Part shown: positions 1-64,000 of the stretch, one piece after another
Position numbering within the stretch: position 1 is the first letter of the stretch
How the letters are laid out: each line of letters starts with the position of its first letter
NCBI RefSeq assembly: GCF_019311235.1
Contig: NZ_JAHWDF010000003.1
Coordinates: 186,001-250,000 of the forward strand
Origin: Mesonia aestuariivivens
Lineage (GTDB): Bacteria; Bacteroidota; Bacteroidia; Flavobacteriales; Flavobacteriaceae
Direction: 5' to 3'
Length of the DNA: 64,000 bases
The notes under the pieces: generated by a model
What the model was told of the DNA's origin: nothing
What the model saw: the letters and a program-made list of their open reading frames with translations, nothing else
The model's database searches: none
Program-made: the position numbers and the translations under genes

Positions 1-655
1 TTGATTTTACACGGTTGTCGCTGTCTGGAATTATTTCTGCTAATTCAGTTTCAAATACTAAGTTGATACCGCGTTTTTCAATATGATTGCTAATTAATTT
101 TCCTTCTTCAATTGGCAACACACTTCCCCAAAAATGAGATTCTCGAATAAGCATTGTCACTTCGATATTTCGAGTATGTAACATTTCGGCTAATTCAATA
201 CCAATTAAACCACCGCCTACAATAACCGCATGATTTAAATTTTCTGAATTATTATTTAATAATTCTAAATCTTGCTTGGCTACTAAACCTTGCACACCAT
301 TTAAATCTTGACCTTTCCAACCTCTAAAATGAGTTACCGAACCAGTCGCTAAGATTAACTTATCGTATACAATCTCTTCTCCTTCCGCAGAAATTAATTT
401 TTTACTTTTAAAGTCAACTATGTTAATATAGGCTTGCTTTAATTCAATTCTATTTTTTTTCCAAAACGAATTTTCATAAGGTTGAGTATGTTCAAACTTC
501 ATATGTCCCATATACACATACATTAAGGCGGGACGAGAGAAAAAATATTCGTTTTCTGCGGAAATAACGGTAATTCTGTTATCAGAAAATTTACGAATAT
601 GTCGAGCAGCAGTGATGCCTGCAATTCCATTTCCGATAATAACGACGTGGCTCAT
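1..655 (-). CDS. FAD/NAD(P)-dependent oxidoreductase, 3' end outside window
   Basis: The reverse strand is open from an ATG at 655 to the left edge, about 218 codons, so the C-terminus is missing. The protein opens with MSHVVIIGNGIAGITAARHI, a classic GxGxxG FAD-binding Rossmann start, and has ILATGS near residue 97 and a second dinucleotide site VIVGGGLIGIELAEML further on, the usual FAD then NAD(P) order of pyridine nucleotide-disulfide oxidoreductases (nitrite reductase large subunit or rubredoxin reductase type). Electron acceptor and substrate cannot be told from this part. It lies upstream of nothing on its own strand in the window; the 70 bp to rodA carry no clear hairpin. Confidence 0.85.
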   Translation of the reverse strand, partial: MSHVVIIGNGIAGITAARHIRKFSDNRITVISAENEYFFSRPALMYVYMGHMKFEHTQPYENSFWKKNRIELKQAYINIVDFKSKKLISAEGEEIVYDKLILATGSVTHFRGWKGQDLNGVQGLVAKQDLELLNNNSENLNHAVIVGGGLIGIELAEMLHTRNIEVTMLIRESHFWGSVLPIEEGKLISNHIEKRGINLVFETELAEIIPDSDNRVKS

Positions 656-725
656 GATAATTATTCTTCAGTTTTAAAGGTAAGCACTTCTTTTCAGAAA
701 AAATTAAACAAAATAGTTAAAGCAA

Positions 726-1979
726 TTACTGGTATGCTGCTTTTCTATTGGAATCTAATTTTATGAATATAAATAACAAAATAGTAAAGCCCCAAAGCCC
801 TGAGCCGCCATAACTAAAGAAGGGTAACGGAATCCCTACGGTAGGAAAAACACCAATAACCATTCCTATATTTACTAAAAAATGAATAAATAAAATACCG
901 GCAACGCTATAGCCATAAACTCGGCTAAATTGAGATTTTTGACGTTCTGCTATAAAAATTAATCGTGTAGTTAATGCTATAAACAACAAAATTACCATTG
1001 CACTTCCTGCAAAACCCCATTCTTCTCCTACAGTGCTAAAAATATAATCTGTATGTTGCTCAGGTACAAAATTACCTTTGGTTTGAGTCCCTTGCGTCCA
1101 ACCCTTACCTGTCCACCCACCGCTACCAATCGCAATCTCGCTTTGATTGGTATTGTAGCCAATCCCTTTAGTATCTACTTCTTTACCCAAAACTATATTA
1201 AAACGATCTCGGTGACGCTGCTCAAAAACGTTATGAAATATATAATTTACAGAAAAAGCAAATAAAATAGACGTTAGGGAAATTATGATATACCGCCATA
1301 AATGCTTTCTTTTATTTTTTCGATTAAAAAATAAAAGAAGTAAAGCTAATATTACCACAGCTACACTCACCCAAATTGCACCAAAAATTAATGTAAATAC
1401 AAAAAGTAAAACTAACGATAAACCTACAAGCAAATATCCGCCTGAGAGTCCTTCTCTATATAGAGGAAAAAAGAAGGCGGCATAAACTAAGGCACTTCCA
1501 GGATCTGGCTGTGGAATAATTACTAATGCAGGTAACATAATAATTAAAAAAGCCCCACATTGGTGTTTAAAAGATTTAATATTGGTCTGAATATCGCTTA
1601 AGTATTTTGCTAATGCTAATGCTGTGGCTGCTTTCGCAAATTCTGAAGGCTGAATACTAAAACCGCCAAAAGCATACCAAGAAGTAGCTCCAGAAATAGT
1701 TTTACCAAACACAAACAAACCTAAGAGCGACAACAAAGAAATTAAATAAATAACACTTGAAAAACGTTCATAAAATTTAGCTTCTACAGAAAGAATGAAA
1801 ATGATTAAAAGAACACTCAATCCAATAAACAGGCCTTGTCTACCATAAATTTGGCTTAAGTCAAAAAAGCTCTGTGCACTTTCATTTAATGAAGCTGAAT
1901 AAATATTTACCCATCCAAAAATTACAAGTAATAAAAACAATAAGATAGATACCCAATCGAAACCAGTACTTTTATTCAT
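726..1979 (-). CDS. rodA: Rod-shape SEDS peptidoglycan glycosyltransferase RodA
   Basis: Integral membrane SEDS-family enzyme of 417 residues that polymerises lipid II during cell elongation together with PBP2. About ten hydrophobic segments are visible. Family motifs include IQPSEFAKAA (109-118), the loop SEIAIGSGGWTGKGW (280-294), PEQHTDYIF (306-314) and FPTVGIPLPFFSYGGSG (378-394). D311 in the HTD motif corresponds to the catalytic aspartate of RodA/FtsW by motif alignment (inference). The start at 1979 directly abuts the stop of mrdA, as expected for a partner translated from the same mRNA. The context (mreBCD, PBP2) favours RodA over FtsW. Confidence 0.96.
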   Translation of the reverse strand: MNKSTGFDWVSILLFLLLVIFGWVNIYSASLNESAQSFFDLSQIYGRQGLFIGLSVLLIIFILSVEAKFYERFSSVIYLISLLSLLGLFVFGKTISGATSWYAFGGFSIQPSEFAKAATALALAKYLSDIQTNIKSFKHQCGAFLIIMLPALVIIPQPDPGSALVYAAFFFPLYREGLSGGYLLVGLSLVLLFVFTLIFGAIWVSVAVVILALLLLFFNRKNKRKHLWRYIIISLTSILFAFSVNYIFHNVFEQRHRDRFNIVLGKEVDTKGIGYNTNQSEIAIGSGGWTGKGWTQGTQTKGNFVPEQHTDYIFSTVGEEWGFAGSAMVILLFIALTTRLIFIAERQKSQFSRVYGYSVAGILFIHFLVNIGMVIGVFPTVGIPLPFFSYGGSGLWGFTILLFIFIKLDSNRKAAYQ

Positions 1980-3842
1980 TTATTGATTAATTTTAAAAGG
2001 TTCTCCTGTATATGGCTTAGCATACTCATCTTCTAAGCTATGAGAAAGCACCCAACTTTCTAAGTCTGTACGAGAAATTTCTTCTTTTAAATATTTTTCA
2101 ATCATTAAACTCGCTATTCTTCCTCCATATCGAGCTCCCCAGTAACCATTTTCTACGAATACAGCGATAGCAATTTTGGGATCATCTTTAGGAGCAAATG
2201 CTACAAAAATAGAATGGTCTGTTAATTGAACTCTTTTGCCATTAATCTTTGAATAATTTTCGGCAGTTCCTGTTTTACCACAAATTTCTACACCAGGAAT
2301 TTGTAAAAATTGGGCTGTACCATATTCATAAACTCCATGCATTCCTTCTATAATAGGATCAAAATTTTCTGGATCTATGGTGGTGATATTTTTAGTGGTA
2401 AATTTTTTATTTTTTAAAGTATTCCCTTCAATTTCTTTTAGAATGTGTGGGGTATAATACCAACCGCGATTGGCAATCGTAGCTGTCATATTTGCTAATT
2501 GAATTGGAGTGGTTGCTATTTCTCCTTGACCAATACCATTGGATAAAGTATAGGTTGCTTGCCATCGATTTTCTGGATACCATTTATTATAGTATTCGGC
2601 ATCTGGAATTCTTCCGGGCTGACCTACTGGTAAATCATTACCCAAAAAATCACCTAATCCAAAACTAGCCAAATGATCATGCCAAGCATTCATACCCGCC
2701 TGAGGAGTATCATATTTTTCGATGATTCTACGATAAACTTTTCCGAAATATGCATTACACGAATACGCTATTGCAGGAGACATACTTAACGGAGAGGGAT
2801 GACCGTGGCACTTCATGCTTGAAGCTCGACCATATGAAAACCCATGGTGACATTCTATGCGTTCTTGTGTATTTATTACATTTTCTTGTAAAGCAATGAG
2901 TGCTGTCATTGTTTTAAACGGAGATCCTGGAGGGTACATCGCTTGCAAACTACGATCGTACAATGGCTTAGCAATAGTATCGTACCAAAGTTTATTAAAA
3001 TTTTTACTCCGCTTTCTCCCTACTAACAAATCTGGATCATAACCAGGAGCGCTAATTAAGCTTAATAGTTCTCCAGTTTTAGGTTCTATCGCTACAATGC
3101 CTCCTCGCTTATTTTTCATCAATCGCTCACCGTAAGCTTGTAATTTAGCATCTAATGTAAGCGTGATATCTTTACCTTTTACTGGCAAACTATCGTAAAT
3201 ACCATCTTTATAAGCCCCTATTTCTCTATTAAATCTATCTTTCTGAATGTATTTTACTCCTTTTTTACCACGAAGAATATCTTCATATTGTTTTTCTACC
3301 CCTTGTCTTCCTATTAAATCTCCGGCTTGATAGTATGTGTTATTTTTTATTTCAGCAGTATTTGCTTCAGAAATATATCCTAAAACATTTGCTGCATAAT
3401 CAATTTGATAATCTCTTGATGATCTTTTTTGAATATAAAACCCCTCATATTTTCTTAGTTTTTCTTGAAAATAGGCATATTCTTCTTTGGTTAATTGCGG
3501 AACAATTACGGAAGGTAATCTAGGAGAATAAATTTTAGCTTTATCTAAGCGTTTTCCTATATTTTCTGGGGTAATATTTAAAAGTGTCGAAAGTTCTAAC
3601 GTGTCAAAAGGTTCTACTTCTCGAGGTATTGCCATAACATCATAAGAAGGTTGATTGGCTACCAAAAGATCTCCATTTCTATCGAAAATATATCCTCGTT
3701 GCGGATAATCATACTCTATTTTAATAGCATTATTTTGCGATAAAATGGCTGAGGAATCATCTAAAATTTGCAAATAAAAGAGTCTACCGATAAATACAAA
3801 ACCAGTTAAAATAATTAATAAAAAAGGAAGTATTCTTCTCAT
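1980..3842 (-). CDS. mrdA: Penicillin-binding protein 2 (transpeptidase)
   Basis: Class B penicillin-binding protein of 620 residues that crosslinks peptidoglycan in the elongasome. One N-terminal membrane anchor (about 4-26) is followed by the dimerisation domain and the transpeptidase domain. The three active-site motifs are present: S307-P-F-K310, S361-C-N363 and K523-T-G-T526. Length is typical for PBP2. The start overlaps the end of mreD by four bases (ATGA type), which implies translational coupling, and the stop abuts rodA. Confidence 0.96.
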   Translation of the reverse strand: MRRILPFLLIILTGFVFIGRLFYLQILDDSSAILSQNNAIKIEYDYPQRGYIFDRNGDLLVANQPSYDVMAIPREVEPFDTLELSTLLNITPENIGKRLDKAKIYSPRLPSVIVPQLTKEEYAYFQEKLRKYEGFYIQKRSSRDYQIDYAANVLGYISEANTAEIKNNTYYQAGDLIGRQGVEKQYEDILRGKKGVKYIQKDRFNREIGAYKDGIYDSLPVKGKDITLTLDAKLQAYGERLMKNKRGGIVAIEPKTGELLSLISAPGYDPDLLVGRKRSKNFNKLWYDTIAKPLYDRSLQAMYPPGSPFKTMTALIALQENVINTQERIECHHGFSYGRASSMKCHGHPSPLSMSPAIAYSCNAYFGKVYRRIIEKYDTPQAGMNAWHDHLASFGLGDFLGNDLPVGQPGRIPDAEYYNKWYPENRWQATYTLSNGIGQGEIATTPIQLANMTATIANRGWYYTPHILKEIEGNTLKNKKFTTKNITTIDPENFDPIIEGMHGVYEYGTAQFLQIPGVEICGKTGTAENYSKINGKRVQLTDHSIFVAFAPKDDPKIAIAVFVENGYWGARYGGRIASLMIEKYLKEEISRTDLESWVLSHSLEDEYAKPYTGEPFKINQ

Positions 3843-4345
3843 CTATTTTTCTTTCTGAATAAAACCATTACCATTAAAATAAGTGCAATCGTAAATAGGC
3901 TTGAAAACAACGTGTCTTTTAGAACTTCAACTATATAATCTAAGTTAAAGTAACTCATTGAAAATAACACAAAATGATGTATTAGAACAATTAATGAAAT
4001 ATAAGTTAGACGTTGACCAAAAGGAGTTTGGTAAAACTTAATGGTTTGAAACTCGTAACTCACCCCAAATGTAAATTTTAAAATGTTAGGTCTAAAATAG
4101 GCTGCAACTAAACAAGCAGCGGCATTTACCCCTCCACTATCCTGAAAAACATCAATAACAATACCAATCAAAAATGAATAAACCAAAACTTTCCATTGTT
4201 GAATTGTAAAAGGTAAAAGCAATATAAATAATACGTAAAGGTATGGATTGAGGTAACCGAGAAAATTAATATTACTTAAAATTAAAACCTGAAGCAATAC
4301 TAACAAAACAAACCTGATGATATTTGGACTTAATAGCTTATTCAT
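3839..4345 (-). CDS. mreD: Rod shape-determining protein MreD
   Basis: Small integral membrane protein of 168 residues with about five hydrophobic helices and almost no soluble part, the usual form of MreD, which sits with MreC in the inner membrane and helps organise the elongasome. Sequence similarity within this family is low, so the assignment relies on length, topology and its place between mreC and mrdA. It overlaps mreC by eight bases and mrdA by four. Confidence 0.88.
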   Translation of the reverse strand: MNKLLSPNIIRFVLLVLLQVLILSNINFLGYLNPYLYVLFILLLPFTIQQWKVLVYSFLIGIVIDVFQDSGGVNAAACLVAAYFRPNILKFTFGVSYEFQTIKFYQTPFGQRLTYISLIVLIHHFVLFSMSYFNLDYIVEVLKDTLFSSLFTIALILMVMVLFRKKNR

Positions 4346-5156
4346 TGAGCTCTAAAGATTTGATTTCATCTATGTTTTTATTGCTAATTACATAAACATA
4401 GCCAATATTGGTCATATCATTAAAAAGCCTTACATCTATCTTATAATAACTCTGGTTTTGATCTAAATTAAACCCATCTACTACACCTACGGGAACTCCT
4501 TTAGGAAAAATAAAAGATCGCCCATCTGTGGTGATTGTATCTCCTACTTTAACAGGAGCTAACCTAGGAACTTCTTCTAATTGAACAATATTGGGATCTT
4601 TACCATTCCAAATTAAACTACCAAAATGATTGGTATTTTTAAGCTGAACGCTAATTGATGAATTACTATTTAATATGGAAATAACTCTAGAAAAACCTGC
4701 GCTACTTTCTTCAACAATTCCTACTATACCGCGGCTAGTAATCACGCCTAAATCATTTTTAATACTATCGTGTTTTCCTTTATTAATTAAAATATAATTA
4801 TCAATATTAACATATTGATTTCTTACAACCTTTGCTGAAGTGAACTGAAAAGGATTATCAAAACTAGAAGTATCTTGATATACGGTATCTAAACTTTTAT
4901 TATTTAATTCGCCTAAACGAGAACGCAAGTATTTATTTTCTTCTACCAGTCTAGTGTTATATTCTTTGAGATTAAAATACTCTTCAATATTATTCACCCA
5001 ATTGTAAACCCCTCCTGTTAAAAAATTAGCCGAATTAATAAACTTACTTTTATGGTAAGCATGAGACTGAACGGTAAAAACAAGTGATACAAAAAATAAT
5101 AGCAAAAAAAGTAAGGTATTCTTATATTTTATAAGAAAATTGACAATTTGCTGCAT
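4338..5156 (-). CDS. mreC: Rod shape-determining protein MreC
   Basis: Protein of 272 residues with one N-terminal membrane helix (about 13-30), a short coiled region ending near residue 85 (EENKYLRSRLGELN) and a periplasmic beta-rich part. The stretch GVITSRGIVGIVEESSAGFSRV, followed by NSNSSISVQL, is typical of the MreC core. MreC links cytoplasmic MreB to PBP2 and RodA. It starts 14 bp after mreB and overlaps mreD by eight bases, so it belongs to the same transcript. Confidence 0.94.
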   Translation of the reverse strand: MQQIVNFLIKYKNTLLFLLLFFVSLVFTVQSHAYHKSKFINSANFLTGGVYNWVNNIEEYFNLKEYNTRLVEENKYLRSRLGELNNKSLDTVYQDTSSFDNPFQFTSAKVVRNQYVNIDNYILINKGKHDSIKNDLGVITSRGIVGIVEESSAGFSRVISILNSNSSISVQLKNTNHFGSLIWNGKDPNIVQLEEVPRLAPVKVGDTITTDGRSFIFPKGVPVGVVDGFNLDQNQSYYKIDVRLFNDMTNIGYVYVISNKNIDEIKSLELNE

Positions 5157-5170
5157 AAATTCATTTTATT

Positions 5171-6199
5171 CTACTTGATAAGTACACTTTTAAACTTAGC
5201 TAAATTTTTTAAGGTAATCCCGGTACCTCTCACTACTGCTCTTAATGGATCTTCTGCAATATATACGGGCAATTCTGTTTTTTGAGAAAGCCTTTTATCT
5301 AAACCGCGCAACATAGAACCACCACCTGCTAAGTAAACTCCTGTATTATAAATATCTGCTGCTAATTCTGGCGGGGTTTGAGAAAGTGTTTCCATAACAG
5401 CATCTTCGATGCGTAAAATAGATTTATCTAGAGCTTTTGCTATTTCACGGTAAGAAATTTCTACCTGCTTTGGCTTCCCTGTTAATAAATCTCGTCCTTG
5501 AACGCTCATATCTTCTGGCGGAACTTCTAAATCTTCAGTAGCCGCACCAATTTGAATTTTTATTTTTTCAGCAGTACGCTCACCTACATAAAGGTTATGT
5601 TGTGTACGCATATAATAAACAATATCATTGGTAAACACATCTCCTGCAATTTTCACAGATTTATCACATACAATTCCTCCAAGAGCAATTACTGCAATTT
5701 CTGTAGTACCACCACCTATATCTACAATCATGTTTCCTTTAGGCTGCATGATATCTACACCAATACCAATAGCTGCCGCCATGGGCTCATGAATTAAATA
5801 AACTTCTTTACCGTTAACACGCTCAGCACTTTCTTTTACTGCACGCATCTCTACTTCTGTAATTCCTGAAGGAATACAAATAACCATTCTTAAAGCCGGA
5901 GTAAATACTCTCTTTTTTAATGCAGGTATTTCTTTTATAAAGCGAGTAAGCATTTGCTCACTAGCATCAAAATCTGCAATTACTCCGTCTTTAAGCGGCC
6001 TTATGGTTTTTATATTTTCATGGGTTTTCCCTTGCATCATCGCTGCTTCTTTACCTGCTGCAATAATTTTTCCAGTCACTCTATCTCTCGCCACAATAGA
6101 TGGACTGTCTACCACTACTTTGTCATTATGAATAACAAGTGTATTAGCAGTTCCTAAATCTATTGCTATCTCTTCCGTTAAAAAATCAAAAAATCCCAT
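5171..6199 (-). CDS. mreB: Actin-like rod shape protein MreB
   Basis: Bacterial actin homologue of 342 residues, the standard length. Nucleotide-binding motifs are intact: phosphate-1 D14-LGTANT and phosphate-2 D160-IGGGTTE, with IHEPMAAAIG between them. MreB filaments on the inner face of the membrane direct insertion of new wall material through MreC, MreD, PBP2 and RodA, whose genes follow on the same strand. The gene begins only 42 bp after purH and no terminator or Bacteroidota promoter box is visible in that gap, so it may be read through from purH. Confidence 0.98.
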   Translation of the reverse strand: MGFFDFLTEEIAIDLGTANTLVIHNDKVVVDSPSIVARDRVTGKIIAAGKEAAMMQGKTHENIKTIRPLKDGVIADFDASEQMLTRFIKEIPALKKRVFTPALRMVICIPSGITEVEMRAVKESAERVNGKEVYLIHEPMAAAIGIGVDIMQPKGNMIVDIGGGTTEIAVIALGGIVCDKSVKIAGDVFTNDIVYYMRTQHNLYVGERTAEKIKIQIGAATEDLEVPPEDMSVQGRDLLTGKPKQVEISYREIAKALDKSILRIEDAVMETLSQTPPELAADIYNTGVYLAGGGSMLRGLDKRLSQKTELPVYIAEDPLRAVVRGTGITLKNLAKFKSVLIK

Positions 6200-6241
6200 A
6201 AATTATTTTAAAGCTTATCAGCGTATATAAAAGTATTAAAA

Positions 6242-7774
6242 TTAATGTTTAAAATGACGTGTTCCTGTCATAACCATAGAAATATTATTTTTATTGCAAT
6301 ATTCTATACTTAATTTATCTTTTATTGATCCGCCTGGTTGAATAACTGATGATATTCCAGCATGATCTGCAATCTCTACACAGTCTGGGAAAGGGAAAAA
6401 CGCATCGCTAGCCATTACTGCCCCTTTTAGATCGAAATTAAAAGATTGTGCTTTTTCTATAGCTTGTCGCAAAGCATCTACACGAGAGGTTTGCCCAGTT
6501 CCGCTAGCAAAAAGTTGTTTTCCTTTAGCTAAAACAATGGTATTAGACTTAGTATGCTTACCTATTTTTGAAGCGAAAAGTAAATCTTCTATCTGAGCTG
6601 CACTTGGCGCTGCTGTAGTCACTGTTTCTAAATCTTCTTTAGCATCTGTTTTGGTGTCTTTATCTTGAACTAAAACTCCGTTTAGGCATGTGCGTACGGT
6701 TTTGTCTGAATGTTCAGTTTCTTTCTGAATTAAGATGATTCTATTTTTCTTACCCTTTAAGATCTCTAGTGCATCTTCATCGTATGATGGAGCTATCACC
6801 ACTTCACAAAACAGTTGATGAATCTCTTTTGCTGTTGCAGCGTCTATAGTTGTGTTACTAATCAAAACACCTCCAAATGCAGAAACAGGATCTCCAGCTA
6901 AAGCATCTACATAAGCCTGGTGTAAAGTATCTCGTTGTGCTAAACCACAAGCATTGTTATGTTTTAATATGGCAAAAGTTGGTGCTTCCCCTTTAAATTC
7001 ATTCATTAAATTTACTGCTGCATCTACGTCTAATAAATTATTGTAAGATAGCTCTTTTCCGTGAAGCTTATCGAAAATAGCATCAAAATCACCAAAGAAA
7101 TAACCATCTTGATGAGGATTTTCCCCATAACGAAGTTTTTTTCCTTCAGTAATACTGGCTTTATAAACAACTTCTCCATTTTCAGCATTAAAATAATTAA
7201 AGATTGCTGTATCATAATGAGAAGAAACATTAAAAGCTTTACCTGCAAAACGCTTTCTATCTTTCAAACTTGTTTTTCCTTCTCTTTCAGAAATTACGCT
7301 TAAAAATTCATCATAATCGGTCATCGAAGAAACACAAAGTACATCTTTAAAGTTTTTAGCCGCAGCTCTTATTAAAGAGATACCACCTATATCAATTTTT
7401 TCGACAATATCTTGTTCTGAAGCTCCAGAAGCAACAGTCTTTTCAAAAGGGTATAAATCTACAATCACTATATCTAACTGCGGAATTTCATATTGTTCCA
7501 TTTCTAAAACATCACCTTTGTGATCTTGACGGTTTAAAATACCACCAAAAACCTTGGGATGAAGTGTTTTCACTCTTCCGCCTAAAATAGAAGGGTAAGA
7601 AGTAACATCTTCTACAGGAACTACGTCAATTCCTAAATCTTTGATAAAAGTTTCGGTTCCACCAGTAGAATAAATAGTGACGCCTAACTCATCTAATTTT
7701 CTTACAATTGGCGCTAAACCATCTTTATGAAATACAGAAATCAATGCAGATTTCGCAGTTTTATAATTACTCAT
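6242..7774 (-). CDS. purH: Bifunctional AICAR formyltransferase / IMP cyclohydrolase
   Basis: Catalyses the last two steps of purine synthesis, formylation of AICAR and ring closure to IMP, in the cytosol. The N-terminal cyclohydrolase domain (about 1-150) has VKTLHPKVFGGIL (68-80) and the transformylase domain has RYGENPHQ (215-222) and the catalytic K271-H272-N-N-A-C-G. The 510-residue length is normal. A -7 box TACTTTTG (complement of 7797-7804) lies 23 bp upstream of the start. Purine genes pyrF-side neighbours are elsewhere; here purH is the first gene of the run into mreB. Confidence 0.97.
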   Translation of the reverse strand: MSNYKTAKSALISVFHKDGLAPIVRKLDELGVTIYSTGGTETFIKDLGIDVVPVEDVTSYPSILGGRVKTLHPKVFGGILNRQDHKGDVLEMEQYEIPQLDIVIVDLYPFEKTVASGASEQDIVEKIDIGGISLIRAAAKNFKDVLCVSSMTDYDEFLSVISEREGKTSLKDRKRFAGKAFNVSSHYDTAIFNYFNAENGEVVYKASITEGKKLRYGENPHQDGYFFGDFDAIFDKLHGKELSYNNLLDVDAAVNLMNEFKGEAPTFAILKHNNACGLAQRDTLHQAYVDALAGDPVSAFGGVLISNTTIDAATAKEIHQLFCEVVIAPSYDEDALEILKGKKNRIILIQKETEHSDKTVRTCLNGVLVQDKDTKTDAKEDLETVTTAAPSAAQIEDLLFASKIGKHTKSNTIVLAKGKQLFASGTGQTSRVDALRQAIEKAQSFNFDLKGAVMASDAFFPFPDCVEIADHAGISSVIQPGGSIKDKLSIEYCNKNNISMVMTGTRHFKH

Positions 7775-8083
7775 GTTGTTGTGTTGTTTAAAAGTGCAAA
7801 AGTAATATTTTTATGCTAAAAGAAGCTAGCTTAAACACTCATTTTTAAGCTAAAATTTAATCTATAAACTAACTAAGCCATTTCATATTTATTGACTAAA
7901 ATGGCATATTAAAAATCATGTAAACCAGTTAATGAATTATAGTATTAAAATCACTTTCACAAAAAACTGTATCTAAAATTTCACTAAATAACCTTAGTAT
8001 CAGTTTTACATCCATTAATTTAATAAGTTTGAAACAATAATATATTTTATATATTAGATTCTATTATCTCAAATAAAATTTTT
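7775..8083. promoter_or_regulatory. Divergent intergenic region with two -7 boxes
   Basis: This 309-bp AT-rich gap separates purH (minus) from the serine hydrolase gene (plus). I see a -7 box TACTTTTG for purH at 7797-7804 on the minus strand and TAAGTTTG at 8024-8031 on the plus strand, both perfect matches to TAnnTTTG. Neither has a TTG at the ideal 19-21 bp spacing. No open reading frame, hairpin or repeat in the middle could be supported. Confidence 0.45.
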
Positions 8084-9400
8084 ATGAAAAAAATTATAAT
8101 CTTATTACTGTTATTTTCCCCTTGTATAGCTTTATCTCAAAAATTCAACAGTAAAAAATTAGACTCATTATTAGACCGAATCACAGAGGCCGATAAAGCG
8201 ATGCTAAGTTTAGCTATTTACGAAGACGGAAAACCAATTTACACCAGAGCAATAGGTTATGCAGATGTAGAGAGCAAAATAGAAGCCAATCCAAAAACCA
8301 TGTATAGAATTGGCTCGATTACTAAATCGTTTACCGCAACACTTATTTTAAAGTTAGTTGAACAAGAAAAACTTTCTTTAGACACGAAACTTGCCAAATA
8401 TTATCCTGAATTACCTAATGCTGAAAAAATTACGATTAAGCATCTATTAAATCACCATAGCGGTCTTTTTAATTTTACCAACGATAAAAATTACACTTCT
8501 TGGATGCAACAACCAAAATCTAAAGCAGAATTAATCAAGATCATTAAAATTAACGGCACCGAATTTGAACCCAACGAAAAAGGCGAATACAGCAACACCA
8601 ATTATGTGATATTAACTTGGATTGCAGAAGATGCAAGCAACAGTTCTTTTTCTGATTTACTTGAAAAACATATAATTGAACCTCTGGGATTAAAGCGTAC
8701 TAAATACCAAGGAAAAATTAATACTAGTAATAACGAAGCGTATTCATACCAAATAGGTAATACCTGGATAAAAGCGACCGAAACCGCTATGAGTATTCCG
8801 CTGGGCGCAGGAGCTATAGTTTCTACACCTTCAGATTTAAACCTATTTTATACTGCGCTCTTTAATGGAGAAATTCTAAATACAGCTTCTTTAGAAAAAA
8901 TGAAAACTATTGAAGATAATTATGGATTAGGTCTGTTTAAATTTCCATTCTATGAAAAGTCTTCCTTTGGTCACACGGGAGGTATCGATAGCTTTTCTTC
9001 TATGGCAGGCTTTATTGAAGAAGACCAATTAGCTGTAAGCGTTACTTCTAACGGAAGTTCAATTTCTTTAAACGATGTGGTCCTAGGAGCTTTGAGTATT
9101 TATTACAACAAAGACTATAAGTTACCTACCTATCGCAAATCTATTGACGTAGATCTTGCTACACTAAAACAGTATGAAGGAACTTATGGAAGTGACGAGT
9201 TTCCGTTAGACATTAAAATTTTTATTGAAGATGAAGTTTTAAAAGCTCAGGCTACCGGGCAACCGTCTTTTGTTTTAACTGCAGTAACTGAAAACACTTT
9301 TGAATTCTCTGCGGCTTCTTTAGAAATTGTATTTTCAACAGAAGATAACAATATGAAAATTACAGAATCTGGAAATAGCTATACTTTAGAAAAAAAATGA
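8084..9400 (+). CDS. Exported serine hydrolase, beta-lactamase/PBP4* family
   Basis: Protein of 438 residues with a signal peptide (about 1-19, ending ALSQ). The serine beta-lactamase fold is shown by S78-I-T-K81, Y169-S-N171 and H297-T-G299. These are the three motifs of class C type hydrolases and D-aminopeptidase or esterase relatives. The C-terminal 100 residues form a separate lipocalin-like beta domain often seen in this family. Likely periplasmic or outer-membrane-facing; substrate is unknown and true beta-lactamase activity cannot be inferred. Single gene ending at a shared terminator. Confidence 0.88.
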   Translation: MKKIIILLLLFSPCIALSQKFNSKKLDSLLDRITEADKAMLSLAIYEDGKPIYTRAIGYADVESKIEANPKTMYRIGSITKSFTATLILKLVEQEKLSLDTKLAKYYPELPNAEKITIKHLLNHHSGLFNFTNDKNYTSWMQQPKSKAELIKIIKINGTEFEPNEKGEYSNTNYVILTWIAEDASNSSFSDLLEKHIIEPLGLKRTKYQGKINTSNNEAYSYQIGNTWIKATETAMSIPLGAGAIVSTPSDLNLFYTALFNGEILNTASLEKMKTIEDNYGLGLFKFPFYEKSSFGHTGGIDSFSSMAGFIEEDQLAVSVTSNGSSISLNDVVLGALSIYYNKDYKLPTYRKSIDVDLATLKQYEGTYGSDEFPLDIKIFIEDEVLKAQATGQPSFVLTAVTENTFEFSAASLEIVFSTEDNNMKITESGNSYTLEKK

Positions 9401-9437
9401 TTTTTCACCAAATTAGTTAAATGAAATTATTTTTCAA

Positions 9438-9472
9438 TAAAAAAGTCCTCTCTAAATAGAAAGGACTTTTTC
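9438..9472. terminator. Bidirectional terminator
   Basis: The inverted repeat AAAAAGTCCT...AGGACTTTTT with a short AT-rich loop lies between the converging serine hydrolase and dipeptidyl peptidase genes and has A/T runs on both sides, so it can stop transcription from either direction. Confidence 0.85.
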
Positions 9473-9491
9473 ATTTATTATAATACTACTA

Positions 9492-11540
9492 TTAATTAAT
9501 CTCTGGTAAAAAACCGTAATTTTTAGAATACATCATCATTTGTTTTTCAAAACTTTCTGGCTGAGTCACTTTAATGGTTTTAATTTCTCCATTATCATCC
9601 ATTTCAGGAACTAAAACAGGATTAATAAATCCGCTATAAGGAGCAGATTTGAATTTCTCATTTCTTTCTAAAACCTCTTTATGAATTTCTTGATCTACTT
9701 TTACTCCGTAGTTTTCAACTAAATTTTTAGCCGCTTCAAAATCTCCTTCAGATTTAATTCGTTGAGCTTCTTTTAACAACTCTCCAAACAACTCTCTCAA
9801 ACGCTCGTAATCTTTAATTTCGAAAGATGTTTTACCATCAACTTTCTCTTTTACGATAACTCCTTCTTCTTTTCCTTTTTCAAAAACCCAAGCGCTTACC
9901 CATTGGCGGTTACGCATGTGTGCTTCTTCGATATCGCTACCTACTTCTATACGAGTTAATTGCGTCATTAATCCGTTTCTTAAGTAATCGTTATAAGCTG
10001 CTTTTCCTAGTTTTTTATAATCGTCTGTTAAACCTAGTTCTTCTAATTTAGGATCCATTAAGTAGTAAAGACCAACTAAATCTGCACGACCTTCTTCCAT
10101 CGTAGAAGCATAGTTTTTTAACGTTTCTTTAGTTTCTCCTACTCCAGCGTTAATTTTACCAGATGCATGACCCACCACTTCATGAAGTGCTGTATGTAAT
10201 TTATCAGCTTGCGCTCCATATTTTTCTGAAAGCTGAATTTCTTCTTCATCGTGCGCAAACTCTTTTAATTTATTAGAACCGCCTGCATTTTCGTAAGCAT
10301 GAATAATATTTCCTAAAGAAACAGATTTACTTCCGTGAGTAGTTCTAATCCAATTAGCATTTGGCAAATTCACACCAATTGGTGTACTTGGCGAAGCATC
10401 TCCTGCTTCTCCCGCTACGATAACGGTTTTATAGGTAACCCCAACTACAGAGTCTTTTTTATGAGCATCCATAATTGGCGAATGATCTTCGAACCACTGT
10501 ACATTATCTTCTACGACTTGCATTTTTTTAGACATATCAAAATCTTTGATTTGCACAATAGTTTCGTAAGAACCACGGTAACCTTTAGGATCGTTATATA
10601 CTTCGATAAAACTGTTGATATAGTCTATATTCCCTTCTGTTGCTTCTACCCAAGCAACGTTATAATCGTCCCAAGTTTGAAGATCTCCAGTTTTGTAGTA
10701 TTTAATTAATAAGTCTAATGCGTTTGCTTGTTTTTCATTTTCGGCAACACCTTGAGCCTTTTCTAACCATTTGATAATTTCATCGATGGCCTGACCGTAC
10801 ATTCCGCCACTTTTCCAAACCTTCTCAACTAACTTACCATTTTCTTTTACAAGTTTAGAATTTAAACCGAAAGAAAGTGGGTGTTTTGGATTTGGTGATT
10901 TTTTTTCAGCATAAAAAGCATCTACCTCTTCTGCTGTAATATTCTCTCCATAAAAATTTACTGCAGAACCTTTTATTAACCCTTTATCTTCATTCAGGTT
11001 TACTTTTTTCATCGCTTTATCGTTAAATAAAACTTCGTAAGCTTCTCCTGTAAGTTTAGTATTGGTTTCTTTTAAAAGTGTATCAAAATATTCTTTTGAG
11101 AATTCTGGCATCATTTTATCCATCGAATAATGGTGATGAATCCCATTAGAAAACCAAAATCTTTTTAAATAGGTTTCAAAAGCTATCCATTCTTCAGCCT
11201 CTTTATCTCCTTCATAATTAGCATAAATATTTTCAAATGCTTTTCTAATCGTTAAGTTATGCTTGTAATTTTGATCCCAAAGTATATCACGACCAGACAA
11301 CCCAGCTTGTGTTAAATAGTATACTAACGTCTGTTCTTTTAACGAAAGATTTTCCCAACCTGGGATTTGGTAACGTAATATTTTTAAATCGGCCACTTCT
11401 TCTGCCGTGTAATCAAAATTATCTACTGCAGCGTTTTCTGTTTCTTCAGTAGAAGTGTTAGCTTCTTCTTTTTTATTATCCTCGCAAGAGACAATAAACA
11501 TAGATGCCGCTAAAAGCATGGGTATAAATTTAAATTTCAT
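9492..11540 (-). CDS. Dipeptidyl peptidase III family lipoprotein (M49)
   Basis: Zinc metallopeptidase of 682 residues. The M49 signature H453-E-V-V-G-H458 and the second motif E482-E-G-R-A-D487 are intact; by analogy to DPP III the zinc ligands are H453, H458 and E483. A lipoprotein signal (FIVSC, lipobox Cys19) followed by an acidic Asn/Glu/Thr-rich linker predicts an envelope-anchored enzyme that removes dipeptides from oligopeptides. The six-residue spaced HExxGH form distinguishes it from ordinary HExxH peptidases. A -7 box TACATTTG (minus, 11564-11571) lies 24 bp upstream. Transcribed alone. Confidence 0.92.
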   Translation of the reverse strand: MKFKFIPMLLAASMFIVSCEDNKKEEANTSTEETENAAVDNFDYTAEEVADLKILRYQIPGWENLSLKEQTLVYYLTQAGLSGRDILWDQNYKHNLTIRKAFENIYANYEGDKEAEEWIAFETYLKRFWFSNGIHHHYSMDKMMPEFSKEYFDTLLKETNTKLTGEAYEVLFNDKAMKKVNLNEDKGLIKGSAVNFYGENITAEEVDAFYAEKKSPNPKHPLSFGLNSKLVKENGKLVEKVWKSGGMYGQAIDEIIKWLEKAQGVAENEKQANALDLLIKYYKTGDLQTWDDYNVAWVEATEGNIDYINSFIEVYNDPKGYRGSYETIVQIKDFDMSKKMQVVEDNVQWFEDHSPIMDAHKKDSVVGVTYKTVIVAGEAGDASPSTPIGVNLPNANWIRTTHGSKSVSLGNIIHAYENAGGSNKLKEFAHDEEEIQLSEKYGAQADKLHTALHEVVGHASGKINAGVGETKETLKNYASTMEEGRADLVGLYYLMDPKLEELGLTDDYKKLGKAAYNDYLRNGLMTQLTRIEVGSDIEEAHMRNRQWVSAWVFEKGKEEGVIVKEKVDGKTSFEIKDYERLRELFGELLKEAQRIKSEGDFEAAKNLVENYGVKVDQEIHKEVLERNEKFKSAPYSGFINPVLVPEMDDNGEIKTIKVTQPESFEKQMMMYSKNYGFLPEIN

Positions 11541-11563
11541 GATAATGACATTAATTGTTTTTA

Positions 11564-11571
11564 CAAATGTA
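11564..11571 (-). promoter_or_regulatory. -7 promoter box of the M49 peptidase gene
   Basis: Reads TACATTTG on the minus strand, a full match to the Bacteroidota -7 consensus TAnnTTTG, 24 bp before the ATG at 11540. No TTG at the ideal -33 position. Confidence 0.5.
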
Positions 11572-11630
11572 AGGATTAAGGTTTTTTAAATTGCGTATAT
11601 TAGCTTAACAAAAATTAACAATTTTAAAAA

Positions 11631-12710
11631 ATGAAAATTTTCAAGTACCTGTTTTTCTTAATTCTTATTATATTAATTGGAGGCTCTATTTATGTAGCCA
11701 CTATTGATGGCGATTATCAGGCTGAAGAAACAATGGTGATGAACGTACCAGTCGCTATGGTTTATAATGAAGTGAATGATTTAAAAACTTGGGAAACATG
11801 GAGCCCTTGGAAATTAGAAGACCCTAATTTAGTAATTAACTACCTTGAAAAAACAAAAGGCGAAGGTGCTGCCTTTTCATGGATTGGAGATAAAAGTAAC
11901 GACGGAAGTATTAAAACCGTAGAAGCTATTCCATATCAATCTATTCTTCAAGAAATTACTTTTGAAATTCCGTTTGGAGAATCTCAGGGAGAATTATACT
12001 GGGTTTTTGAGCCTGTAGAAGGTAAAACTAAAGTTACTTGGGGAGTAAAAGGAAAACTAAGTTTCTTCGAGAAAATTAAATTAACTATTGAAGATGAATC
12101 TTCGGTTCAAAAATTTCAAGAAAAATTTGAAAAAGGATTAAAAAACCTCAACAATAACCTTTCTGAAAAAATGAAAGAATACTCGATCAATATTGATGGA
12201 GTTACAGAATATGGCGGAACTTTCTATATGTACGTCACCACTGCTTCTAAAAATACACCTGAGGCTTTAGATAATAAAATGAAACAATTACTACCACAAG
12301 TCACTAGTTTTATGGAGACTAATGATATTGCTATGAGTGGAGCTCCCATGATTATTTACAATCAAATCAATAAAAACGCGAATACAGCTATTATATCTTT
12401 TGGAGCCCCAACCCCTAGTAAAGTTGTAACTCCTTCAGAAAGTGACATTTTAAATGGTTATTTAGAGAGAACTAAAGCTTTAAAAGTAACTCTAAAAGGT
12501 AATCACAGTAATTTACCTGAAGCTTGGTTACAGGCGAAAAACTATTTAGGAAAGACAGATTTTGTAATTAATAAAGAGATTTCACCTTTTGAAATTTATA
12601 TTACAGATGCTTATAAAGAACCCAATCCATCTCGATGGGAAACTGAAATATACATTCCTATTAAAAGAAAAGAAAGCGAATTTACCAGCGTTAAAAATGA
12701 ATCTCTTTAA
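11631..12710 (+). CDS. Membrane-anchored SRPBCC protein with GyrI-like C-terminal domain
   Basis: Protein of 359 residues: one N-terminal membrane helix (about 4-25), an SRPBCC/START-like ligand-binding domain (about 30-165, with NDLKTWETWSPW typical of polyketide cyclase-like members), and a C-terminal AraC effector-binding (GyrI-like) domain (about 190-350). Such proteins bind small hydrophobic molecules, but the ligand here is unknown. Its stop overlaps the crcB start (TAATG), so the two are translationally coupled. Confidence 0.8.
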   Translation: MKIFKYLFFLILIILIGGSIYVATIDGDYQAEETMVMNVPVAMVYNEVNDLKTWETWSPWKLEDPNLVINYLEKTKGEGAAFSWIGDKSNDGSIKTVEAIPYQSILQEITFEIPFGESQGELYWVFEPVEGKTKVTWGVKGKLSFFEKIKLTIEDESSVQKFQEKFEKGLKNLNNNLSEKMKEYSINIDGVTEYGGTFYMYVTTASKNTPEALDNKMKQLLPQVTSFMETNDIAMSGAPMIIYNQINKNANTAIISFGAPTPSKVVTPSESDILNGYLERTKALKVTLKGNHSNLPEAWLQAKNYLGKTDFVINKEISPFEIYITDAYKEPNPSRWETEIYIPIKRKESEFTSVKNESL

Positions 12711-13081
12711 TGAAACAATTAGCATTAGTATTTTTAGGTGGAGGTACAGGAAGTATAATGAGATTTTTATTAGGAAAATGGCTTAATAATTTTTCTACAG
12801 GAATACCTTACGGAACCTTCTTAGCAAACGTACTAGGGAGTTTATTAATAGGTCTTATTTTAGGCTACTTTGCTAAATCTGAGCACCTCTCTCAAGAAAC
12901 TACTCTACTTTTAGCGACAGGATTTTGTGGTGGTTTTACTACATTTTCAACTTTTGCCTACGAAAGTCATATGTTTCTGAGATCAGGAGATTTTATAACT
13001 TTTGCAGCTTACGGATTAACCAGTGTTATTATTGGTTTTGCAGCTGTATTTTTAGGAATGTGGTTGGTGAAGTTTATTTAA
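12710..13081 (+). CDS. crcB: Fluoride-selective ion channel CrcB/FluC
   Basis: Four-helix membrane protein of 123 residues, the normal size of FluC, which works as a dual-topology dimer and exports fluoride. Conserved motifs are GGGTGSIMRF (9-18), NVLGSLLIG (40-48) and GFCGGFTTFSTFAYE (71-85), including the central Gly-Thr-Thr-Phe-Ser-Thr-Phe run. The gene is coupled to the SRPBCC gene by a one-base overlap and there is no room for a separate fluoride riboswitch. Its 3' end overlaps the converging DUF1684 gene by eight bases. Confidence 0.95.
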   Translation: MKQLALVFLGGGTGSIMRFLLGKWLNNFSTGIPYGTFLANVLGSLLIGLILGYFAKSEHLSQETTLLLATGFCGGFTTFSTFAYESHMFLRSGDFITFAAYGLTSVIIGFAAVFLGMWLVKFI

Positions 13082-13706
13082 CCGAATTATTCTTTTTAAC
13101 AGAATGCTTTTTATACTTTTTTACTCCTGCTTCAATTTTAACAGGTAAATCATTCTCTTCAGGAGGAATAGGGCAAGAATAAACTCCATTGTAAGCACAA
13201 TAAGGATTATAAGCTCTATTAAAATCTAAAATCACTTCTGATTTTTGTGGAATTTTAAAATCTAAATACCTACCACCGCCATAAGTCGTTTCACCATTGG
13301 TTAAATCTGTAAAGGGAATAAAAAGATAATCTTTGTACTGAGGATCTACACTTAAACGCTGACTTTGATAAACATTCAATTTCAACTCTTTTCCTTTTAA
13401 AATAAAATTTAATTCACCATATTTTACATAAATTGGTTTTCTTTCTGTAGTTGTAGGCATCACAAATGTTACTTGTGATTCAATTTTATGGAAAGTTGCT
13501 TTTACGATGTATGCTGAATCGATTTCAAAAAAATCTAAACTTTTAAAATTTTCTAAATCTTCATCTATTAAAGGTGAAGTATCTTTATTAGCAAATTCTT
13601 CATTTAAATGTTCCTGATAACCTTGAGAAGTAAATAAACTATCCTCTTGTGCATAAACACAAAGAGAAAAGCAACACATTCCGATTAAAAAAATTAAGCG
13701 TTCCAA
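13074..13706 (-). CDS. Exported DUF1684 domain protein
   Basis: Protein of 210 residues with a signal peptide MERLIFLIGMCCFSLCVYAQ. The DUF1684 signature is clear near the C-terminus: DFNRAYNPYCAYNGVYSCPI followed by PPEENDLPVKIEAGVKKY. Function of DUF1684 is unknown. The start codon is TTG at 13706: it is the only choice that gives a complete signal peptide, since the next ATG (13679) would cut it in half. A perfect -7 box TACCTTTG (minus, 13723-13730) puts transcription start about 10 bp before this TTG, which fits a short leader. Confidence 0.85.
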   Translation of the reverse strand: MERLIFLIGMCCFSLCVYAQEDSLFTSQGYQEHLNEEFANKDTSPLIDEDLENFKSLDFFEIDSAYIVKATFHKIESQVTFVMPTTTERKPIYVKYGELNFILKGKELKLNVYQSQRLSVDPQYKDYLFIPFTDLTNGETTYGGGRYLDFKIPQKSEVILDFNRAYNPYCAYNGVYSCPIPPEENDLPVKIEAGVKKYKKHSVKKNNSVK

Positions 13707-13769
13707 CTTTTAGTATTTACTACAAAGGTAATTTGAAAATGATTTTTTCTACTAAAAAAACAAGAAATA

Positions 13770-13967
13770 TTATTTTCTTACTTTAATCTTTCTTAATTGT
13801 CTATTATTACTAAATAAACCTTTAGCTATAATTGAAACTATAAAAAGATCTGCAAAAATAATAAATAACACTCTTAAAATTTGGGTACCCGTAAAGTCTC
13901 CCATCGCGAAACCTAAAATTCCTGTTACTAATGTTAATACTAAAAAAATGATACTTTTATCTTTCAT
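13770..13967 (-). CDS. Small membrane protein, DUF1328-like
   Basis: 65 residues with two hydrophobic helices (about 7-24 and 30-50) and a basic tail (RQLRKIKVRK). The pattern ILGF...GTQILRVLFIIFADLFIVSIIAKGL resembles the short DUF1328/YtjA two-helix proteins, but the resemblance is general. Isolated gene with no partner on the same strand. Function unknown. Confidence 0.6.
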   Translation of the reverse strand: MKDKSIIFLVLTLVTGILGFAMGDFTGTQILRVLFIIFADLFIVSIIAKGLFSNNRQLRKIKVRK

Positions 13968-14094
13968 GTTTTCTATAATATTTTCGGTAAATATAGACGA
14001 GAAATCAATTGAAAAATATTAAGGTATTGCTAATTCTATTTAATTTAACCAAAAAAAATTTAATTAGTTAAACTGTGTTAACAAATCACCCACA

Positions 14095-14130
14095 CAAAAA
14101 AGCCTTCAGTTTAGATTTAACTGAAGGCTT
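14095..14130 (-). terminator. Terminator of icmF
   Basis: Stem AAGCCTTCAGTT / AACTGAAGGCTT with a six- to seven-base loop, followed on the minus strand by a T run (complement of 14095-14100). It lies 22 bp downstream of the icmF stop. Confidence 0.9.
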
Positions 14131-14151
14131 TCTACTTAAAAAAAAAATTGA

Positions 14152-17100
14152 TTACATATTTCTTCGGTATTGGCCACCTACTTCAAATAAAGCTTCTGTA
14201 ATTTGACCTAAAGAACAAACTTTAGTTGCTTCCATTAATTCTGCAAAAATGTTTTGATTATGAATAGCTGCATCTTGAACTTTACTGAGCGCTTCATCTG
14301 CACTATTCTCATAAGTTTTATGAAGTTTGGTTAAAGTAGTAAGCTGAAATTGCTTTTCTTCTTCGGTAGCTCTAATCACTTCTCCTGGAGTTACCGTTGG
14401 CGAACCTTTACTACTTAAAAATGTATTTACCCCAATAATTGGGAAATCTCCATTATGCTTTAAAGTCTCGTAATACAAACTCTCTTCCTGAATTTTAGAA
14501 CGTTGATACATCGTTTCCATTGCGCCAAGTACACCACCACGTTCTGTAATTCTATCAAATTCTGTTAGCACTGCATCTTCGACCAAATCTGTCAATTCTT
14601 CAATGATAAAAGAACCCTGAATAGGATTTTCATTTTTAGCTAATCCTAACTCTTTATTAATAATAAGCTGAATAGCCATCGCACGTCTAACCGATTCTTC
14701 TGTTGGTGTAGTAATCGCTTCATCATAAGCATTGGTATGCAACGAATTACAGTTATCGTAAATTGCATACAAAGCTTGAAGTGTTGTTCTAATATCATTA
14801 AAATCGATTTCCTGAGCATGTAAAGATCTTCCTGAAGTTTGAATATGATACTTTAGCATCTGTGCTCTAGAATTAGCTCCATATTTATGCTTTAGCGCTT
14901 TAGACCAAATTTTTCTAGCTACACGACCAATTACCGCATATTCCGGATCTATTCCGTTAGAGAAAAAGAACGATAGGTTTGGGCCAAATTTATTAATATC
15001 CATTCCTCTACTTAAGTAATATTCTACATAAGTAAACCCATTAGCTAAAGTAAGTGCCAATTGCGTGATTGGGTTTGCGCCAGCTTCAGCAATATGGTAT
15101 CCAGAAATAGAAACCGAATAAAAGTTTCTTACTTTATTATCAATAAAATATTCTTGGACATCACCCATTAAACGTAAAGCAAATTCAGTTGAAAAAATAC
15201 AAGTGTTTTGCGCTTGATCTTCTTTTAAAATATCGGCTTGTACGGTACCACGAACCACCGCCATGGTTTCTTGTTTTATTTTCCCGTAAATCTCTTTTGA
15301 AAGCACAAGATCTCCAGTAACACCTAGTAACATTAAGCCAAGTCCATTATTCCCTTCTGGTAGCTCTCCTCGATATGTTGGTCGCTCTAAGCCACTTTCT
15401 TTATAAATAGCTTTAATTTTTTCTTCCACTTCTTCTTCGAGTCCGTTCTCTATGATGTACTTTTCACATTGCTGATCTATAGCCGCATTCATAAAGAAAC
15501 CAAGCAACATTGGCGCTGGACCATTAATAGTCATACTCACCGAAGTTAAATGGTGTGCTAGATCGAATCCTGAATAAAGTTTCTTAGCATCGTCTAAACA
15601 ACAAATAGAAACTCCAGCATTACCAATTTTTCCGTAGATATCTGGTCGCTCATCGGGATCGTTACCATATAAAGTTACCGAATCAAAAGCGGTAGAAAGA
15701 CGCTTAGCCGGCAAACCTAAACTCACGTAATGAAAACGACGATTGGTACGCTCTGGCCCGCCTTCTCCTGCAAACATTCTGGTAGGATCTTCTCCCTGAC
15801 GTTTAAACGGATATAAACCTGCCGTATATGGGAATTCTCCTGGTACATTTTCTTGTAAAAGCCACTTTAATAAATCTCCCCAAGCTTTATATTTTGGCAA
15901 AGCCACTTTTGGAATTTGTGAGTGTGAAAGTGACTCGGTATGCGTTTCTATTTTAATTTCTTTATCACGAACTTTAAAGGTATAAATAGGATCTTTGTAT
16001 TTTTTGACGGTATCTTCCCATTTCAAAATTTCTTCCCAGTTGTAAGGATCAAAGTCCATTTTTGTTTTGTTGAATTGAGCAATCAGTAACTCTAAAAACT
16101 GTTGACCACCGTCATCCTGAACTTGATTCAGGATCTCATTTTCATCAAGACCAGACTTAGTTAAACAAGACTTCTCGACTCCGCTCGAAGTGACATTAAT
16201 AACTGAAAGAATTGTCTTATAAATACCGTAGAGTTTTTGCGCTACTTCTACTTGGTTTTCTACAGTTTCATCATAACCACGATTATTTTCTGCAATTTCT
16301 GAAAGATACCTAACTCGTCTAGGTGGAATTACATATATTTTTTCAGACATCTCTTCTGAAATATGGTATTCACTTTTTAAGGAAGTTTCTGTTTTCTCTG
16401 CCAAGGTATCCATAATCTTACTGTAAAGATTATTCATTCCAGGGTCATTAAATTGTGAAGCTATCGTTCCATAAACCGGAAGTTTTTCAGCATCCTCATG
16501 CCATAACTGGTGATTACGTTGGTATTGTTTTTTCACATCACGCAAAGCATCTAAAGCACCACGTTTATCAAATTTATTAATAGCAACGATATCGGCAAAA
16601 TCGAGCATATCTATTTTCTCCAATTGGGTTGCTGCACCAAATTCTGGTGTCATTACATAAAGAGAAACATCTGAATGGTCTAAAATTTCGGTATCACTTT
16701 GCCCAATACCTGAAGTTTCTAAAATAATTAAATCATATTCCGCAGCTTTTAAAACCTCTATCGCTTCTTGTACATATTTAGAAAGTGCCAGATTGGATTG
16801 ACGAGTGGCTAAAGAACGCATATAAACTCGTGGTGAATTAATGGCATTCATACGAATACGGTCTCCTAATAAAGCGCCACCGGTTTTTCTTTTTGACGGA
16901 TCTACCGAAATAATCCCAATGGTTTTATCTTCAAAATCTACTAAAAAACGACGCACCAATTCATCTACTAAAGAAGATTTACCAGAACCACCAGTTCCTG
17001 TAATTCCCAATACTGGAGTTTTGATATTCTTATTTTTCTCATGAATTTCACCTAAAGTAGACTTTGCTATGTCAGGAAAATTTTCTGCAGAAGAAATAAT

Positions 17101-17604
17101 CCGCGCAATAGCTTTATCATTTTTAGAAGCAAGTTGTTCTAATTCTCCATTCAAAACATCACCAATGGCGTAATCTGATTTTTGAACCAAATCATTAATC
17201 ATTCCTTGTAAACCTAATTCTCTACCATCATCGGGAGCATAAATTCTTGTAATTCCGTATTCGTGAAGTTCTTTAATTTCATCTGGAAGAATTACGCCGC
17301 CACCGCCGCCAAATATTTTAATATGCCCTGCTCCTTTTTCTTTGAGTAAATCATACATATATTTAAAATATTCAGTATGCCCTCCTTGGTAAGAAGTCAT
17401 CGCAATCGCATTGGCATCTTCTTGTATTGCCGTATTTACTACTTCTTCTACACTTCTATCGTGACCTAAATGTATCACTTCTACTCCCGTAGATTGAATG
17501 ATACGTCGCATAATATTAATAGCGGCATCGTGACCATCAAATAATGAGGCTGCTGTAACTATTCTTACTTTATAATTAGGTTTATAAGGCTTAGGTTGTT
17601 CCAT
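14152..17604 (-). CDS. icmF: Fused B12-dependent isobutyryl-CoA mutase with G-protein chaperone
   Basis: IcmF interconverts isobutyryl-CoA and n-butyryl-CoA with adenosylcobalamin, and carries its own repair GTPase. Domain order over 1,150 residues: B12-binding domain (about 12-140, axial histidine in FDGHDAAI, H25, plus SYQGG and a GGGGG loop), MeaB-like G domain with Walker A GTGGSGKS (203-210), then the acyl-CoA mutase barrel (from about 590, with [20 protein letters not shown] and [17 protein letters not shown]). Residues 471-498, between the G and mutase domains, are encoded by an 84-bp intergenic-type repeat (16111-16194) and look unlike any IcmF sequence I know; without them the length is normal. 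Single gene, no B12 riboswitch seen upstream. Confidence 0.95.
16111..16194. repeat. In-frame intergenic-type repeat inserted in icmF
   Basis: An 84-bp segment bounded by GTCA and TGAC contains the hairpin ATCCTGAACTTGATTCAGGAT and, at 16167-16195, a 29-bp stretch identical to 56698-56726, which lies between leuD and leuB. Both halves are of a type that I associate with noncoding dispersed repeats in flavobacterial genomes. The length is exactly 28 codons, so the reading frame of icmF is kept. Confidence 0.85.
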
Positions 17605-17873
17605 TGAATTATTCTGAATTTCTGATGGGTAAATTTAAGAAAATACTATTAATATAGAAGTTATTGTCTCGAAGGATTTAAAGTTATCAAAATAAGAAAA
17701 ATGTTTCAAATTTTAATCTCATTTGAAATTAATAACTTTATAAACAAACCTGCCTCTTTCAATTCTTACTATTTTAAATTATTTATTAAAGACTAGAGAT
17801 TATTTTTTCCTTCATTCATAAAGTCTATTTTTGAATTGAATATAAATTAGCAATAATCTTAAAAACAATACTA
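17605..17873. promoter_or_regulatory. Divergent icmF / DUF4197 intergenic region
   Basis: 269 bp, very AT-rich. On the plus strand a -7 box TATTTTTG at 17826-17833 would start transcription about 34 bp before the DUF4197 gene. No clear box for icmF and no B12-box-like conserved structure was recognised. Confidence 0.35.
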
Positions 17874-18584
17874 ATGATCAAACAAATACTTCTAAGCTGT
17901 CTCGTATGTTTTTCATTACTTTCATGCGCAGAACTACAAACTATTGCTGAAAATTATCCAAGACAAGGAATGGAGCTTAGCCAAGACCAAATTGCTAACG
18001 GATTGAAACAGGCGCTAGATAAAGGCATAGATGAGCAGGTTACCAAGCTTACTCAGACCGATGGATTTTACAAAAATCAACTCGTTAAGATTTTATTACC
18101 AGAAGAGTTACAAAAAGTTGAAAAAGGTTTAAGAAATATTGGATTAGGCAGTTTAGCGGATGAAGGTATTAAAGCTTTAAACCGTGCTGCTGAAGATGCT
18201 ACCAAAGAGGCGACCCCAATTTTTGTAAATGCAATTAAACAAATGACTTTTAATGATGCTAAAAATATCCTCTTAGGTAATGATCGCGCAGCTACCACTT
18301 ATTTAGAACAAAAAACCAATCAAGTGTTATATGATAAATTTAACCCAGTGATTAAAAATTCATTTAATAAAGTTGGCGCAGATCAAATTTGGGCTAATAT
18401 AATTACAAAGTATAATAATATTCCTTTTACACAAAAAGTTAATCCAGACCTTACAGATTATGTAACACAGCAAGCACTTGATGGAGTTTACAAAATGATC
18501 GCTGTAGAAGAAAAAGATATTAGAACTAACCTAGCAAGTAGATCTACAGAGCTATTAAAAAAAGTTTTTGCCTTACAAGATTAA
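17874..18584 (+). CDS. DUF4197 family lipoprotein
   Basis: Protein of 236 residues with a lipoprotein signal (CFSLLSC, lipobox Cys18), predicted to be anchored in the envelope. The body is alpha-helical and matches the DUF4197 pattern: SQDQIANGLKQALDKGI near residue 36, then LPEELQKVEKGLRNIGLG and a long helical C-terminal part ending with KVFALQD. The family has no established biochemical role. Single gene, probably ending at the hairpin at 18687-18724. Confidence 0.8.
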   Translation: MIKQILLSCLVCFSLLSCAELQTIAENYPRQGMELSQDQIANGLKQALDKGIDEQVTKLTQTDGFYKNQLVKILLPEELQKVEKGLRNIGLGSLADEGIKALNRAAEDATKEATPIFVNAIKQMTFNDAKNILLGNDRAATTYLEQKTNQVLYDKFNPVIKNSFNKVGADQIWANIITKYNNIPFTQKVNPDLTDYVTQQALDGVYKMIAVEEKDIRTNLASRSTELLKKVFALQD

Positions 18585-18641
18585 TAATACTAAACTAATA
18601 CTTCGTAATATTAAGATAACATCAAGAACTGATCTATAATT

Positions 18642-18724
18642 TATATTTGTAATGAGACTTAGGGTATCTCACTATTTATTTGGGTTAAAAAAAAGCCTAG
18701 GAAAATTTTCCTAGGCTTTTTTTT
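18642..18724 (+). ncRNA. Candidate small RNA (or 3' end of the DUF4197 transcript)
   Basis: A perfect -7 box TATATTTG (18642-18649) is followed after about 45 bp by a very strong terminator (18687-18724), with no reading frame between. A transcript starting near 18656 would be about 70 nt and contain a small TGAGA...TCTCA stem before the terminator. No -33 TTG is present at the usual spacing, so this is only a candidate; the hairpin may simply end the upstream mRNA. Confidence 0.3.
18687..18724. terminator. Strong bidirectional terminator
   Basis: Perfect palindrome AAAAAGCCTAGGAAAA / TTTTCCTAGGCTTTTT with A and T tracts on the two sides; ends the DUF4197 transcript. Confidence 0.9.
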
Positions 18725-18838
18725 GTTAATTTATTAACGACAAAACACACCATTCATCTATACTTTATTAATAGCTTAACGAATTTTAGTAAAAGCAAAA
18801 CAACTTATCTTTTAGTTTTGTAAAAAGAAAAAGATAGT

Positions 18839-19018
18839 ATGTTTAATTGGAACCAAAATAAAGATAGAATACAACGTCTCAAAGAAAAATACACACGTTT
18901 AATGAAACGTGCATACGAGATTGCCCCTAGAAATAAGAAAAAAAGTGACTATCTTAATAGTGAAGCTAAACAGATTTTACAAGAATTAAGAATATTAGAA
19001 ATAAACCAATTACATTAA
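18839..19018 (+). CDS. Lacal_2735 family small protein
   Basis: A 59-codon gene starting MFNWNQNKDRIQRLKEKYTR and continuing with LMKRAYEIAPRNKKKSD and a C-terminal helix EAKQILQELRILE. The pattern (short Phe/Trp start, KLxEKYxxLMKxAYE, then NxKKSD and a Glu/Ala/Leu helix) matches the Lacal_2735 family of roughly 55-60 residue Flavobacteriaceae proteins of unknown function. It is highly charged, cytosolic and probably a helical hairpin. A perfect -7 box TAGTTTTG at 18813-18820 lies 18 bp upstream, supporting expression as its own unit. Confidence 0.8.
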   Translation: MFNWNQNKDRIQRLKEKYTRLMKRAYEIAPRNKKKSDYLNSEAKQILQELRILEINQLH

Positions 19019-19103
19019 TTTAATATTATCTTAAACTAATCTTCTCTTTTTCTAAATTAATTGGTTCCTTTTCAACATTTTAACTATTATTTTTCTTTTT
19101 TAT

Positions 19104-20024
19104 ATGCCTACACTACAATCACCAACCCAAACAATATTAAACGCTATAAAACGTTACTACCATCAATTTTTAGAAATCTTACCTAAAATAGTTTTAGGAA
19201 TTTTAATTGTGATTATTGGTGTATTAATCGCTCAATTTATTACTAATTTTTATAAGAGAAAAGTATTAAATAAAGCACAAGACCCATTAATGGCGAGATT
19301 TTTAGCGCAAGCTATCAAAATTATTCTTATTCTCATTGCCGTAATGATTGCGCTAGAAGTGGCAGGTCTTAGCGGAATTGCTGCTGGAATTTTAACCGCA
19401 GCTGGAGGAGCTGCCATTGTACTTGGATTTGCCTTTCAAGATATTGGTAAAAACTTTTTAGCCGGAATTATTTTAGCTTTTAATAGACCTTTTCATATTA
19501 ATGATACCATTAAAATTGATGATATTTTTGGGAAAGTAAAAGAACTCAATTTTAGATATACACACATAAAAACTACCGATGGGCGAGATATTTATATCCC
19601 AAATAGTGATGTACTCACCAAACCCGTAGAAAACTATACCGCCGATGGATTGTATCGCTTAGAATTTATAGTGGGAATTGGTTATGAAAACGATATTGAA
19701 AAAGCTAAATTATTAATCAAAGGAGTCTTAATCAATAATAAAGATATTATTGAAGATGAAGCTCACGAATCTTTTGTCATTGTAGATGAATTAGCCGCAA
19801 GTACTGTTAATCTAAAAGTTTTCTTTTGGATTAACACCCTAGATTACCGTGTTACCTCGAGCGTATTAAGAGGTTTAGTTATGAGAGAAGTAAAAGAAAT
19901 TCTAGACATTAACGGCTTCAATTTACCGGCAGATATTACCGAATTAAAACTTTACAGCACCGAAGAAGATATCCCATTAAAATTAAGAAAAGACCCGCGA
20001 GATTTATTAGAAAACAACTTTTAA
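19104..20024 (+). CDS. Small-conductance mechanosensitive channel (MscS family)
   Basis: Protein of 306 residues with three N-terminal membrane helices (about 25-47, 68-88, 92-118). The third helix and following loop carry the MscS pore signature GIAAGILTAAGGAAIVLGFA and FQDIGKNFLAGIILAFNRPF, then the beta domain motif IYIPNSDVLTKPVENY. It forms a heptameric inner-membrane channel that opens on osmotic downshock. Length is typical of the minimal MscS. Single gene; a dispersed repeat follows it. Confidence 0.94.
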   Translation: MPTLQSPTQTILNAIKRYYHQFLEILPKIVLGILIVIIGVLIAQFITNFYKRKVLNKAQDPLMARFLAQAIKIILILIAVMIALEVAGLSGIAAGILTAAGGAAIVLGFAFQDIGKNFLAGIILAFNRPFHINDTIKIDDIFGKVKELNFRYTHIKTTDGRDIYIPNSDVLTKPVENYTADGLYRLEFIVGIGYENDIEKAKLLIKGVLINNKDIIEDEAHESFVIVDELAASTVNLKVFFWINTLDYRVTSSVLRGLVMREVKEILDINGFNLPADITELKLYSTEEDIPLKLRKDPRDLLENNF

Positions 20025-20035
20025 TCATGGTAAAT

Positions 20036-20136
20036 TTTGTAACGAAAAAATTACAAAACCGGGCTATACGCTATATCTTTTTTGCCAATGCTCTAAAACC
20101 AATTAAGCAAAAAAGGATGTCACTGCTATACCTTTT
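20036..20136. repeat. Dispersed repeat copy E1 (degenerate)
   Basis: After mscS an 8-bp inverted repeat TTTTGTAA/TTACAAAA (20036-20058) leads into CGGGCTATACGCTATATC then TTTTTTGC (to 20085), and after a 21-bp loop GCAAAAAAGGATGTCACTGC (from 20107). These two arms match those of the copies at 54548-54660 and 56659-56772, with the outer GCGC ends decayed here. Confidence 0.75.
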
Positions 20137-20137
20137 A

Positions 20138-20926
20138 CTAAGAAAACTCAGTTAAATGCCATTTTTTGAAGTAACGAAAAGCCTTTAATAATCGTGAACC
20201 ATACCAACTAAAAAACTCTCCGTCGATAAACTTTATCTTTTCTAAATCAACTTCTTTTAAAATTTCATGCTTATGTTTTTCTTGAAACGGAAAAGGTTCT
20301 GAAGAAAGCAAAATTACATCTGCATCTTTTAAATCTGTCAACTCTATTTCTGGGTAGCGATTAGTTTCAGCAAAAATATTTTCAAAATGATTAAGCCGAA
20401 GTAATTCATTTATAAAAGTATCACCAGCTGCCACCATCCAAGGTTTTCTCCAAATTAAATAAGCAACTTTTTGTTTAGGTCTGTTTTTAATAAAATCTTG
20501 AAAACTCTCTAATTCCTTTTTAATATCAGTAATAAGACAATTCGTTTTTTCTTCAATTGAGAAAATTTTTCCGTATTGACCAATCAAAACTAAGCTTTCT
20601 TCAATAGTGGAAATATTTGAAACATGAACTGGAGCAATTTGCTCTAAATCAGCAACCATTTTAGGCGTATTTTCCTCTTTATTACAAAGTATAAGGTCTG
20701 GCTGTAAAGCTTTAATTTTTTTAAGTTTCACCTCTTTTGTACCTCCTACAATTTCAACTTCTTTTTTTAAATCGGTTGGATGAACACAAAATTTTGTAAT
20801 GCCTACTAATTTTTCACGTAAGCCTAAATCAACAAGTAATTCGGTTTGACTAGGCACCAATGATATGATACGTTGAGGAGTTTTTTTCAACTGAAATGTT
20901 CGCAGTAATTGATCTTGAAATTGCAT
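20138..20926 (-). CDS. BtuF-like helical-backbone metal/cobalamin-binding protein
   Basis: Substrate-binding protein of the PF01497 type (263 residues from ATG at 20926). It has the family opening RIISLVPSQTELLVDLGLRE then LVGITKFCVHP, the middle QPDLILCNKEEN and a C-terminal DADVILLSSEPFPF. There is no signal peptide or lipobox, so it is either cytosolic or exported in an unusual way; short signal-less members are common in flavobacteria. The frame extends to a TTG at 20983, but the ATG at 20926 begins the conserved part. No transporter genes are adjacent. Ligand (cobalamin or iron complex) is not determined. Confidence 0.75.
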   Translation of the reverse strand: MQFQDQLLRTFQLKKTPQRIISLVPSQTELLVDLGLREKLVGITKFCVHPTDLKKEVEIVGGTKEVKLKKIKALQPDLILCNKEENTPKMVADLEQIAPVHVSNISTIEESLVLIGQYGKIFSIEEKTNCLITDIKKELESFQDFIKNRPKQKVAYLIWRKPWMVAAGDTFINELLRLNHFENIFAETNRYPEIELTDLKDADVILLSSEPFPFQEKHKHEILKEVDLEKIKFIDGEFFSWYGSRLLKAFRYFKKWHLTEFS

Positions 20927-21062
20927 AGTACAAAATAAGAATTCTTTCCGCAAAGAGGATAAAAAAGCATTACAATTTAACAACTGTAAGACTTATATAG
21001 GTATAATTTATTTTCAATAGTCACTTAACTTCAATATTTAGGTTAAATGAACTTCGCCTAAA

Positions 21063-21881
21063 TTACATTTTAGCTAAAATACCCTCCATTTCTTGTTGAA
21101 GTTCTTTTGCTTTTTCTGCTGCAGCTTCGGCAAAATTTTCTTCTGTAGAAGCGTAAATAATTCCACGTGCAGAGTTGATTAACAATCCTACATTTTCATT
21201 CAACCCGTATTCGCATACTTCAGCTATACTTCCGCCTTGTGCTCCCACACCAGGAACCAAAATAAAGTTATTTGGAATTATTTTTCTAATCTCTACAAAA
21301 TGTTCTGCTTTTGTAGCGCCAACCACGTACATTAGGTTGTGATGATTTTTCCAAGTTTGAGCGGTTTTTAAAACCTTTTTATAAACCTCTTCTCCATCTA
21401 CTTTTTTGGTCTGAAAATCGAACGCACCGCGATTAGAAGTTAATGCCAATAAAATAGTATGTTTATTTTCAAACTCTAAAAAAGGAACTACAGAATCTTC
21501 TCCCATATACGGAGCTACTGTTATAGAATCGAAATTTAAATCACTAAAAAAAGCTTTTGCATAACGCGTAGAGGTATTCCCTATATCTCCGCGTTTAGCA
21601 TCGGCAATCGTAAAAATTTCTGGATACTTTTTATTTAAGTAATTGATTGTTTTCTCTAAAGCTTGCCAACCTTTAATCCCATAAGCTTCATAAAAAGCTA
21701 TATTGGGTTTATAAGCAACAGCTAAATGATGCGTGGCATCGATAATAGCTTTATTAAACTCAAAAATAGGATCTTCTTGTTGTAATAAATGTGTTGAAAT
21801 TTTTTGTAAGTCTACATCTAAACCAATGCACAAAAACGATTTTTTCTTCTTGATTTGGGCAACTAACTCTTGAGTGGTCAT
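21063..21881 (-). CDS. pyrF: Orotidine 5'-phosphate decarboxylase, type 2
   Basis: Decarboxylates OMP to UMP in pyrimidine synthesis. The 272-residue length and the active-site signature D94-A-K96-R-G-D99-IGNTS are those of the longer type 2 PyrF class. Other core motifs are CIGLDVD (18-24) and VGAQGGSI near residue 212 (phosphate binding). It lies downstream of prfA but behind a terminator at 21897-21927, so it may have its own promoter. Confidence 0.96.
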
Positions 21882-21896
21882 AATGAATATAATATA

Positions 21897-21927
21897 GTAA
21901 AAAAGCCCACTTTATAAAGCGGGCTAT
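21897..21927 (-). terminator. Terminator of prfA
   Basis: Stem AGCCCgCTTTATAAAGtGGGCT on the minus strand, four bases after the prfA stop, followed by TTTTTT. Confidence 0.85.
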
Positions 21928-21930
21928 ATT

Positions 21931-23007
21931 TTATAAAGCATCTGAAGCTTCTTTTAATTTTTCTGTATTAGCAACAAGTTTAAGCTCATCGATAATTTTT
22001 TGGATATCACCATTTATGATATTTGATAAATCATAAAGCGTTAAGTTAATACGGTGATCTGTTACACGACCTTGAGAATAATTGTAGGTTCTAATTTTCG
22101 CACTTCGGTCACCACTAGTAACCATAGAGCCTCGTTTTGCGGCGTCTTCTTCTTGTTTCTTCGCCAACTCCATATCGTATAATCGAGAACGCAGTACTTT
22201 AAAGGCTTTTTCTTTGTTCTTATGCTGTGATTTTTGGTCTTGACATTGGGCTACAATCCCAGTAGGTTCGTGTGTTAAACGTACCGCTGAATACGTGGTG
22301 TTTACCGACTGACCTCCTGGTCCTGAAGAACAGAAATAATCGATACGTACATCTTTAGGTTCTATCTGCACATCAAACTCTTCTGCTTCTGGAAATACCA
22401 TTACGGTAGCTGCGCTTGTGTGTACACGACCTTGAGTTTCTGTTTGAGGCACACGCTGGACACGGTGTACTCCTGCTTCATATTTTAAAGTTCCGTAAAC
22501 ATCTTCTCCAGAAACTTCAAACTGAATTTCTTTAAATCCGCCATTGGTACCTTCAGAATAATCTACTGTACTTACTTTCCAACCTTTGTTTTCGCAATAT
22601 TTGGTAAGCATTTTAAAAATATCTCCGGCAAAGATACTAGCTTCATCACCACCAGTTCCCGCACGAACTTCTACTACAGCATTTTTAGCATCTTCGGGAT
22701 CTTTAGGAACGAGTAACATTCTTATTTTCTCTTCTAAAGCAGGTAATTCATCTTTTGCTTCTTCTAATTGCATTTTGGCCATATCTACCATTTCGGCATC
22801 ACCACCATCAGCAATAATTTCTTCAGCTTCAGCTATATTATTAGTAAGCTCTACGTATTTTTCTCTTTCGACCATTAAAGCCTTAAGGTCTTTATATTCT
22901 TTAGTGAGTTCTACGTACCTTTTCTGATCTGAAATGATATCGGGTTGAATAATTAAATCATTCACCTCATCGTACCGCTGCTTAACTATATTTAATTTAT
23001 CTATCAT
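21931..23007 (-). CDS. prfA: Peptide chain release factor 1
   Basis: RF1 releases finished peptides at UAA and UAG. The 358-residue protein has the peptidyl-tRNA hydrolysis motif G231-G-Q233 in [12 protein letters not shown] and the RF1 sequence [20 protein letters not shown] around the codon-recognition loop. The absence of a frameshift site and the length distinguish it from RF2. A -7 box TAAATTTG (minus, 23029-23036) is 22 bp upstream, and a terminator separates it from DUF3078. Confidence 0.97.
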
Positions 23008-23080
23008 AATTCTTCATCGTAATTCTGACAAATTTACGATATTTTTAATGAATTTATATATCGATAATTTAAGTTGTCGT

Positions 23081-23119
23081 AAAAGTTAGACTTAATTGTT
23101 CTCAAATTAACTGTCTAAC
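23081..23119 (-). terminator. Terminator after the DUF3078 gene
   Basis: Minus-strand stem GTTAGAC, two-base bulge, TTAATT / AATTAAGTCTAAC, followed by TTTT; 8 bp beyond the DUF3078 stop. Confidence 0.8.
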
Positions 23120-23126
23120 GCTAGAC

Positions 23127-24161
23127 TTACAATTCAACAATAACGCCTATTCCCAATTGTTGTTTCCATTGCACTTTAGGGCCACCATCTACTAATTCTC
23201 CATCGGCGTTCTCTTGTTGCATTTTAATATCGTCATCATATTTAAGATGAGATCCTAATTTTGCGAGTACAAACTCGTTTACTTTAAAGTTAAAATTAAG
23301 CTCCCAGTTTACATCTATATTTCCAAATTTGTTGATATAATCTGTATACAAACTCAGTTTGTTAGTTAACCCTATATTTTCAAAAAGCTGAATATTATAT
23401 TCATTGGTAATTAAAATACCGAGTTCTGTTCTTGTATTTCTTCCTTCTTTAATTAAATTACCATCTTCGTCATAAATTGCAGGTTCTACCCCAAAAGAGC
23501 CATTATTGGCTAATTCTTGATCTAATACAAATGTAGAACGCAGAGTTAGCGGTGAAGCATAAATATTTAAATTAAGTTTTTCATCATTATATTCTGAACC
23601 CGCTCCTAAAAAGAAATAAGCAGGAGCCATCACGGTTGAAATTTTATTAGAAATATCTGGATAATTATAACCATTAGAAAATTGCGTACTAAAATTCATC
23701 TTAGCAGAACTATACCAATTAGATAACGTGTCTTTACGATAACCAAAAGTAGAATTAATCTCTAGATGATCGTCGGTTTTTCTTAATTCTTGCCCTTTCT
23801 GTTGATTTATACCATAACGTGCGATTAGCTCATTATTCCAACGTAAATTTTTGCGTTCGTAAATTCTTTTTAAGTCTACATTTACCAAACCAGCAACAGA
23901 GTTTGCACCTCCAGCATTCCAGTTTACAAAAGCTACTTCACTTAAATCTACTCCTATTCTATTTAACGATTTCCAGAATTTAATATTGGGATGACGCTTG
24001 CTATACCTCTTCAGCCTGTTTAATGAAGCAGGAGGAGATAAATTTTTAACTGCCAAAGGTGTTATTTGATTAATTGGCACTATACTATCCCGTGTTTGCG
24101 CATGGCTTACGCCTAATAATAAGACCATAAACACAAACAAAATACTCTTGCTCATCATCAA
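23127..24161 (-). CDS. DUF3078 outer-membrane protein
   Basis: Protein of 344 residues with a signal peptide (about 1-21, ending SHAQ) and a body of alternating beta strands ending with the aromatic/hydrophobic strand QLGIGVIVEL, as in outer-membrane barrels. The DUF3078 core is seen in GVDLSEVAFVNWNAGGANSV and SWY-type strands (TLSNWYSSAKMNFSTQFSNG). Function unknown. The gene starts 12 bp after purM on the same strand, with no terminator between, so it probably shares the purM transcript. Confidence 0.85.
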   Translation of the reverse strand: MMMSKSILFVFMVLLLGVSHAQTRDSIVPINQITPLAVKNLSPPASLNRLKRYSKRHPNIKFWKSLNRIGVDLSEVAFVNWNAGGANSVAGLVNVDLKRIYERKNLRWNNELIARYGINQQKGQELRKTDDHLEINSTFGYRKDTLSNWYSSAKMNFSTQFSNGYNYPDISNKISTVMAPAYFFLGAGSEYNDEKLNLNIYASPLTLRSTFVLDQELANNGSFGVEPAIYDEDGNLIKEGRNTRTELGILITNEYNIQLFENIGLTNKLSLYTDYINKFGNIDVNWELNFNFKVNEFVLAKLGSHLKYDDDIKMQQENADGELVDGGPKVQWKQQLGIGVIVEL

Positions 24162-24173
24162 AAAATAAATTAT

Positions 24174-25355
24174 CTAATAAGTAAAACTTCCGAATTCGCT
24201 ATTTATTGTAAGTTTTTTAGCTTCTGATGCTTCTACCCTTCCAACAATTTGAGCATCAACATTAAATGATTTTGAAATCGTAATGATCTCTTCTGCATAC
24301 TCTTGTGGAACATAGATTTCCATACGATGTCCCATGTTAAACACTTGGTACATTTCTTTCCAATCTGTTTTACTTTCTTGCTGAATAAGTTTAAATAATG
24401 GCGGCACTTCAAACATATTATCTTTTACGATGTGTAAATCATCACCAATAAAATGAAGAATTTTAGTTTGTGCTCCTCCACTACAATGCACCATTCCGTG
24501 AATTTCTGCTGAAGAATATTTAGAAAGAATTTTCTTGATGATAGGCGCATAGGTTCTCGTTGGTGAAAGCACTAATTTACCGGCATCTAATTCTGCACCT
24601 TCAACGGTAGAAGTTAAACTTTTAGTACCTGAATAAATTAATTCTGAAGGGATTGTATTATCAAAACTTTCAGGATATTTCACTGCTAATTCTTTATTAA
24701 AAACATCGTGACGTGCAGAAGTTAAACCATTGCTTCCCATTCCGCCATTATATTCTTTTTCGTAAGAAGCTTTACCTGAAGAGGAAAGCCCAACAATTAC
24801 ATCTCCTGCTTTAATATTTGCGTTATCAATTACATTTTCTCTTTTCATTCTAGCCGTTACGGTAGAATCTACAATTATGGTTCGCACCAAATCTCCAACA
24901 TCTGCTGTTTCTCCTCCTGTAGAATGAATTTCAACACCAAAAGTTTTTAGATCTGAAATTAGCTCTTCTGTGCCATTAATAATTGCAGAAATTACGTCTC
25001 CCGGAACTAAGTTTTTGTTTCTTCCAATAGTAGAAGAAAGTAGAATATTTTCTGTAGCCCCAACACATAAAAGATCATCAATATTCATAATAAGTGCATC
25101 TTGGGCAATACCTTTCCATACTGTAAGATCTCCGGTTTCTTTCCAATACATATAAGCTAAAGAAGATTTCGTACCAGCACCATCGGCGTGCATAATAAGG
25201 CAATAATTCTCATCTTTAGTAAGATAATCAGGAACTATTTTACAAAAAGCCTTAGGAAATAAACCTTTATCTACATTTTTAATTGCATTATGTACATCTT
25301 CTTTTCCTGCGGAAACACCTCTTTGGGCATAACGTTTACTTACTTCTTGACTCAT
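24174..25355 (-). CDS. purM: Phosphoribosylformylglycinamidine cyclo-ligase (AIR synthase)
   Basis: ATP-dependent ring closure giving AIR in purine synthesis, cytosolic. From ATG at 25355 the protein has 393 residues and begins MSQEVSKRYAQRGVSAGKED; further motifs are MHADGAGTKSSLAY and TGGETADVGDL. The frame is open to 25403, but that extension lies inside the glnN terminator (25391-25418) and upstream of a perfect -7 box TATTTTTG (minus, 25376-25383), so 25355 is the real start. Length matches the long Bacteroidota form rather than the 345-residue E. coli form. Confidence 0.94.
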   Translation of the reverse strand: MSQEVSKRYAQRGVSAGKEDVHNAIKNVDKGLFPKAFCKIVPDYLTKDENYCLIMHADGAGTKSSLAYMYWKETGDLTVWKGIAQDALIMNIDDLLCVGATENILLSSTIGRNKNLVPGDVISAIINGTEELISDLKTFGVEIHSTGGETADVGDLVRTIIVDSTVTARMKRENVIDNANIKAGDVIVGLSSSGKASYEKEYNGGMGSNGLTSARHDVFNKELAVKYPESFDNTIPSELIYSGTKSLTSTVEGAELDAGKLVLSPTRTYAPIIKKILSKYSSAEIHGMVHCSGGAQTKILHFIGDDLHIVKDNMFEVPPLFKLIQQESKTDWKEMYQVFNMGHRMEIYVPQEYAEEIITISKSFNVDAQIVGRVEASEAKKLTINSEFGSFTY

Positions 25356-25375
25356 ATTTTCTAGTATTGGATTTG

Positions 25376-25383
25376 CAAAAATA
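25376..25383 (-). promoter_or_regulatory. -7 promoter box of purM
   Basis: TATTTTTG on the minus strand, perfect TAnnTTTG, 20 bp before the ATG at 25355 and just beyond the glnN terminator. It decides the start codon of purM. Confidence 0.6.
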
Positions 25384-25390
25384 GGGAAAT

Positions 25391-25418
25391 AAAAAAACCC
25401 CATTTATAAAAACGGGGT
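25391..25418 (-). terminator. Terminator of glnN
   Basis: Minus strand ACCCC, 12-base AT-rich loop, GGGGT, then seven T; 24 bp after the glnN stop. Confidence 0.8.
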
Positions 25419-25441
25419 CATATTACAAAAAAAAATCACTT

Positions 25442-27625
25442 CTAGTTAAATAACATTTCTCTATACTTAGCTAATGGCCATAATTCGTCATCTACTAAGA
25501 TTTCTAATTTATCACAGTGATATCTAATTTCATCGAAATAAGGTCTTACTTCATCACAATAAGCAAAAGCTTTTTCTTCTGTATCTTCAATTTTATTTGC
25601 TTGTCTACGAGCGTCGATCATTTCTGTAATTCCTTTGTTTATCTTCTCGATATGATTTGAAATTTCTTCAATGATTGACAGTTGCTCACTCGCATGTTTT
25701 TTAAAGTCGTCTCCATAAATATCTTTAAGTCCTTGTACGTTCTTAATTAAGATATTCTGGTATCTAATTGAAGTTGGTATTACGTGATTTCTTGCGATAT
25801 CACCTAAAATTCTTCCTTCAATTTGAATATGCATAGAGTATTCTTCAACCTCAATTTCGTGACGAGCTTCCATTTCTACACGGTTCATCACTCCTAATTC
25901 CTCAAACAATTTAATGGTCTTGTCTGCTTTTTTTACTTTAAGAGCTTCCGGAGTCTTTTTATTATTACTTAGACCTCGCTTTTTAGCTTCTTTCTCCCAA
26001 GCTTCTCCATAACCATCTCCTTCAAATCTTATTTTCTTAGATTTTTTAATATACTCTCTAAGCACATTGAAGATGGCATCATCTTTCTTCATTTTCTTAT
26101 CTTTGATAAGCTTATCTACCTCTACTTTAAACTCTTGTAATTGCTTAGCAACAATTGCGTTTAAAATTGTCATTGGGTTAGAACAATTGGCTGTAGAACC
26201 TACGGCTCTAAACTCAAATTTATTACCCGTAAAAGCAAAAGGTGAAGTTCTATTTCTATCTGTATTATCTAATAAAATTTCAGGAATTTTACCAACTACA
26301 TTTAACTTAAGATCTGTTTTTTCTTGTGGAGAAAGTTTACCATCGGTAACTTTTTCTAATTCATCTAAAGCTTTAGTTAATTGAGAACCTATAAATACAG
26401 AAATAATTGCTGGTGGTGCTTCATTAGCTCCCAAACGGTGATCATTAGAAGCAGATGCGATAGAAGAACGAATTAATTCTTCATTATCGTAAACTGCTTT
26501 AATCGTATTTACAAAGAAAGTTAAGAATTGTAAATTTTTCATTGGGGTACTACCAGGACCTAAAAGGTTAACTCCTGTATCGGTAGATAGTGACCAGTTA
26601 TTATGTTTACCACTACCGTTTACACCTGCAAATGGCTTTTCATGAAAAAGAACTTTTAAATGATGACGCTCAGCAACTTTATCCATCACATCCATCAACA
26701 ACAGGTTATGATCTACTGCTAAATTTACTTCTTCAAAAATTGGAGCTAATTCAAACTGATTAGGAGCCACCTCGTTGTGACGAGTCTTAACAGGAATACC
26801 TAATAACATACATTCGTTCTCTAGTTCACGCATAAAGTTAAGTGCACGCGTAGGAATAGAACCAAAATAATGATCGTCTAATTGCTGACCTTTAGCTGGA
26901 GCGTGACCTAATAAGGTTCGTTCTGCCATCACTAAATCTGGACGAGAAGCTGCTAATGCTGCATCTACTAAGAAATATTCTTGTTCCCAACCTAAAGTTG
27001 CATTAACCTTAGTAACCTTTTTGTCAAAATATTTAGCCACCTCTGTTGCTGCACCATCTAAGGCTTGTAACGAACGTAATAAAGGTACTTTATAATCTAA
27101 CGCTTCTCCTGTGTAAGAAACAAATACGGTAGGAATACAAAGTGTAGTTCCTAAAATAAATGCCGGTGAAGTAGGATCCCAAGCGGTATACCCCCTAGCT
27201 TCAAAAGTATTTCTAATTCCTCCGTTAGGAAAACTAGAAGCATCTGGCTCTTGTTGCACTAAAGAACCACCTCCAAATTTTTCAATTGCAGAACCATTTC
27301 CTGTAGTTTCAAAGAAAGCATCGTGTTTTTCTGCAGTAGAACCTGTTAATGGCTGAAACCAATGCGTATAATGAGTAGCTCCTTTAGAGATAGCCCATTC
27401 TTTCATTCCTGTAGAGATATGATCTGCTAAATCTCTATTGATTTTAGAGCCATGTTGAACGGCATCCATTACACTTTTGTAAGAGTCTTTAGTTAAGTAT
27501 TGGCGCATAGCCATCTCGTTAAAAACATTCTTACCGAAAATTTCTGAACGCCTATGAGGTTCTTTAACCTCTATAGGTTTTCTATTTAATGATTTTTTTA
27601 AAGCTTGGAATCTTAGCGTTGACAT
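25442..27625 (-). CDS. glnN: Glutamine synthetase type III
   Basis: GSIII (727 residues), the dodecameric glutamine synthetase typical of Bacteroidota and cyanobacteria, forms glutamine from glutamate, ammonia and ATP. Catalytic core motifs include GWEQEYFLVD (212-221), RHNEVAPNQFELAPIFEEVN (282-301), VNGSGKHNNWSLST (335-348) and NRTSPFAFTGNKFEFRAVGS. The N-terminal GSIII extension and the helical C-terminus are complete. A perfect 9-bp inverted repeat overlaps its -7 box, suggesting control at the promoter. The gene is monocistronic by terminator placement. Confidence 0.97.
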   Translation of the reverse strand: MSTLRFQALKKSLNRKPIEVKEPHRRSEIFGKNVFNEMAMRQYLTKDSYKSVMDAVQHGSKINRDLADHISTGMKEWAISKGATHYTHWFQPLTGSTAEKHDAFFETTGNGSAIEKFGGGSLVQQEPDASSFPNGGIRNTFEARGYTAWDPTSPAFILGTTLCIPTVFVSYTGEALDYKVPLLRSLQALDGAATEVAKYFDKKVTKVNATLGWEQEYFLVDAALAASRPDLVMAERTLLGHAPAKGQQLDDHYFGSIPTRALNFMRELENECMLLGIPVKTRHNEVAPNQFELAPIFEEVNLAVDHNLLLMDVMDKVAERHHLKVLFHEKPFAGVNGSGKHNNWSLSTDTGVNLLGPGSTPMKNLQFLTFFVNTIKAVYDNEELIRSSIASASNDHRLGANEAPPAIISVFIGSQLTKALDELEKVTDGKLSPQEKTDLKLNVVGKIPEILLDNTDRNRTSPFAFTGNKFEFRAVGSTANCSNPMTILNAIVAKQLQEFKVEVDKLIKDKKMKKDDAIFNVLREYIKKSKKIRFEGDGYGEAWEKEAKKRGLSNNKKTPEALKVKKADKTIKLFEELGVMNRVEMEARHEIEVEEYSMHIQIEGRILGDIARNHVIPTSIRYQNILIKNVQGLKDIYGDDFKKHASEQLSIIEEISNHIEKINKGITEMIDARRQANKIEDTEEKAFAYCDEVRPYFDEIRYHCDKLEILVDDELWPLAKYREMLFN

Positions 27626-27637
27626 TTATAAATTAAT

Positions 27638-27662
27638 TTTTGTGTTGCTGAACACAAAAGTA
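27638..27662 (-). promoter_or_regulatory. glnN -7 box inside an inverted repeat
   Basis: Minus-strand -7 box TACTTTTG (27655-27662) overlaps the palindrome TTTTGTGTT-GCTG-AACACAAAA (27638-27659, 9-bp perfect arms). The predicted transcription start near 27648 falls in the spacer. A regulator bound here would block initiation; alternatively the arms form a hairpin at the mRNA 5' end. Confidence 0.5.
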
Positions 27663-27704
27663 ACATTTTTACAAACACCCCCTATATTTTTTTGTTAAGT
27701 TCTC

Positions 27705-27733
27705 CAAAAAACAAGGTTAATCTTAATTTAACC
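27705..27733 (-). terminator. Probable terminator of the Ca/Na antiporter gene
   Basis: Minus-strand GGTTAA-ATTAAGA-TTAACC stem followed by TTG and six T (complement of 27705-27711), 11 bp after the stop. AT-rich, so weaker than its neighbours. Confidence 0.55.
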
Positions 27734-27743
27734 CTAAAAAAAA

Positions 27744-28691
27744 CTAGCTTACAAAAGCTAAACCTAAAAACAAAGCATACCCGATAAATATAACAAGACC
27801 CTTATACCTACTAAACGTATAACGCTTTGGAAGAAAAACTAAGGGTAACAAAATTACAGCAAAACCAAGCATCCAAAAAATATCATTGGTTAACACCTCT
27901 TTTGATTCTAAATGAATAGGACTAATAATAGCAGTCACACCTAACACAGAACCAATATTAAAAATATTAGAGCCTATTAGGTTACCTAAAGAAATGGCTT
28001 TTTCTTTTTTAAGTGCTGCAATTACAGAAGCTGCCAATTCAGGAACGCTAGTTCCAATAGCAATCATAGTTACCGATATAACTCGTTGACTTACTCCCAT
28101 TTTATTTGCTAAATCTACAGATCCTTCTACCAACCATTCTGAACCAAAATACAATGCTGCCCCACCAATAATTAACCAAATAATTATTTTAAAATAAGAA
28201 ACGACCTGTAATTTATCATCTACCTCTTCTGTAATTACCTCATCATTTTTTCTTGCTCTTCTAATTAAAATAAATAAGTAAACTAAAATTGCGCCTAAAA
28301 AAATAACGCCTTCTATTCTAGATATTTCATAACCGCTTTGAAGAAAAACATATAAAGCTACCGAAAATAAGAGCATGACTGGCCAATTGAATTTATAGAA
28401 ATCTTTATCTACATCTATACTACTTATAATAGTAGTAATCCCTAAAACCAAACCAATATTAGCTATATTAGAACCTATTACATTTCCTAAACTTATATCA
28501 GAAAATCCTTCCATCGCAGCTTGCAAGCTCACTAAAAGTTCTGGTAAAGAAGTGGCAAATGAAACTACCGTTAACCCAATAACCATTTTAGAAATATTCA
28601 ATTTAAACGATAATGCTACGGAAGACCTCACTAAAAACTCCCCTCCAACTACCAACAAAATAAAACCAGCAACGATTAATACTATAGACAT
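27744..28691 (-). CDS. Calcium/sodium antiporter (CaCA family, YrbG-like)
   Basis: Inner-membrane cation exchanger of 315 residues from ATG at 28691 with about ten helices. The two inverted alpha-repeats are plain: SFATSLPELLVSLQAA with GNVIGSNIANIGLVLG in the first half, and AIGTSVPELAASVIAAL with GNLIGSNIFNIGSVLG in the second. The repeated Pro-Glu-Leu glutamates bind the cation. The frame extends to a TTG at 28730, which would add a basic stretch; the ATG start gives the family's normal N-terminus MSIVLIVAGFILLVVGGEFL. Confidence 0.93.
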   Translation of the reverse strand: MSIVLIVAGFILLVVGGEFLVRSSVALSFKLNISKMVIGLTVVSFATSLPELLVSLQAAMEGFSDISLGNVIGSNIANIGLVLGITTIISSIDVDKDFYKFNWPVMLLFSVALYVFLQSGYEISRIEGVIFLGAILVYLFILIRRARKNDEVITEEVDDKLQVVSYFKIIIWLIIGGAALYFGSEWLVEGSVDLANKMGVSQRVISVTMIAIGTSVPELAASVIAALKKEKAISLGNLIGSNIFNIGSVLGVTAIISPIHLESKEVLTNDIFWMLGFAVILLPLVFLPKRYTFSRYKGLVIFIGYALFLGLAFVS

Positions 28692-28760
28692 GTTCTTCTT
28701 TTTTTTTAAATACGAAGATAATAGAAACAATCTAGAAGTTTTCTGTGAATTAACTTATCT

Positions 28761-28810
28761 TAAAATTAAAAGTCCCCTTTTTCAGCTAAAAAAGGGGACT
28801 TTTAATTTTA
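28761..28810. terminator. Bidirectional terminator with 22-bp perfect stem
   Basis: Arms 28761-28782 and 28789-28810 are perfectly complementary over 22 bp (core AAAGTCCCCTTTTT) around a six-base loop. It ends the decayed CotH-type gene on the minus strand (stop at 28823) and stands upstream of the antiporter gene. Confidence 0.9.
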
Positions 28811-28822
28811 AGTTTTAATGGA

Positions 28823-31800
28823 TTAACGCTTCATAAGCTTTAAGGTTTGCTGATGATTTTCTGAATGAACTTTTAAAAAGTACATTCCAGCAGCAAAAGA
28901 TTCCATATTTATGGTTGTTTTCTTATTCGTTTCTGAATATTGTTGAATTAAATTTCCGAAGATATCGAACAACTCTATCTTAGAAATTAAATTTTCAGAT
29001 TCAATATTTACAAAACCAGAAGTAGGATTTGGATATATATTGATAAGATTTTGTGTTGAAAATTCTTTAGATGACAAAGTAGAATCTCCCATTAGGGCTA
29101 TGTTATTCAATTTTACTTTATCTCCATTATCCATAAACATATCTTCACCATCAAAACGCATTCTCACTTTAAAATCTGGATTATTGGTAGCCAGACTTAC
29201 ATTAGAAAAATCAAATTCTCTAATTTCATAATCTTCAGGAATACTTACTGTAGCATTTACTAGCCCATCTGTAGACCAAGCATTTCCATCCCAATAATCA
29301 ATCAAGATGGTTTCTGCTGCTCCATTTGTTTCAACAGCAAAAGAAAACTTGATATTTTCTAAATCTCTAGTAGGCATTAAAAATTCTAAATAATTTTCTA
29401 AAGAACCAAACTTAAAGGGTTGCTTTACTTGTACTCCTTTCATAATATCTTCTGAATAAGGAATATCATCGTTAGCCTCGGAAACATAATTTATAGCTGT
29501 AGGAGAGCTTTTTCTTTCAAAAGAAGCTGTTCTCCAATCTGGATGTGTATCTGTAAACGGATATCCGGTTAAACAACTGCTATAATTTATAGTTGCAGAA
29601 AGATTATTACTAGCATAAGTAGCATCTAACCCCAGTAATGAAGTATCATTAGGGATATCACCATCCATCAACCAAAAATATACCACTTCATCTGAAGGCA
29701 TTGGCACACTCACAAAATTTGCTTGAATTTGCATATCTACTGAAGGCGTAATGTTTAACTCAGGGTTAGAACCCGTCATATCACCAGACCAATGAGAAAA
29801 CTCATAACCAGGTAAGGCTATTGCTTCTAAATTAACAGGCACACCTTCAAAATACTGACCTGACCACGGATAAGGATTTGTGTAAACTCCGGGAGTTTCT
29901 TCTTGAATTTCAATAGTATTAACTTTTACAAAACCAGCTTCTACATCAGATACATTTAAATTAAAATTTACAATCGTATTTATAGAGAAAAAATCTTTAA
30001 TCTGATTTCTTTGAACATCGGGACGCAAATTACCCCAATTTAATAATTCTGTTTGCTCTGAAGACTCATAAAAATCTATTTTAGGATAGCGCTATTCGTC
30101 TTCAGCCAAATACGGACTTACTTCATCAAACGTAAAGTTCACCACTTCGTTAAAATAGGTGGTATTCAATACCGTATTTAAAACATCTGCAAACCTATTG
30201 ATAAATTGATTTTGAAATTGCGTACTCGCAAATAAAGAATTTAACAAAGCATCATTACTAGCGTTATTAAGATCTGTCCAATTCTCTAACCAATTGATAT
30301 TATCTTTTAAAGAAGCTTCAAAGTCTTGCATACTTACCCTCCATTTTCCATCTCCATATTTATTATTCACTGGAGTTCTAACTTTCCAAAAGGCTCTTTC
30401 ATAACTATCATTAGCGGCAAAAACTTCTAAAATCATGTGATCTATGTAAGATTCCATATCTAAAAGGTTTGCAGCTTGGTCATAATTAGCTTGCACACTC
30501 AAGTCGTTGTCTAAAATAAAATCTCTCATGGCTATATATTCATCATAATCAGCATCTTCCCCCTCATCTAGATCACAATTAACCCCTTTACAATCAATAA
30601 TTAAAATTTCATCATCATCTAAATCAAAATTTAAGGCGTAGTGACGTTTATCCATTCGGTCTCTAATGGCGGTTAGTCCCCAAAATTCACCATTAATAAA
30701 ATGAATTGCAGGTTGTATTCTTGCGACACCATTATAGATAGGCTGCATAACTCTATTAAATACAACATCGTAAGCGATTGAACCTCCACTTCCGTTACCA
30801 CGTAACATAATTCGCTTATATTCATTATTATTATAAACTGGAGCATCTGTAATAGCTACATTAAATAAGTCGTGTTCAAACTTATCTTCGGAACTATAAT
30901 CACTTCTAGCATATAATCTTAAATTCTTAATCGCTAAAGCTCTAGAATTATTTCCGTGAATTCTAAACCCTCCATTTATATTCATTACAGAATTTAAACT
31001 TGTAGGCTCAAAAAACTCAATATTTACAGGATACTCCCACTCTCTTCCTCTTCTCCAATAATTATTCCAGTTTGGACGCCAATATTAGGTATTATTAGGG
31101 TTTTCTGCTCGCCAAGTATCAAAATCTACCCCCGCAGTTTACACCCCATCATTGTAATCAAATAAATAATTTTCCTGAATTTGTAATGAAATTACAGGTA
31201 TATCGTAAGGGCTACCTCCCGACCAAACAAAATAAGTATGAGATATTGTTTCAGACTCAACACCATTCAAGTAAGCTTTAGCTTTAATAACAGTAGCTTT
31301 TCTTACTGGGTTTAATGGCGTTTCTAATATGTTTTGGTTTGGATTTTTACCTGTTAATTCATCAGGATCTGATGATCTATCTTCAATAGGTATAGGCGAA
31401 GCATACATATTAGATGTATATTGATCATAAAGTAACGGACCCGGAACATCTGTAGGTTGCAAAGGATATTCATTTTTATAAGAATAACTTGTTCCTCCTA
31501 TATTGGTTATACTTGGCTCTGAACCGTCTAGCGTATAAACTATTTGTGCATTAATATTAGAATGTGTTAAACTCAAATCGAACTCCGTCGTATATAATCC
31601 TGAAGAAAAAGAAAAATTTGGCGGAGTCATTAATTCAGAAAAACCACTCCCTGTATTTGTTGCACCGGGTGTACTGGTATAAAAATACAACCAAGATCCT
31701 ATCCCGTCTGGCTGCCGAGCATAAGAAACATTAGATTCTAAATCTACAGCGGGCACTTGGTCAATTTCAGTTCCATCAGCATTCGTAAAAATGATGTCTT

Positions 31801-32148
31801 CTCCTCCCGAACTTATTTTAAAATTAGTGTGCAAATTTTGATCTACTACAGATGTGCATTTATCTGAATACCAAACTATTAAGTATTCTACTGCTGAATA
31901 ATATAAGCAGGAAAAACCCATTGAAAAAGATCTGCACTATCATCAGTAAGACCAAATCCATCTAAATTTATTGCGGTATTCCCATAGTTAAAAATTTCTA
32001 TCCAATCTTCATAATCACCTTCTTCATCTGCAACCACATCATCGTTAGAGGCCATAATCTCATTAATCGCTAAATCTTGACTATGCAATGAGAGATTTAA
32101 AAAAAATATAAAAATCAAGCTAAATTTAAGAGTAATTGTTTTTATCAT
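28823..32148 (-). pseudogene. Decayed lamin-tail / CotH kinase / T9SS-sorted surface protein
   Basis: One ancestral gene of about 1,108 codons now in pieces. The start (32148) gives a signal peptide and the beginning of a lamin-tail domain (LAINEIMASNDDVVADEEGD then YEDWIEIFNYG). Near 31888 the frame shifts by one base (PAYIIQQ-stop versus EYLIVWYSDK in the next frame). From there to 28823 the frame is continuous except for three stops: TAA at 31139-31141, TAA near 31085, and TAG at 30092-30094. Between them are chitobiase-like repeats, the CotH kinase domain (INGGFRIHGNNSRALAIKNL, RDRMDKRHYALN, MQDFEASL) and a type IX secretion tail (NIYPNPTSGFVNI ... GMYFLKV). Between the second and third stops the sequence still reads as protein, so decay is recent. 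Confidence 0.88.
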
Positions 32149-32321
32149 ATAAAAGAATTTAGACCAAAAGATGCAAAAGCTAAAAGTTTAACTAGAGTCA
32201 TTATTAATTAAAACTATGGTTTATTTGTTTAAATAAACAAAACTAAAGCTTCTACAGGCTAAAACACAAATTATTCGATATAACGAATTAAAACACGATT
32301 AGAGCTACGAAAACAAATATT

Positions 32322-32365
32322 AACTACAAAAATAGTTGATTAACTTATTTTTTAGTTTATATTTG
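32322..32365 (+). promoter_or_regulatory. Promoter and candidate BlaI operator of the thioredoxin-blaI-blaR1 operon
   Basis: TTG (32336-32338), 19-bp spacer and TATATTTG (32358-32365) form an ideal Bacteroidota promoter; the start codon is 25 bp downstream of the box. The inverted repeat AACTA-CAAAAA-TAGTT (32322-32337) overlaps the -33 element and a second one, AACT-N8-AGTT (32342-32357), fills the spacer. Their position suggests the binding site of the operon's own BlaI repressor. Confidence 0.6.
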
Positions 32366-32389
32366 AATTAACCATAATATATTGTTCTA

Positions 32390-33175
32390 ATGAGAAAAAT
32401 TATACTATTTACCTTTTTACTTATTAACCTCATTTCATATAGCCAAAATAAAACTATTGAAAAACCTAGCTATATCTATATTGCTAACGACGAATTAATT
32501 TCTGAAGAAGCCCTAGACAGTTTAGTTCAAAATGGAAAAGTTATCTCTTTAAAAAAAGGAGTTTCTCAAGAAAAAAGAGATCAGCTTGCTAAGAAGCATC
32601 AAGGAAAAATAGGAGATAAAGAATTTATTATAATTATTTCTACTCATACTAGTCAAAAAAATACTAAACGTCAAGAAATCAAAATTGATAACAATGATTA
32701 TACTCAATTTAGCTTTGAAAATCAAGGTAACAAACTTCAAGTAGGTGATCAAACAGAAGATTTTACAGTGACACTTACGTCTGGAGAAAAAATCACATTA
32801 TCAAATTTAAAAGGAAAAGTAGTTTTGCTAAACTTTTGGGCTACTTGGTGTGCACCTTGTCTAATGGAACTTTATGAGTTTCCTAAACAAATTTTCAAAC
32901 CTTACAAAAATGAAAATTTTGTTTTTTTGGCTATTTCTAGAGGAGAAGAAAAAGAGAAAGTTATTAACAAACTCATACAGTTAAAACAAAAAGGAATTGA
33001 TTTTGAATCTGGTTTAGATCCAAATAAAAAAATTTGGAATAAGTACGCCACTAAATATATTCCTAAAAATTTTGTGATCGATAAAAATGGGGTCATACAA
33101 TTTATTTCTACAGGAAATACAGAAGGCAATGTAAAAAAGATCTCCAAAACGATTAGTAAACTACTTAAAGAATAA
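32390..33175 (+). CDS. Exported thioredoxin-family (TlpA/ResA-like) protein
   Basis: Protein of 261 residues with a signal peptide (about 1-19, ISYSQ). Residues 20-110 are a charged domain I do not recognise; 115-261 are an AhpC/TSA-thioredoxin fold with the redox motif C154-A-P-C157 in NFWATWCAPCLMEL and IPKNFVIDKNGVI carrying the cis-proline-side loop. Such proteins act as periplasmic disulfide reductases. It is the first gene of an operon with blaI and blaR1 (1 bp and 1 bp overlap spacing), so its expression is probably induced with them. Confidence 0.88.
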   Translation: MRKIILFTFLLINLISYSQNKTIEKPSYIYIANDELISEEALDSLVQNGKVISLKKGVSQEKRDQLAKKHQGKIGDKEFIIIISTHTSQKNTKRQEIKIDNNDYTQFSFENQGNKLQVGDQTEDFTVTLTSGEKITLSNLKGKVVLLNFWATWCAPCLMELYEFPKQIFKPYKNENFVFLAISRGEEKEKVINKLIQLKQKGIDFESGLDPNKKIWNKYATKYIPKNFVIDKNGVIQFISTGNTEGNVKKISKTISKLLKE

Positions 33176-33176
33176 C

Positions 33177-33536
33177 ATGGAAAAACTCACCAATAAAGAA
33201 GAAGAGGTAATGCAAGCATTATGGAAGCTAGAAAAAGCTTTTGTAAAAGAAATTTTAGCAGAAATGCCCAATACCAAACTGCATTACAATACAGTTTCTA
33301 CACTAGTTAGAAAATTGGAAAATAAAAACTTTGTTGCTCACGAAGCGTTTGGGAATACCCACCGCTACTACCCAATAATTAGTAAAGAAAACTACAGCTC
33401 TTACTTTATGAAGAATGCTTCACAGAAGTTGTTTGATAATTCATATAAAAAGATGGTTTCCTTTTTTGCTAAAGAAGAAAAAATTAGTGCAGAAGAATTG
33501 CGAGAAATTTTAGAAATTATTGAAAACAAAAAATAA
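33177..33536 (+). CDS. blaI: BlaI/MecI/CopY family transcriptional repressor
   Basis: Winged-helix repressor of 119 residues, the normal size. It begins EKLTNKEEEVMQALWKLEKA, has the recognition part KLHYNTVSTLVRKLENKNFV (30-49) and the wing AFGNTHRYYPI, and a C-terminal dimerisation helix. In this family the repressor is removed from DNA by cleavage started by a BlaR1-type membrane protease, which is encoded by the next gene, overlapping by one base. Confidence 0.93.
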   Translation: MEKLTNKEEEVMQALWKLEKAFVKEILAEMPNTKLHYNTVSTLVRKLENKNFVAHEAFGNTHRYYPIISKENYSSYFMKNASQKLFDNSYKKMVSFFAKEEKISAEELREILEIIENKK

Positions 33537-35596
33537 TGGATTTCTACACTTACCTTTTAAAAAGTTCAGCTATTCTAGGGTTGTTTTTCTTAGTAGATTA
33601 CTTCTTGCTTAAAAAAGAGACTACTTTTAATCACAATCGCTATTTTCTTTTATTCGGAATTTTTTGTGCGATCGTTGGTCCTTTTATAATTTTCATAGAA
33701 GTGAGTTATGTTGAATCAACTATTAATCCTATAGATTTAAATGAATTATCTATGGAAAATTCAGCTCTAATTGATGATGAAGCTTTTGACTGGGTTTCAA
33801 TAATTTTCTACACCTACTTAATGGGAGTAATTATTATGCTAGTTCGGTTTGCAGTTCAGTTATTTGGTTTATTAAAAGTGTTAAAACTACCTAAACGAAA
33901 AGACAATGAAGGTTTTTTTCATTTAGAACTTACAGAAAATCTTTCTCCATTTTCATTTTTCAACTACATCGCCTACCACTTAAATTCGTATGACCAAAAT
34001 GACCTTGGATTTATTATTGAGCACGAAAAGGTTCATGCACGACAATATCATTCGATAGACGTTTTACTTAATCAGCTTTTATTAGTTCTGCTTTGGTTTA
34101 ACCCTTTAGCTTGGTACTATCAAAAACGAATTTTAGAAAATTTAGAATTTATCGCCGATCGTGCGATTGCCAATCAAACCGAAGAGCAACAAAAAAATTA
34201 CGAATTAACTTTATTAAAGGTTTCGACGAATTACGAAGCGCCAAGTTTAGCTAATCAATTTTATCAATCATTAATCAAAAAACGAATCGTTATGTTAAAC
34301 AAAAAATCATCAAGAAAATACGCTTTTCTAAAAAGCGCTTTCATTTTACCTTTACTAGGCTTCTTTTTATGGAGTTTTAATGTGAAGGAAGAAATAGAAT
34401 ATATTAACCAAGAGGAAATTGAAGAAACTATAAATTTTCAGGTATATTCTACTGAAATTTTACACACTTTCAAAGATTTCGAAGTTGTTTATGATAAGAA
34501 TACAACAATAGATCAGTTAAATTCTGACAAGAAATTTTTAGAAGATAAATTCCCTATACAAATCACTTACAGCAATGTAAATTTTAACCGCAACAATAAA
34601 CTCACAAGTCTAACCCTAGAAATTAAGGAAACAAAATTCAACAGCTCTTCTATCGCCACTACAAACAATAACGGCAGACCTATTAAAGACAAAGTGTTTA
34701 TTATGCAATCGCTAGATGAAGACGGAAGAAGCAGAATCACAGCTGGAACAGTAAGCGCCAAAGAAAGTAAATCAAAAAGCTTCAACAAAAAAAACAACTC
34801 TTCAAACATTAGCAAATTACTAAGTGAGAATAAAAAGATTGTATTTAACGGAAATAAAAAAAACTTAAAAGAATTAAAAAATACTATTATAAAAGTTTCT
34901 AACTATTCGGTGAAAAATGGAATTATCCATATTAAAGGTGAAATAATTGCTGACTATGTTGATGAAATGAATGGATCGCAACCAAAAACATTTGTAAAAA
35001 TAAATGAAGAAACTAGAGCCAGTGTTATTCAGTTTTCTGGAGTTAAAGTGACTTCTGAAAATAAAAATAATACTATCAAAACTGAAGAGAGTGTTTCTAA
35101 TTCGATTGTAGAAAAAAATCCGAATAAAATAAACGCTTCAGAATTTCCTGAGGAAAATAATAGTGTTAGATACAGTGGTGATCAACCTGCACCACTTTAC
35201 ATTATTGATGGTAAAAAGGCAGATGATGAAAATGTAATCTCTAAAATAAATCCAGATACTATCGAAAAGATGAATATCTTAAAAGATAAAAACGCTATAG
35301 AAAAATATGGTGAAGAGGGAAAATATGGTGTGGTAGAAATTTTCTTAAAAAATGAAGCGACTTCTGCTCACGCTAACCAAAATATTGTAGAAATCACAAA
35401 AAAAGACTCCAAAGAAGATATACTGAAGAAAGAAAATATTCTGATTATTCTCGACGGAGAAGAAATTTCTAGAGTAGATATGGATGAGCTTGACCCTAAT
35501 TCAATTAAAAGCGTAACTGTTTTAAAAGAAAAGAAAGCTATTAAAAAATATGGTAAGAAAGCTAACGACGGTGTCATTTTGATTGACACAAAGTAA
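33536..35596 (+). CDS. blaR1: BlaR1-type M56 membrane metallopeptidase with plug-like repeats
   Basis: 686 residues. The N-terminal half has about four membrane helices (6-24, 37-57, 85-110, 177-193) around the M56 zinc site H163-E-K-V-H167 and ENLEFIADRA (201-210). After a last helix (about 265-280) comes a large extracytoplasmic part with no beta-lactamase sensor domain. Near its end two similar units occur: PAPLYIIDGKK...INPDTIEKMNILKD...YGEEGKYGVVEI (about 547-603) and ILIILDGEEIS...LDPNSIKSVTVLKE...YGKKANDGVILIDTK (to the end), like the plug motif of TonB-dependent receptors. Presumed to cleave BlaI in response to an unknown envelope signal. Confidence 0.88.
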   Translation: MDFYTYLLKSSAILGLFFLVDYFLLKKETTFNHNRYFLLFGIFCAIVGPFIIFIEVSYVESTINPIDLNELSMENSALIDDEAFDWVSIIFYTYLMGVIIMLVRFAVQLFGLLKVLKLPKRKDNEGFFHLELTENLSPFSFFNYIAYHLNSYDQNDLGFIIEHEKVHARQYHSIDVLLNQLLLVLLWFNPLAWYYQKRILENLEFIADRAIANQTEEQQKNYELTLLKVSTNYEAPSLANQFYQSLIKKRIVMLNKKSSRKYAFLKSAFILPLLGFFLWSFNVKEEIEYINQEEIEETINFQVYSTEILHTFKDFEVVYDKNTTIDQLNSDKKFLEDKFPIQITYSNVNFNRNNKLTSLTLEIKETKFNSSSIATTNNNGRPIKDKVFIMQSLDEDGRSRITAGTVSAKESKSKSFNKKNNSSNISKLLSENKKIVFNGNKKNLKELKNTIIKVSNYSVKNGIIHIKGEIIADYVDEMNGSQPKTFVKINEETRASVIQFSGVKVTSENKNNTIKTEESVSNSIVEKNPNKINASEFPEENNSVRYSGDQPAPLYIIDGKKADDENVISKINPDTIEKMNILKDKNAIEKYGEEGKYGVVEIFLKNEATSAHANQNIVEITKKDSKEDILKKENILIILDGEEISRVDMDELDPNSIKSVTVLKEKKAIKKYGKKANDGVILIDTK

Positions 35597-35621
35597 AAAG
35601 CCTATAGTTTTCTTAAAAAAC

Positions 35622-35655
35622 AAATCCTTGAAGCATTCCTTTAAGGATTTTTGTA
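35622..35655 (+). terminator. Terminator of the blaI-blaR1 operon
   Basis: AAATCCTT / AAGGATTT stem with a 13-base loop, followed by TTG and T-rich sequence, 26 bp after the blaR1 stop. A longer inverted repeat (35604-35614 with 35663-35673) encloses it and reaches the next start codon. Confidence 0.7.
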
Positions 35656-35671
35656 TTTTTAAAAGAAAACT

Positions 35672-35854
35672 ATGGGACTTAAATCTTCATTCTTCAAGGG
35701 ACTTTCTAAACTGAATAAAATTATACTCCCTAATTATACTAAAAAAGGGCTAGAATTAGAAAATGCTACTAAATTTCAATTGGCTATTATTGGTTGGAAA
35801 GCTTGGGTTACCAAACATGCTACCAATCACAATCAAAAATTACTGGGTAATTAA
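35672..35854 (+). CDS. Conserved small flavobacterial protein
   Basis: 60 residues, basic: MGLKSSFFKGLSKLNKIILP then NYTKKGLELENATKFQLAII and GWKAWVTKHATNHNQ. I recall short flavobacterial proteins of the same pattern (FFKxLAKxNKxxLPxxxKKxLDLxKAxKxQxAxxGWxxxVTKxAL), sometimes mislabelled SsrA-binding protein, but the function is not known to me. It ends four bases inside the converging apt gene. Its start codon is partly paired in a long inverted repeat. Confidence 0.65.
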   Translation: MGLKSSFFKGLSKLNKIILPNYTKKGLELENATKFQLAIIGWKAWVTKHATNHNQKLLGN

Positions 35855-36360
35855 TAACTCAAAAGTGATTTTACCTCAACTCCATTTAATTTCTCTCTTC
35901 CTTTAAGAAAATTTAATTCGATTAAGAAATTGCATTGAATTATTTCTCCTCCCAAACGTTCTACCAAATTACAGGCGGCTTTTGCTGTACCTCCGGTAGC
36001 CAAAACATCATCATGAATAAGAACTTTTTGCCCCGGTTTAATAGCATCTATATGAATTTCTAATTCATCTTGACCATATTCTAAATCATAAGCCTCTGCT
36101 AAAGTTTTATAAGGCAACTTGCCTTTTTTACGAATAGGCACAAAGCCCGTATTAAAATGTTTAGCAAGTAAGGTGGCTAGAAAATAACCACGAGACTCAA
36201 TACCGACCACTACATCTACTTCTGATTTGATTTGACTAGCAAAACTTTTCACACAAAAACCTAAAGCTTCAGAGCTTTGTAACAGCGGTGTAATATCTTT
36301 ATAAGAAATCCCTTCTTTAGGAAAGTCTGGAACGATTCTAATATATTCTTCTAAATTCAT
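35851..36360 (-). CDS. apt: Adenine phosphoribosyltransferase
   Basis: Purine salvage enzyme making AMP from adenine and PRPP; 169 residues, the normal length. It has the N-terminal IRIVPDFPKEGISYKDITPL and the PRPP-binding signature VLIHDDVLATGGTAKAACNL with the two acidic residues and TGGT loop. Cytosolic homodimer. Monocistronic; converges on the preceding small gene. Confidence 0.97.
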   Translation of the reverse strand: MNLEEYIRIVPDFPKEGISYKDITPLLQSSEALGFCVKSFASQIKSEVDVVVGIESRGYFLATLLAKHFNTGFVPIRKKGKLPYKTLAEAYDLEYGQDELEIHIDAIKPGQKVLIHDDVLATGGTAKAACNLVERLGGEIIQCNFLIELNFLKGREKLNGVEVKSLLSY

Positions 36361-36433
36361 AAGTGAGTTTACTAATTTTCGAAGATATAAATAAGCTTTG
36401 AAAACTAAAAGTTCATTTTCATTGAAAAAAAAT

Positions 36434-36463
36434 TTGCAGTTTTAAAGAAAAGAAATATATTTG
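36434..36463 (+). promoter_or_regulatory. Promoter of the tRNA-Arg gene
   Basis: TTG (36434-36436), exactly 19 bp, then TATATTTG (36456-36463), an ideal match to the Bacteroidota housekeeping promoter, 12 bp before the tRNA. Confidence 0.8.
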
Positions 36464-36475
36464 CAACCTCAAAAA

Positions 36476-36549
36476 GGCCTCGTGGCGCAACTGAATAGCG
36501 CACCTGATTACGGCTCAGGAGGTTCCAGGTTTGAATCCTGGCGAGGTCA
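36476..36549 (+). tRNA. tRNA-Arg (anticodon ACG)
   Basis: 74-nt cloverleaf: acceptor GGCCTCG / CGAGGTC (one G-U pair), D arm GCGC-AACTGAATA-GCGC, anticodon arm CCTGA-TTACGGC-TCAGG with anticodon ACG, T arm CCAGG-TTTGAAT-CCTGG, discriminator A. CCA is not encoded. ACG is read as inosine-CG after deamination and serves CGN arginine codons. Confidence 0.97.
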
Positions 36550-36552
36550 CTA

Positions 36553-36590
36553 AAAAAAAGCAACTTACTACTTTGTAAGTTGCTTTTTTA
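36553..36590 (+). terminator. Terminator of tRNA-Arg
   Basis: AAAAGCAACTTAC / GTAAGTTGCTTTT stem with a TACTTT loop and a T run, directly after the tRNA. Confidence 0.9.
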
Positions 36591-36654
36591 CTTTATAGCA
36601 TATATAATTTCACCTGTTTATAGTTTTAACCTACTTATATTGTTTTTCACAAAA

Positions 36655-36685
36655 CAAAAAAACTCCACCTATTGGTGAAGTTTAT
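36655..36685 (-). terminator. Terminator of the 64-residue membrane protein gene
   Basis: Minus strand AACTTCACC-AATA-GGTGGAGTT with one mismatch, followed by seven T. Confidence 0.75.
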
Positions 36686-36709
36686 ATAAAACAATAATAA
36701 AATTTATTC

Positions 36710-36901
36710 TTATTCAAAAATTTTATTTTCTACCGCTAAGTCTTGAGAACGATCAATCTCTGAAGTTTTCTCTAGATTGTAAGCTTCAGAAACTTTCTGA
36801 TTGAAATAATGAAAAGGAAAAACATAACATATACCTACAAACACAGTTGCCCAAATTGTTACGAATAATACAAATCTTTTTATAAAGCCTAAAACACCCA
36901 T
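36710..36901 (-). CDS. Small single-helix membrane protein, unknown
   Basis: From ATG at 36901 (the frame opens two codons earlier at a TTG): 63 residues, MGVLGFIKRFVLFVTIWATV with one membrane helix (about 8-28), then a short acidic soluble tail. No family recognised. A -7 box TATGTTTG (minus, 36950-36957) lies about 50 bp upstream, preceded by two direct repeats TGCATTTAATCT 20 bp apart, suggesting regulated expression. Confidence 0.6.
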   Translation of the reverse strand: MGVLGFIKRFVLFVTIWATVFVGICYVFPFHYFNQKVSEAYNLEKTSEIDRSQDLAVENKIFE

Positions 36902-37212
36902 TTTCAATAAGATTATTGCTACAATAAATGTAGCTAATTAATTACACTACAAACATATGCATTTAATCTATACAATGTGCATTTAATCTGATTTTTTTGC
37001 GATTTTTTAACCATTATGTAATAATGAAAAAAAATCAATTTAATTTCTAAATCCCTTTAAACCCAGATTTTATATGAGTTTTTGAAATTTTATTAGCATT
37101 ATAGTTCAACTGAAAAAGATAAACATTCATTACTTTAAAATAAAGTAATGAATGTTTATCTAACTCTTATTTTTGATGAAAATGGAATTTTTTAAGAATC
37201 CATCAATATATT
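36902..37212. promoter_or_regulatory. Intergenic region with direct repeats and a long hairpin
   Basis: 311 bp. From left: the -7 box for the small membrane protein (36950-36957, minus), direct repeats TGCATTTAATCT at 36958-36969 and 36978-36989, an unremarkable AT-rich middle, and the 21-bp hairpin at 37117-37161 that ends the DUF805 gene. Confidence 0.5.
37113..37161 (-). terminator. Long AT-rich terminator hairpin after the DUF805 gene
   Basis: Arms 37117-37137 and 37141-37161 are perfectly complementary over 21 bp (for example AAACATTCATTACTTTA) with a three-base loop; on the minus strand a T run follows. It lies 52 bp beyond the DUF805 stop. Confidence 0.7.
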
Positions 37213-37608
37213 TTATTCTTTCTGTGGTTCAAAAGGTTCATATTTTGGGTTGAGTCCGTATTGATTATCTCGCATTTCAGTATCTGTAATAGATAAGACA
37301 AAGCCCCAGATTGGCCCTACTAAGGGTATAAAATTTACCAACAACATCCAACCACTTTTTCCAATATCATGTAACCTTCTTACACTTACAGCCAATGAAG
37401 GGACTAATACTGCTAATACATAAACTAAATATATAAAAAGAAAGAGTTGTGTATTGAATAGTTTACTTAACGCAACACCTATTATTACGCTTATAAACAT
37501 GAACACACAATTTAATAAACTAAACATAAAATACTCTTTACGACGTGCTCTACCGTTAAAATCTGCGTATTGTTTTAATGCTTTTAAGTACCATTTCATA
37601 AGATCCAT
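37213..37608 (-). CDS. DUF805 family membrane protein
   Basis: 131 residues with four membrane helices. Typical DUF805 features: the start WYLKALKQYADFNGRARRKE, then VRRLHDIGKSGWMLLVNFIP and the end TEMRDNQYGLNPKY. Function unknown. It follows the 141-residue membrane protein gene by 12 bp and probably shares its transcript. Confidence 0.9.
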   Translation of the reverse strand: MDLMKWYLKALKQYADFNGRARRKEYFMFSLLNCVFMFISVIIGVALSKLFNTQLFLFIYLVYVLAVLVPSLAVSVRRLHDIGKSGWMLLVNFIPLVGPIWGFVLSITDTEMRDNQYGLNPKYEPFEPQKE

Positions 37609-37620
37609 GTTTTTTTATAA

Positions 37621-38043
37621 TTAAATTGTAAATACGAATGAAGCAACAATTAACCAAACTCCACATATAATCCCTAAAACACCTAGTTTACCTTGCAAAG
37701 GCACGATTTTGTTACGTAAAGAAGCTGCTTTCACCTTAGCTTCGGGTGATTTTTTTAGAATTAAATCATTGAGAAGCGTAAAACCTAATAAAAAACCTAG
37801 TCCTGCTTCTACAATACTTCCCACGAGTAATGTAACCCACCATATAGGGGCAGCAGTAAGTAAATTAATATTAAGAATGCTAGAGATAATTCCCCAAATT
37901 CCAAAAAAGGAAAAAAACAATCCTATCCAAGCTTGATAAGGCTGTACTTTATCTAAAAGCTCTTTTGCATTTGGCTTTTTAGATAATATTAAAGAAGGGA
38001 CAGCAATAATACTTAATAAGATTAAAGTAATACCATAAATCAT
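37621..38043 (-). CDS. Four-helix membrane protein, unknown
   Basis: 140 residues from ATG at 38043 (the open frame reaches a TTG at 38073, but MIYGITLILL begins the first helix). Hydrophobic segments near 1-18, 38-58, 64-90 and 120-140, separated by short basic loops (KKPNAKELLDKVQPYQAW; KKSPEAKVKAASLRNKIVPL). No family recognised with certainty. Likely cotranscribed with the DUF805 gene. Confidence 0.7.
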   Translation of the reverse strand: MIYGITLILLSIIAVPSLILSKKPNAKELLDKVQPYQAWIGLFFSFFGIWGIISSILNINLLTAAPIWWVTLLVGSIVEAGLGFLLGFTLLNDLILKKSPEAKVKAASLRNKIVPLQGKLGVLGIICGVWLIVASFVFTI

Positions 38044-38148
38044 AATAATTAATTTTAGATGAATATATGGCAAAGATGCGAAGAGAACACCGCTATAAAT
38101 AACCCGGAATCCGTAGAAAGTGAATCCCTGAAAACAGGGACTAAAAAT

Positions 38149-38799
38149 TTAGGCCAAATTATTTTCAATAGCGTAACGGGTTAAACCGGCTAAGTTACGT
38201 ACTTGTAATTTTGCAATTAAATTTTTGCGGTAGCTTTCTATGGTATGTTTACTTAAAAAAAGTTCATCTGCAATCTCTTGAGTAGTATACTCTTTAGCTA
38301 TTAAGCTTAAGACTTCTTTCTCTCTTTTAGTGAGTTTAATTTCTTGCATTTTTTTCGCATCGGTCATTCCTTTTATGAGTGCTTGTTGTATGGCAGGAGA
38401 AAAATAATTCTCTCCTTCTAAAATAGTACGTATTGCTTTTAGTAATTCTTTTTTTTCTGAATTTTTAGACAAATAACCATTTACATTATCTTCTGTAAGT
38501 GTTTTGATTGTATTGGGCTTCTCCATCATACTTACCACTAATGTTTTCACCCCATAAAATTGAGATTTAATCGCTTTATTTAAAGCCATTCCATCCATTT
38601 TTGGCATATTCAAATCGGTAATTAATAAATCTATTTTTTCATCTTTATTAATCTGCAAGTATTTTAAAACTTCTTCACCATTACTCGCAGTAAGTTTAAT
38701 AGTAATGTCTGGCTCATTCGTTAATATACTTCTTAGACCGTCTACAAACATAGCGTGATCATCTGCGATAATGACTTGATAATGATTTGATTCTTTCAT
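38149..38799 (-). CDS. NarL/LuxR-type response regulator
   Basis: 216 residues: receiver domain with phosphoacceptor D62 (LLITDLNMPKMDG) and acidic pair D13-D14, then a LuxR-type helix-turn-helix (about 148-210; LTKREKEVLSLIAKEYTTQE and LFLSKHTIESYRKNL). Pairs with the histidine kinase gene that precedes it by four bases. Target genes are not known; neighbours give no clue. Confidence 0.95.
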   Translation of the reverse strand: MKESNHYQVIIADDHAMFVDGLRSILTNEPDITIKLTASNGEEVLKYLQINKDEKIDLLITDLNMPKMDGMALNKAIKSQFYGVKTLVVSMMEKPNTIKTLTEDNVNGYLSKNSEKKELLKAIRTILEGENYFSPAIQQALIKGMTDAKKMQEIKLTKREKEVLSLIAKEYTTQEIADELFLSKHTIESYRKNLIAKLQVRNLAGLTRYAIENNLA

Positions 38800-38803
38800 T
38801 TTT

Positions 38804-40708
38804 CTAATTAATCTTTTGAAAACTAATACTAATTACAGTTCCTTTGTTGACAGCACTATCAATATCTAGGCTAGCATTAAGGTCTTTTATTCGTTTGTTT
38901 AAATTTTTTAAGCCGATTCCGTTTGCTTTTTCTTTAGGGTTAAAGCCAACGCCATCATCTTCATACATTAATGAAATACTATTTTCTTCTTCTATATAAT
39001 TAAATTGAATATCTACTTGTTCTGCTTGAGCGTGTTTAAGGGCATTTGTAACAAGTTCTTTAATGATATTAAATAAATTGACCTGAATAGATTCTTCTAG
39101 CTGGTTAATCTCTTCTTCAGGATGTGCATTAAAATAAAACTGTGTTTGAGTCTGTTCATGAAATTGCAACAAATACTCAGTAATTAAGGTGACGAAAGAT
39201 TGTTCTTTAAATTCTTCAGGAATTAAACTATGCGAAATTTCACGTACTTGACTATAAGTTTTGTCTAGTTGTTGCATTAATTTATCTGCAAAATCATTAT
39301 GTAAATCTACTGTGTTTAACTGTAGCTTTATAGCCGCTAAATTCCCCCCTATACTATCGTGAAGTTCTCTGGCAATTCTGCTTCTTTCATCACTTTGAGC
39401 TTGCATGGCTGTTTTGGTAAGTTTTAATTCTTGCGCTTGCTGTAAGCTTTGCATTTCTTGAATGTTAAGCAATTTTTGCTGTTCATTAAGTTTGCTTTGC
39501 GCTTGTAGTTTTTGATAATAAACTACTAATAATAATAAAATAGGAATAAGAAGTATTATAAAACCTATTAAAATAGCATTTTTAACTGTTTTTTGATGAT
39601 CTATTTCTACCTGATTTTTAAATTGTTCTGCCTGCAAGTCTACAATTTCTTGCTCTTTTTGTAGCGTTTCATATTTTTCTTCTAACTCACGTACGACACG
39701 TTCATTTTGTTGAGCAGCTATTTGGTTACTCACTTGTAGGTATTGCGTCATCAAATTAAACGCGTTTTTATAATTTTCTTTAGCAACATAAAGTTTTACC
39801 ATGGCTCTATTAATCTTCTTCTGTAATTCTAATCTATTCCACGATACCGTATTTACATAAGCGGTGCTAAATGCCACTTCAGCAATATCATAATTCTCTT
39901 GTTGTAAATAAATTTCTCCTTCATTTAAAACAGATTTAATATATAAATCGTAAAACCCTAACGCCAAAGCTTCTTTTTTTGTCTGTTGAAAAATATGAAT
40001 AGCCTTATCTATATTATTATTCATAGCTTCTAACCTACCTATATTTAATCTTACACGATAGTTAATTTTAGGCAAAGTATGAATTGCTGAATCATTCAAA
40101 ATCTCATGATACAATTCTTCAGCTTCTTTTACATTATTATCAAATAAATAAAAATCTGCTTGAGTAGCTTTTATTAAAATTTTTACAGAAGAAGTATATG
40201 GCCTGTTTTCATTTAACTTATTTAGGATAGCTTCAGCTTTTTGCAGTTGATTTCTTTGTAAATAAATTTCAGCTAAGCCCAATTTAAAATAAGCCAACAT
40301 TTCATGATTTTTTGAGGGTGTAATTTCTATACCCTTAATGTAAGAGGCAATGGCTTCATCTAGCAAGCCCATTTTCTGCTTTGCTAACCCGTCATAGTAA
40401 AATGCACGAAACTTATAAAATTGATATGTTTTTTCCTGTGGCTGAATATTTAAAACTTCACGTTGCATTTTCTTTGCATAAGTCAGTAAAGAATCTGGTA
40501 AATCTATTTGATTGAAAACTTTAGCAATCGTATCTAAACCCGTAAGTTTTTCTTGAGTGTTCTTTGCATGCTTTAATTGGTAATAAAGAGAAGGCGGTAC
40601 TTCTGAAGGAATAACCCCGTAGGCAGAAAATTTAGAATGCTTTTCTTGAGCATGAAGTTGAACAAAACAAAATAGAAATCCCCAAAAAAATATTCCTTTT
40701 AAATGCAT
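38804..40708 (-). CDS. Sensor histidine kinase with TPR sensor region
   Basis: 634 residues: signal peptide (about 1-20), an extracytoplasmic helical TPR array (about 55-350), one membrane helix (about 375-397), a coiled segment, the HisKA_3 phosphoacceptor H450 in RSRIARELHDSIGG, and a HATPase_c domain with NALKHA and GIGLKNL boxes. This layout (TPR-TM-HisKA_3) is common in Bacteroidota and pairs with LuxR-type regulators such as the next gene. A -7 box TATTTTTG (minus, 40734-40741) is 25 bp upstream. Confidence 0.94.
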   Translation of the reverse strand: MHLKGIFFWGFLFCFVQLHAQEKHSKFSAYGVIPSEVPPSLYYQLKHAKNTQEKLTGLDTIAKVFNQIDLPDSLLTYAKKMQREVLNIQPQEKTYQFYKFRAFYYDGLAKQKMGLLDEAIASYIKGIEITPSKNHEMLAYFKLGLAEIYLQRNQLQKAEAILNKLNENRPYTSSVKILIKATQADFYLFDNNVKEAEELYHEILNDSAIHTLPKINYRVRLNIGRLEAMNNNIDKAIHIFQQTKKEALALGFYDLYIKSVLNEGEIYLQQENYDIAEVAFSTAYVNTVSWNRLELQKKINRAMVKLYVAKENYKNAFNLMTQYLQVSNQIAAQQNERVVRELEEKYETLQKEQEIVDLQAEQFKNQVEIDHQKTVKNAILIGFIILLIPILLLLVVYYQKLQAQSKLNEQQKLLNIQEMQSLQQAQELKLTKTAMQAQSDERSRIARELHDSIGGNLAAIKLQLNTVDLHNDFADKLMQQLDKTYSQVREISHSLIPEEFKEQSFVTLITEYLLQFHEQTQTQFYFNAHPEEEINQLEESIQVNLFNIIKELVTNALKHAQAEQVDIQFNYIEEENSISLMYEDDGVGFNPKEKANGIGLKNLNKRIKDLNASLDIDSAVNKGTVISISFQKIN

Positions 40709-40914
40709 AAACTAGTTGGAAGCGTTGAAACCACAAAAATATAGTTTTTACGAAGTATATAACCTATGAAGCTTTACATTTTGATAATAAAAATATTGGT
40801 ATTTTAAATAGCAATTAAACCTCATTATAAAAATTACGAATTTCATAAAAATTAAACCTAAAAATACAAATTCGATAAAAGTAAAGTATTTTAACATTTT
40901 AACTGAATTAAACT

Positions 40915-40944
40915 TTGGTAAATTAAATTAATCTGTATAGTTTC
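40915..40944 (+). promoter_or_regulatory. Tentative ilv operon promoter
   Basis: TTG (40915-40917), 18-bp spacer and TATAGTTTC (40936-40944), an imperfect TAnnTTTG match. It is the best placed candidate upstream of the leader peptide, whose ATG would lie about 25 bp after the start point. Confidence 0.3.
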
Positions 40945-40975
40945 ATTAAAAATTATAAAATACATTTCATATAAA

Positions 40976-41041
40976 ATGAATCGAAACCTAACTATTATTA
41001 GCATTATTATTCTAGTCATTATTATTCCAATAATGAACTGA
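40976..41041 (+). CDS. Isoleucine-rich leader peptide of the ilv attenuator
   Basis: Open frame of 21 codons plus TGA, beginning ATG AAT CGA AAC. Nine residues are isoleucine (7, 8, 10-12, 15-17, 19), with Leu5, Leu13 and Val14; eight of the nine Ile codons are ATT. A short reading frame this rich in the end products of the operon, placed just before a terminator and 78 bp upstream of ilvD, is the hallmark of ribosome-mediated attenuation. Stalling at the Ile codons when charged tRNA-Ile is scarce would leave the RNA from 41040 free. Confidence 0.9.
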   Translation: MNRNLTIISIIILVIIIPIMN

Positions 41042-41100
41042 GAAGGTATTGCTACAATCTAATATATTGAAGCCCTTCTTTTTCCGAGAAGGGCTTTTTA
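41040..41100 (+). promoter_or_regulatory. ilv attenuator: antiterminator and terminator
   Basis: Terminator: AAGCCCTTCT (41070-41079) pairs with AGAAGGGCTT (41087-41096), then TTT. Antiterminator: GAGAAGG (41040-41046), identical to part of the terminator 3' arm, pairs with CCTTCTT (41074-41080); the pairing continues as GCT (41051-41053) with AGC (41071-41073) and CAAT (41055-41058) with ATTG (41066-41069). The two structures share the same strand and exclude each other. The antiterminator begins within the leader stop codon, so a ribosome finishing the peptide covers it and the terminator forms. Confidence 0.88.
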
Positions 41101-41118
41101 GTTTAAAAGAACAAACCC

Positions 41119-42810
41119 ATGAAACTTAATAAATTTAGTCAACGTGTTACACAAAATCCTTCACAACCTGCCTCACAGGCTATGTTGCACGCTATAGGGT
41201 TAACCGATAAAGACCTCCAAAAACCATTAATAGGAATTGGCAGTACTGGCTTCGAAGGCAACCCGTGCAATATGCACCTCAATGGTTTGGCCCAAGAAGT
41301 AAAAACAGGAATCAATAACAACGATGGTATAGGTCTAGTTTTCAATACTATAGGCGTTAGTGATGGTATTTCTATGGGGACTCCGGGAATGCGCTTTTCA
41401 CTTCCTTCTCGAGATATTATTGCCGATTCGATGGAAACTGTGGTCGAAGGAATGAGTTACGATGCGTTAGTAACAGTGGTAGGTTGCGATAAAAATATGC
41501 CAGGCGCTTTAATGGCAATGTTTCGTTTAAACCGCCCTTCTGTAATGGTTTATGGCGGAACTATTGCTCACGGAAAATTAGGTGATAAAAAATTAGATAT
41601 AGTTTCAGCCTTTGAAGCTTGGGGAGAAAAATCTGCAGGTAAAATGAAGGAGTGTGAATTCAAAAAAGTAATTCACCACGCTTGTCCAGGTCCTGGTGCT
41701 TGTGGCGGAATGTACACAGCCAACACCATGGCTTCTGCTATCGAAGCTTTAGGCTTTTCTCTTCCTTATAATGCTTCAAACCCAGCGATTGGAAATGCTA
41801 AAAAAACTGAATGTATTAAAGCAGGAGAAGCCGTGATGCAACTCTTAAAAAAAGACCTAAAACCTTCAGATATTGTTTCTAAAAAATCTTTTGAAAATGC
41901 CATTACGGTAGTGATTGCTCTAGGAGGTTCTACCAATGCGGTTTTACATTTTCTAGCCATCGCAGATGCCGCAGAAGTCGATTTTAACATGAACGATTTT
42001 CAACGTATCAGTGATCGGGTTCCTTATTTAGCAGATCTTAAACCTAGTGGAAAATACTTAATGGAAGACTTGCATAAAATTGGAGGAACTCCTGCTGTGA
42101 TGAAATATTTACTAGAGAAAGGTTATCTACACGGCGATTGCTTAACGGTAACCGGAAAAACTTTAGCTGAAAATTTAGCGGAAGTTCCTTCGCTTCCTGC
42201 AGAACAAGATATTCTTCATTCCGTAGAAAATCCGCTAAAAGCTAGTGGACATTTACGAATTCTTAAAGGAAATTTAGCTGAAGAAGGCGCTGTTGCCAAA
42301 ATTACAGGTAAAGAAGGTTTGCTTTTTACAGGAAAGGCTAAAATTTATAATGGTGAATATGAAGCTAATGATGGTATTGCTAAAGGCGAAGTAAAAGAAG
42401 GAGATGTGGTTGTTATTCGTTATGAAGGTCCTAAAGGCGGACCCGGAATGCCAGAGATGCTCAAACCAACCTCAGCCATTATGGGAAGAGGTTTAGGCAA
42501 AAAAGTAGCATTAATTACCGATGGAAGATTTTCTGGTGGCACACACGGTTTTGTTGTAGGCCATATTACCCCAGAAGCCCAAGTAGGCGGAACCATAGGT
42601 TTATTAAAAGACGGTGACAAAATCACCATTGATGCCGAAAAAAACACCATCAACGTTCATCTTTCTGAAGAAGAATTACTTCAACGTAAAAAAGAATGGA
42701 AGGCACCACCGCTAAAAGTAAGTCGCGGAGCATTATTTAAATACGCTCAATTTGTATCATCTGCATCCTTAGGATGCGTAACCGATAAAGTTTATGGAAA
42801 CACAAACTAA
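41119..42810 (+). CDS. ilvD: Dihydroxy-acid dehydratase
   Basis: Iron-sulfur enzyme of valine and isoleucine synthesis, dehydrating the dihydroxy acids to 2-oxo acids. 563 residues. Cluster cysteines are C50 (GNPCNMHL), C123 ([13 protein letters not shown]) and C195 ([16 protein letters not shown]). The C-terminal half carries [20 protein letters not shown] and the end [10 protein letters not shown]. First structural gene behind the attenuator; overlaps ilvB by 17 bp. Confidence 0.97.
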
Positions 42811-44503
42811 AACCAAAGTTATTACAGGAGCAGAAGCTGTTATAAAATGCCTTTTGCTAGAAGAAACGAACTATTTATTTGGATATCCTGGCGGAGCCAT
42901 TATGCCCGTCTACGATGCCATGTATGATTATCGCGATCGCTTAGAACACATTCTTGCTCGACACGAACAAGGAGCAATTCATGCGGCTCAAGGGTATTCA
43001 AGAATTTCTGGAAAAGTGGGCGTTTGCATCGCCACTTCTGGGCCTGGTGCGACCAACCTAATCACAGGATTGGCAGATGCACAAATAGATTCTACTGCGC
43101 TGGTTTGTATTACGGGACAAGTAGGTAGCAATTTATTAGGCACCGATGCTTTTCAAGAAACCGATGTGGTAGGTATTTCTACGCCAGTGACCAAATGGAA
43201 CGTTCAAATTACCAAAGCTAAAGACATTCCGCAAGCAATTGCAAAAGCTTTCTACGTTGCTAAAAACGGAAGACCAGGTCCTGTATTAATAGATATTACC
43301 AAAGATGCGCAGTTTGAAAGTTTCGAATTTGAATATGAGATCTGTACAAGTGTTCGCAGTTATGTACCCGACAATCCTGTAGATGAAAACCAAGTGCAAA
43401 AAGCAGCTGAACTGATTAATCAAGCCAAAAAACCTTATGTAGTTTATGGTCAAGGAGTCGTTTTAGCAGAAGCTCAAGAAGAGTTTAAAAAATTCATTGA
43501 AAAAGCAGATCTTCCTGCAGCTTGGACCATTTTGGGTATTTCTGCGCTTTCTTCACATCATCCTCTTAATATGGGAATGTTGGGAATGCACGGCAATTAC
43601 GGACCTAATTTATTAACCAACGAATGTGACGTACTTATTGCGGTTGGTATGCGATTTGACGACAGGGTTACTGGTGATTTAAGTCGCTATGCCAAACAAG
43701 CAAAAGTGATTCACCTAGAAATTGATCCTTCAGAAATTAATAAAAATGTTTATGCAGATGTTCCGGTTCTGGGTAATTGCAAGCAATCCTTACAAATGCT
43801 TACAGAGCTTTTAAAAGAAAATAAGCACGAAAACTGGAAGCAACGTTTTTACGATTGCAAGCAACAAGAATTTTTAGAAGTTGTTGAAGAAGAACTTTCT
43901 CCGTCTTTAGAAAAAGAAATGACGATGGGAGAAGTTATCAAACAAATTTCAGATAAAACATTAGGGAAGGCAATTATCGTCACCGATGTAGGTCAGCATC
44001 AAATGGCATCACAGCGTTATTATGAACATGATCAATGGCGAAGTCATGTTACTTCTGGTGGTTTAGGCACAATGGGGTTTGGCCTTCCTGCAGCTATTGG
44101 CGCCAAATTAGCAGCGCCAGATCGTGAAGTGATTTGCGTGGTGGGCGATGGCGGCTTTCAAATGACTATTCAAGAACTGGGAACTATTTTTCAATCGCAA
44201 ATAGATGTAAAAATTTTAGTGCTGAACAATGAATTTTTAGGAATGGTAAGACAATGGCAAGAATTATTTTTTGATCGTCGTTATTCATTTACAGAAATGG
44301 TAAATCCCGATTTTCAAACCATTGCCAAAGGTTATCACATTCAAACTGAAAAAATTGAACAGCGCGAAAACTTAGACGCCGCCTTAAATAAATTTCTAAA
44401 TCATAAAGGCAGCTATTTATTAGAAGTAATGGTAGGTAAAGAAAATAATGTTTTCCCCATGATTCCTTCCGGATGTAGTGTTTCTGAAGTTCGATTAAAA
44501 TAA
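42794..44503 (+). CDS. ilvB: Acetolactate synthase large subunit
   Basis: Thiamine diphosphate enzyme that forms 2-acetolactate or 2-aceto-2-hydroxybutyrate. 569 residues with the catalytic glutamate E58 in [12 protein letters not shown], the FAD/central domain, and the ThDP-Mg motif [14 protein letters not shown] followed by [12 protein letters not shown]. The small subunit gene follows 7 bp later. The 17-bp overlap with ilvD suggests coupling. Confidence 0.97.
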
Positions 44504-44510
44504 ATGAAAG

Positions 44511-45050
44511 ATGAAAGAAGAATTCACCATATCGGTTTTTACAGAAGATAAAATAGGCTTACTCAACAGAGTTAGCATTATTTTCACCAGAAGACATATC
44601 AATATCGAAAGCATCACGGCTTCTGCTAGTGAAGTTGAAGGTATTCACCGCTACATCATTGTAGTGGAAGAAGAAGAAAGTTTAGTGGTAAAAGTAATTC
44701 AGCAAATAGAAAAACAAGTAGATGTTGTCAAGGCTTTTTACCATAGAAACGACGAAATGGTTCATCAAGAAGTCGCACTTTATAAAGTACCCACTTCAGA
44801 ATTAGCATCGGGTGAAGATGTAGAAGAAATTATACGCAGCAGCAATGCACGTATTCTTACAGTTGAAGCTGAATTTACCATCATAGAAAAAACAGGGCAT
44901 AAAAAAGACACCGCCGCACTTTACCACAAATTAGAACCTTATGGATTATTAGGTTTTGTAAGATCGGGCCGTGTAGCAATTCCAAAACAGATGAAAGAAT
45001 TTAAAGAATATATGGATGAAGTTGAAAAAGCTTCAACCTTTAAATATTGA
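44511..45050 (+). CDS. ilvN: Acetolactate synthase regulatory small subunit
   Basis: 179 residues: N-terminal ACT domain (about 4-78; TISVFTEDKIGLLNRVSIIF and HINIESITASASEVEGIHRY), which binds valine for feedback, and the ALS small-subunit C-terminal domain (about 90-170). This is the IlvH-like length. Activates and regulates the IlvB subunit encoded just upstream. Confidence 0.95.
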   Translation: MKEEFTISVFTEDKIGLLNRVSIIFTRRHINIESITASASEVEGIHRYIIVVEEEESLVVKVIQQIEKQVDVVKAFYHRNDEMVHQEVALYKVPTSELASGEDVEEIIRSSNARILTVEAEFTIIEKTGHKKDTAALYHKLEPYGLLGFVRSGRVAIPKQMKEFKEYMDEVEKASTFKY

Positions 45051-45098
45051 ATTTAAAGAATAACCTTAACAATTAATAAAACTTAAATTAAAAAAATC

Positions 45099-46145
45099 AT
45101 GGCAAAATTAAATTTTGGCGGAGTAGAAGAAAATGTAGTCACCAGAGATGAATTTCCATTAGATAAGGCGGTAAAAACCTTAAAAGATGAAACCATTGCA
45201 GTTATTGGTTATGGAGTTCAAGGTCCAGGACAAGCGCTTAACTTAAAAGACAACGGGTTTAACGTAATTGTAGGACAACGCAAAAACTCGAAAACTTGGG
45301 ATAAAGCAGTAGCCGATGGATGGAAACCCGGAGAAACCCTTTTTGAGGTTGAAGAAGCCGCAAAGCGCGGAACTATCGTGCAATATTTACTTTCTGATGC
45401 CGGACAAATTGCTCAATGGGAAACGGTTAAAAAACAACTAAATCCGGGTGATGCGCTGTATTTCTCCCACGGATTTGGGATTACCTATAAAGATCAAACC
45501 GGCATCGTTCCTCCTAAAGATGTAGATGTAATTTTGGTTGCGCCAAAAGGATCTGGGACTTCTTTACGCCGACTTTTTGTAGAAGGAAAAGGCTTAAATT
45601 CTAGCTACGCCATTTTTCAAGATGCTACAGGTAAAGCTTATGATCGTGTGGTTGCCTTAGGAATTGGCGTAGGATCGGGTTACTTATTTGAAACCGATTT
45701 TCAAAAAGAAGTATATTCAGATTTAACAGGAGAACGCGGAATTTTAATGGGCGCATTAGCTGGTGTTTTTGAAGCTCAGTATGAAGTATTACGTAAAAAC
45801 GGTCATTCCCCATCAGAAGCTTTTAATGAAACCGTAGAAGAACTTACCCAAAGCTTAATGCCGTTAGTTGCAGAAAACGGAATGGACTGGATGTATGCCA
45901 ATTGTTCAACAACCGCGCAACGTGGCGCTTTAGATTGGCGACATAAATTTAAAAAAGCAACCCTTCCTGTATTTGATGAATTGTACGAAAATGTAAAAAC
46001 TGGAGAAGAAGCAAGAGTGACCATTAAAGCCAATGAAAAAGAAGATTACCGTATAAAACTAGAAGAAGAACTAAAAGAAATACGCGAATCTGAATTATGG
46101 AAAACCGGCGCACAAGTAAGAAAATTAAGACCTGAAAATAATTGA
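45099..46145 (+). CDS. ilvC: Ketol-acid reductoisomerase
   Basis: Converts acetolactate to the dihydroxy acid using NADPH and Mg. 348 residues; the nucleotide-binding loop IGYGVQGPGQALNLKDNG (36-53) is followed by RKNS (61-64), whose Arg and Ser favour NADPH. The C-terminal knotted domain has GERGILMGALAGVFEAQYE and EELTQSLMPLVAENGMDW with metal-binding acids. 48 bp after ilvN, same operon; a repeat-rich gap separates it from ilvA. Confidence 0.96.
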   Translation: MAKLNFGGVEENVVTRDEFPLDKAVKTLKDETIAVIGYGVQGPGQALNLKDNGFNVIVGQRKNSKTWDKAVADGWKPGETLFEVEEAAKRGTIVQYLLSDAGQIAQWETVKKQLNPGDALYFSHGFGITYKDQTGIVPPKDVDVILVAPKGSGTSLRRLFVEGKGLNSSYAIFQDATGKAYDRVVALGIGVGSGYLFETDFQKEVYSDLTGERGILMGALAGVFEAQYEVLRKNGHSPSEAFNETVEELTQSLMPLVAENGMDWMYANCSTTAQRGALDWRHKFKKATLPVFDELYENVKTGEEARVTIKANEKEDYRIKLEEELKEIRESELWKTGAQVRKLRPENN

Positions 46146-46523
46146 TATTAGTTCACAGGAAATAGGTTTTAGGTTTTAAAATGTTGAATAATATTCAGTT
46201 TAAAAATTAAAATTCCGAAAATCGTCAGGTCGAGTGATTTTGTAAAGTGAAACGGAACAAAATTGTATCGAGACCCGAATTTAAAATGTTTCCTCTTCAA
46301 AAGGACATGACAATCTAGGCTGGAATGGTAAAAATTTCCTTTACCTCACCCAAAACCTGAATTTATCTCGCGTTAGGGATTGAGGCTTTGTTGGAGCTCT
46401 TTTTGTTTTGTTATTTCGAGCGGAGTCGAGAAACAAAACAAAAAAGCGACTGCCGAAAGCCCGACCCGTAGGGAAACGCCCAAAAATAAAACATAAAATG
46501 CTGCTCAATAATTTCAATTTACG
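46146..46523. repeat. Repeat-filled ilvC-ilvA intercistronic region
   Basis: 378 bp with no gene. At 46223-46278 there is an imperfect palindrome (GTCAGGTCGAGTGATTTTGT ... ACAAAATTGTATCGAGACC) of a kind I recognise as a flavobacterial dispersed repeat. At 46369-46482 lies a copy of the arm-type element (E2): left arm GCGTTAGGGATTGAGG, a nested TTTCGAGCGGAGTCGAGAAA palindrome flanked by TTTTGTTTTGTT/AACAAAACAAAA, and right arm GCCCGACCCGTAGGG then AAACGCCC. Confidence 0.75.
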
Positions 46524-47786
46524 ATGAAAACGAAAATTTCACCTCAACTTTTACTAGCCGATGTTAAAAAAGCACAAGAGAACTTAGAAGGTATTGCTAA
46601 AAACACTCCTTTAGAATTAAACAGAAGTTATTCTAAAGATTTTGATGCGCAGATTTTCTTAAAACGAGAAGATCAGCAGCGGGTAAGATCTTACAAAATT
46701 AGAGGAGCTTACCATAAAATTGTTTCGCTTTCTGCTGAAGAAAGACAGCAGGGTGTGGTTTGTGCTAGTGCAGGTAATCATGCACAAGGGGTAGCTTATT
46801 CGTGTAAAAAATTAGACATCTCGGCTAAAATATTTATGCCAACTCCTACTCCACTTCAAAAAGTACAACAGGTGCGAATGTTTGGCGAAGATAAAGTAGA
46901 GGTGATTCTTATAGGTGACACTTTTGACGATGCTAAATTGGAAGCTATGCGTTATAGTGAAATGCATAATAGCACGATTATTCATCCGTTCGATGATCGT
47001 AAAATTATGGAAGGTCAAGGTACCATTGCGCTAGAAATCTTAACGGCATCGGAAGAACCTATAGATTATGTATTTGTTCCTATTGGCGGCGGCGGAGTAG
47101 CTTCTGGAGTGAGTAGTATGTTTAAATTGCTTTCTCCGCACACAAAAATCATTGGAGTAGAGCCCAAAGGCGCGGCATCGATGTCAACTTCTATTCTTAA
47201 TAATGAAAACACAGAACTTCAACTTATTGATAAGTTTGTAGATGGTGCAGCGGTTAAAAAAGTGGGAGAGCTTACGTTTCAAATTTGTAAACAAAATTTA
47301 GAAAAAGTAGTCACGGTAGATGAAGGTAAAATTTGCGAAACCATTCTTAATCTTTACAACCGTGATGCTATTGTGGTTGAACCTGCAGGCGCTTTAACAC
47401 TAGCCGTACTTGAACAATTTGCTGAAGAGATTAAAGGAAAAAATGTAGTTTGTTTAATTAGTGGCGGTAATAACGACATTACCCGAATGGAAGAAATTAA
47501 AGAACGAGCGCTTCTTTACAACGGTCTTAAACATTATTTTTTGGTGAAATTCCCTCAACGTGCTGGCGCTTTAAAACAATTTGTAGTAGACATATTGGGT
47601 CCTGATGATGACATTACTCATTTTGAATACATTAAAAAGAATTCTAGAGAAAAAGGACATGCTGTTGTGGGGATCGAATTGAAACAAAAAGAAGATTTTG
47701 ATCCTCTATTAAATCGAATGAAAGACTTTCAGTTTTATGGAGATTATATTAACGATAAAGAAAGTTTAATGAGTATTTTAATTTAG
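46524..47786 (+). CDS. ilvA: Threonine dehydratase (biosynthetic)
   Basis: PLP enzyme making 2-oxobutyrate for isoleucine synthesis. 420 residues; PLP lysine K58 in VRSYKIRGAY, the phosphate loop VPIGGGGVASG and SGGNNDI near the end of the catalytic domain. The C-terminal regulatory domain (about 335-420) is a single ACT-like unit (HYFLVKFPQRAGALKQFVVD), as in the shorter IlvA class, rather than the two of E. coli IlvA. Last gene of the ilv group. Confidence 0.96.
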   Translation: MKTKISPQLLLADVKKAQENLEGIAKNTPLELNRSYSKDFDAQIFLKREDQQRVRSYKIRGAYHKIVSLSAEERQQGVVCASAGNHAQGVAYSCKKLDISAKIFMPTPTPLQKVQQVRMFGEDKVEVILIGDTFDDAKLEAMRYSEMHNSTIIHPFDDRKIMEGQGTIALEILTASEEPIDYVFVPIGGGGVASGVSSMFKLLSPHTKIIGVEPKGAASMSTSILNNENTELQLIDKFVDGAAVKKVGELTFQICKQNLEKVVTVDEGKICETILNLYNRDAIVVEPAGALTLAVLEQFAEEIKGKNVVCLISGGNNDITRMEEIKERALLYNGLKHYFLVKFPQRAGALKQFVVDILGPDDDITHFEYIKKNSREKGHAVVGIELKQKEDFDPLLNRMKDFQFYGDYINDKESLMSILI

Positions 47787-47932
47787 ATAAAGAGGAAGAT
47801 ATTTGAAACACCTTTTAATAAATACGCTCTATTCTTATGAATTAACAATTTACTCTTCTAAAATTTATGGTTTTTTGAAAATAAATTCAGAAATTTAGAA
47901 CAGAATAAAACTTACTAAGACGATAAAACCAT

Positions 47933-49846
47933 ATGAGTAATTACCACATTAAACATCTAGAAGAATATTTTCAAGTTTATAGAAAATCGGTTAGGCATCC
48001 AGAGAAGTTCTGGGAAGAAATTGCTGAAGAGCATTTTTTATGGCGTAAACCTTGGGATAAAGTTTTAGAATGGGATTTTACCAAACCTGAAGTCAAATGG
48101 TTTCAAGGCGCTAAATTGAATATAACAGAAAATTGTATCGACAAACATTTATTTTCTCACGGAGATGATACCGCCATTATTTTTGAACCTAATAACCCCG
48201 ATGAAGAAGCTTTACACATTTCTTACTACGAATTACATAAACGGGTCTGCAAGTTTGCTAATGTTTTAAAAAGCAAAGGCATAAAAAAAGGAGACCGCGT
48301 TTGTATTTATTTACCTATGATACCCGAATTATCTGTGGCTATGTTGGCGTGCGCTAGAATAGGAGCCATTCATTCTATTGTATTTGCAGGTTTTTCTTCT
48401 TCAGCGTTAGCTACTAGAATTTTAGATAGTGACTGTAAAATGGTTATCACTTCAGATGGTTCTTACCGAGGAGCTAAGACTATCGATCTAAAAAGTATAG
48501 TAGATGCCGCATTAGAAAAATGTCCAGGTGTAGAAAATGTCTTAGTTGCCAAAAGAATTGATTCTGATATCAAGTTAAAAGAAGGTCGTGATGAATGGCT
48601 TCAACCATTATTAGATGAAGCTGAAGAAGATTGTAAACCAGAAATGATGGATGCGGAAGATCCTTTATTTATTCTTTACACATCAGGTTCTACCGGTAAA
48701 CCAAAAGGAATGATGCATACCTGCGGTGGTTATATGGTTTACACCGCCTATACGTTTAAAAATGTATTTAATTACAGAACGGGAGATGTATATTGGTGTA
48801 CAGCAGATATTGGCTGGATAACGGGGCATAGTTATATTATTTACGGTCCGTTAGCCAATTGCGCTACTACCGTGATGTTCGAAGGTGTACCAAGTTATCC
48901 AGATTTCGGACGTTTTTGGGATATTGTAGAAAAGCATAAAGTAAATCAATTTTATACTGCTCCAACAGCGATTAGAGCTTTAGCTAAAGAAAATATTGAA
49001 TACATAGAAACGCACGATCTTTCTTCTTTAAAAGTTTTAGGTTCTGTTGGAGAGCCTATTAATGAAGAAGCTTGGCACTGGTATAACGATAATGTTGGAA
49101 AGAAAAATTGCCCTATTGTAGATACTTGGTGGCAAACAGAAACTGGCGGAATTATGATCTCACCGCTACCACATTCTACACCAACCATTCCTACCTACGC
49201 GACTTTACCATTACCCGGTATTCAACCAGCATTAATGGATGAAGAGGGCAATGAGCTAGAAGGTTACCAAGTGCAAGGAAAACTCTGTATTAAATTCCCT
49301 TGGCCGGGGATGGCTAGAACCGTTTGGGGAGATCACGAACGTTATAAGGACACTTATTTTTCAGCTTATAAAAACAAGTATTTCTCTGGTGATGGTGCGT
49401 TGAGAGATAATGTTGGTTATTACAGAATTACCGGTCGCGCCGATGATGTGGTTATAGTTTCTGGTCATAATTTAGGAACCGCTCCTATTGAAGATGCTAT
49501 TAATGAACACCAAGCTGTAGCAGAATCTGCAATTGTAGGTTATCCTCACGAAGTTAAAGGAAACGCACTTTACGGTTATGTGATTTTAAAAGAAGCTGGT
49601 GCCTCTCGTAAACATGAAAATGTAAGAAAAGAAATTAATCAACTCATTACAGAACATATTGGACCCATTGCTAAGCTGAATAAAATTCAGTTTGTTTCTG
49701 GCTTACCAAAAACACGTTCAGGAAAAATTATGCGACGAATTTTACGCAAAATAGCCAGTAATGACACTGATAGTTTAGGTGATACAAGTACACTATTAAA
49801 CCCTGAAGTAGTTGAAGAAATTATTGAAAATTCTTTAAATAAATAA
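47933..49846 (+). CDS. acs: Acetyl-CoA synthetase
   Basis: AMP-forming acetate-CoA ligase of 637 residues. It has the ANL motif YTSGSTGKPKGMMHT, GWITGHSYIIYGPL, DTWWQTETGG and the C-terminal hinge/catalytic sequence PKTRSGKIMRRILR, where K598 is the lysine commonly controlled by acetylation in this family. Cytosolic; scavenges acetate. Separated from ilvA by 146 bp, followed by a terminator. Confidence 0.97.
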   Translation: MSNYHIKHLEEYFQVYRKSVRHPEKFWEEIAEEHFLWRKPWDKVLEWDFTKPEVKWFQGAKLNITENCIDKHLFSHGDDTAIIFEPNNPDEEALHISYYELHKRVCKFANVLKSKGIKKGDRVCIYLPMIPELSVAMLACARIGAIHSIVFAGFSSSALATRILDSDCKMVITSDGSYRGAKTIDLKSIVDAALEKCPGVENVLVAKRIDSDIKLKEGRDEWLQPLLDEAEEDCKPEMMDAEDPLFILYTSGSTGKPKGMMHTCGGYMVYTAYTFKNVFNYRTGDVYWCTADIGWITGHSYIIYGPLANCATTVMFEGVPSYPDFGRFWDIVEKHKVNQFYTAPTAIRALAKENIEYIETHDLSSLKVLGSVGEPINEEAWHWYNDNVGKKNCPIVDTWWQTETGGIMISPLPHSTPTIPTYATLPLPGIQPALMDEEGNELEGYQVQGKLCIKFPWPGMARTVWGDHERYKDTYFSAYKNKYFSGDGALRDNVGYYRITGRADDVVIVSGHNLGTAPIEDAINEHQAVAESAIVGYPHEVKGNALYGYVILKEAGASRKHENVRKEINQLITEHIGPIAKLNKIQFVSGLPKTRSGKIMRRILRKIASNDTDSLGDTSTLLNPEVVEEIIENSLNK

Positions 49847-49929
49847 ATCTTTTTATCAAATTATTTGAAGTAAAAAGATTTTGAAATTTCTAATTTCATT
49901 TTAGATATCGATTTCATTTTAAACATTCA

Positions 49930-49960
49930 AAAGCCACTCGTTAGATGAGTGGCTTTTTTA
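49930..49960 (+). terminator. Terminator of acs
   Basis: AAAGCCACTC-GTTAGAT-GAGTGGCTTT stem followed by TTTT. Confidence 0.9.
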
Positions 49961-50035
49961 TTATAAAAATTGAAAAAAATTTTTACTGTTTATTCAAAGT
50001 GAAGCATCTTTGCAGTTTAAATTTCAGCAAAAAAT

Positions 50036-51178
50036 ATGCAGCAAAAAGTAAAACAACGTCTCGCCTTAAGCACGTGCTTCTTCTTATCAGGATTTTGTTT
50101 CTCATCTTGGGCTTCTCGTATTCCTACTATCAAAACTATTTTTGATTTTAGTGAAGCTGAATTAGGAAATTTGCTTTTGGTAATGCCTATCGCATCCTTA
50201 ATTGGCTTACCAATTTCGGGTTGGATGGTTTCTAAATTTAGCAGTAGAAATCCGTTGATTTTATCGATGTTATTTTTTGCCGCATCATTGCTGGTTATAG
50301 GTTACACAGAAAACATCATTGCGCTCATTGTTGCCGTTTCTGTCTTTTCATTTTGTATGCGAATTATCAATATTTTTATGAATACGCAGACTATTACGCT
50401 ACAGAAAAAATTCAATCAAAAAATTATTGGTTCTTTTCACGGAATTTGGAGTGCTGGCGGACTTACAGGTGTGGCTTTATGCACCTTATTATTAAAGTTA
50501 GATATTAGTATACAAATGCATATGCTAATGGTGACTCTATTTACGTTTGCCTTTTCATCAGCCTCATATTTTTATTTATTGAAAAATGATAGAAGTATTT
50601 CTGGTAATAAGATCAAACTCGGTAAACCTGATCCATTTATTTTTTACTTAGGAATTTTAATTTTCTTTGCTTCGGTTTGTGAAGGCGGGATGTTCGATTG
50701 GAGTAGCGTTTATTTTGAAGATGTGGTAGGTGAAGAAATTTTCACACTTGGCTATTTTACGTTTATGGGTTTTATGGCGCTTTCTAGATTCTCTTCAGAT
50801 GGTGTAATCAAAAAAATAGGAATGCAAAATTCTTATTATTTAAGTGCCATTCTTATTGTTTTAGGTATTGCTACTGTAATTTTATTACCACAATTTTGGC
50901 CAGCTTTAATTGGCTTTAGTTTAATTGGTTTGGGAGTCGCGGCAGTAATCCCTATGATTTTTATTTCCGCAGGAGATTCTAAAAAATATTCAGCAGGAAT
51001 AGCGATTTCTATTATCTCTACTTACGGAATTTTAGGAAGATTATTAGGTCCGCCCATTATTGGTTATTTAGCAGAAATTTTCAGCCTGAAGTTATCATTT
51101 TTATTATTTTTATTCTGCGGAATTATGCTTATTCCGTTTTCTAGAAAATTGTTCAAACTATACGAAAATGAAGCCTGA
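50036..51178 (+). CDS. Major facilitator superfamily transporter
   Basis: 380 residues with about eleven to twelve membrane helices. The N-terminus (LSTCFFLSGFCFSSWASRIP then TIKTIFDFSEAELGNLLLVM) resembles the YbjJ/MdfA-distant group of MFS proteins with the conserved FxxWASRIP motif. Substrate unknown. The ATG of the GNAT gene lies within its last codons (11-bp overlap), so the two are coupled. Confidence 0.85.
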   Translation: MQQKVKQRLALSTCFFLSGFCFSSWASRIPTIKTIFDFSEAELGNLLLVMPIASLIGLPISGWMVSKFSSRNPLILSMLFFAASLLVIGYTENIIALIVAVSVFSFCMRIINIFMNTQTITLQKKFNQKIIGSFHGIWSAGGLTGVALCTLLLKLDISIQMHMLMVTLFTFAFSSASYFYLLKNDRSISGNKIKLGKPDPFIFYLGILIFFASVCEGGMFDWSSVYFEDVVGEEIFTLGYFTFMGFMALSRFSSDGVIKKIGMQNSYYLSAILIVLGIATVILLPQFWPALIGFSLIGLGVAAVIPMIFISAGDSKKYSAGIAISIISTYGILGRLLGPPIIGYLAEIFSLKLSFLLFLFCGIMLIPFSRKLFKLYENEA

Positions 51179-51668
51179 TATTTTAATTAGACAAGCTACA
51201 ATTGAAGATTTACCTAGTATTTTAGAAATTTATAATTATCATATTCAGCACACCACAGTTATCTATCATTACTATCAAAGAAGTTTAGCTGAATTAAAAA
51301 CTTGGTTTAAACTTCAACTAAAAAATAACTTTCCCATTATTGTTGCTGAATTTAAAGGATATGTCGCAGGTTATGGCACTTATGCTCGATTTAGGCCTCA
51401 CGACGCTTATCTATATTGTATTGAACATTCGGTTTATGTTACTCCAGAAATGCAAGGCAAAGGAATTGGCAAAAAACTTATTTTAGAACTGATTGACTTA
51501 GCTAAAAAAGAGAATTACCACACGATGGTTGCGGGTATAGATGCCGAGAATAAGTTTAGCATTGAGTTTCATCAAAAACTAGGTTTTGAAAAAGTAGGTT
51601 ATCTTAAACAAGTGGGTTATAAGTTTGACCGTTGGTTAGATTTGGTTTTTCTTCAGCTTCAATTATAA
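51168..51668 (+). CDS. GNAT acetyltransferase, phosphinothricin acetyltransferase-like
   Basis: 166 residues. It starts IRQATIEDLPSILEIYNYHI like PAT/YwnH-type N-acetyltransferases, has the acetyl-CoA loop EMQGKGIGKKLILEL (motif Q/RxxGxG/A) and the ending FHQKLGFEKVGYLKQVGYKF. Probably acetylates a small amine or amino acid analogue; no substrate can be assigned. Coupled to the MFS gene. Confidence 0.88.
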   Translation: MKPDILIRQATIEDLPSILEIYNYHIQHTTVIYHYYQRSLAELKTWFKLQLKNNFPIIVAEFKGYVAGYGTYARFRPHDAYLYCIEHSVYVTPEMQGKGIGKKLILELIDLAKKENYHTMVAGIDAENKFSIEFHQKLGFEKVGYLKQVGYKFDRWLDLVFLQLQL

Positions 51669-53219
51669 TTGACCAAACTTTTTTTCTGCTAGAAACTTTT
51701 CTCTAATAATTTCAGCTACAGGACGATTTTTATAATTACTTTCTAACCAAGAAATAATATCTAAATACAAAAATGCACGCCGCTCAAAAGGATGATCTTC
51801 ATAAACCTTTAAACGATCACGCAGATTTTTAAATTCAGTTTTAATTTCTGAAGGATACACATTTGGTAAATGCCGAAGAAATTTTATCATCTCTTTTTGG
51901 ACTTCATGCAGTTCGTTCATCTTCATTAAAAAACGATAAGTAGAACGTATTAAGCGATCTAAATGATAATCTAAACCTGCCTCATAATGTGCTAATAAAT
52001 TTAAAATTCGACTAAAACACATTAAATCGTCACGCATTTCTAGCGCTTTATTCTGAATGATTTTTTGAAGGTATTCAATGCATTTTTTATAATTAGCGTC
52101 ACCAAAATATAAAGAAGCGATTTTGTAATACAAAACCATAATGTGATGCTCATCTAAGGTATTTTTATAAACCCCAACTCCATCAATAATCTCTTTCACC
52201 AATACATCTGCTTCTGCAAATTCTCCCCTCATAAAGCGTGAATTCAGCTTATTAAAATACAAATACATAAAAGATAAAGCCAAAATATTCTGATCTTTCG
52301 GTATTCTTTGATCTTGCAAAGTTTTTTCAAAATGATGCAAAGCTTCCTCAAAAACCTCTACATTGTTTAAATAAAAAAGAGATTCTAATAAATAGTGATT
52401 TCCTTTTAAATAAAACACAGGATGCACTTTTATAAAAGTAGGATTTTGCCGAAATAAATCTACCCATTTTAAAGCATATCGGTAGCAAGACAAAAAATCT
52501 TGAGTGATAAAATTATACCATAAATAAGCTTGATATAACCACAATTTTTCCCGAAAACCTAAGCTTGCATATTCATATTCTGGTAAATTCACTTCAAAAA
52601 AAAGAGTAATTTCTCGAGCTTCTTTATTGGTTCTAGCATACCCATTTTTTAAAAAAGTATTATAGAGCTGAAGCGACAAATTAGAAAGCTTTCCAGCAAT
52701 TGCATTTAATAAAGAAAGTTCTTCAGTTTGATTAACTAAATTTTCAGCACGGTGCTCAGAACTCCGAGTAATATATTGAGATTCTATTATTTTTTCTAAT
52801 TCTAAAACTTCAAAAGCAATGGTTTTCTCTTCATATTCTATTGCTGTAATTTTTGTCTTTTCTAATAATTTTAATGCTTGTTTATACAAAGCTTTGCGGT
52901 ATAAAATATAAGCAAAGTCAAATTGTTCTCTTAACTGCAAAAGTATATTTTGCTGAGAAGGATTCAATCGTAAACTCACCAAAACTTGCTTATACAAATG
53001 TGCTTTCACATTAGAAAGCTGTTGTTTACTTATAGACGATTTTGCTAAAATCTCAGCTTCATCATAATACTTTTGTTTCGATAACAGTTTAAAAAGATTT
53101 TCAAATTTACGTTCAGACTTCCCTCCTATTCTTCCTACATACAAAGAAAACTGACGCTTTTCTGACGCCGAAAGCGATTTAATTAAAGAAAATAAAGGAT
53201 CAGAAAATTCTTTTAACAT
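51663..53219 (-). CDS. Large helical repeat protein, unknown
   Basis: 518 residues, no signal peptide, almost entirely alpha-helical with TPR-like pairs (for example AYILYRKALYKQALKLLEKT, ALSFMYLYFNKLNSRFMRGE, YYKIASLYFGDANYKKCIEYLQKI). The start SDPLFSLIKSLSASEKRQFS is a pattern I know from conserved Bacteroidota proteins of this size with no assigned role. It separates the acs-MFS-GNAT group from the leu genes and is transcribed against them. Confidence 0.7.
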   Translation of the reverse strand: MLKEFSDPLFSLIKSLSASEKRQFSLYVGRIGGKSERKFENLFKLLSKQKYYDEAEILAKSSISKQQLSNVKAHLYKQVLVSLRLNPSQQNILLQLREQFDFAYILYRKALYKQALKLLEKTKITAIEYEEKTIAFEVLELEKIIESQYITRSSEHRAENLVNQTEELSLLNAIAGKLSNLSLQLYNTFLKNGYARTNKEAREITLFFEVNLPEYEYASLGFREKLWLYQAYLWYNFITQDFLSCYRYALKWVDLFRQNPTFIKVHPVFYLKGNHYLLESLFYLNNVEVFEEALHHFEKTLQDQRIPKDQNILALSFMYLYFNKLNSRFMRGEFAEADVLVKEIIDGVGVYKNTLDEHHIMVLYYKIASLYFGDANYKKCIEYLQKIIQNKALEMRDDLMCFSRILNLLAHYEAGLDYHLDRLIRSTYRFLMKMNELHEVQKEMIKFLRHLPNVYPSEIKTEFKNLRDRLKVYEDHPFERRAFLYLDIISWLESNYKNRPVAEIIREKFLAEKKFGQL

Positions 53220-53368
53220 CGTAATCTAAATAATTATAAACAAATAAATATCAATTAGTTAAACACACAAATAAGTATTTAGAAATCGTAAGCATTCTTA
53301 AAATCGGGTTTCTAAAAATATTTAAGCGAGTTACATTTAAATTAAAGATAAACTAAAAACTAGCGTTT

Positions 53369-54541
53369 ATGAGTATAGAAAAGGTAGAAATTTTTGACAC
53401 CACTTTAAGAGACGGTGAGCAAGTACCCGGTTGTAAATTAAACACATCGCAAAAACTAAAAATTGCTCAACGATTAGATCATTTGGGAGTAAATGTAATT
53501 GAAGCCGGTTTTCCGGTATCAAGTCCACAAGATTTTCAATCGGTTTCAGAAATTGCTAAACTCATAAAAAACGCTACAGTTTGTGGCTTAACTCGAGCGG
53601 TAAAAAAAGATATCGAAATTGCTGCTCAAGCTTTAAAACACGCAAAAAAACCAAGAATACATACAGGTATAGGCACTTCAGCTTCTCATATTAAATATAA
53701 ATTTAAAGCTAGCCCACAAGAAATTATCGAACGTGCGGGTGAAGCGGTTGCTTATGCCAAAACTTTTGTAGACGATGTTGAATTTTATGCCGAAGATGCA
53801 GGAAGAACCAATAATGAGTTTTTAGCCATTGTATGTACCGAAGCTATTAAAGCCGGAGCCATGGTCTTAAATATTCCTGATACAACGGGTTACTGTCTTC
53901 CCGATGAATATGGAAAAAAAATTAAATATTTAAAAGAACATGTACAAGGTATTGAAAACGTAATTATTTCTTGTCACTGCCATAATGATTTAGGAATGGC
54001 CACAGCCAATTCTGTTGCAGGAATGACCAACGGAGCACGCCAAATTGAATGCACCATTAATGGTATTGGCGAGCGTGCAGGAAACACCGCTTTAGAAGAG
54101 ATTGTCATGATTTTACGCCAACATCCTACCTTAAATTTAGACACCAATATCAATACACAATTATTGTACGATACCAGCAAAATGGTTTCTCAAGAAATGG
54201 GAATGATTGTGCAGCCAAATAAAGCTATCGTAGGTGCCAACGCTTTTGCCCATAGTTCTGGTATTCATCAAGATGGCGTGATTAAAAACCGTGAAACCTA
54301 TGAGATTATCAACCCTGCAGATGTTGGCGTCACAGAGTCTGCCATTATTTTAACAGCAAGAAGCGGTCGTGCAGCCTTGGCTCATAAAGCTAAAAAAGTT
54401 GGCTATAATCTTACCAAGCTAGAACTAGATGTGGTCTATCAAGAATTTCTTCATTTTGCTGATGCTCGAAAAGAAGTTTTAGATAAAGACATTCACGAAA
54501 TTATGCAAATCACTCAAAACAAAAATCGGGCAAGCGCATAA
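53369..54541 (+). CDS. leuA: 2-isopropylmalate synthase, short form
   Basis: Condenses 2-oxoisovalerate with acetyl-CoA, the first step of leucine synthesis. 390 residues: HMGL-like barrel with [13 protein letters not shown] (9-21), the metal site [13 protein letters not shown], and NGIGERAGN, then the linker helices. It ends at [10 protein letters not shown] and lacks the roughly 110-residue C-terminal LeuA dimer domain that binds leucine in the long enzyme. The context (leuC, leuD, leuB) makes LeuA much more likely than homocitrate synthase. Confidence 0.93.
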
Positions 54542-54547
54542 TTATTT

Positions 54548-54660
54548 GGGCGCAACCCTAACGGGTCGGGCTATACGCTATATCTTTTTTGCAAATCACT
54601 TCGAGCGAAATAAAAATTTCATACATAAGCAAAAAAGGATGCCGCTACTATCCCTTGCGC
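54548..54660. repeat. Dispersed repeat copy E3 between leuA and leuC
   Basis: Left arm GGGCGCAACCCTAACGGGTC then GGGCTATACGCTATATC and TTTTTTGC; a loop containing a remnant CACTTCGAGCG; right arm GCAAAAAAGGATGCCGCTAC then TATCCCTTGCGC. TTTTTTGC and GCAAAAAA can pair. It fills nearly all of the leuA-leuC gap. Confidence 0.85.
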
Positions 54661-54678
54661 AAATAAAAAATCATTCAC

Positions 54679-56061
54679 ATGAAAAAAACACTTTTTGATA
54701 AAATTTGGGACTCACACGTGGTCGAATCAATCCCTAACGGACCCGATATTTTATACATCGATAAACATTTAATACACGAGGTAACCAGTCCGCAGGCTTT
54801 TCAAGAATTAAAAGAACGTAAAATAACTGTATTTCGTCCCGATAAAACAATAGCCACAGCAGATCATAATACACCAACAGAAAATCAGCATTTACCAGTA
54901 AAAGATTTGCTGTCTAGAAAACAACTTCAAGAGCTCACCCAAAACTGTAAAGAAAACAATATTAGCCTCTACGGTTTAGGTCACCCGTTCAACGGAATTG
55001 TTCACGTTATGGCTCCAGAATTAGGTATAACCCAACCAGGAATGACAGTGGTTTGTGGCGACAGCCACACCTCCACACACGGTGCTTTCGGCACGATCTC
55101 CTTTGGAATTGGAACGAGTCAAGTTGCACAGGTTTTTGCTAGCCAATCACTACTGGTTGAAAAGCCTAAAAAACTTCGGGTAAATGTAAATGGAAAGCTG
55201 AAAAATGGCGTCACTCCCAAAGATGTCATTTTATTTATTATCAGCGAATTGGGCACAAATTCAGGTACCGGATATTTCTGTGAATATGCTGGCAATGTGT
55301 TTGAAAAAATGTCTATGGAAGGACGAATGACCGTCTGCAATATGAGTATTGAAATGGGAGCACGTGGCGGACTTATAGCGCCAGACGAAACGACTTATAA
55401 TTATTTAAAGGGAAGAGAATTTGCGCCCAAAGGAGAAAAATTTGAACAGTTACAAACGTACTGGGAAAGTTTAAAAACTGACGAAGATGCCAAATTTGAT
55501 CAAGAATATTATTTTGATGCGGAAGAAATTGAGCCTATGATAACCTATGGCACCAATCCAGGAATGGGAATAAAAATTACAGCAACTATTCCTGTAAACA
55601 AAAATAAAAGTACAGAGAAAGCTTTAGATTATATGGGCTTTAGCCCTGGAGAATCGCTCATCAACAAACCAATTAATTATATTTTTATAGGCAGTTGTAC
55701 CAACTCTAGAATTGAAGATTTTAGAATTGCTGCCCATTATATTAAAGGCAAACAAAAAGCAACTAATGTAAATGCATTAATCGTTCCTGGGTCACAGCAA
55801 GTAGCCGCTCAAATTAAAGCAGAAGGCCTGCATATTATTTTTGAAGAAGCTGGATTTCAACTTCGGCAACCGGGATGCTCGGCTTGTTTAGCGATGAATG
55901 ACGATAAAATTCCTGCAGGTGAATATTGTGTTTCTACTAGTAATAGAAATTTTGAAGGTCGGCAGGGTCAAGGCTCTCGTACCATTTTAGCAAGTCCATT
56001 AACTGCCGCGGCAACAGCTATAGCCGGAAAAATTGTAGATTTTACTAAACACTTAAACTAA
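54679..56061 (+). CDS. leuC: 3-isopropylmalate dehydratase large subunit
   Basis: Aconitase-family 4Fe-4S enzyme subunit, 460 residues. Cluster cysteines C340 (GSCTNSRI), C400 and C403 ([10 protein letters not shown]) are present, with [12 protein letters not shown] in the first third. Isomerises 2- to 3-isopropylmalate with LeuD. The start codon of leuD overlaps its stop. Confidence 0.97.
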
Positions 56062-56651
56062 TGGAAAAATTTATTACACTTACACATACCGCGGTTCCGT
56101 TAGAAATGGAGAATATTGATACCGACCAAATTATTCCTGCTCGGTTTTTAAAAGCTACTGATAAAGCTGGTTTTGGTGATAACTTATTTAGAGATTGGCG
56201 TTATGATCAAGAAGAAAATTTGAAAAAAAACTTTCCGTTAAATCAAGAAAAATACCAAGGTGAAATTTTAGTAGCTGGCGATAATTTTGGTTGCGGCTCT
56301 AGTCGTGAGCACGCGGCTTGGGCAATTAAAGCTTACGGATTCAAAGTAGTTGTATCTAGCTATTTTGCCGATATTTTTAAAGGAAATTCATTAAATAATG
56401 GTTTACTTCCTGTACAAGTAAGTCCTAATTTTTTAATGGAAACCTTTAAAGCTATCGAAGAAAAACCAACTACAAAAATAAAGATCGATTTAGAAAATCA
56501 GGTGATTAAACTCATTGATAAAAATTTAGAAGAAAAATTTGAAATTGATACTTATAAAAAAATGTGTTTGATCAATGGTTTTGATGATATTGATTTCTTA
56601 GTAAATAAACTAGACAAGATTAAAACTTTTGAAAAACACCAAACTTTATAA
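56061..56651 (+). CDS. leuD: 3-isopropylmalate dehydratase small subunit
   Basis: Aconitase swivel-domain subunit, 196 residues. Motifs [13 protein letters not shown] and [16 protein letters not shown] (substrate-binding loop) are typical. Overlaps leuC by one base, indicating coupled synthesis of the heterodimer. Confidence 0.97.
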
Positions 56652-56658
56652 TTAATGT

Positions 56659-56772
56659 GCGCAAGGGATAGCAGTGGCATCCTTTTTTGCTCCATGAAAG
56701 ACTTCTCGACTCCGCTCGAAGTGACAAGCAAAAAAGATATAACGGATAGCCCGACCCGATAGGGTTGCGCCC
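56659..56772. repeat. Dispersed repeat copy E4 between leuD and leuB
   Basis: Same element as E3 in inverted orientation: GCGCAAGGGATAGCAGTGGC then ATCCTTTTTTGC, a nested CTTCTCGACTCCGCTCGAAG palindrome with TGACA (56702-56726), then GCAAAAAAGATATAACGG and ATAGCCCGACCCGATAGGG ending in TTGCGCCC. The 29 bp at 56698-56726 are identical to 16167-16195 inside icmF. Confidence 0.88.
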
Positions 56773-56790
56773 AACATAAAAAAATGAACT

Positions 56791-57906
56791 ATGAAATTAA
56801 ATATAGCAGTATTACCTGGAGACGGGATTGGTCCAGAAATTACCAAGCAATCGGTTAAAGTTTTAAAAGCCATTGCGGAGCGTTTTGATCATAAATTTTT
56901 ATTTGAAGAAGCAGTGGTTGGCGCCGCAGCTATCTATAAAACTAAAAATCCGTTACCAGAAACCACGATAGAGTTATGCAAAAAATCTGATGCGGTTTTG
57001 TTTGGTGCGATTGGTGACCCTAAGTATGACAGCAATCCTTCGGCTAAAGTGCGACCCGAACAAGGTTTACTGAAGCTAAGAAAAGACTTGGGCTTGTTTG
57101 CTAACATTAGACCTGTGCGTGCTTTTGAACGTTTAATAAAACATTCGCCTTTGCGCCCAGAACGAATTGAAGGTGCAGATATGGTGATTTATCGCGAATT
57201 AACTGGTGGCATTTATTTTGGAAAAAAAACCTTGAGTGAAGATGCCCAAGTAGCTTCTGATCTTTGTGTTTATTCTGCAGAAGAAATTACACGAATGGCA
57301 CATTTGGCTTTTAAAGCGGCTCAAAAAAGAAGAAAAAAAGTCACCTTAGTAGATAAAGCTAATGTATTAGAAACTTCACGCTTATGGCGCAGAACGGTTA
57401 AAAAAATTGCTGAAGATTACCCCGAGGTAGAAGTAGACTTTTTATATGTAGACAACGCCGCGATGCAAATGATTATTAACCCTAAACAGTTTGATGTTAT
57501 TTTAACCGAAAATATGTTTGGCGATATTATATCTGACGAAGCAAGTGTAATTGGTGGTAGTATTGGTTTATTAGCTTCGGCTTCTGTAGGTAAAGAATAT
57601 GCTTTGTTTGAGCCTATTCACGGTTCATACCCGCAAGCAGCAGGCAAAGGTATTGCCAACCCAATCGCTTCTATTCTTTCTGCGGCGATGTTGCTAGAAC
57701 ATTTCAATTTATTAGAAGAGGCTTCTGCTATACAAACAGCTGTAGATAAAAGTTTAGAAATGAATATTTGCACCAGTGATATTAGTAAAGAAAGCTCTTA
57801 CTCTACTGAAAAAGTAGGCACCATTATTGAAAGTTTGATTTTAAATAATGAAGATTTCAAGATTAATAGCAACAACCTAAGTTTAGGCCAAGCTACAATT
57901 ATTTAA
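56791..57906 (+). CDS. leuB: 3-isopropylmalate dehydrogenase
   Basis: NAD-dependent oxidative decarboxylation to 2-oxoisocaproate; 371 residues. It begins LNIAVLPGDGIGPEITKQSV, has the substrate motif ELTGGIYFG, the metal-binding region DNAAMQMIINPKQFDVILTE and N-MFGDIISDEASVIGGSIG, and EPIHGSYPQAAGKGIANP. Last gene of the leu set, followed by a terminator. Confidence 0.97.
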   Translation: MKLNIAVLPGDGIGPEITKQSVKVLKAIAERFDHKFLFEEAVVGAAAIYKTKNPLPETTIELCKKSDAVLFGAIGDPKYDSNPSAKVRPEQGLLKLRKDLGLFANIRPVRAFERLIKHSPLRPERIEGADMVIYRELTGGIYFGKKTLSEDAQVASDLCVYSAEEITRMAHLAFKAAQKRRKKVTLVDKANVLETSRLWRRTVKKIAEDYPEVEVDFLYVDNAAMQMIINPKQFDVILTENMFGDIISDEASVIGGSIGLLASASVGKEYALFEPIHGSYPQAAGKGIANPIASILSAAMLLEHFNLLEEASAIQTAVDKSLEMNICTSDISKESSYSTEKVGTIIESLILNNEDFKINSNNLSLGQATII

Positions 57907-57949
57907 TTAGCCATTTTATTTTGACCGTAATACCCTACGAGTTGAATAA

Positions 57950-58001
57950 TTTTGGCCTGCCCTATTCAATTAATTTTGAATTAAGTCGGGCCAATTTTTT
58001 A
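57950..58001 (+). terminator. Terminator of the leu operon
   Basis: TTGGCC...GGGCCAA with an internal ATTCAA/TTGAAT stem, followed by TTTTTT, about 45 bp after leuB. Confidence 0.75.
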
Positions 58002-58100
58002 TGCGCGACTTTACATAAAAATAAGAGCATAAACTATATCGTTATTGAAATTTAATGTTATAATTGTAGTCTTTACAACTTTCTTCATACCATAACTATT

Positions 58101-59294
58101 TTGAAAAACATTATTTTATTATTACTAGCGCTAGTATTCAATACAACTCTATTCGCACAAATTAATTTTGAAAAGGGTTATATTTTGACCGAAAATGATC
58201 AAAGACTATCGGTTTTTATAAAAAATAAGGACTGGGAATTTAATCCTACATCAATTGAGTACAAAACAACATTAGATGCTAAAAAAGAAAGTATTTAGAT
58301 TGAAGATATAAAAGAATTTGCTATTGGTAATATTTCAAAATATATAAAAGCTACTGTAGATTTAGATAACTCTTCTTTAAATATAAAAAGATTAGATTAC
58401 AATAAAAATGCTATTTTTAAACAAGTCACCTTATTACTAAAAGTACTTGTTGAAGGAGATGCTTCACTTTATAAATATAGGAATAACGATGATAGTAAGT
58501 TCTTTTTCAAAAAAGAAAACATTCCATACACACAGTTGATTTATAAAAAGTATTATTATGAATCTAACTCTTATGTAAAAGAAAATAATCAATATCGTCA
58601 ACAAATTTTCAATCAAGTGAATTGTGAAGATATTTCTTATTCTCGAATTTCTAGCCTTCCTTATTTAGAGAATGATCTAATTAAATATTTCAAAAAATAT
58701 AACATCTGTAAAAACCCTGAATATAAAAATAGTTTAAATTCAGAAAAGAAAGATGCATTCAACCTATACTTAACTGCAGGTATAAATTCTTCTTCTTTAA
58801 CTTTTGAAAATAGAAGCACTATTGATTTTGAAAACTCAACATCTTTTAGAGTAGGAGCTGAAATAGAATATATATTACCATTTAACAATGACAAATGTTC
58901 TTTTTTATTCGAGACTTCTTATTCAACTTATAGTTCTAAAGTTAAAGTAGGAAAAACACTATTTAGTGCTTATGATTTGAATGATTACACCATTGATTAT
59001 AATTATATAGATTTTGCAATTGGCTTAAGACATTACTTTTTTCTAAATGATAATTCAAAAATATTGGCAAATGTTGGTTATGTAGCTGCTTTAGATTTAA
59101 GCAATGATTCTAGGAGTCTAAAAACTAGTAAATCTGCTAGTTATATGTTTGGTATTGGTTACAAGTATTTAAACAAATATGGTATCGAAGCGAGGTATAA
59201 TATTTCTAGAGAAATATTACATAAAAACAGCCCATTCATTTCAGATTTTAAAACCTTTTCTATTATTTTTAGCTATAATTTATTTAATTACTGA
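58101..59294 (+). pseudogene. Outer-membrane/surface protein gene interrupted by one amber codon
   Basis: The frame from a TTG at 58101 (signal peptide KNIILLLLALVFNTTLFAQ) to 59294 is a single frame of 397 codons broken only by TAG at 58296-58298 (KKESI-stop-IEDIKEFAIG). The sequence on both sides is conserved protein-like: INFEKGYILTENDQRLSVFI before, LLLKVLVEGDASLYKYR and an eight- to ten-strand C-terminal beta-barrel-like part after. It matches a recurring Bacteroidota secreted family of unknown function. Nonsense mutation, assembly error or phase variation cannot be separated here. No ATG start exists upstream. Confidence 0.75.
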
Positions 59295-59354
59295 AAAACT
59301 AACGTAATAAAATTATCTTTTTTAACTATTAGCAAGATTATCAATAGTAATTAA

Positions 59355-59732
59355 TTAGTTCTTTTTCTTTTGCTGATAGCTAGAACGCGATTCTAGAATA
59401 CTTGAAAAATTATCATCTGCCCAAGTTATTAAACCTGAAATATGAGGAACCAGACTTTTTCCTATATCTGTTAATTGATATTCAACACGAGGTGGTATTT
59501 CTGCAAATACTTTTCTACTTACTAAACCATCTGCCTCCAAATTTCTCAGAGTTACGGTTAGCATTTTCTGTGAAATATCTCCAATAACTCTATGCAACTC
59601 ATTAAACCTCAGTTTCTGCTCTTCATTCAATACCAAAATTACTAAGGTAGACCATTTATCTCCAAATCGATCCAAAATATTTCTCACTGGACATCTTTCC
59701 GATTTCAAGAATTTATCTTTTTTTTCTAACAT
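59355..59732 (-). CDS. HxlR-family transcriptional regulator
   Basis: Winged-helix regulator of 125 residues with the family start SERCPVRNILDRFGDKWSTL and the core LRFNELHRVIGDISQKMLTV then TLRNLEADGLVSRKVFAEIP and PRVEYQLT. The conserved C14 is the redox-sensing cysteine in YodB/QorR-type members. It is divergent from an NmrA-type oxidoreductase gene, the same pairing as qorR with its quinone oxidoreductase, which suggests control of that gene by quinone or aldehyde stress. Confidence 0.93.
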   Translation of the reverse strand: MLEKKDKFLKSERCPVRNILDRFGDKWSTLVILVLNEEQKLRFNELHRVIGDISQKMLTVTLRNLEADGLVSRKVFAEIPPRVEYQLTDIGKSLVPHISGLITWADDNFSSILESRSSYQQKKKN

Positions 59733-59794
59733 ATAACTGTTTAATTTTCAGCAAAACTAACTTCAAAGTAATTATTATACTTTAGGGTAAGTTG

Positions 59795-59845
59795 TTGTTT
59801 AATTGATATTTACTAAATATCTTTGAGTTACCAAAAGTAAGTAAC
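59795..59845 (+). promoter_or_regulatory. Promoter of the NmrA-type gene with palindromic operators
   Basis: TTG (59795-59797), 20-bp spacer, TATCTTTG (59818-59825). The perfect palindrome GATATTTA-C-TAAATATC (59805-59821) overlaps the -7 box, and a second inverted repeat GTTAC...GTAAC (59827-59845) follows at the start point. Likely sites for the adjacent HxlR regulator. Confidence 0.6.
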
Positions 59846-59866
59846 AAACTTAAATATATTAAAGTT

Positions 59867-60745
59867 ATGGAAGGAAAAATTTTAGTTACCGGCGCTACTG
59901 GTAATTTAGGAGGCTTAGTTATTGATAATTTATTAGAAAAAATAGAAGCCAATCAAATTGCAGCATTAGTTAGAGACACCAATAAAGCTAAAGAATTAAA
60001 TGCAAAGGGAATAGATGTTCGAGAAGGAAACTATGATGATGTCGCATCTTTAACAGAAGCCTTTAAAGGAATTGAAAAATTATATTTTGTGTCTGGCGGA
60101 GATTTAGAAAACCGACCTCAACAACACTTAAATGTGGTTGAAGCTGCAGAAAAAGCAGGCGTAAAGCACGTAATTTATACTAGTTTTGGGAGAAAAGATG
60201 AGTCTGAAAACTCTCCTATTTATCTAGTTGCTAAAGGACATTTAGCTGCAGAAAATGCCTTGAAAAGTGCCAATTTAGATTATACCGTTTTAAAGCATAA
60301 TTTATATATGGAGGTAATTCCGCTTTTTGCTGGTGAAAATTTACTTGAAAGTAAAACAATATTTTTACCTGCTGAAGAAGGAAAAACAGGATTTATGGCT
60401 CGTAAAGATATGGCTAAAATTGCTGCGAAAATTTTAACGAATTCAGGTCATGAAAATAAATTTTATGAAGTAAGCGGTACCAAAGCGTATACTTTCACTG
60501 AAGTAGCACAACTTATTTCTGAAGTTAGTGGTAAAGAAATTAACTACGTTTCACCTTCTCCTGAAGAATTTGTAAAAACCCTACAAGGTTATGGTGTTCC
60601 TCAACCTGCTATAGATATTACATTGATGTTCGCACAAGGAACAGCTCAGGGAGAATTTAATAAAACTGCTTCAACCTATAAAGATCTTACCGGAAATGAA
60701 CCTACCTCATTAAAAGAATTTTTAAAAGAAGTTTACGGCAAATAA
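59867..60745 (+). CDS. NmrA/QorB-like NAD(P)-binding oxidoreductase
   Basis: Atypical short-chain dehydrogenase of 292 residues. The nucleotide-binding motif GATGNLGG (9-16) and the middle YFVSGGDLENRPQQHLNVVE then AAEKAGVKHVIYTSF are those of the NmrA/YtfG (NAD(P)H:quinone oxidoreductase 2) group. Cytosolic. The divergent HxlR gene and the operator-like palindrome support a role in quinone reduction or related detoxification; substrate not established. Confidence 0.9.
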   Translation: MEGKILVTGATGNLGGLVIDNLLEKIEANQIAALVRDTNKAKELNAKGIDVREGNYDDVASLTEAFKGIEKLYFVSGGDLENRPQQHLNVVEAAEKAGVKHVIYTSFGRKDESENSPIYLVAKGHLAAENALKSANLDYTVLKHNLYMEVIPLFAGENLLESKTIFLPAEEGKTGFMARKDMAKIAAKILTNSGHENKFYEVSGTKAYTFTEVAQLISEVSGKEINYVSPSPEEFVKTLQGYGVPQPAIDITLMFAQGTAQGEFNKTASTYKDLTGNEPTSLKEFLKEVYGK

Positions 60746-60764
60746 TTAAATTTCTTTGAATAAT

Positions 60765-60797
60765 AAAAAAGGCTTTCAATTAAATTGAAGGCCTTTT
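60765..60797. terminator. Bidirectional terminator
   Basis: AAAAGGCTTTCAAT / ATTGAAGGCCTTTT (one G-T pair) between the converging NmrA-type and repressor genes. Confidence 0.85.
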
Positions 60798-60802
60798 CTA
60801 AT

Positions 60803-61564
60803 TTATTGCTTAAAAGAATTTAATTGCGCTTTTAGCTCTTCCATCGATGCTTGTAATTGGCGTAGCATACTGTTCTCAGAATTGGCATCTAAACTAAAGG
60901 TTAATTTACTTGTTACCTGCCAAAGCTCCTGAATATCAGAAACATTTACATCAAAAGGAGCATATTCTGTATTTAAAGAAACTAACCTAATTTTTGTAAG
61001 GTCTGAAAGTTTATGTAATTTTTTCACCACTACCGTATCGTACATCACCACCACGTAAATTTTATGATCACTAGCTTCTGATAAGCTAGGAATCGCTTTT
61101 GCTAACACCCAATCTTCAGGTTGTAAATTTGGTAACATACTGTCTCCTTCAACTTGAAAACCACGATAAGTTGCGTTTCTATATTGTGGAAGAGGAAAAT
61201 CGAATGCTGGTAATTGACGGTACCAATCTACATCTTGTATATTATGAGGATATCCTGCTGCTGCGCGTTGGTTTACCATCGTAATATTTTCATTATCTTC
61301 ATTATCTACTGTTATTACTTTTGGCATCGTATCTATTTGATGCAATGCTAAATGCTTTTGATGACTTTTTCCAAACAGCCACAACGGGTTGATATTAAAT
61401 TGCTTTAAAAGTTCCATCACAACAGTGCCAGAAAGCTTTGTTCTTCCACGTTCAATATCTGCGGTAGTATTTTTAACTCCAAGACGTTCTGCAAATTCAG
61501 CTTGCGTAAATTGATTCTCGTCTCGTATTTCCTTAAAACGTTTTATTTCGATACCTAATTCCAT
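60803..61564 (-). CDS. LexA-like S24-family autocleavable repressor
   Basis: 253 residues: N-terminal XRE helix-turn-helix (about 8-62; FTQAEFAERLGVKNTTADIE), linker, and a S24/LexA peptidase domain. The scissile Ala-Gly bond is visible as A103-G104 in NQRAAAGYP, the nucleophile is S142 (VEGDSMLPNL) and the general-base lysine is K181 in DTVVVKKL. All three are needed for RecA-stimulated self-cleavage in LexA, UmuD and phage repressors. A coiled C-terminal tail (ASMEELKAQLNSFKQ) is extra. Divergent from a DNA-repair gene pair. Confidence 0.9.
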   Translation of the reverse strand: MELGIEIKRFKEIRDENQFTQAEFAERLGVKNTTADIERGRTKLSGTVVMELLKQFNINPLWLFGKSHQKHLALHQIDTMPKVITVDNEDNENITMVNQRAAAGYPHNIQDVDWYRQLPAFDFPLPQYRNATYRGFQVEGDSMLPNLQPEDWVLAKAIPSLSEASDHKIYVVVMYDTVVVKKLHKLSDLTKIRLVSLNTEYAPFDVNVSDIQELWQVTSKLTFSLDANSENSMLRQLQASMEELKAQLNSFKQ

Positions 61565-61585
61565 AGCGTAAAGTTAATAATTTAA

Positions 61586-61657
61586 GGAATAAATCCTAAA
61601 TAATTTCAGGATTATTTCCGCAATAAAAGATTTAATCCATAAATTTGTAATTATTCC
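61586..61657. promoter_or_regulatory. Four tandem operator-like sites and promoter of the repair genes
   Basis: Four 11-bp sites resembling GGA-N5-TCC: GGAATAAATCC (61586), GGATTATTTCC (61609), AGATTTAATCC (61628), GTAATTATTCC (61647). Centres are 23, 19 and 19 bp apart. The -7 box TAAATTTG (61640-61647) of the radical SAM gene lies between the last two and its start point falls in the fourth. Sites 1 and 2 are themselves arms of a larger inverted repeat. Likely bound by the divergent repressor. Confidence 0.65.
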
Positions 61658-61668
61658 AATACAAACTT

Positions 61669-62955
61669 ATGGACTTTGACCGAATAAAAGAGAAATTGAA
61701 TATATTGGCAGATGCTGCTAAATATGATGTGTCCTGCTCAAGTAGCGGAAGTAAAAGGCAGAATAAAAAAAAAGGTCTTGGCGATTCTAGTGGGATGGGT
61801 ATTTGCCATAGTTATACAGAAGATGGGCGTTGTGTTTCTTTACTAAAAATATTACTCACTAATCACTGCATTTTTGATTGCGCATATTGTGTAACTCGAA
61901 AAAGTAACGACATTCAACGAGCGGCTTTTAAAGTGCAAGAAGTTGTCGATTTAACCATCAATTTTTATCGAAGAAATTATATTGAAGGGCTTTTTTTAAG
62001 TTCGGGTATTTTTAAAAGTCCAGATGCGACGATGGAACGTTTGGTACAAGTGGCTAAAAAACTTCGCTTAGAAGAAAATTTTAACGGTTATATTCATTTA
62101 AAATCTATCCCAGGGGCGAGCGATGAATTGATGCATGAAGCCGGTTTATATGCCGATCGGCTGTCGGTTAACATAGAAATACCTACCCGAGAAGGCCTTA
62201 AATTATTGGCCCCAGATAAAGACAGAAAAGATTTTCTACAACCAATGAATAAGATAAAGAACGAGATCATCAAGTACAAGTCTGAGAGAAAAATTATAAA
62301 AAGTACTCCAAAATTTGCTCCTGCTGGGCAAAGTACACAAATGATTGTTGGCGCCACCAACGAGACCGATGCGCAAGTGATGTACACAGCAGCTTATTTC
62401 TATAAAAAATACCAGATGAAACGGGTTTATTATTCGGGTTATATTCCTGTAAGTTATGATGCTCGACTACCTTCTATAGGCACAGATGTTCCTCTATTAA
62501 GAGAAAACAGGCTATATCAAGCAGATTGGTTAATGCGTTTTTACGGTTTTTCTATTGAAGAGTTATTAAATAAAGATCACCCTAACCTAGACAGTGATGT
62601 AGACCCTAAATTAAGTTGGGCGCTTCGAAATTTACACTTATTTCCAGTAGATGTAAATAAAGCCGAAAAACAAATGTTGGCAAGAATACCCGGACTCGGA
62701 ATGAAATCTGTCTACAAAATTTTAGGCGCTCGAAAATATAGAAACTTAAATTGGGAGCATCTCAAAAAAATTGGGGTTGCCCTTAATAGAGCTAAATATT
62801 TTATGGTTTGCAATTCGGCTGAATGGCAGAAAAAAGATTTATCGGCGATGAATATTAAAAGTCTTATTCTTCAAAATTCAAATAGCAAGTTTAGAAATAC
62901 CTATAACAGTCAACTAAATTTGTTTGAGAAACAAGATGGATTAATTCAATACTAA
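61669..62955 (+). CDS. Putative DNA modification/repair radical SAM protein
   Basis: 428 residues. Radical SAM 4Fe-4S motif C67-IFD-C71-AY-C74 within LLTNHCIFDCAYCVTRKSND. Further Cys at 23, 46 and 55 are family-conserved. The barrel is followed by a helix-hairpin-helix near 340-365 (LARIPGLGMKSVYKIL), which suggests DNA binding. This matches the family annotated as putative DNA modification/repair radical SAM protein (TIGR03916), normally paired with the DUF4130 protein encoded next. Reaction not established. Confidence 0.92.
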   Translation: MDFDRIKEKLNILADAAKYDVSCSSSGSKRQNKKKGLGDSSGMGICHSYTEDGRCVSLLKILLTNHCIFDCAYCVTRKSNDIQRAAFKVQEVVDLTINFYRRNYIEGLFLSSGIFKSPDATMERLVQVAKKLRLEENFNGYIHLKSIPGASDELMHEAGLYADRLSVNIEIPTREGLKLLAPDKDRKDFLQPMNKIKNEIIKYKSERKIIKSTPKFAPAGQSTQMIVGATNETDAQVMYTAAYFYKKYQMKRVYYSGYIPVSYDARLPSIGTDVPLLRENRLYQADWLMRFYGFSIEELLNKDHPNLDSDVDPKLSWALRNLHLFPVDVNKAEKQMLARIPGLGMKSVYKILGARKYRNLNWEHLKKIGVALNRAKYFMVCNSAEWQKKDLSAMNIKSLILQNSNSKFRNTYNSQLNLFEKQDGLIQY

Positions 62956-62963
62956 TAAGATGT

Positions 62964-63719
62964 ATGATTTTTATTTATGATGCCTCTTTTGAAGGTTTTC
63001 TTTCAGCAGTTTTTACCGCTTACGAATACAAATGTGAGCAACCTATAATTGTTAAAAAGGAAAAATTTATAGGTAATTTTTTTGAAGAAATAGAAGAAGT
63101 GATTACTTCTGAAGAAAAATCTAATCGGGTTTGGAAAAAGATTAAAGCTAAAGCGGGTTCTCGAGGAAGCCAGCAAATATATTGGGCTTTTTTAAGTGAA
63201 CTCGATGAAATTGAAAATACTCTTTTTCAATATATTCAGCATGCCTTAGCTTCTTCAAAAGACATTACGAAAGACTATGCTCATCCTGCGGTTTTAAAAG
63301 TAGCTCAGACCGTTAAACAAGTTGGTCGTGAAAAACACCGTATGGATGCTTTTGTAAGATTTAGAAAAACGAAAGATGCCATCTATTTCGCTACGGTTGA
63401 ACCAGATTTTAATGTATTACCCTTAAATGCAAAGCATTTTAAAAACAGGTATTCCGATCAAAAATGGTGCATTTACGATCTAAAAAGGAATTACGGCATT
63501 TTTTACGATTTAGAAAAAGTAGAAGTGATTCAGTTAGAACTCCCTGCTTCAATTTTAGATACATCGACTAACTTTTTCACCACAGAAGAAATTCAATTTC
63601 AACACCTCTGGAAAAATTATTTTGATAGCACCAATATTAAATCGCGAAAAAACACTAAGCTTCACCAACAACACGTCCCTAAACGGTATTGGAAATATTT
63701 AAGTGAAAAGTATTTATAA
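62964..63719 (+). CDS. DUF4130 / TIGR03915 putative DNA repair protein
   Basis: 251 residues, starting MIFIYDASFEGFLSAVFTAY, with REKHRMDAFVRFRKTKDAIY, YFATVEPDFNVLPL and KNRYSDQKWCIYDLKRNYG, the signature of the DUF4130 family. It is the constant partner of the radical SAM protein encoded 8 bp upstream; in some bacteria it is fused to a uracil-DNA glycosylase-like domain, which is absent here. Role in DNA damage processing is inferred from partners and from the LexA-like repressor next door. Confidence 0.9.
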   Translation: MIFIYDASFEGFLSAVFTAYEYKCEQPIIVKKEKFIGNFFEEIEEVITSEEKSNRVWKKIKAKAGSRGSQQIYWAFLSELDEIENTLFQYIQHALASSKDITKDYAHPAVLKVAQTVKQVGREKHRMDAFVRFRKTKDAIYFATVEPDFNVLPLNAKHFKNRYSDQKWCIYDLKRNYGIFYDLEKVEVIQLELPASILDTSTNFFTTEEIQFQHLWKNYFDSTNIKSRKNTKLHQQHVPKRYWKYLSEKYL

Positions 63720-63885
63720 TATTTTTCTATATAATTCATTAAGAACTGTAACAAAATTAATTCATGAGCGTCTTATTAATAGTAATATTTTAGAATTTCA
63801 TCAATTCTTGTATTTAAGTATCAAAAAAAAACGCCAATATTTAATTAGTTAAAAATTGTTCTCATTCATCAATCAAAAGGCGTTC

Positions 63886-63914
63886 AAGCTTAGCAAATTG
63901 CTAAGCTTTTTTTT
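63886..63914 (+). terminator. Terminator of the repair operon
   Basis: AAGCTTAGCAA / TTGCTAAGCTT stem followed by a T run. Confidence 0.85.
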
Positions 63915-63956
63915 CATTTAAGAGAGAGATCTTTTTCTGTTTTATTCAGAGTGAGA

Positions 63957-63996
63957 AGAAAAAATCCTCTTCAATTAAATTGAAAAGGATTTTTAG
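63957..63996. terminator. Second terminator at the right edge
   Basis: AAAATCCT-C-TTCAATT / AATTGAA-A-AGGATTTT stem with A and T tracts; probably ends a gene entering from beyond the window. Confidence 0.75.
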
Positions 63997-64000
63997 TTAT

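Follow-up and report, generated by a model that had tools for sequence, protein, structure and literature searches.

Predicted leader-peptide attenuators upstream of ilvD in Mesonia aestuariivivens and related Bacteroidota

The ilv locus and its leader

The window, by which we mean the whole stretch of 64,000 nucleotides of Mesonia aestuariivivens DNA analyzed here, carries ilvD, ilvB, ilvN, ilvC and ilvA on its forward strand. All five genes score above the cut-offs of the NCBIfam models so named, which bears out the order ilvD-B-N-C(-A) proposed in an earlier note on this DNA. The upstream neighbor is divergent (frame 38804-40708, minus strand). The features of the locus are as follows.

40914-40917 and 40936-40944, + strand: alternative candidate promoter (TTTG and TATAGTTTC, respectively), read by eye; 5' UTR of about 27 nt
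40961-40968, + strand: candidate -7 promoter box TACATTTC, one mismatch to the consensus TAnnTTTG; begins 15 nt before the leader ATG
40976-41041, + strand: leader peptide MNRNLTIISIIILVIIIPIMN, 21 codons with nine Ile, two Leu and one Val
40999-41023, + strand: RNA segment 1, inside the Ile codons; with its partner 41029-41054 it makes up the protector hairpin 1:2
41040-41058, + strand: RNA segment 2, antiterminator 5' strand; starts in the stop codon and holds the first copy of GAGAAGG
41066-41080, + strand: RNA segment 3, antiterminator 3' strand (41066-41080) and terminator 5' arm (41069-41080)
41086-41099, + strand: RNA segment 4, terminator 3' arm with the second copy of GAGAAGG; T run at 41095-41099
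41119-42810, + strand: ilvD, dihydroxy-acid dehydratase, predicted first controlled gene (TIGR00110)
42794-44503, + strand: ilvB, acetolactate synthase large subunit (TIGR00118)
44511-45050, + strand: ilvN, acetolactate synthase small subunit (TIGR00119)
45099-46145, + strand: ilvC, ketol-acid reductoisomerase (TIGR00465)
46524-47786, + strand: ilvA, threonine ammonia-lyase (NF006390)

The leader ORF runs from the ATG at 40976 to the TGA at 41039-41041, and direct reading of the letters gives the 21 codons and the composition that the earlier note had reported. In this short ORF, codons for the product of the operon behind it are thus abundant (9 Ile, 1 Val and 2 Leu among 21), and ilvD, B, N, C and A make the amino acid that would be sensed. 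Given the gap of 378 nt between ilvC and ilvA, co-transcription of ilvA with ilvDBNC is possible. A whole-genome domain search found no LeuA_dimer domain in this genome, though ilvDBNCA is present; this is consistent with a pathway for Ile and Val, and leucine may be imported or made by another route. Elsewhere in the 64-kb window there are three Flavo-1 RNAs (function unknown), at 20053-20143 (minus strand), 54560-54668 (minus strand) and 56646-56760 (plus strand).

Three competing hairpins in the leader RNA

Folding places the antiterminator 2:3 at 41040-41046/41074-41080, 41051-41053/41071-41073 and 41055-41058/41066-41069, fourteen pairs in all with an energy of -10.9 kcal/mol (z -2.6; equalled in 3 of 200 shuffles), and thereby bears out the 14-pair stem, beginning within the stop codon, that had been read from the letters. 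The terminator 3:4 (41069-41080/41086-41097, -17.5 kcal/mol, z -5.3) was equalled in none of 200 shuffles. The T run and the RNA segment shared with the antiterminator (41069-41080) were as previously described, whereas the stem has 12 pairs upon folding rather than the 10 given before; the T run is short (TTTTT, 41095-41099), and three of these T lie inside the terminator stem. GAGAAGG does occur twice, at 41040-41046 and 41086-41092, once in each competing structure, as the earlier note had pointed out. That note had called the attenuator complete on the strength of the reading frame, antiterminator and terminator, but had overlooked the protector hairpin 1:2, which comprises 22 pairs between 40999 and 41054 with an energy of -15.8 kcal/mol (region 40976-41060: z -2.6, equalled in 3 of 200 shuffles). 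With the protector added, all three hairpins of a trp-type attenuator (1:2, 2:3 and 3:4) are present.

A predicted intrinsic terminator therefore lies between the leader ORF and ilvD, an antiterminator shares its 5' arm, and the protector 1:2 lies within the leader ORF. The minimum free energy fold of the entire leader is 1:2 plus 3:4, which is the state expected by default without translation; the antiterminator would thus depend wholly on the position of the ribosome. The spacing suits such dependence: with a ribosome footprint of the length found in E. coli, a ribosome at the stop codon would cover segment 2 and one stalled at the regulatory codons would not.

Leaders upstream of ilvD in relatives

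We collected sequences of up to 700 nt upstream of ilvD from named genomes, where the best 80 of at least 594 ilvD loci were used, and from genomes of the family, where 110 of 149 had an ilvD match and 109 loci (30 + 79) were taken, one genome (G062) being left out with its ilvD split over contigs. After removal of two duplicate and two too-short regions, 185 distinct ones remained. Two regions of the family sample proved identical to loci of named Flavobacteriaceae (L102 = L011, Meridianimaribacter flavus; L099 = L010), which identifies the sampled family as Flavobacteriaceae. Each region was given a score, defined as the maximal count of Ile, Val and Leu within a 14-codon span of an ATG ORF (9-40 codons) with a terminator hairpin after it. 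Scores of at least 9 were found in 54/185 real regions vs 1/185 reverse complements and 3/925 shuffles.

The unit finder returned 105 raw units in 88 of the 185 regions; dropping three artefacts left 102, and a further seven were removed by eye as not being Ile/Val leaders (L107, L104, L017, L024, L052, L062 and L130). Ninety-five units of an Ile/Val leader and a terminator were thus kept. They occupy 81/185 regions (22/78 named, 59/107 family, window included), a figure that gives no phylum-wide frequency, since the named set consists of the best 80 of at least 594 loci. The conservation of Ile-rich peptides in relatives, which had been put forward as a check, is accordingly positive. Dokdonia, Winogradskyella, Gaetbulibacter, Aquimarina, Lutibacter, Arenibacter and Flavobacterium are among the positive named taxa, together with four Saprospiraceae MAGs, an Ignavibacteriae MAG and a Segetibacter MAG; in L049, the Segetibacter unit, a leader and a terminator are present but no antiterminator is visible. 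No unit was detected in 104/185 regions. A long same-strand frame ends within 100 nt of ilvD in 32/104 of these vs 1/81 positives, and in those 32 ilvD may sit inside an operon; the other 72 have no such frame close to ilvD.

By terminator arm the units fall into class A (CCTTCC-like, 57 units, including that of the window), class B (CCTGTATC-like, 28) and other (10). Synonymous bias in 25 class-A leaders was only moderate, with 629 synonymous vs 1028 non-synonymous single-base codon differences, counted over non-independent pairs. Codons for branched-chain amino acids (BCAA) are most frequent 5-12 codons ahead of the stop, the last codon of the BCAA pair begins 9-15 nt before the stop in 68/95 units, and the median distance from the stop's first base to the beginning of segment 2 is +2 nt (78/95 units, those with a duplex of -6 kcal/mol or lower).

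Competing strands should fit their own partners better than those of other loci, and they do. The mean pairing energy of segment 2 was -7.93 kcal/mol with the terminator 5' arm of its own unit vs -5.99 (sd 0.20) with permuted arms (102 units), and none of 10,000 permutations was as low; duplexes of -8 or lower were formed by 51/102 own pairs vs 10% of base-shuffled ones. The preference is clear in L023, L028 (first unit), L048 and L070, whose arms are unusual. The antiterminator duplex was weaker than -5 kcal/mol in 13/95 units, and L049, L096 and L020 have almost none. Segment 1 with its own segment 2 gave -10.18 kcal/mol vs -8.06 (sd 0.24) for swapped partners (0/10,000) and -7.54 for codon-order shuffles (95 units); by class, swapped sets did as well in 0 (A), 0 (B) and 24 (other) of 10,000 permutations. 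The conservation of the stems, the second check proposed earlier, is thus favorable in that antiterminator and protector strands prefer their own partners (0/10,000 each), in tests that compare own with swapped pairing, rather than pair-by-pair covariation on an alignment, and that take no account of kinship.

Proposed mechanism

The element of the window comprises the peptide, three competing hairpins and their spacing, it recurs with matching partners in relatives, and it precedes a matching operon. From these features we infer leader translation, termination and relief by Ile limitation. When Ile is ample, a ribosome at the stop codon would cover segment 2 (41040 onward), 3:4 would form, and transcription would stop before ilvD. 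When Ile-tRNA is scarce, the ribosome would stall in the Ile codons at 40994-41032, 3 to 15 codons ahead of the stop; the stalled ribosome would open 1:2 and leave segment 2 free, 2:3 would pair, and RNA polymerase would continue into ilvD. In an untranslated leader, 1:2 would sequester segment 2, and the terminator would form.

We consider this element a predicted trp/ilv-type ribosome-mediated attenuator of ilvDBNC(A) that senses charged tRNA-Ile, perhaps also tRNA-Val, with a probability of roughly 0.9. The attenuator reading of the earlier note is thus well supported in silico by anatomy, shuffles, relatives and own-partner stems. The attenuator is very probably functional, and ordinary in kind.

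The amino acid signal and alternative explanations

Ile accounts for 30% of leader residues (n = 1772) vs 9% in control ORFs (n = 6805), and Val for 14% vs 5%, whereas Leu is rarer in leaders (6% vs 13%). The units were picked on Ile, Val and Leu jointly, which makes the contrast with Leu the telling part. Leucine was rejected as the signal on this count, and because no LeuA dimer domain was found in the genome. Isoleucine as the signal, as first proposed, is supported in that Ile is enriched across relatives; Val is enriched too. It is possible, if rather doubtful, that the same device responds chiefly to valine or to a joint Ile/Val pool. The enrichment of Val beside Ile in the 95 units and a Val at position -6 before the stop in 44/95 would suit such a signal, but the window peptide holds nine Ile to one Val, and the operon is adjoined by ilvA, which serves Ile specifically.

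The attenuator reading has transcription as the controlled step. The leader peptide or its translation might instead act on ilvD translation or mRNA stability, as a reinitiation uORF or a trans-acting peptide. There are precedents for both: a trans-acting leader peptide, peTrpL, is on record, and reinitiation has been proposed at leader genes (PMC4833913). The arrangement of the units makes this improbable. The distance from the leader stop to ilvD is 71-486 nt (median 272; 77 in the window) and at least 200 nt in 83/95 units, and the terminator within this interval fits control at the level of transcription, as does the competition of the structures for its 5' arm.

A chance Ile-rich ORF before an ordinary intrinsic terminator, without translational regulation, is more improbable still. 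AT-rich DNA yields many ATT codons, and the window has other short hydrophobic ORFs (at least 9 BCAA per 14 codons in 15 ATG frames, leader counted; 13 by distinct stop). The addition of a terminator, however, leaves few such sites. The real leader has a scan score of 11; in 2000 dinucleotide shuffles of 40709-41118, scores of at least 5, 6 and 7 were reached in 10, 4 and 0 cases, respectively. The whole 64 kb, both strands included, has a single further ORF with a terminator at a score of at least 8 (score 8, at 2377 on the plus strand), which lies antisense within a 620-codon frame and looks like chance. Shuffles, reverse complements and the remainder of the window are thus all against a pure chance origin, as are the fit of the strands to their own partners and the His, Phe and Trp leaders that precede matching genes; we regard it as very unlikely.

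Finally, control of the operon by a T-box or a metabolite riboswitch, with an incidental ORF, can practically be set aside. In other phyla ilv genes are under T-boxes. T-boxes are also described ahead of ileS in Actinobacteria (PMC1262725). The element here matched no Rfam family at gathering level, and the 11 unrelated hits at E values up to 10 included no T-box. Searches of 12 relatives gave only two SAM-II hits, both antisense to ilvD and at a distance from the leaders, and no match to a T-box, riboswitch or other known RNA family over the ilv unit. The leader genes are also shorter than ordinary gene calling detects.

The two SAM-II riboswitches (L022, 833-892, minus strand; L179, 783-872, plus strand) are on the strand opposite ilvD and each probably serves a divergent gene.

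Promoter candidates and the 5' UTR

The box TACATTTC would place the transcript start about 3 nt ahead of the leader ATG. For F. johnsoniae, boxes lying 4 or 5 nt ahead of the transcript start have been interpreted as probable promoters (PMC6847099). A box matching TAnnTTTG with no more than one mismatch, beginning at -19 to -11 from the leader ATG, was found for 59/81 first ilv leaders, vs 13/185 ilvD starts and 5/46 window ORFs of at least 150 aa as controls; in windows moved 10-40 nt further up it was found in 16-24/81. Exact boxes are few (6/81 first leaders vs 0-5/81 in shifted windows). Since most transcripts of F. johnsoniae have leaders of more than 10 nt (PMC6847099), the 5' UTR of many ilv leaders would be unusually short. 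The same box was found for 4/21 his, 9/26 phe and 13/30 trp leaders; these low counts weaken "near-leaderless" as a rule for ilv, his, phe and trp, and "short 5' UTR" is the safer term. A sigma-70 promoter was considered and rejected, hits in 40700-48000 being at background (20 found vs 20.6 expected). The attenuator transcript of Sinorhizobium meliloti trpL is reported to begin at the leader ATG, like the near-leaderless start proposed for the ilv leader, although that system is specific for Trp and belongs to an alphaproteobacterium (PMC7298713).

His, Phe/Tyr and Trp leaders

In this genome, hisG (HHHHIHFH; L191), pheA (FYFYFFF; L192) and trpE (TWWW; L193) are each preceded by a matching leader and a terminator. 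No leader was seen upstream of a second, weaker PF04715 gene (L194). Among family loci, a scan carried out without a shuffle control found matching leaders for 30/30 trpE, 26/30 pheA and 21/30 hisG; the 30 loci in each set are the best-scoring ones, with matches in 49 (his), 51 (phe) and 56 (trp) of 60 genomes. Trp-rich leaders at 30/30 scanned trpE loci suggest that the mechanism is common in the phylum. From these sequences, leader-peptide attenuation in the family seems widespread, and it has so far been noticed only briefly.

Genome G053, from the genus of the window organism, matched neither ilvD nor the pheA PDT domain, and the trpE domain only weakly; it retains hisG with an HHHH leader (L197). 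Some amino-acid auxotrophy may thus exist inside the genus.

Relation to known attenuators

Enteric ilvGMEDA, ilvBN, trp, his and pheA are controlled by leader-peptide attenuators. Shared with these are product-matched codons, the 1:2 protector, the 2:3 antiterminator, the 3:4 terminator and an antiterminator strand near the stop codon. The units described here differ in belonging to another phylum, in promoter and initiation signals of the Bacteroidota type and in tandem copies in some relatives; we claim no sequence similarity. A comparative paper by Vitreschak and others (2004) reportedly mentions Bacteroidetes. Our literature search found no report of a Bacteroidota ilv attenuator, of this ilvD unit or of tandem ilv attenuators, an earlier prediction in 2004 being possible.

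The earlier note gave such designs as known in Proteobacteria, which is correct but too narrow, as they have also been reported in Actinobacteria, Firmicutes and Flavobacterium. In 2010, leader-peptide systems were described as shown only in Proteobacteria and Actinobacteria, with Firmicutes added by that paper (PMC2965389). A 2021 study of Flavobacterium psychrophilum reported "strong clues" that amino-acid operons there are subject to attenuation by upstream leader peptides, and noted that the 5' elements of pheA and hisG occur in other genera as well (PMC9723704); these elements agree with the pheA and hisG leaders found in this family. Its main text does not mention ilv, and its section on attenuation has no structures or tandem units (PMC9723704). 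Attenuation clues in Flavobacterium are thus already known, and the ilvD attenuator is a further case of that sort. In Bacteroides thetaiotaomicron, of the same phylum, short ORFs in 5' UTRs were described as reminiscent of leader peptides; the example given is a hypothetical-protein gene, and ilv is absent from the main text (PMC7366714). The ilvBNC operon of Corynebacterium glutamicum is likewise an ilv operon with a three-hairpin attenuator, and its discussion invokes leaderless-mRNA initiation, but it is actinobacterial and differs in sequence and gene order (PMC11857589). With the units described here, a textbook mechanism can be tested directly in a phylum whose primary sigma factor is different and in which Shine-Dalgarno initiation plays a small part.

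Predicted tandem attenuators

Two units in series precede ilvD in 14 of the 81 positive regions, as class A followed by class B in 12 and as other followed by class A in 2 (L118, L171, L022, L025, L103, L105, L122, L124, L126, L132, L140, L152, L023 and L028). The second ATG lies 9-48 nt past the first terminator hairpin, and a -7 box close to the ATG, as in the first leaders, was found for only 2/14 second leaders; being close to the first terminator and mostly boxless, the second leaders are probably transcribed from the promoter of the first unit. In Salmonella mgtCBR, tandem attenuators have been described in which a single leader contains two short ORFs and stem-loops that control transcription; mgtCBR concerns Mg2+ transport and virulence and is not an amino-acid operon (PMC3641672); the ilv tandems have Ile/Val codons in both units.

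Judging from the sequences, we lean slightly towards the view that Flavobacteriaceae, largely without Shine-Dalgarno sites, use classical attenuators with leaders near the transcript start to control trp, phe, his and ilv, and that a subset would place ilv under two complete Ile/Val attenuators in series (the second mostly boxless), a serial gate that would pass only if both stall. Least expected of all is the tandem form, and relatives that have it offer a natural test of how two same-sense attenuators in series shape the response. The window itself has a single unit.
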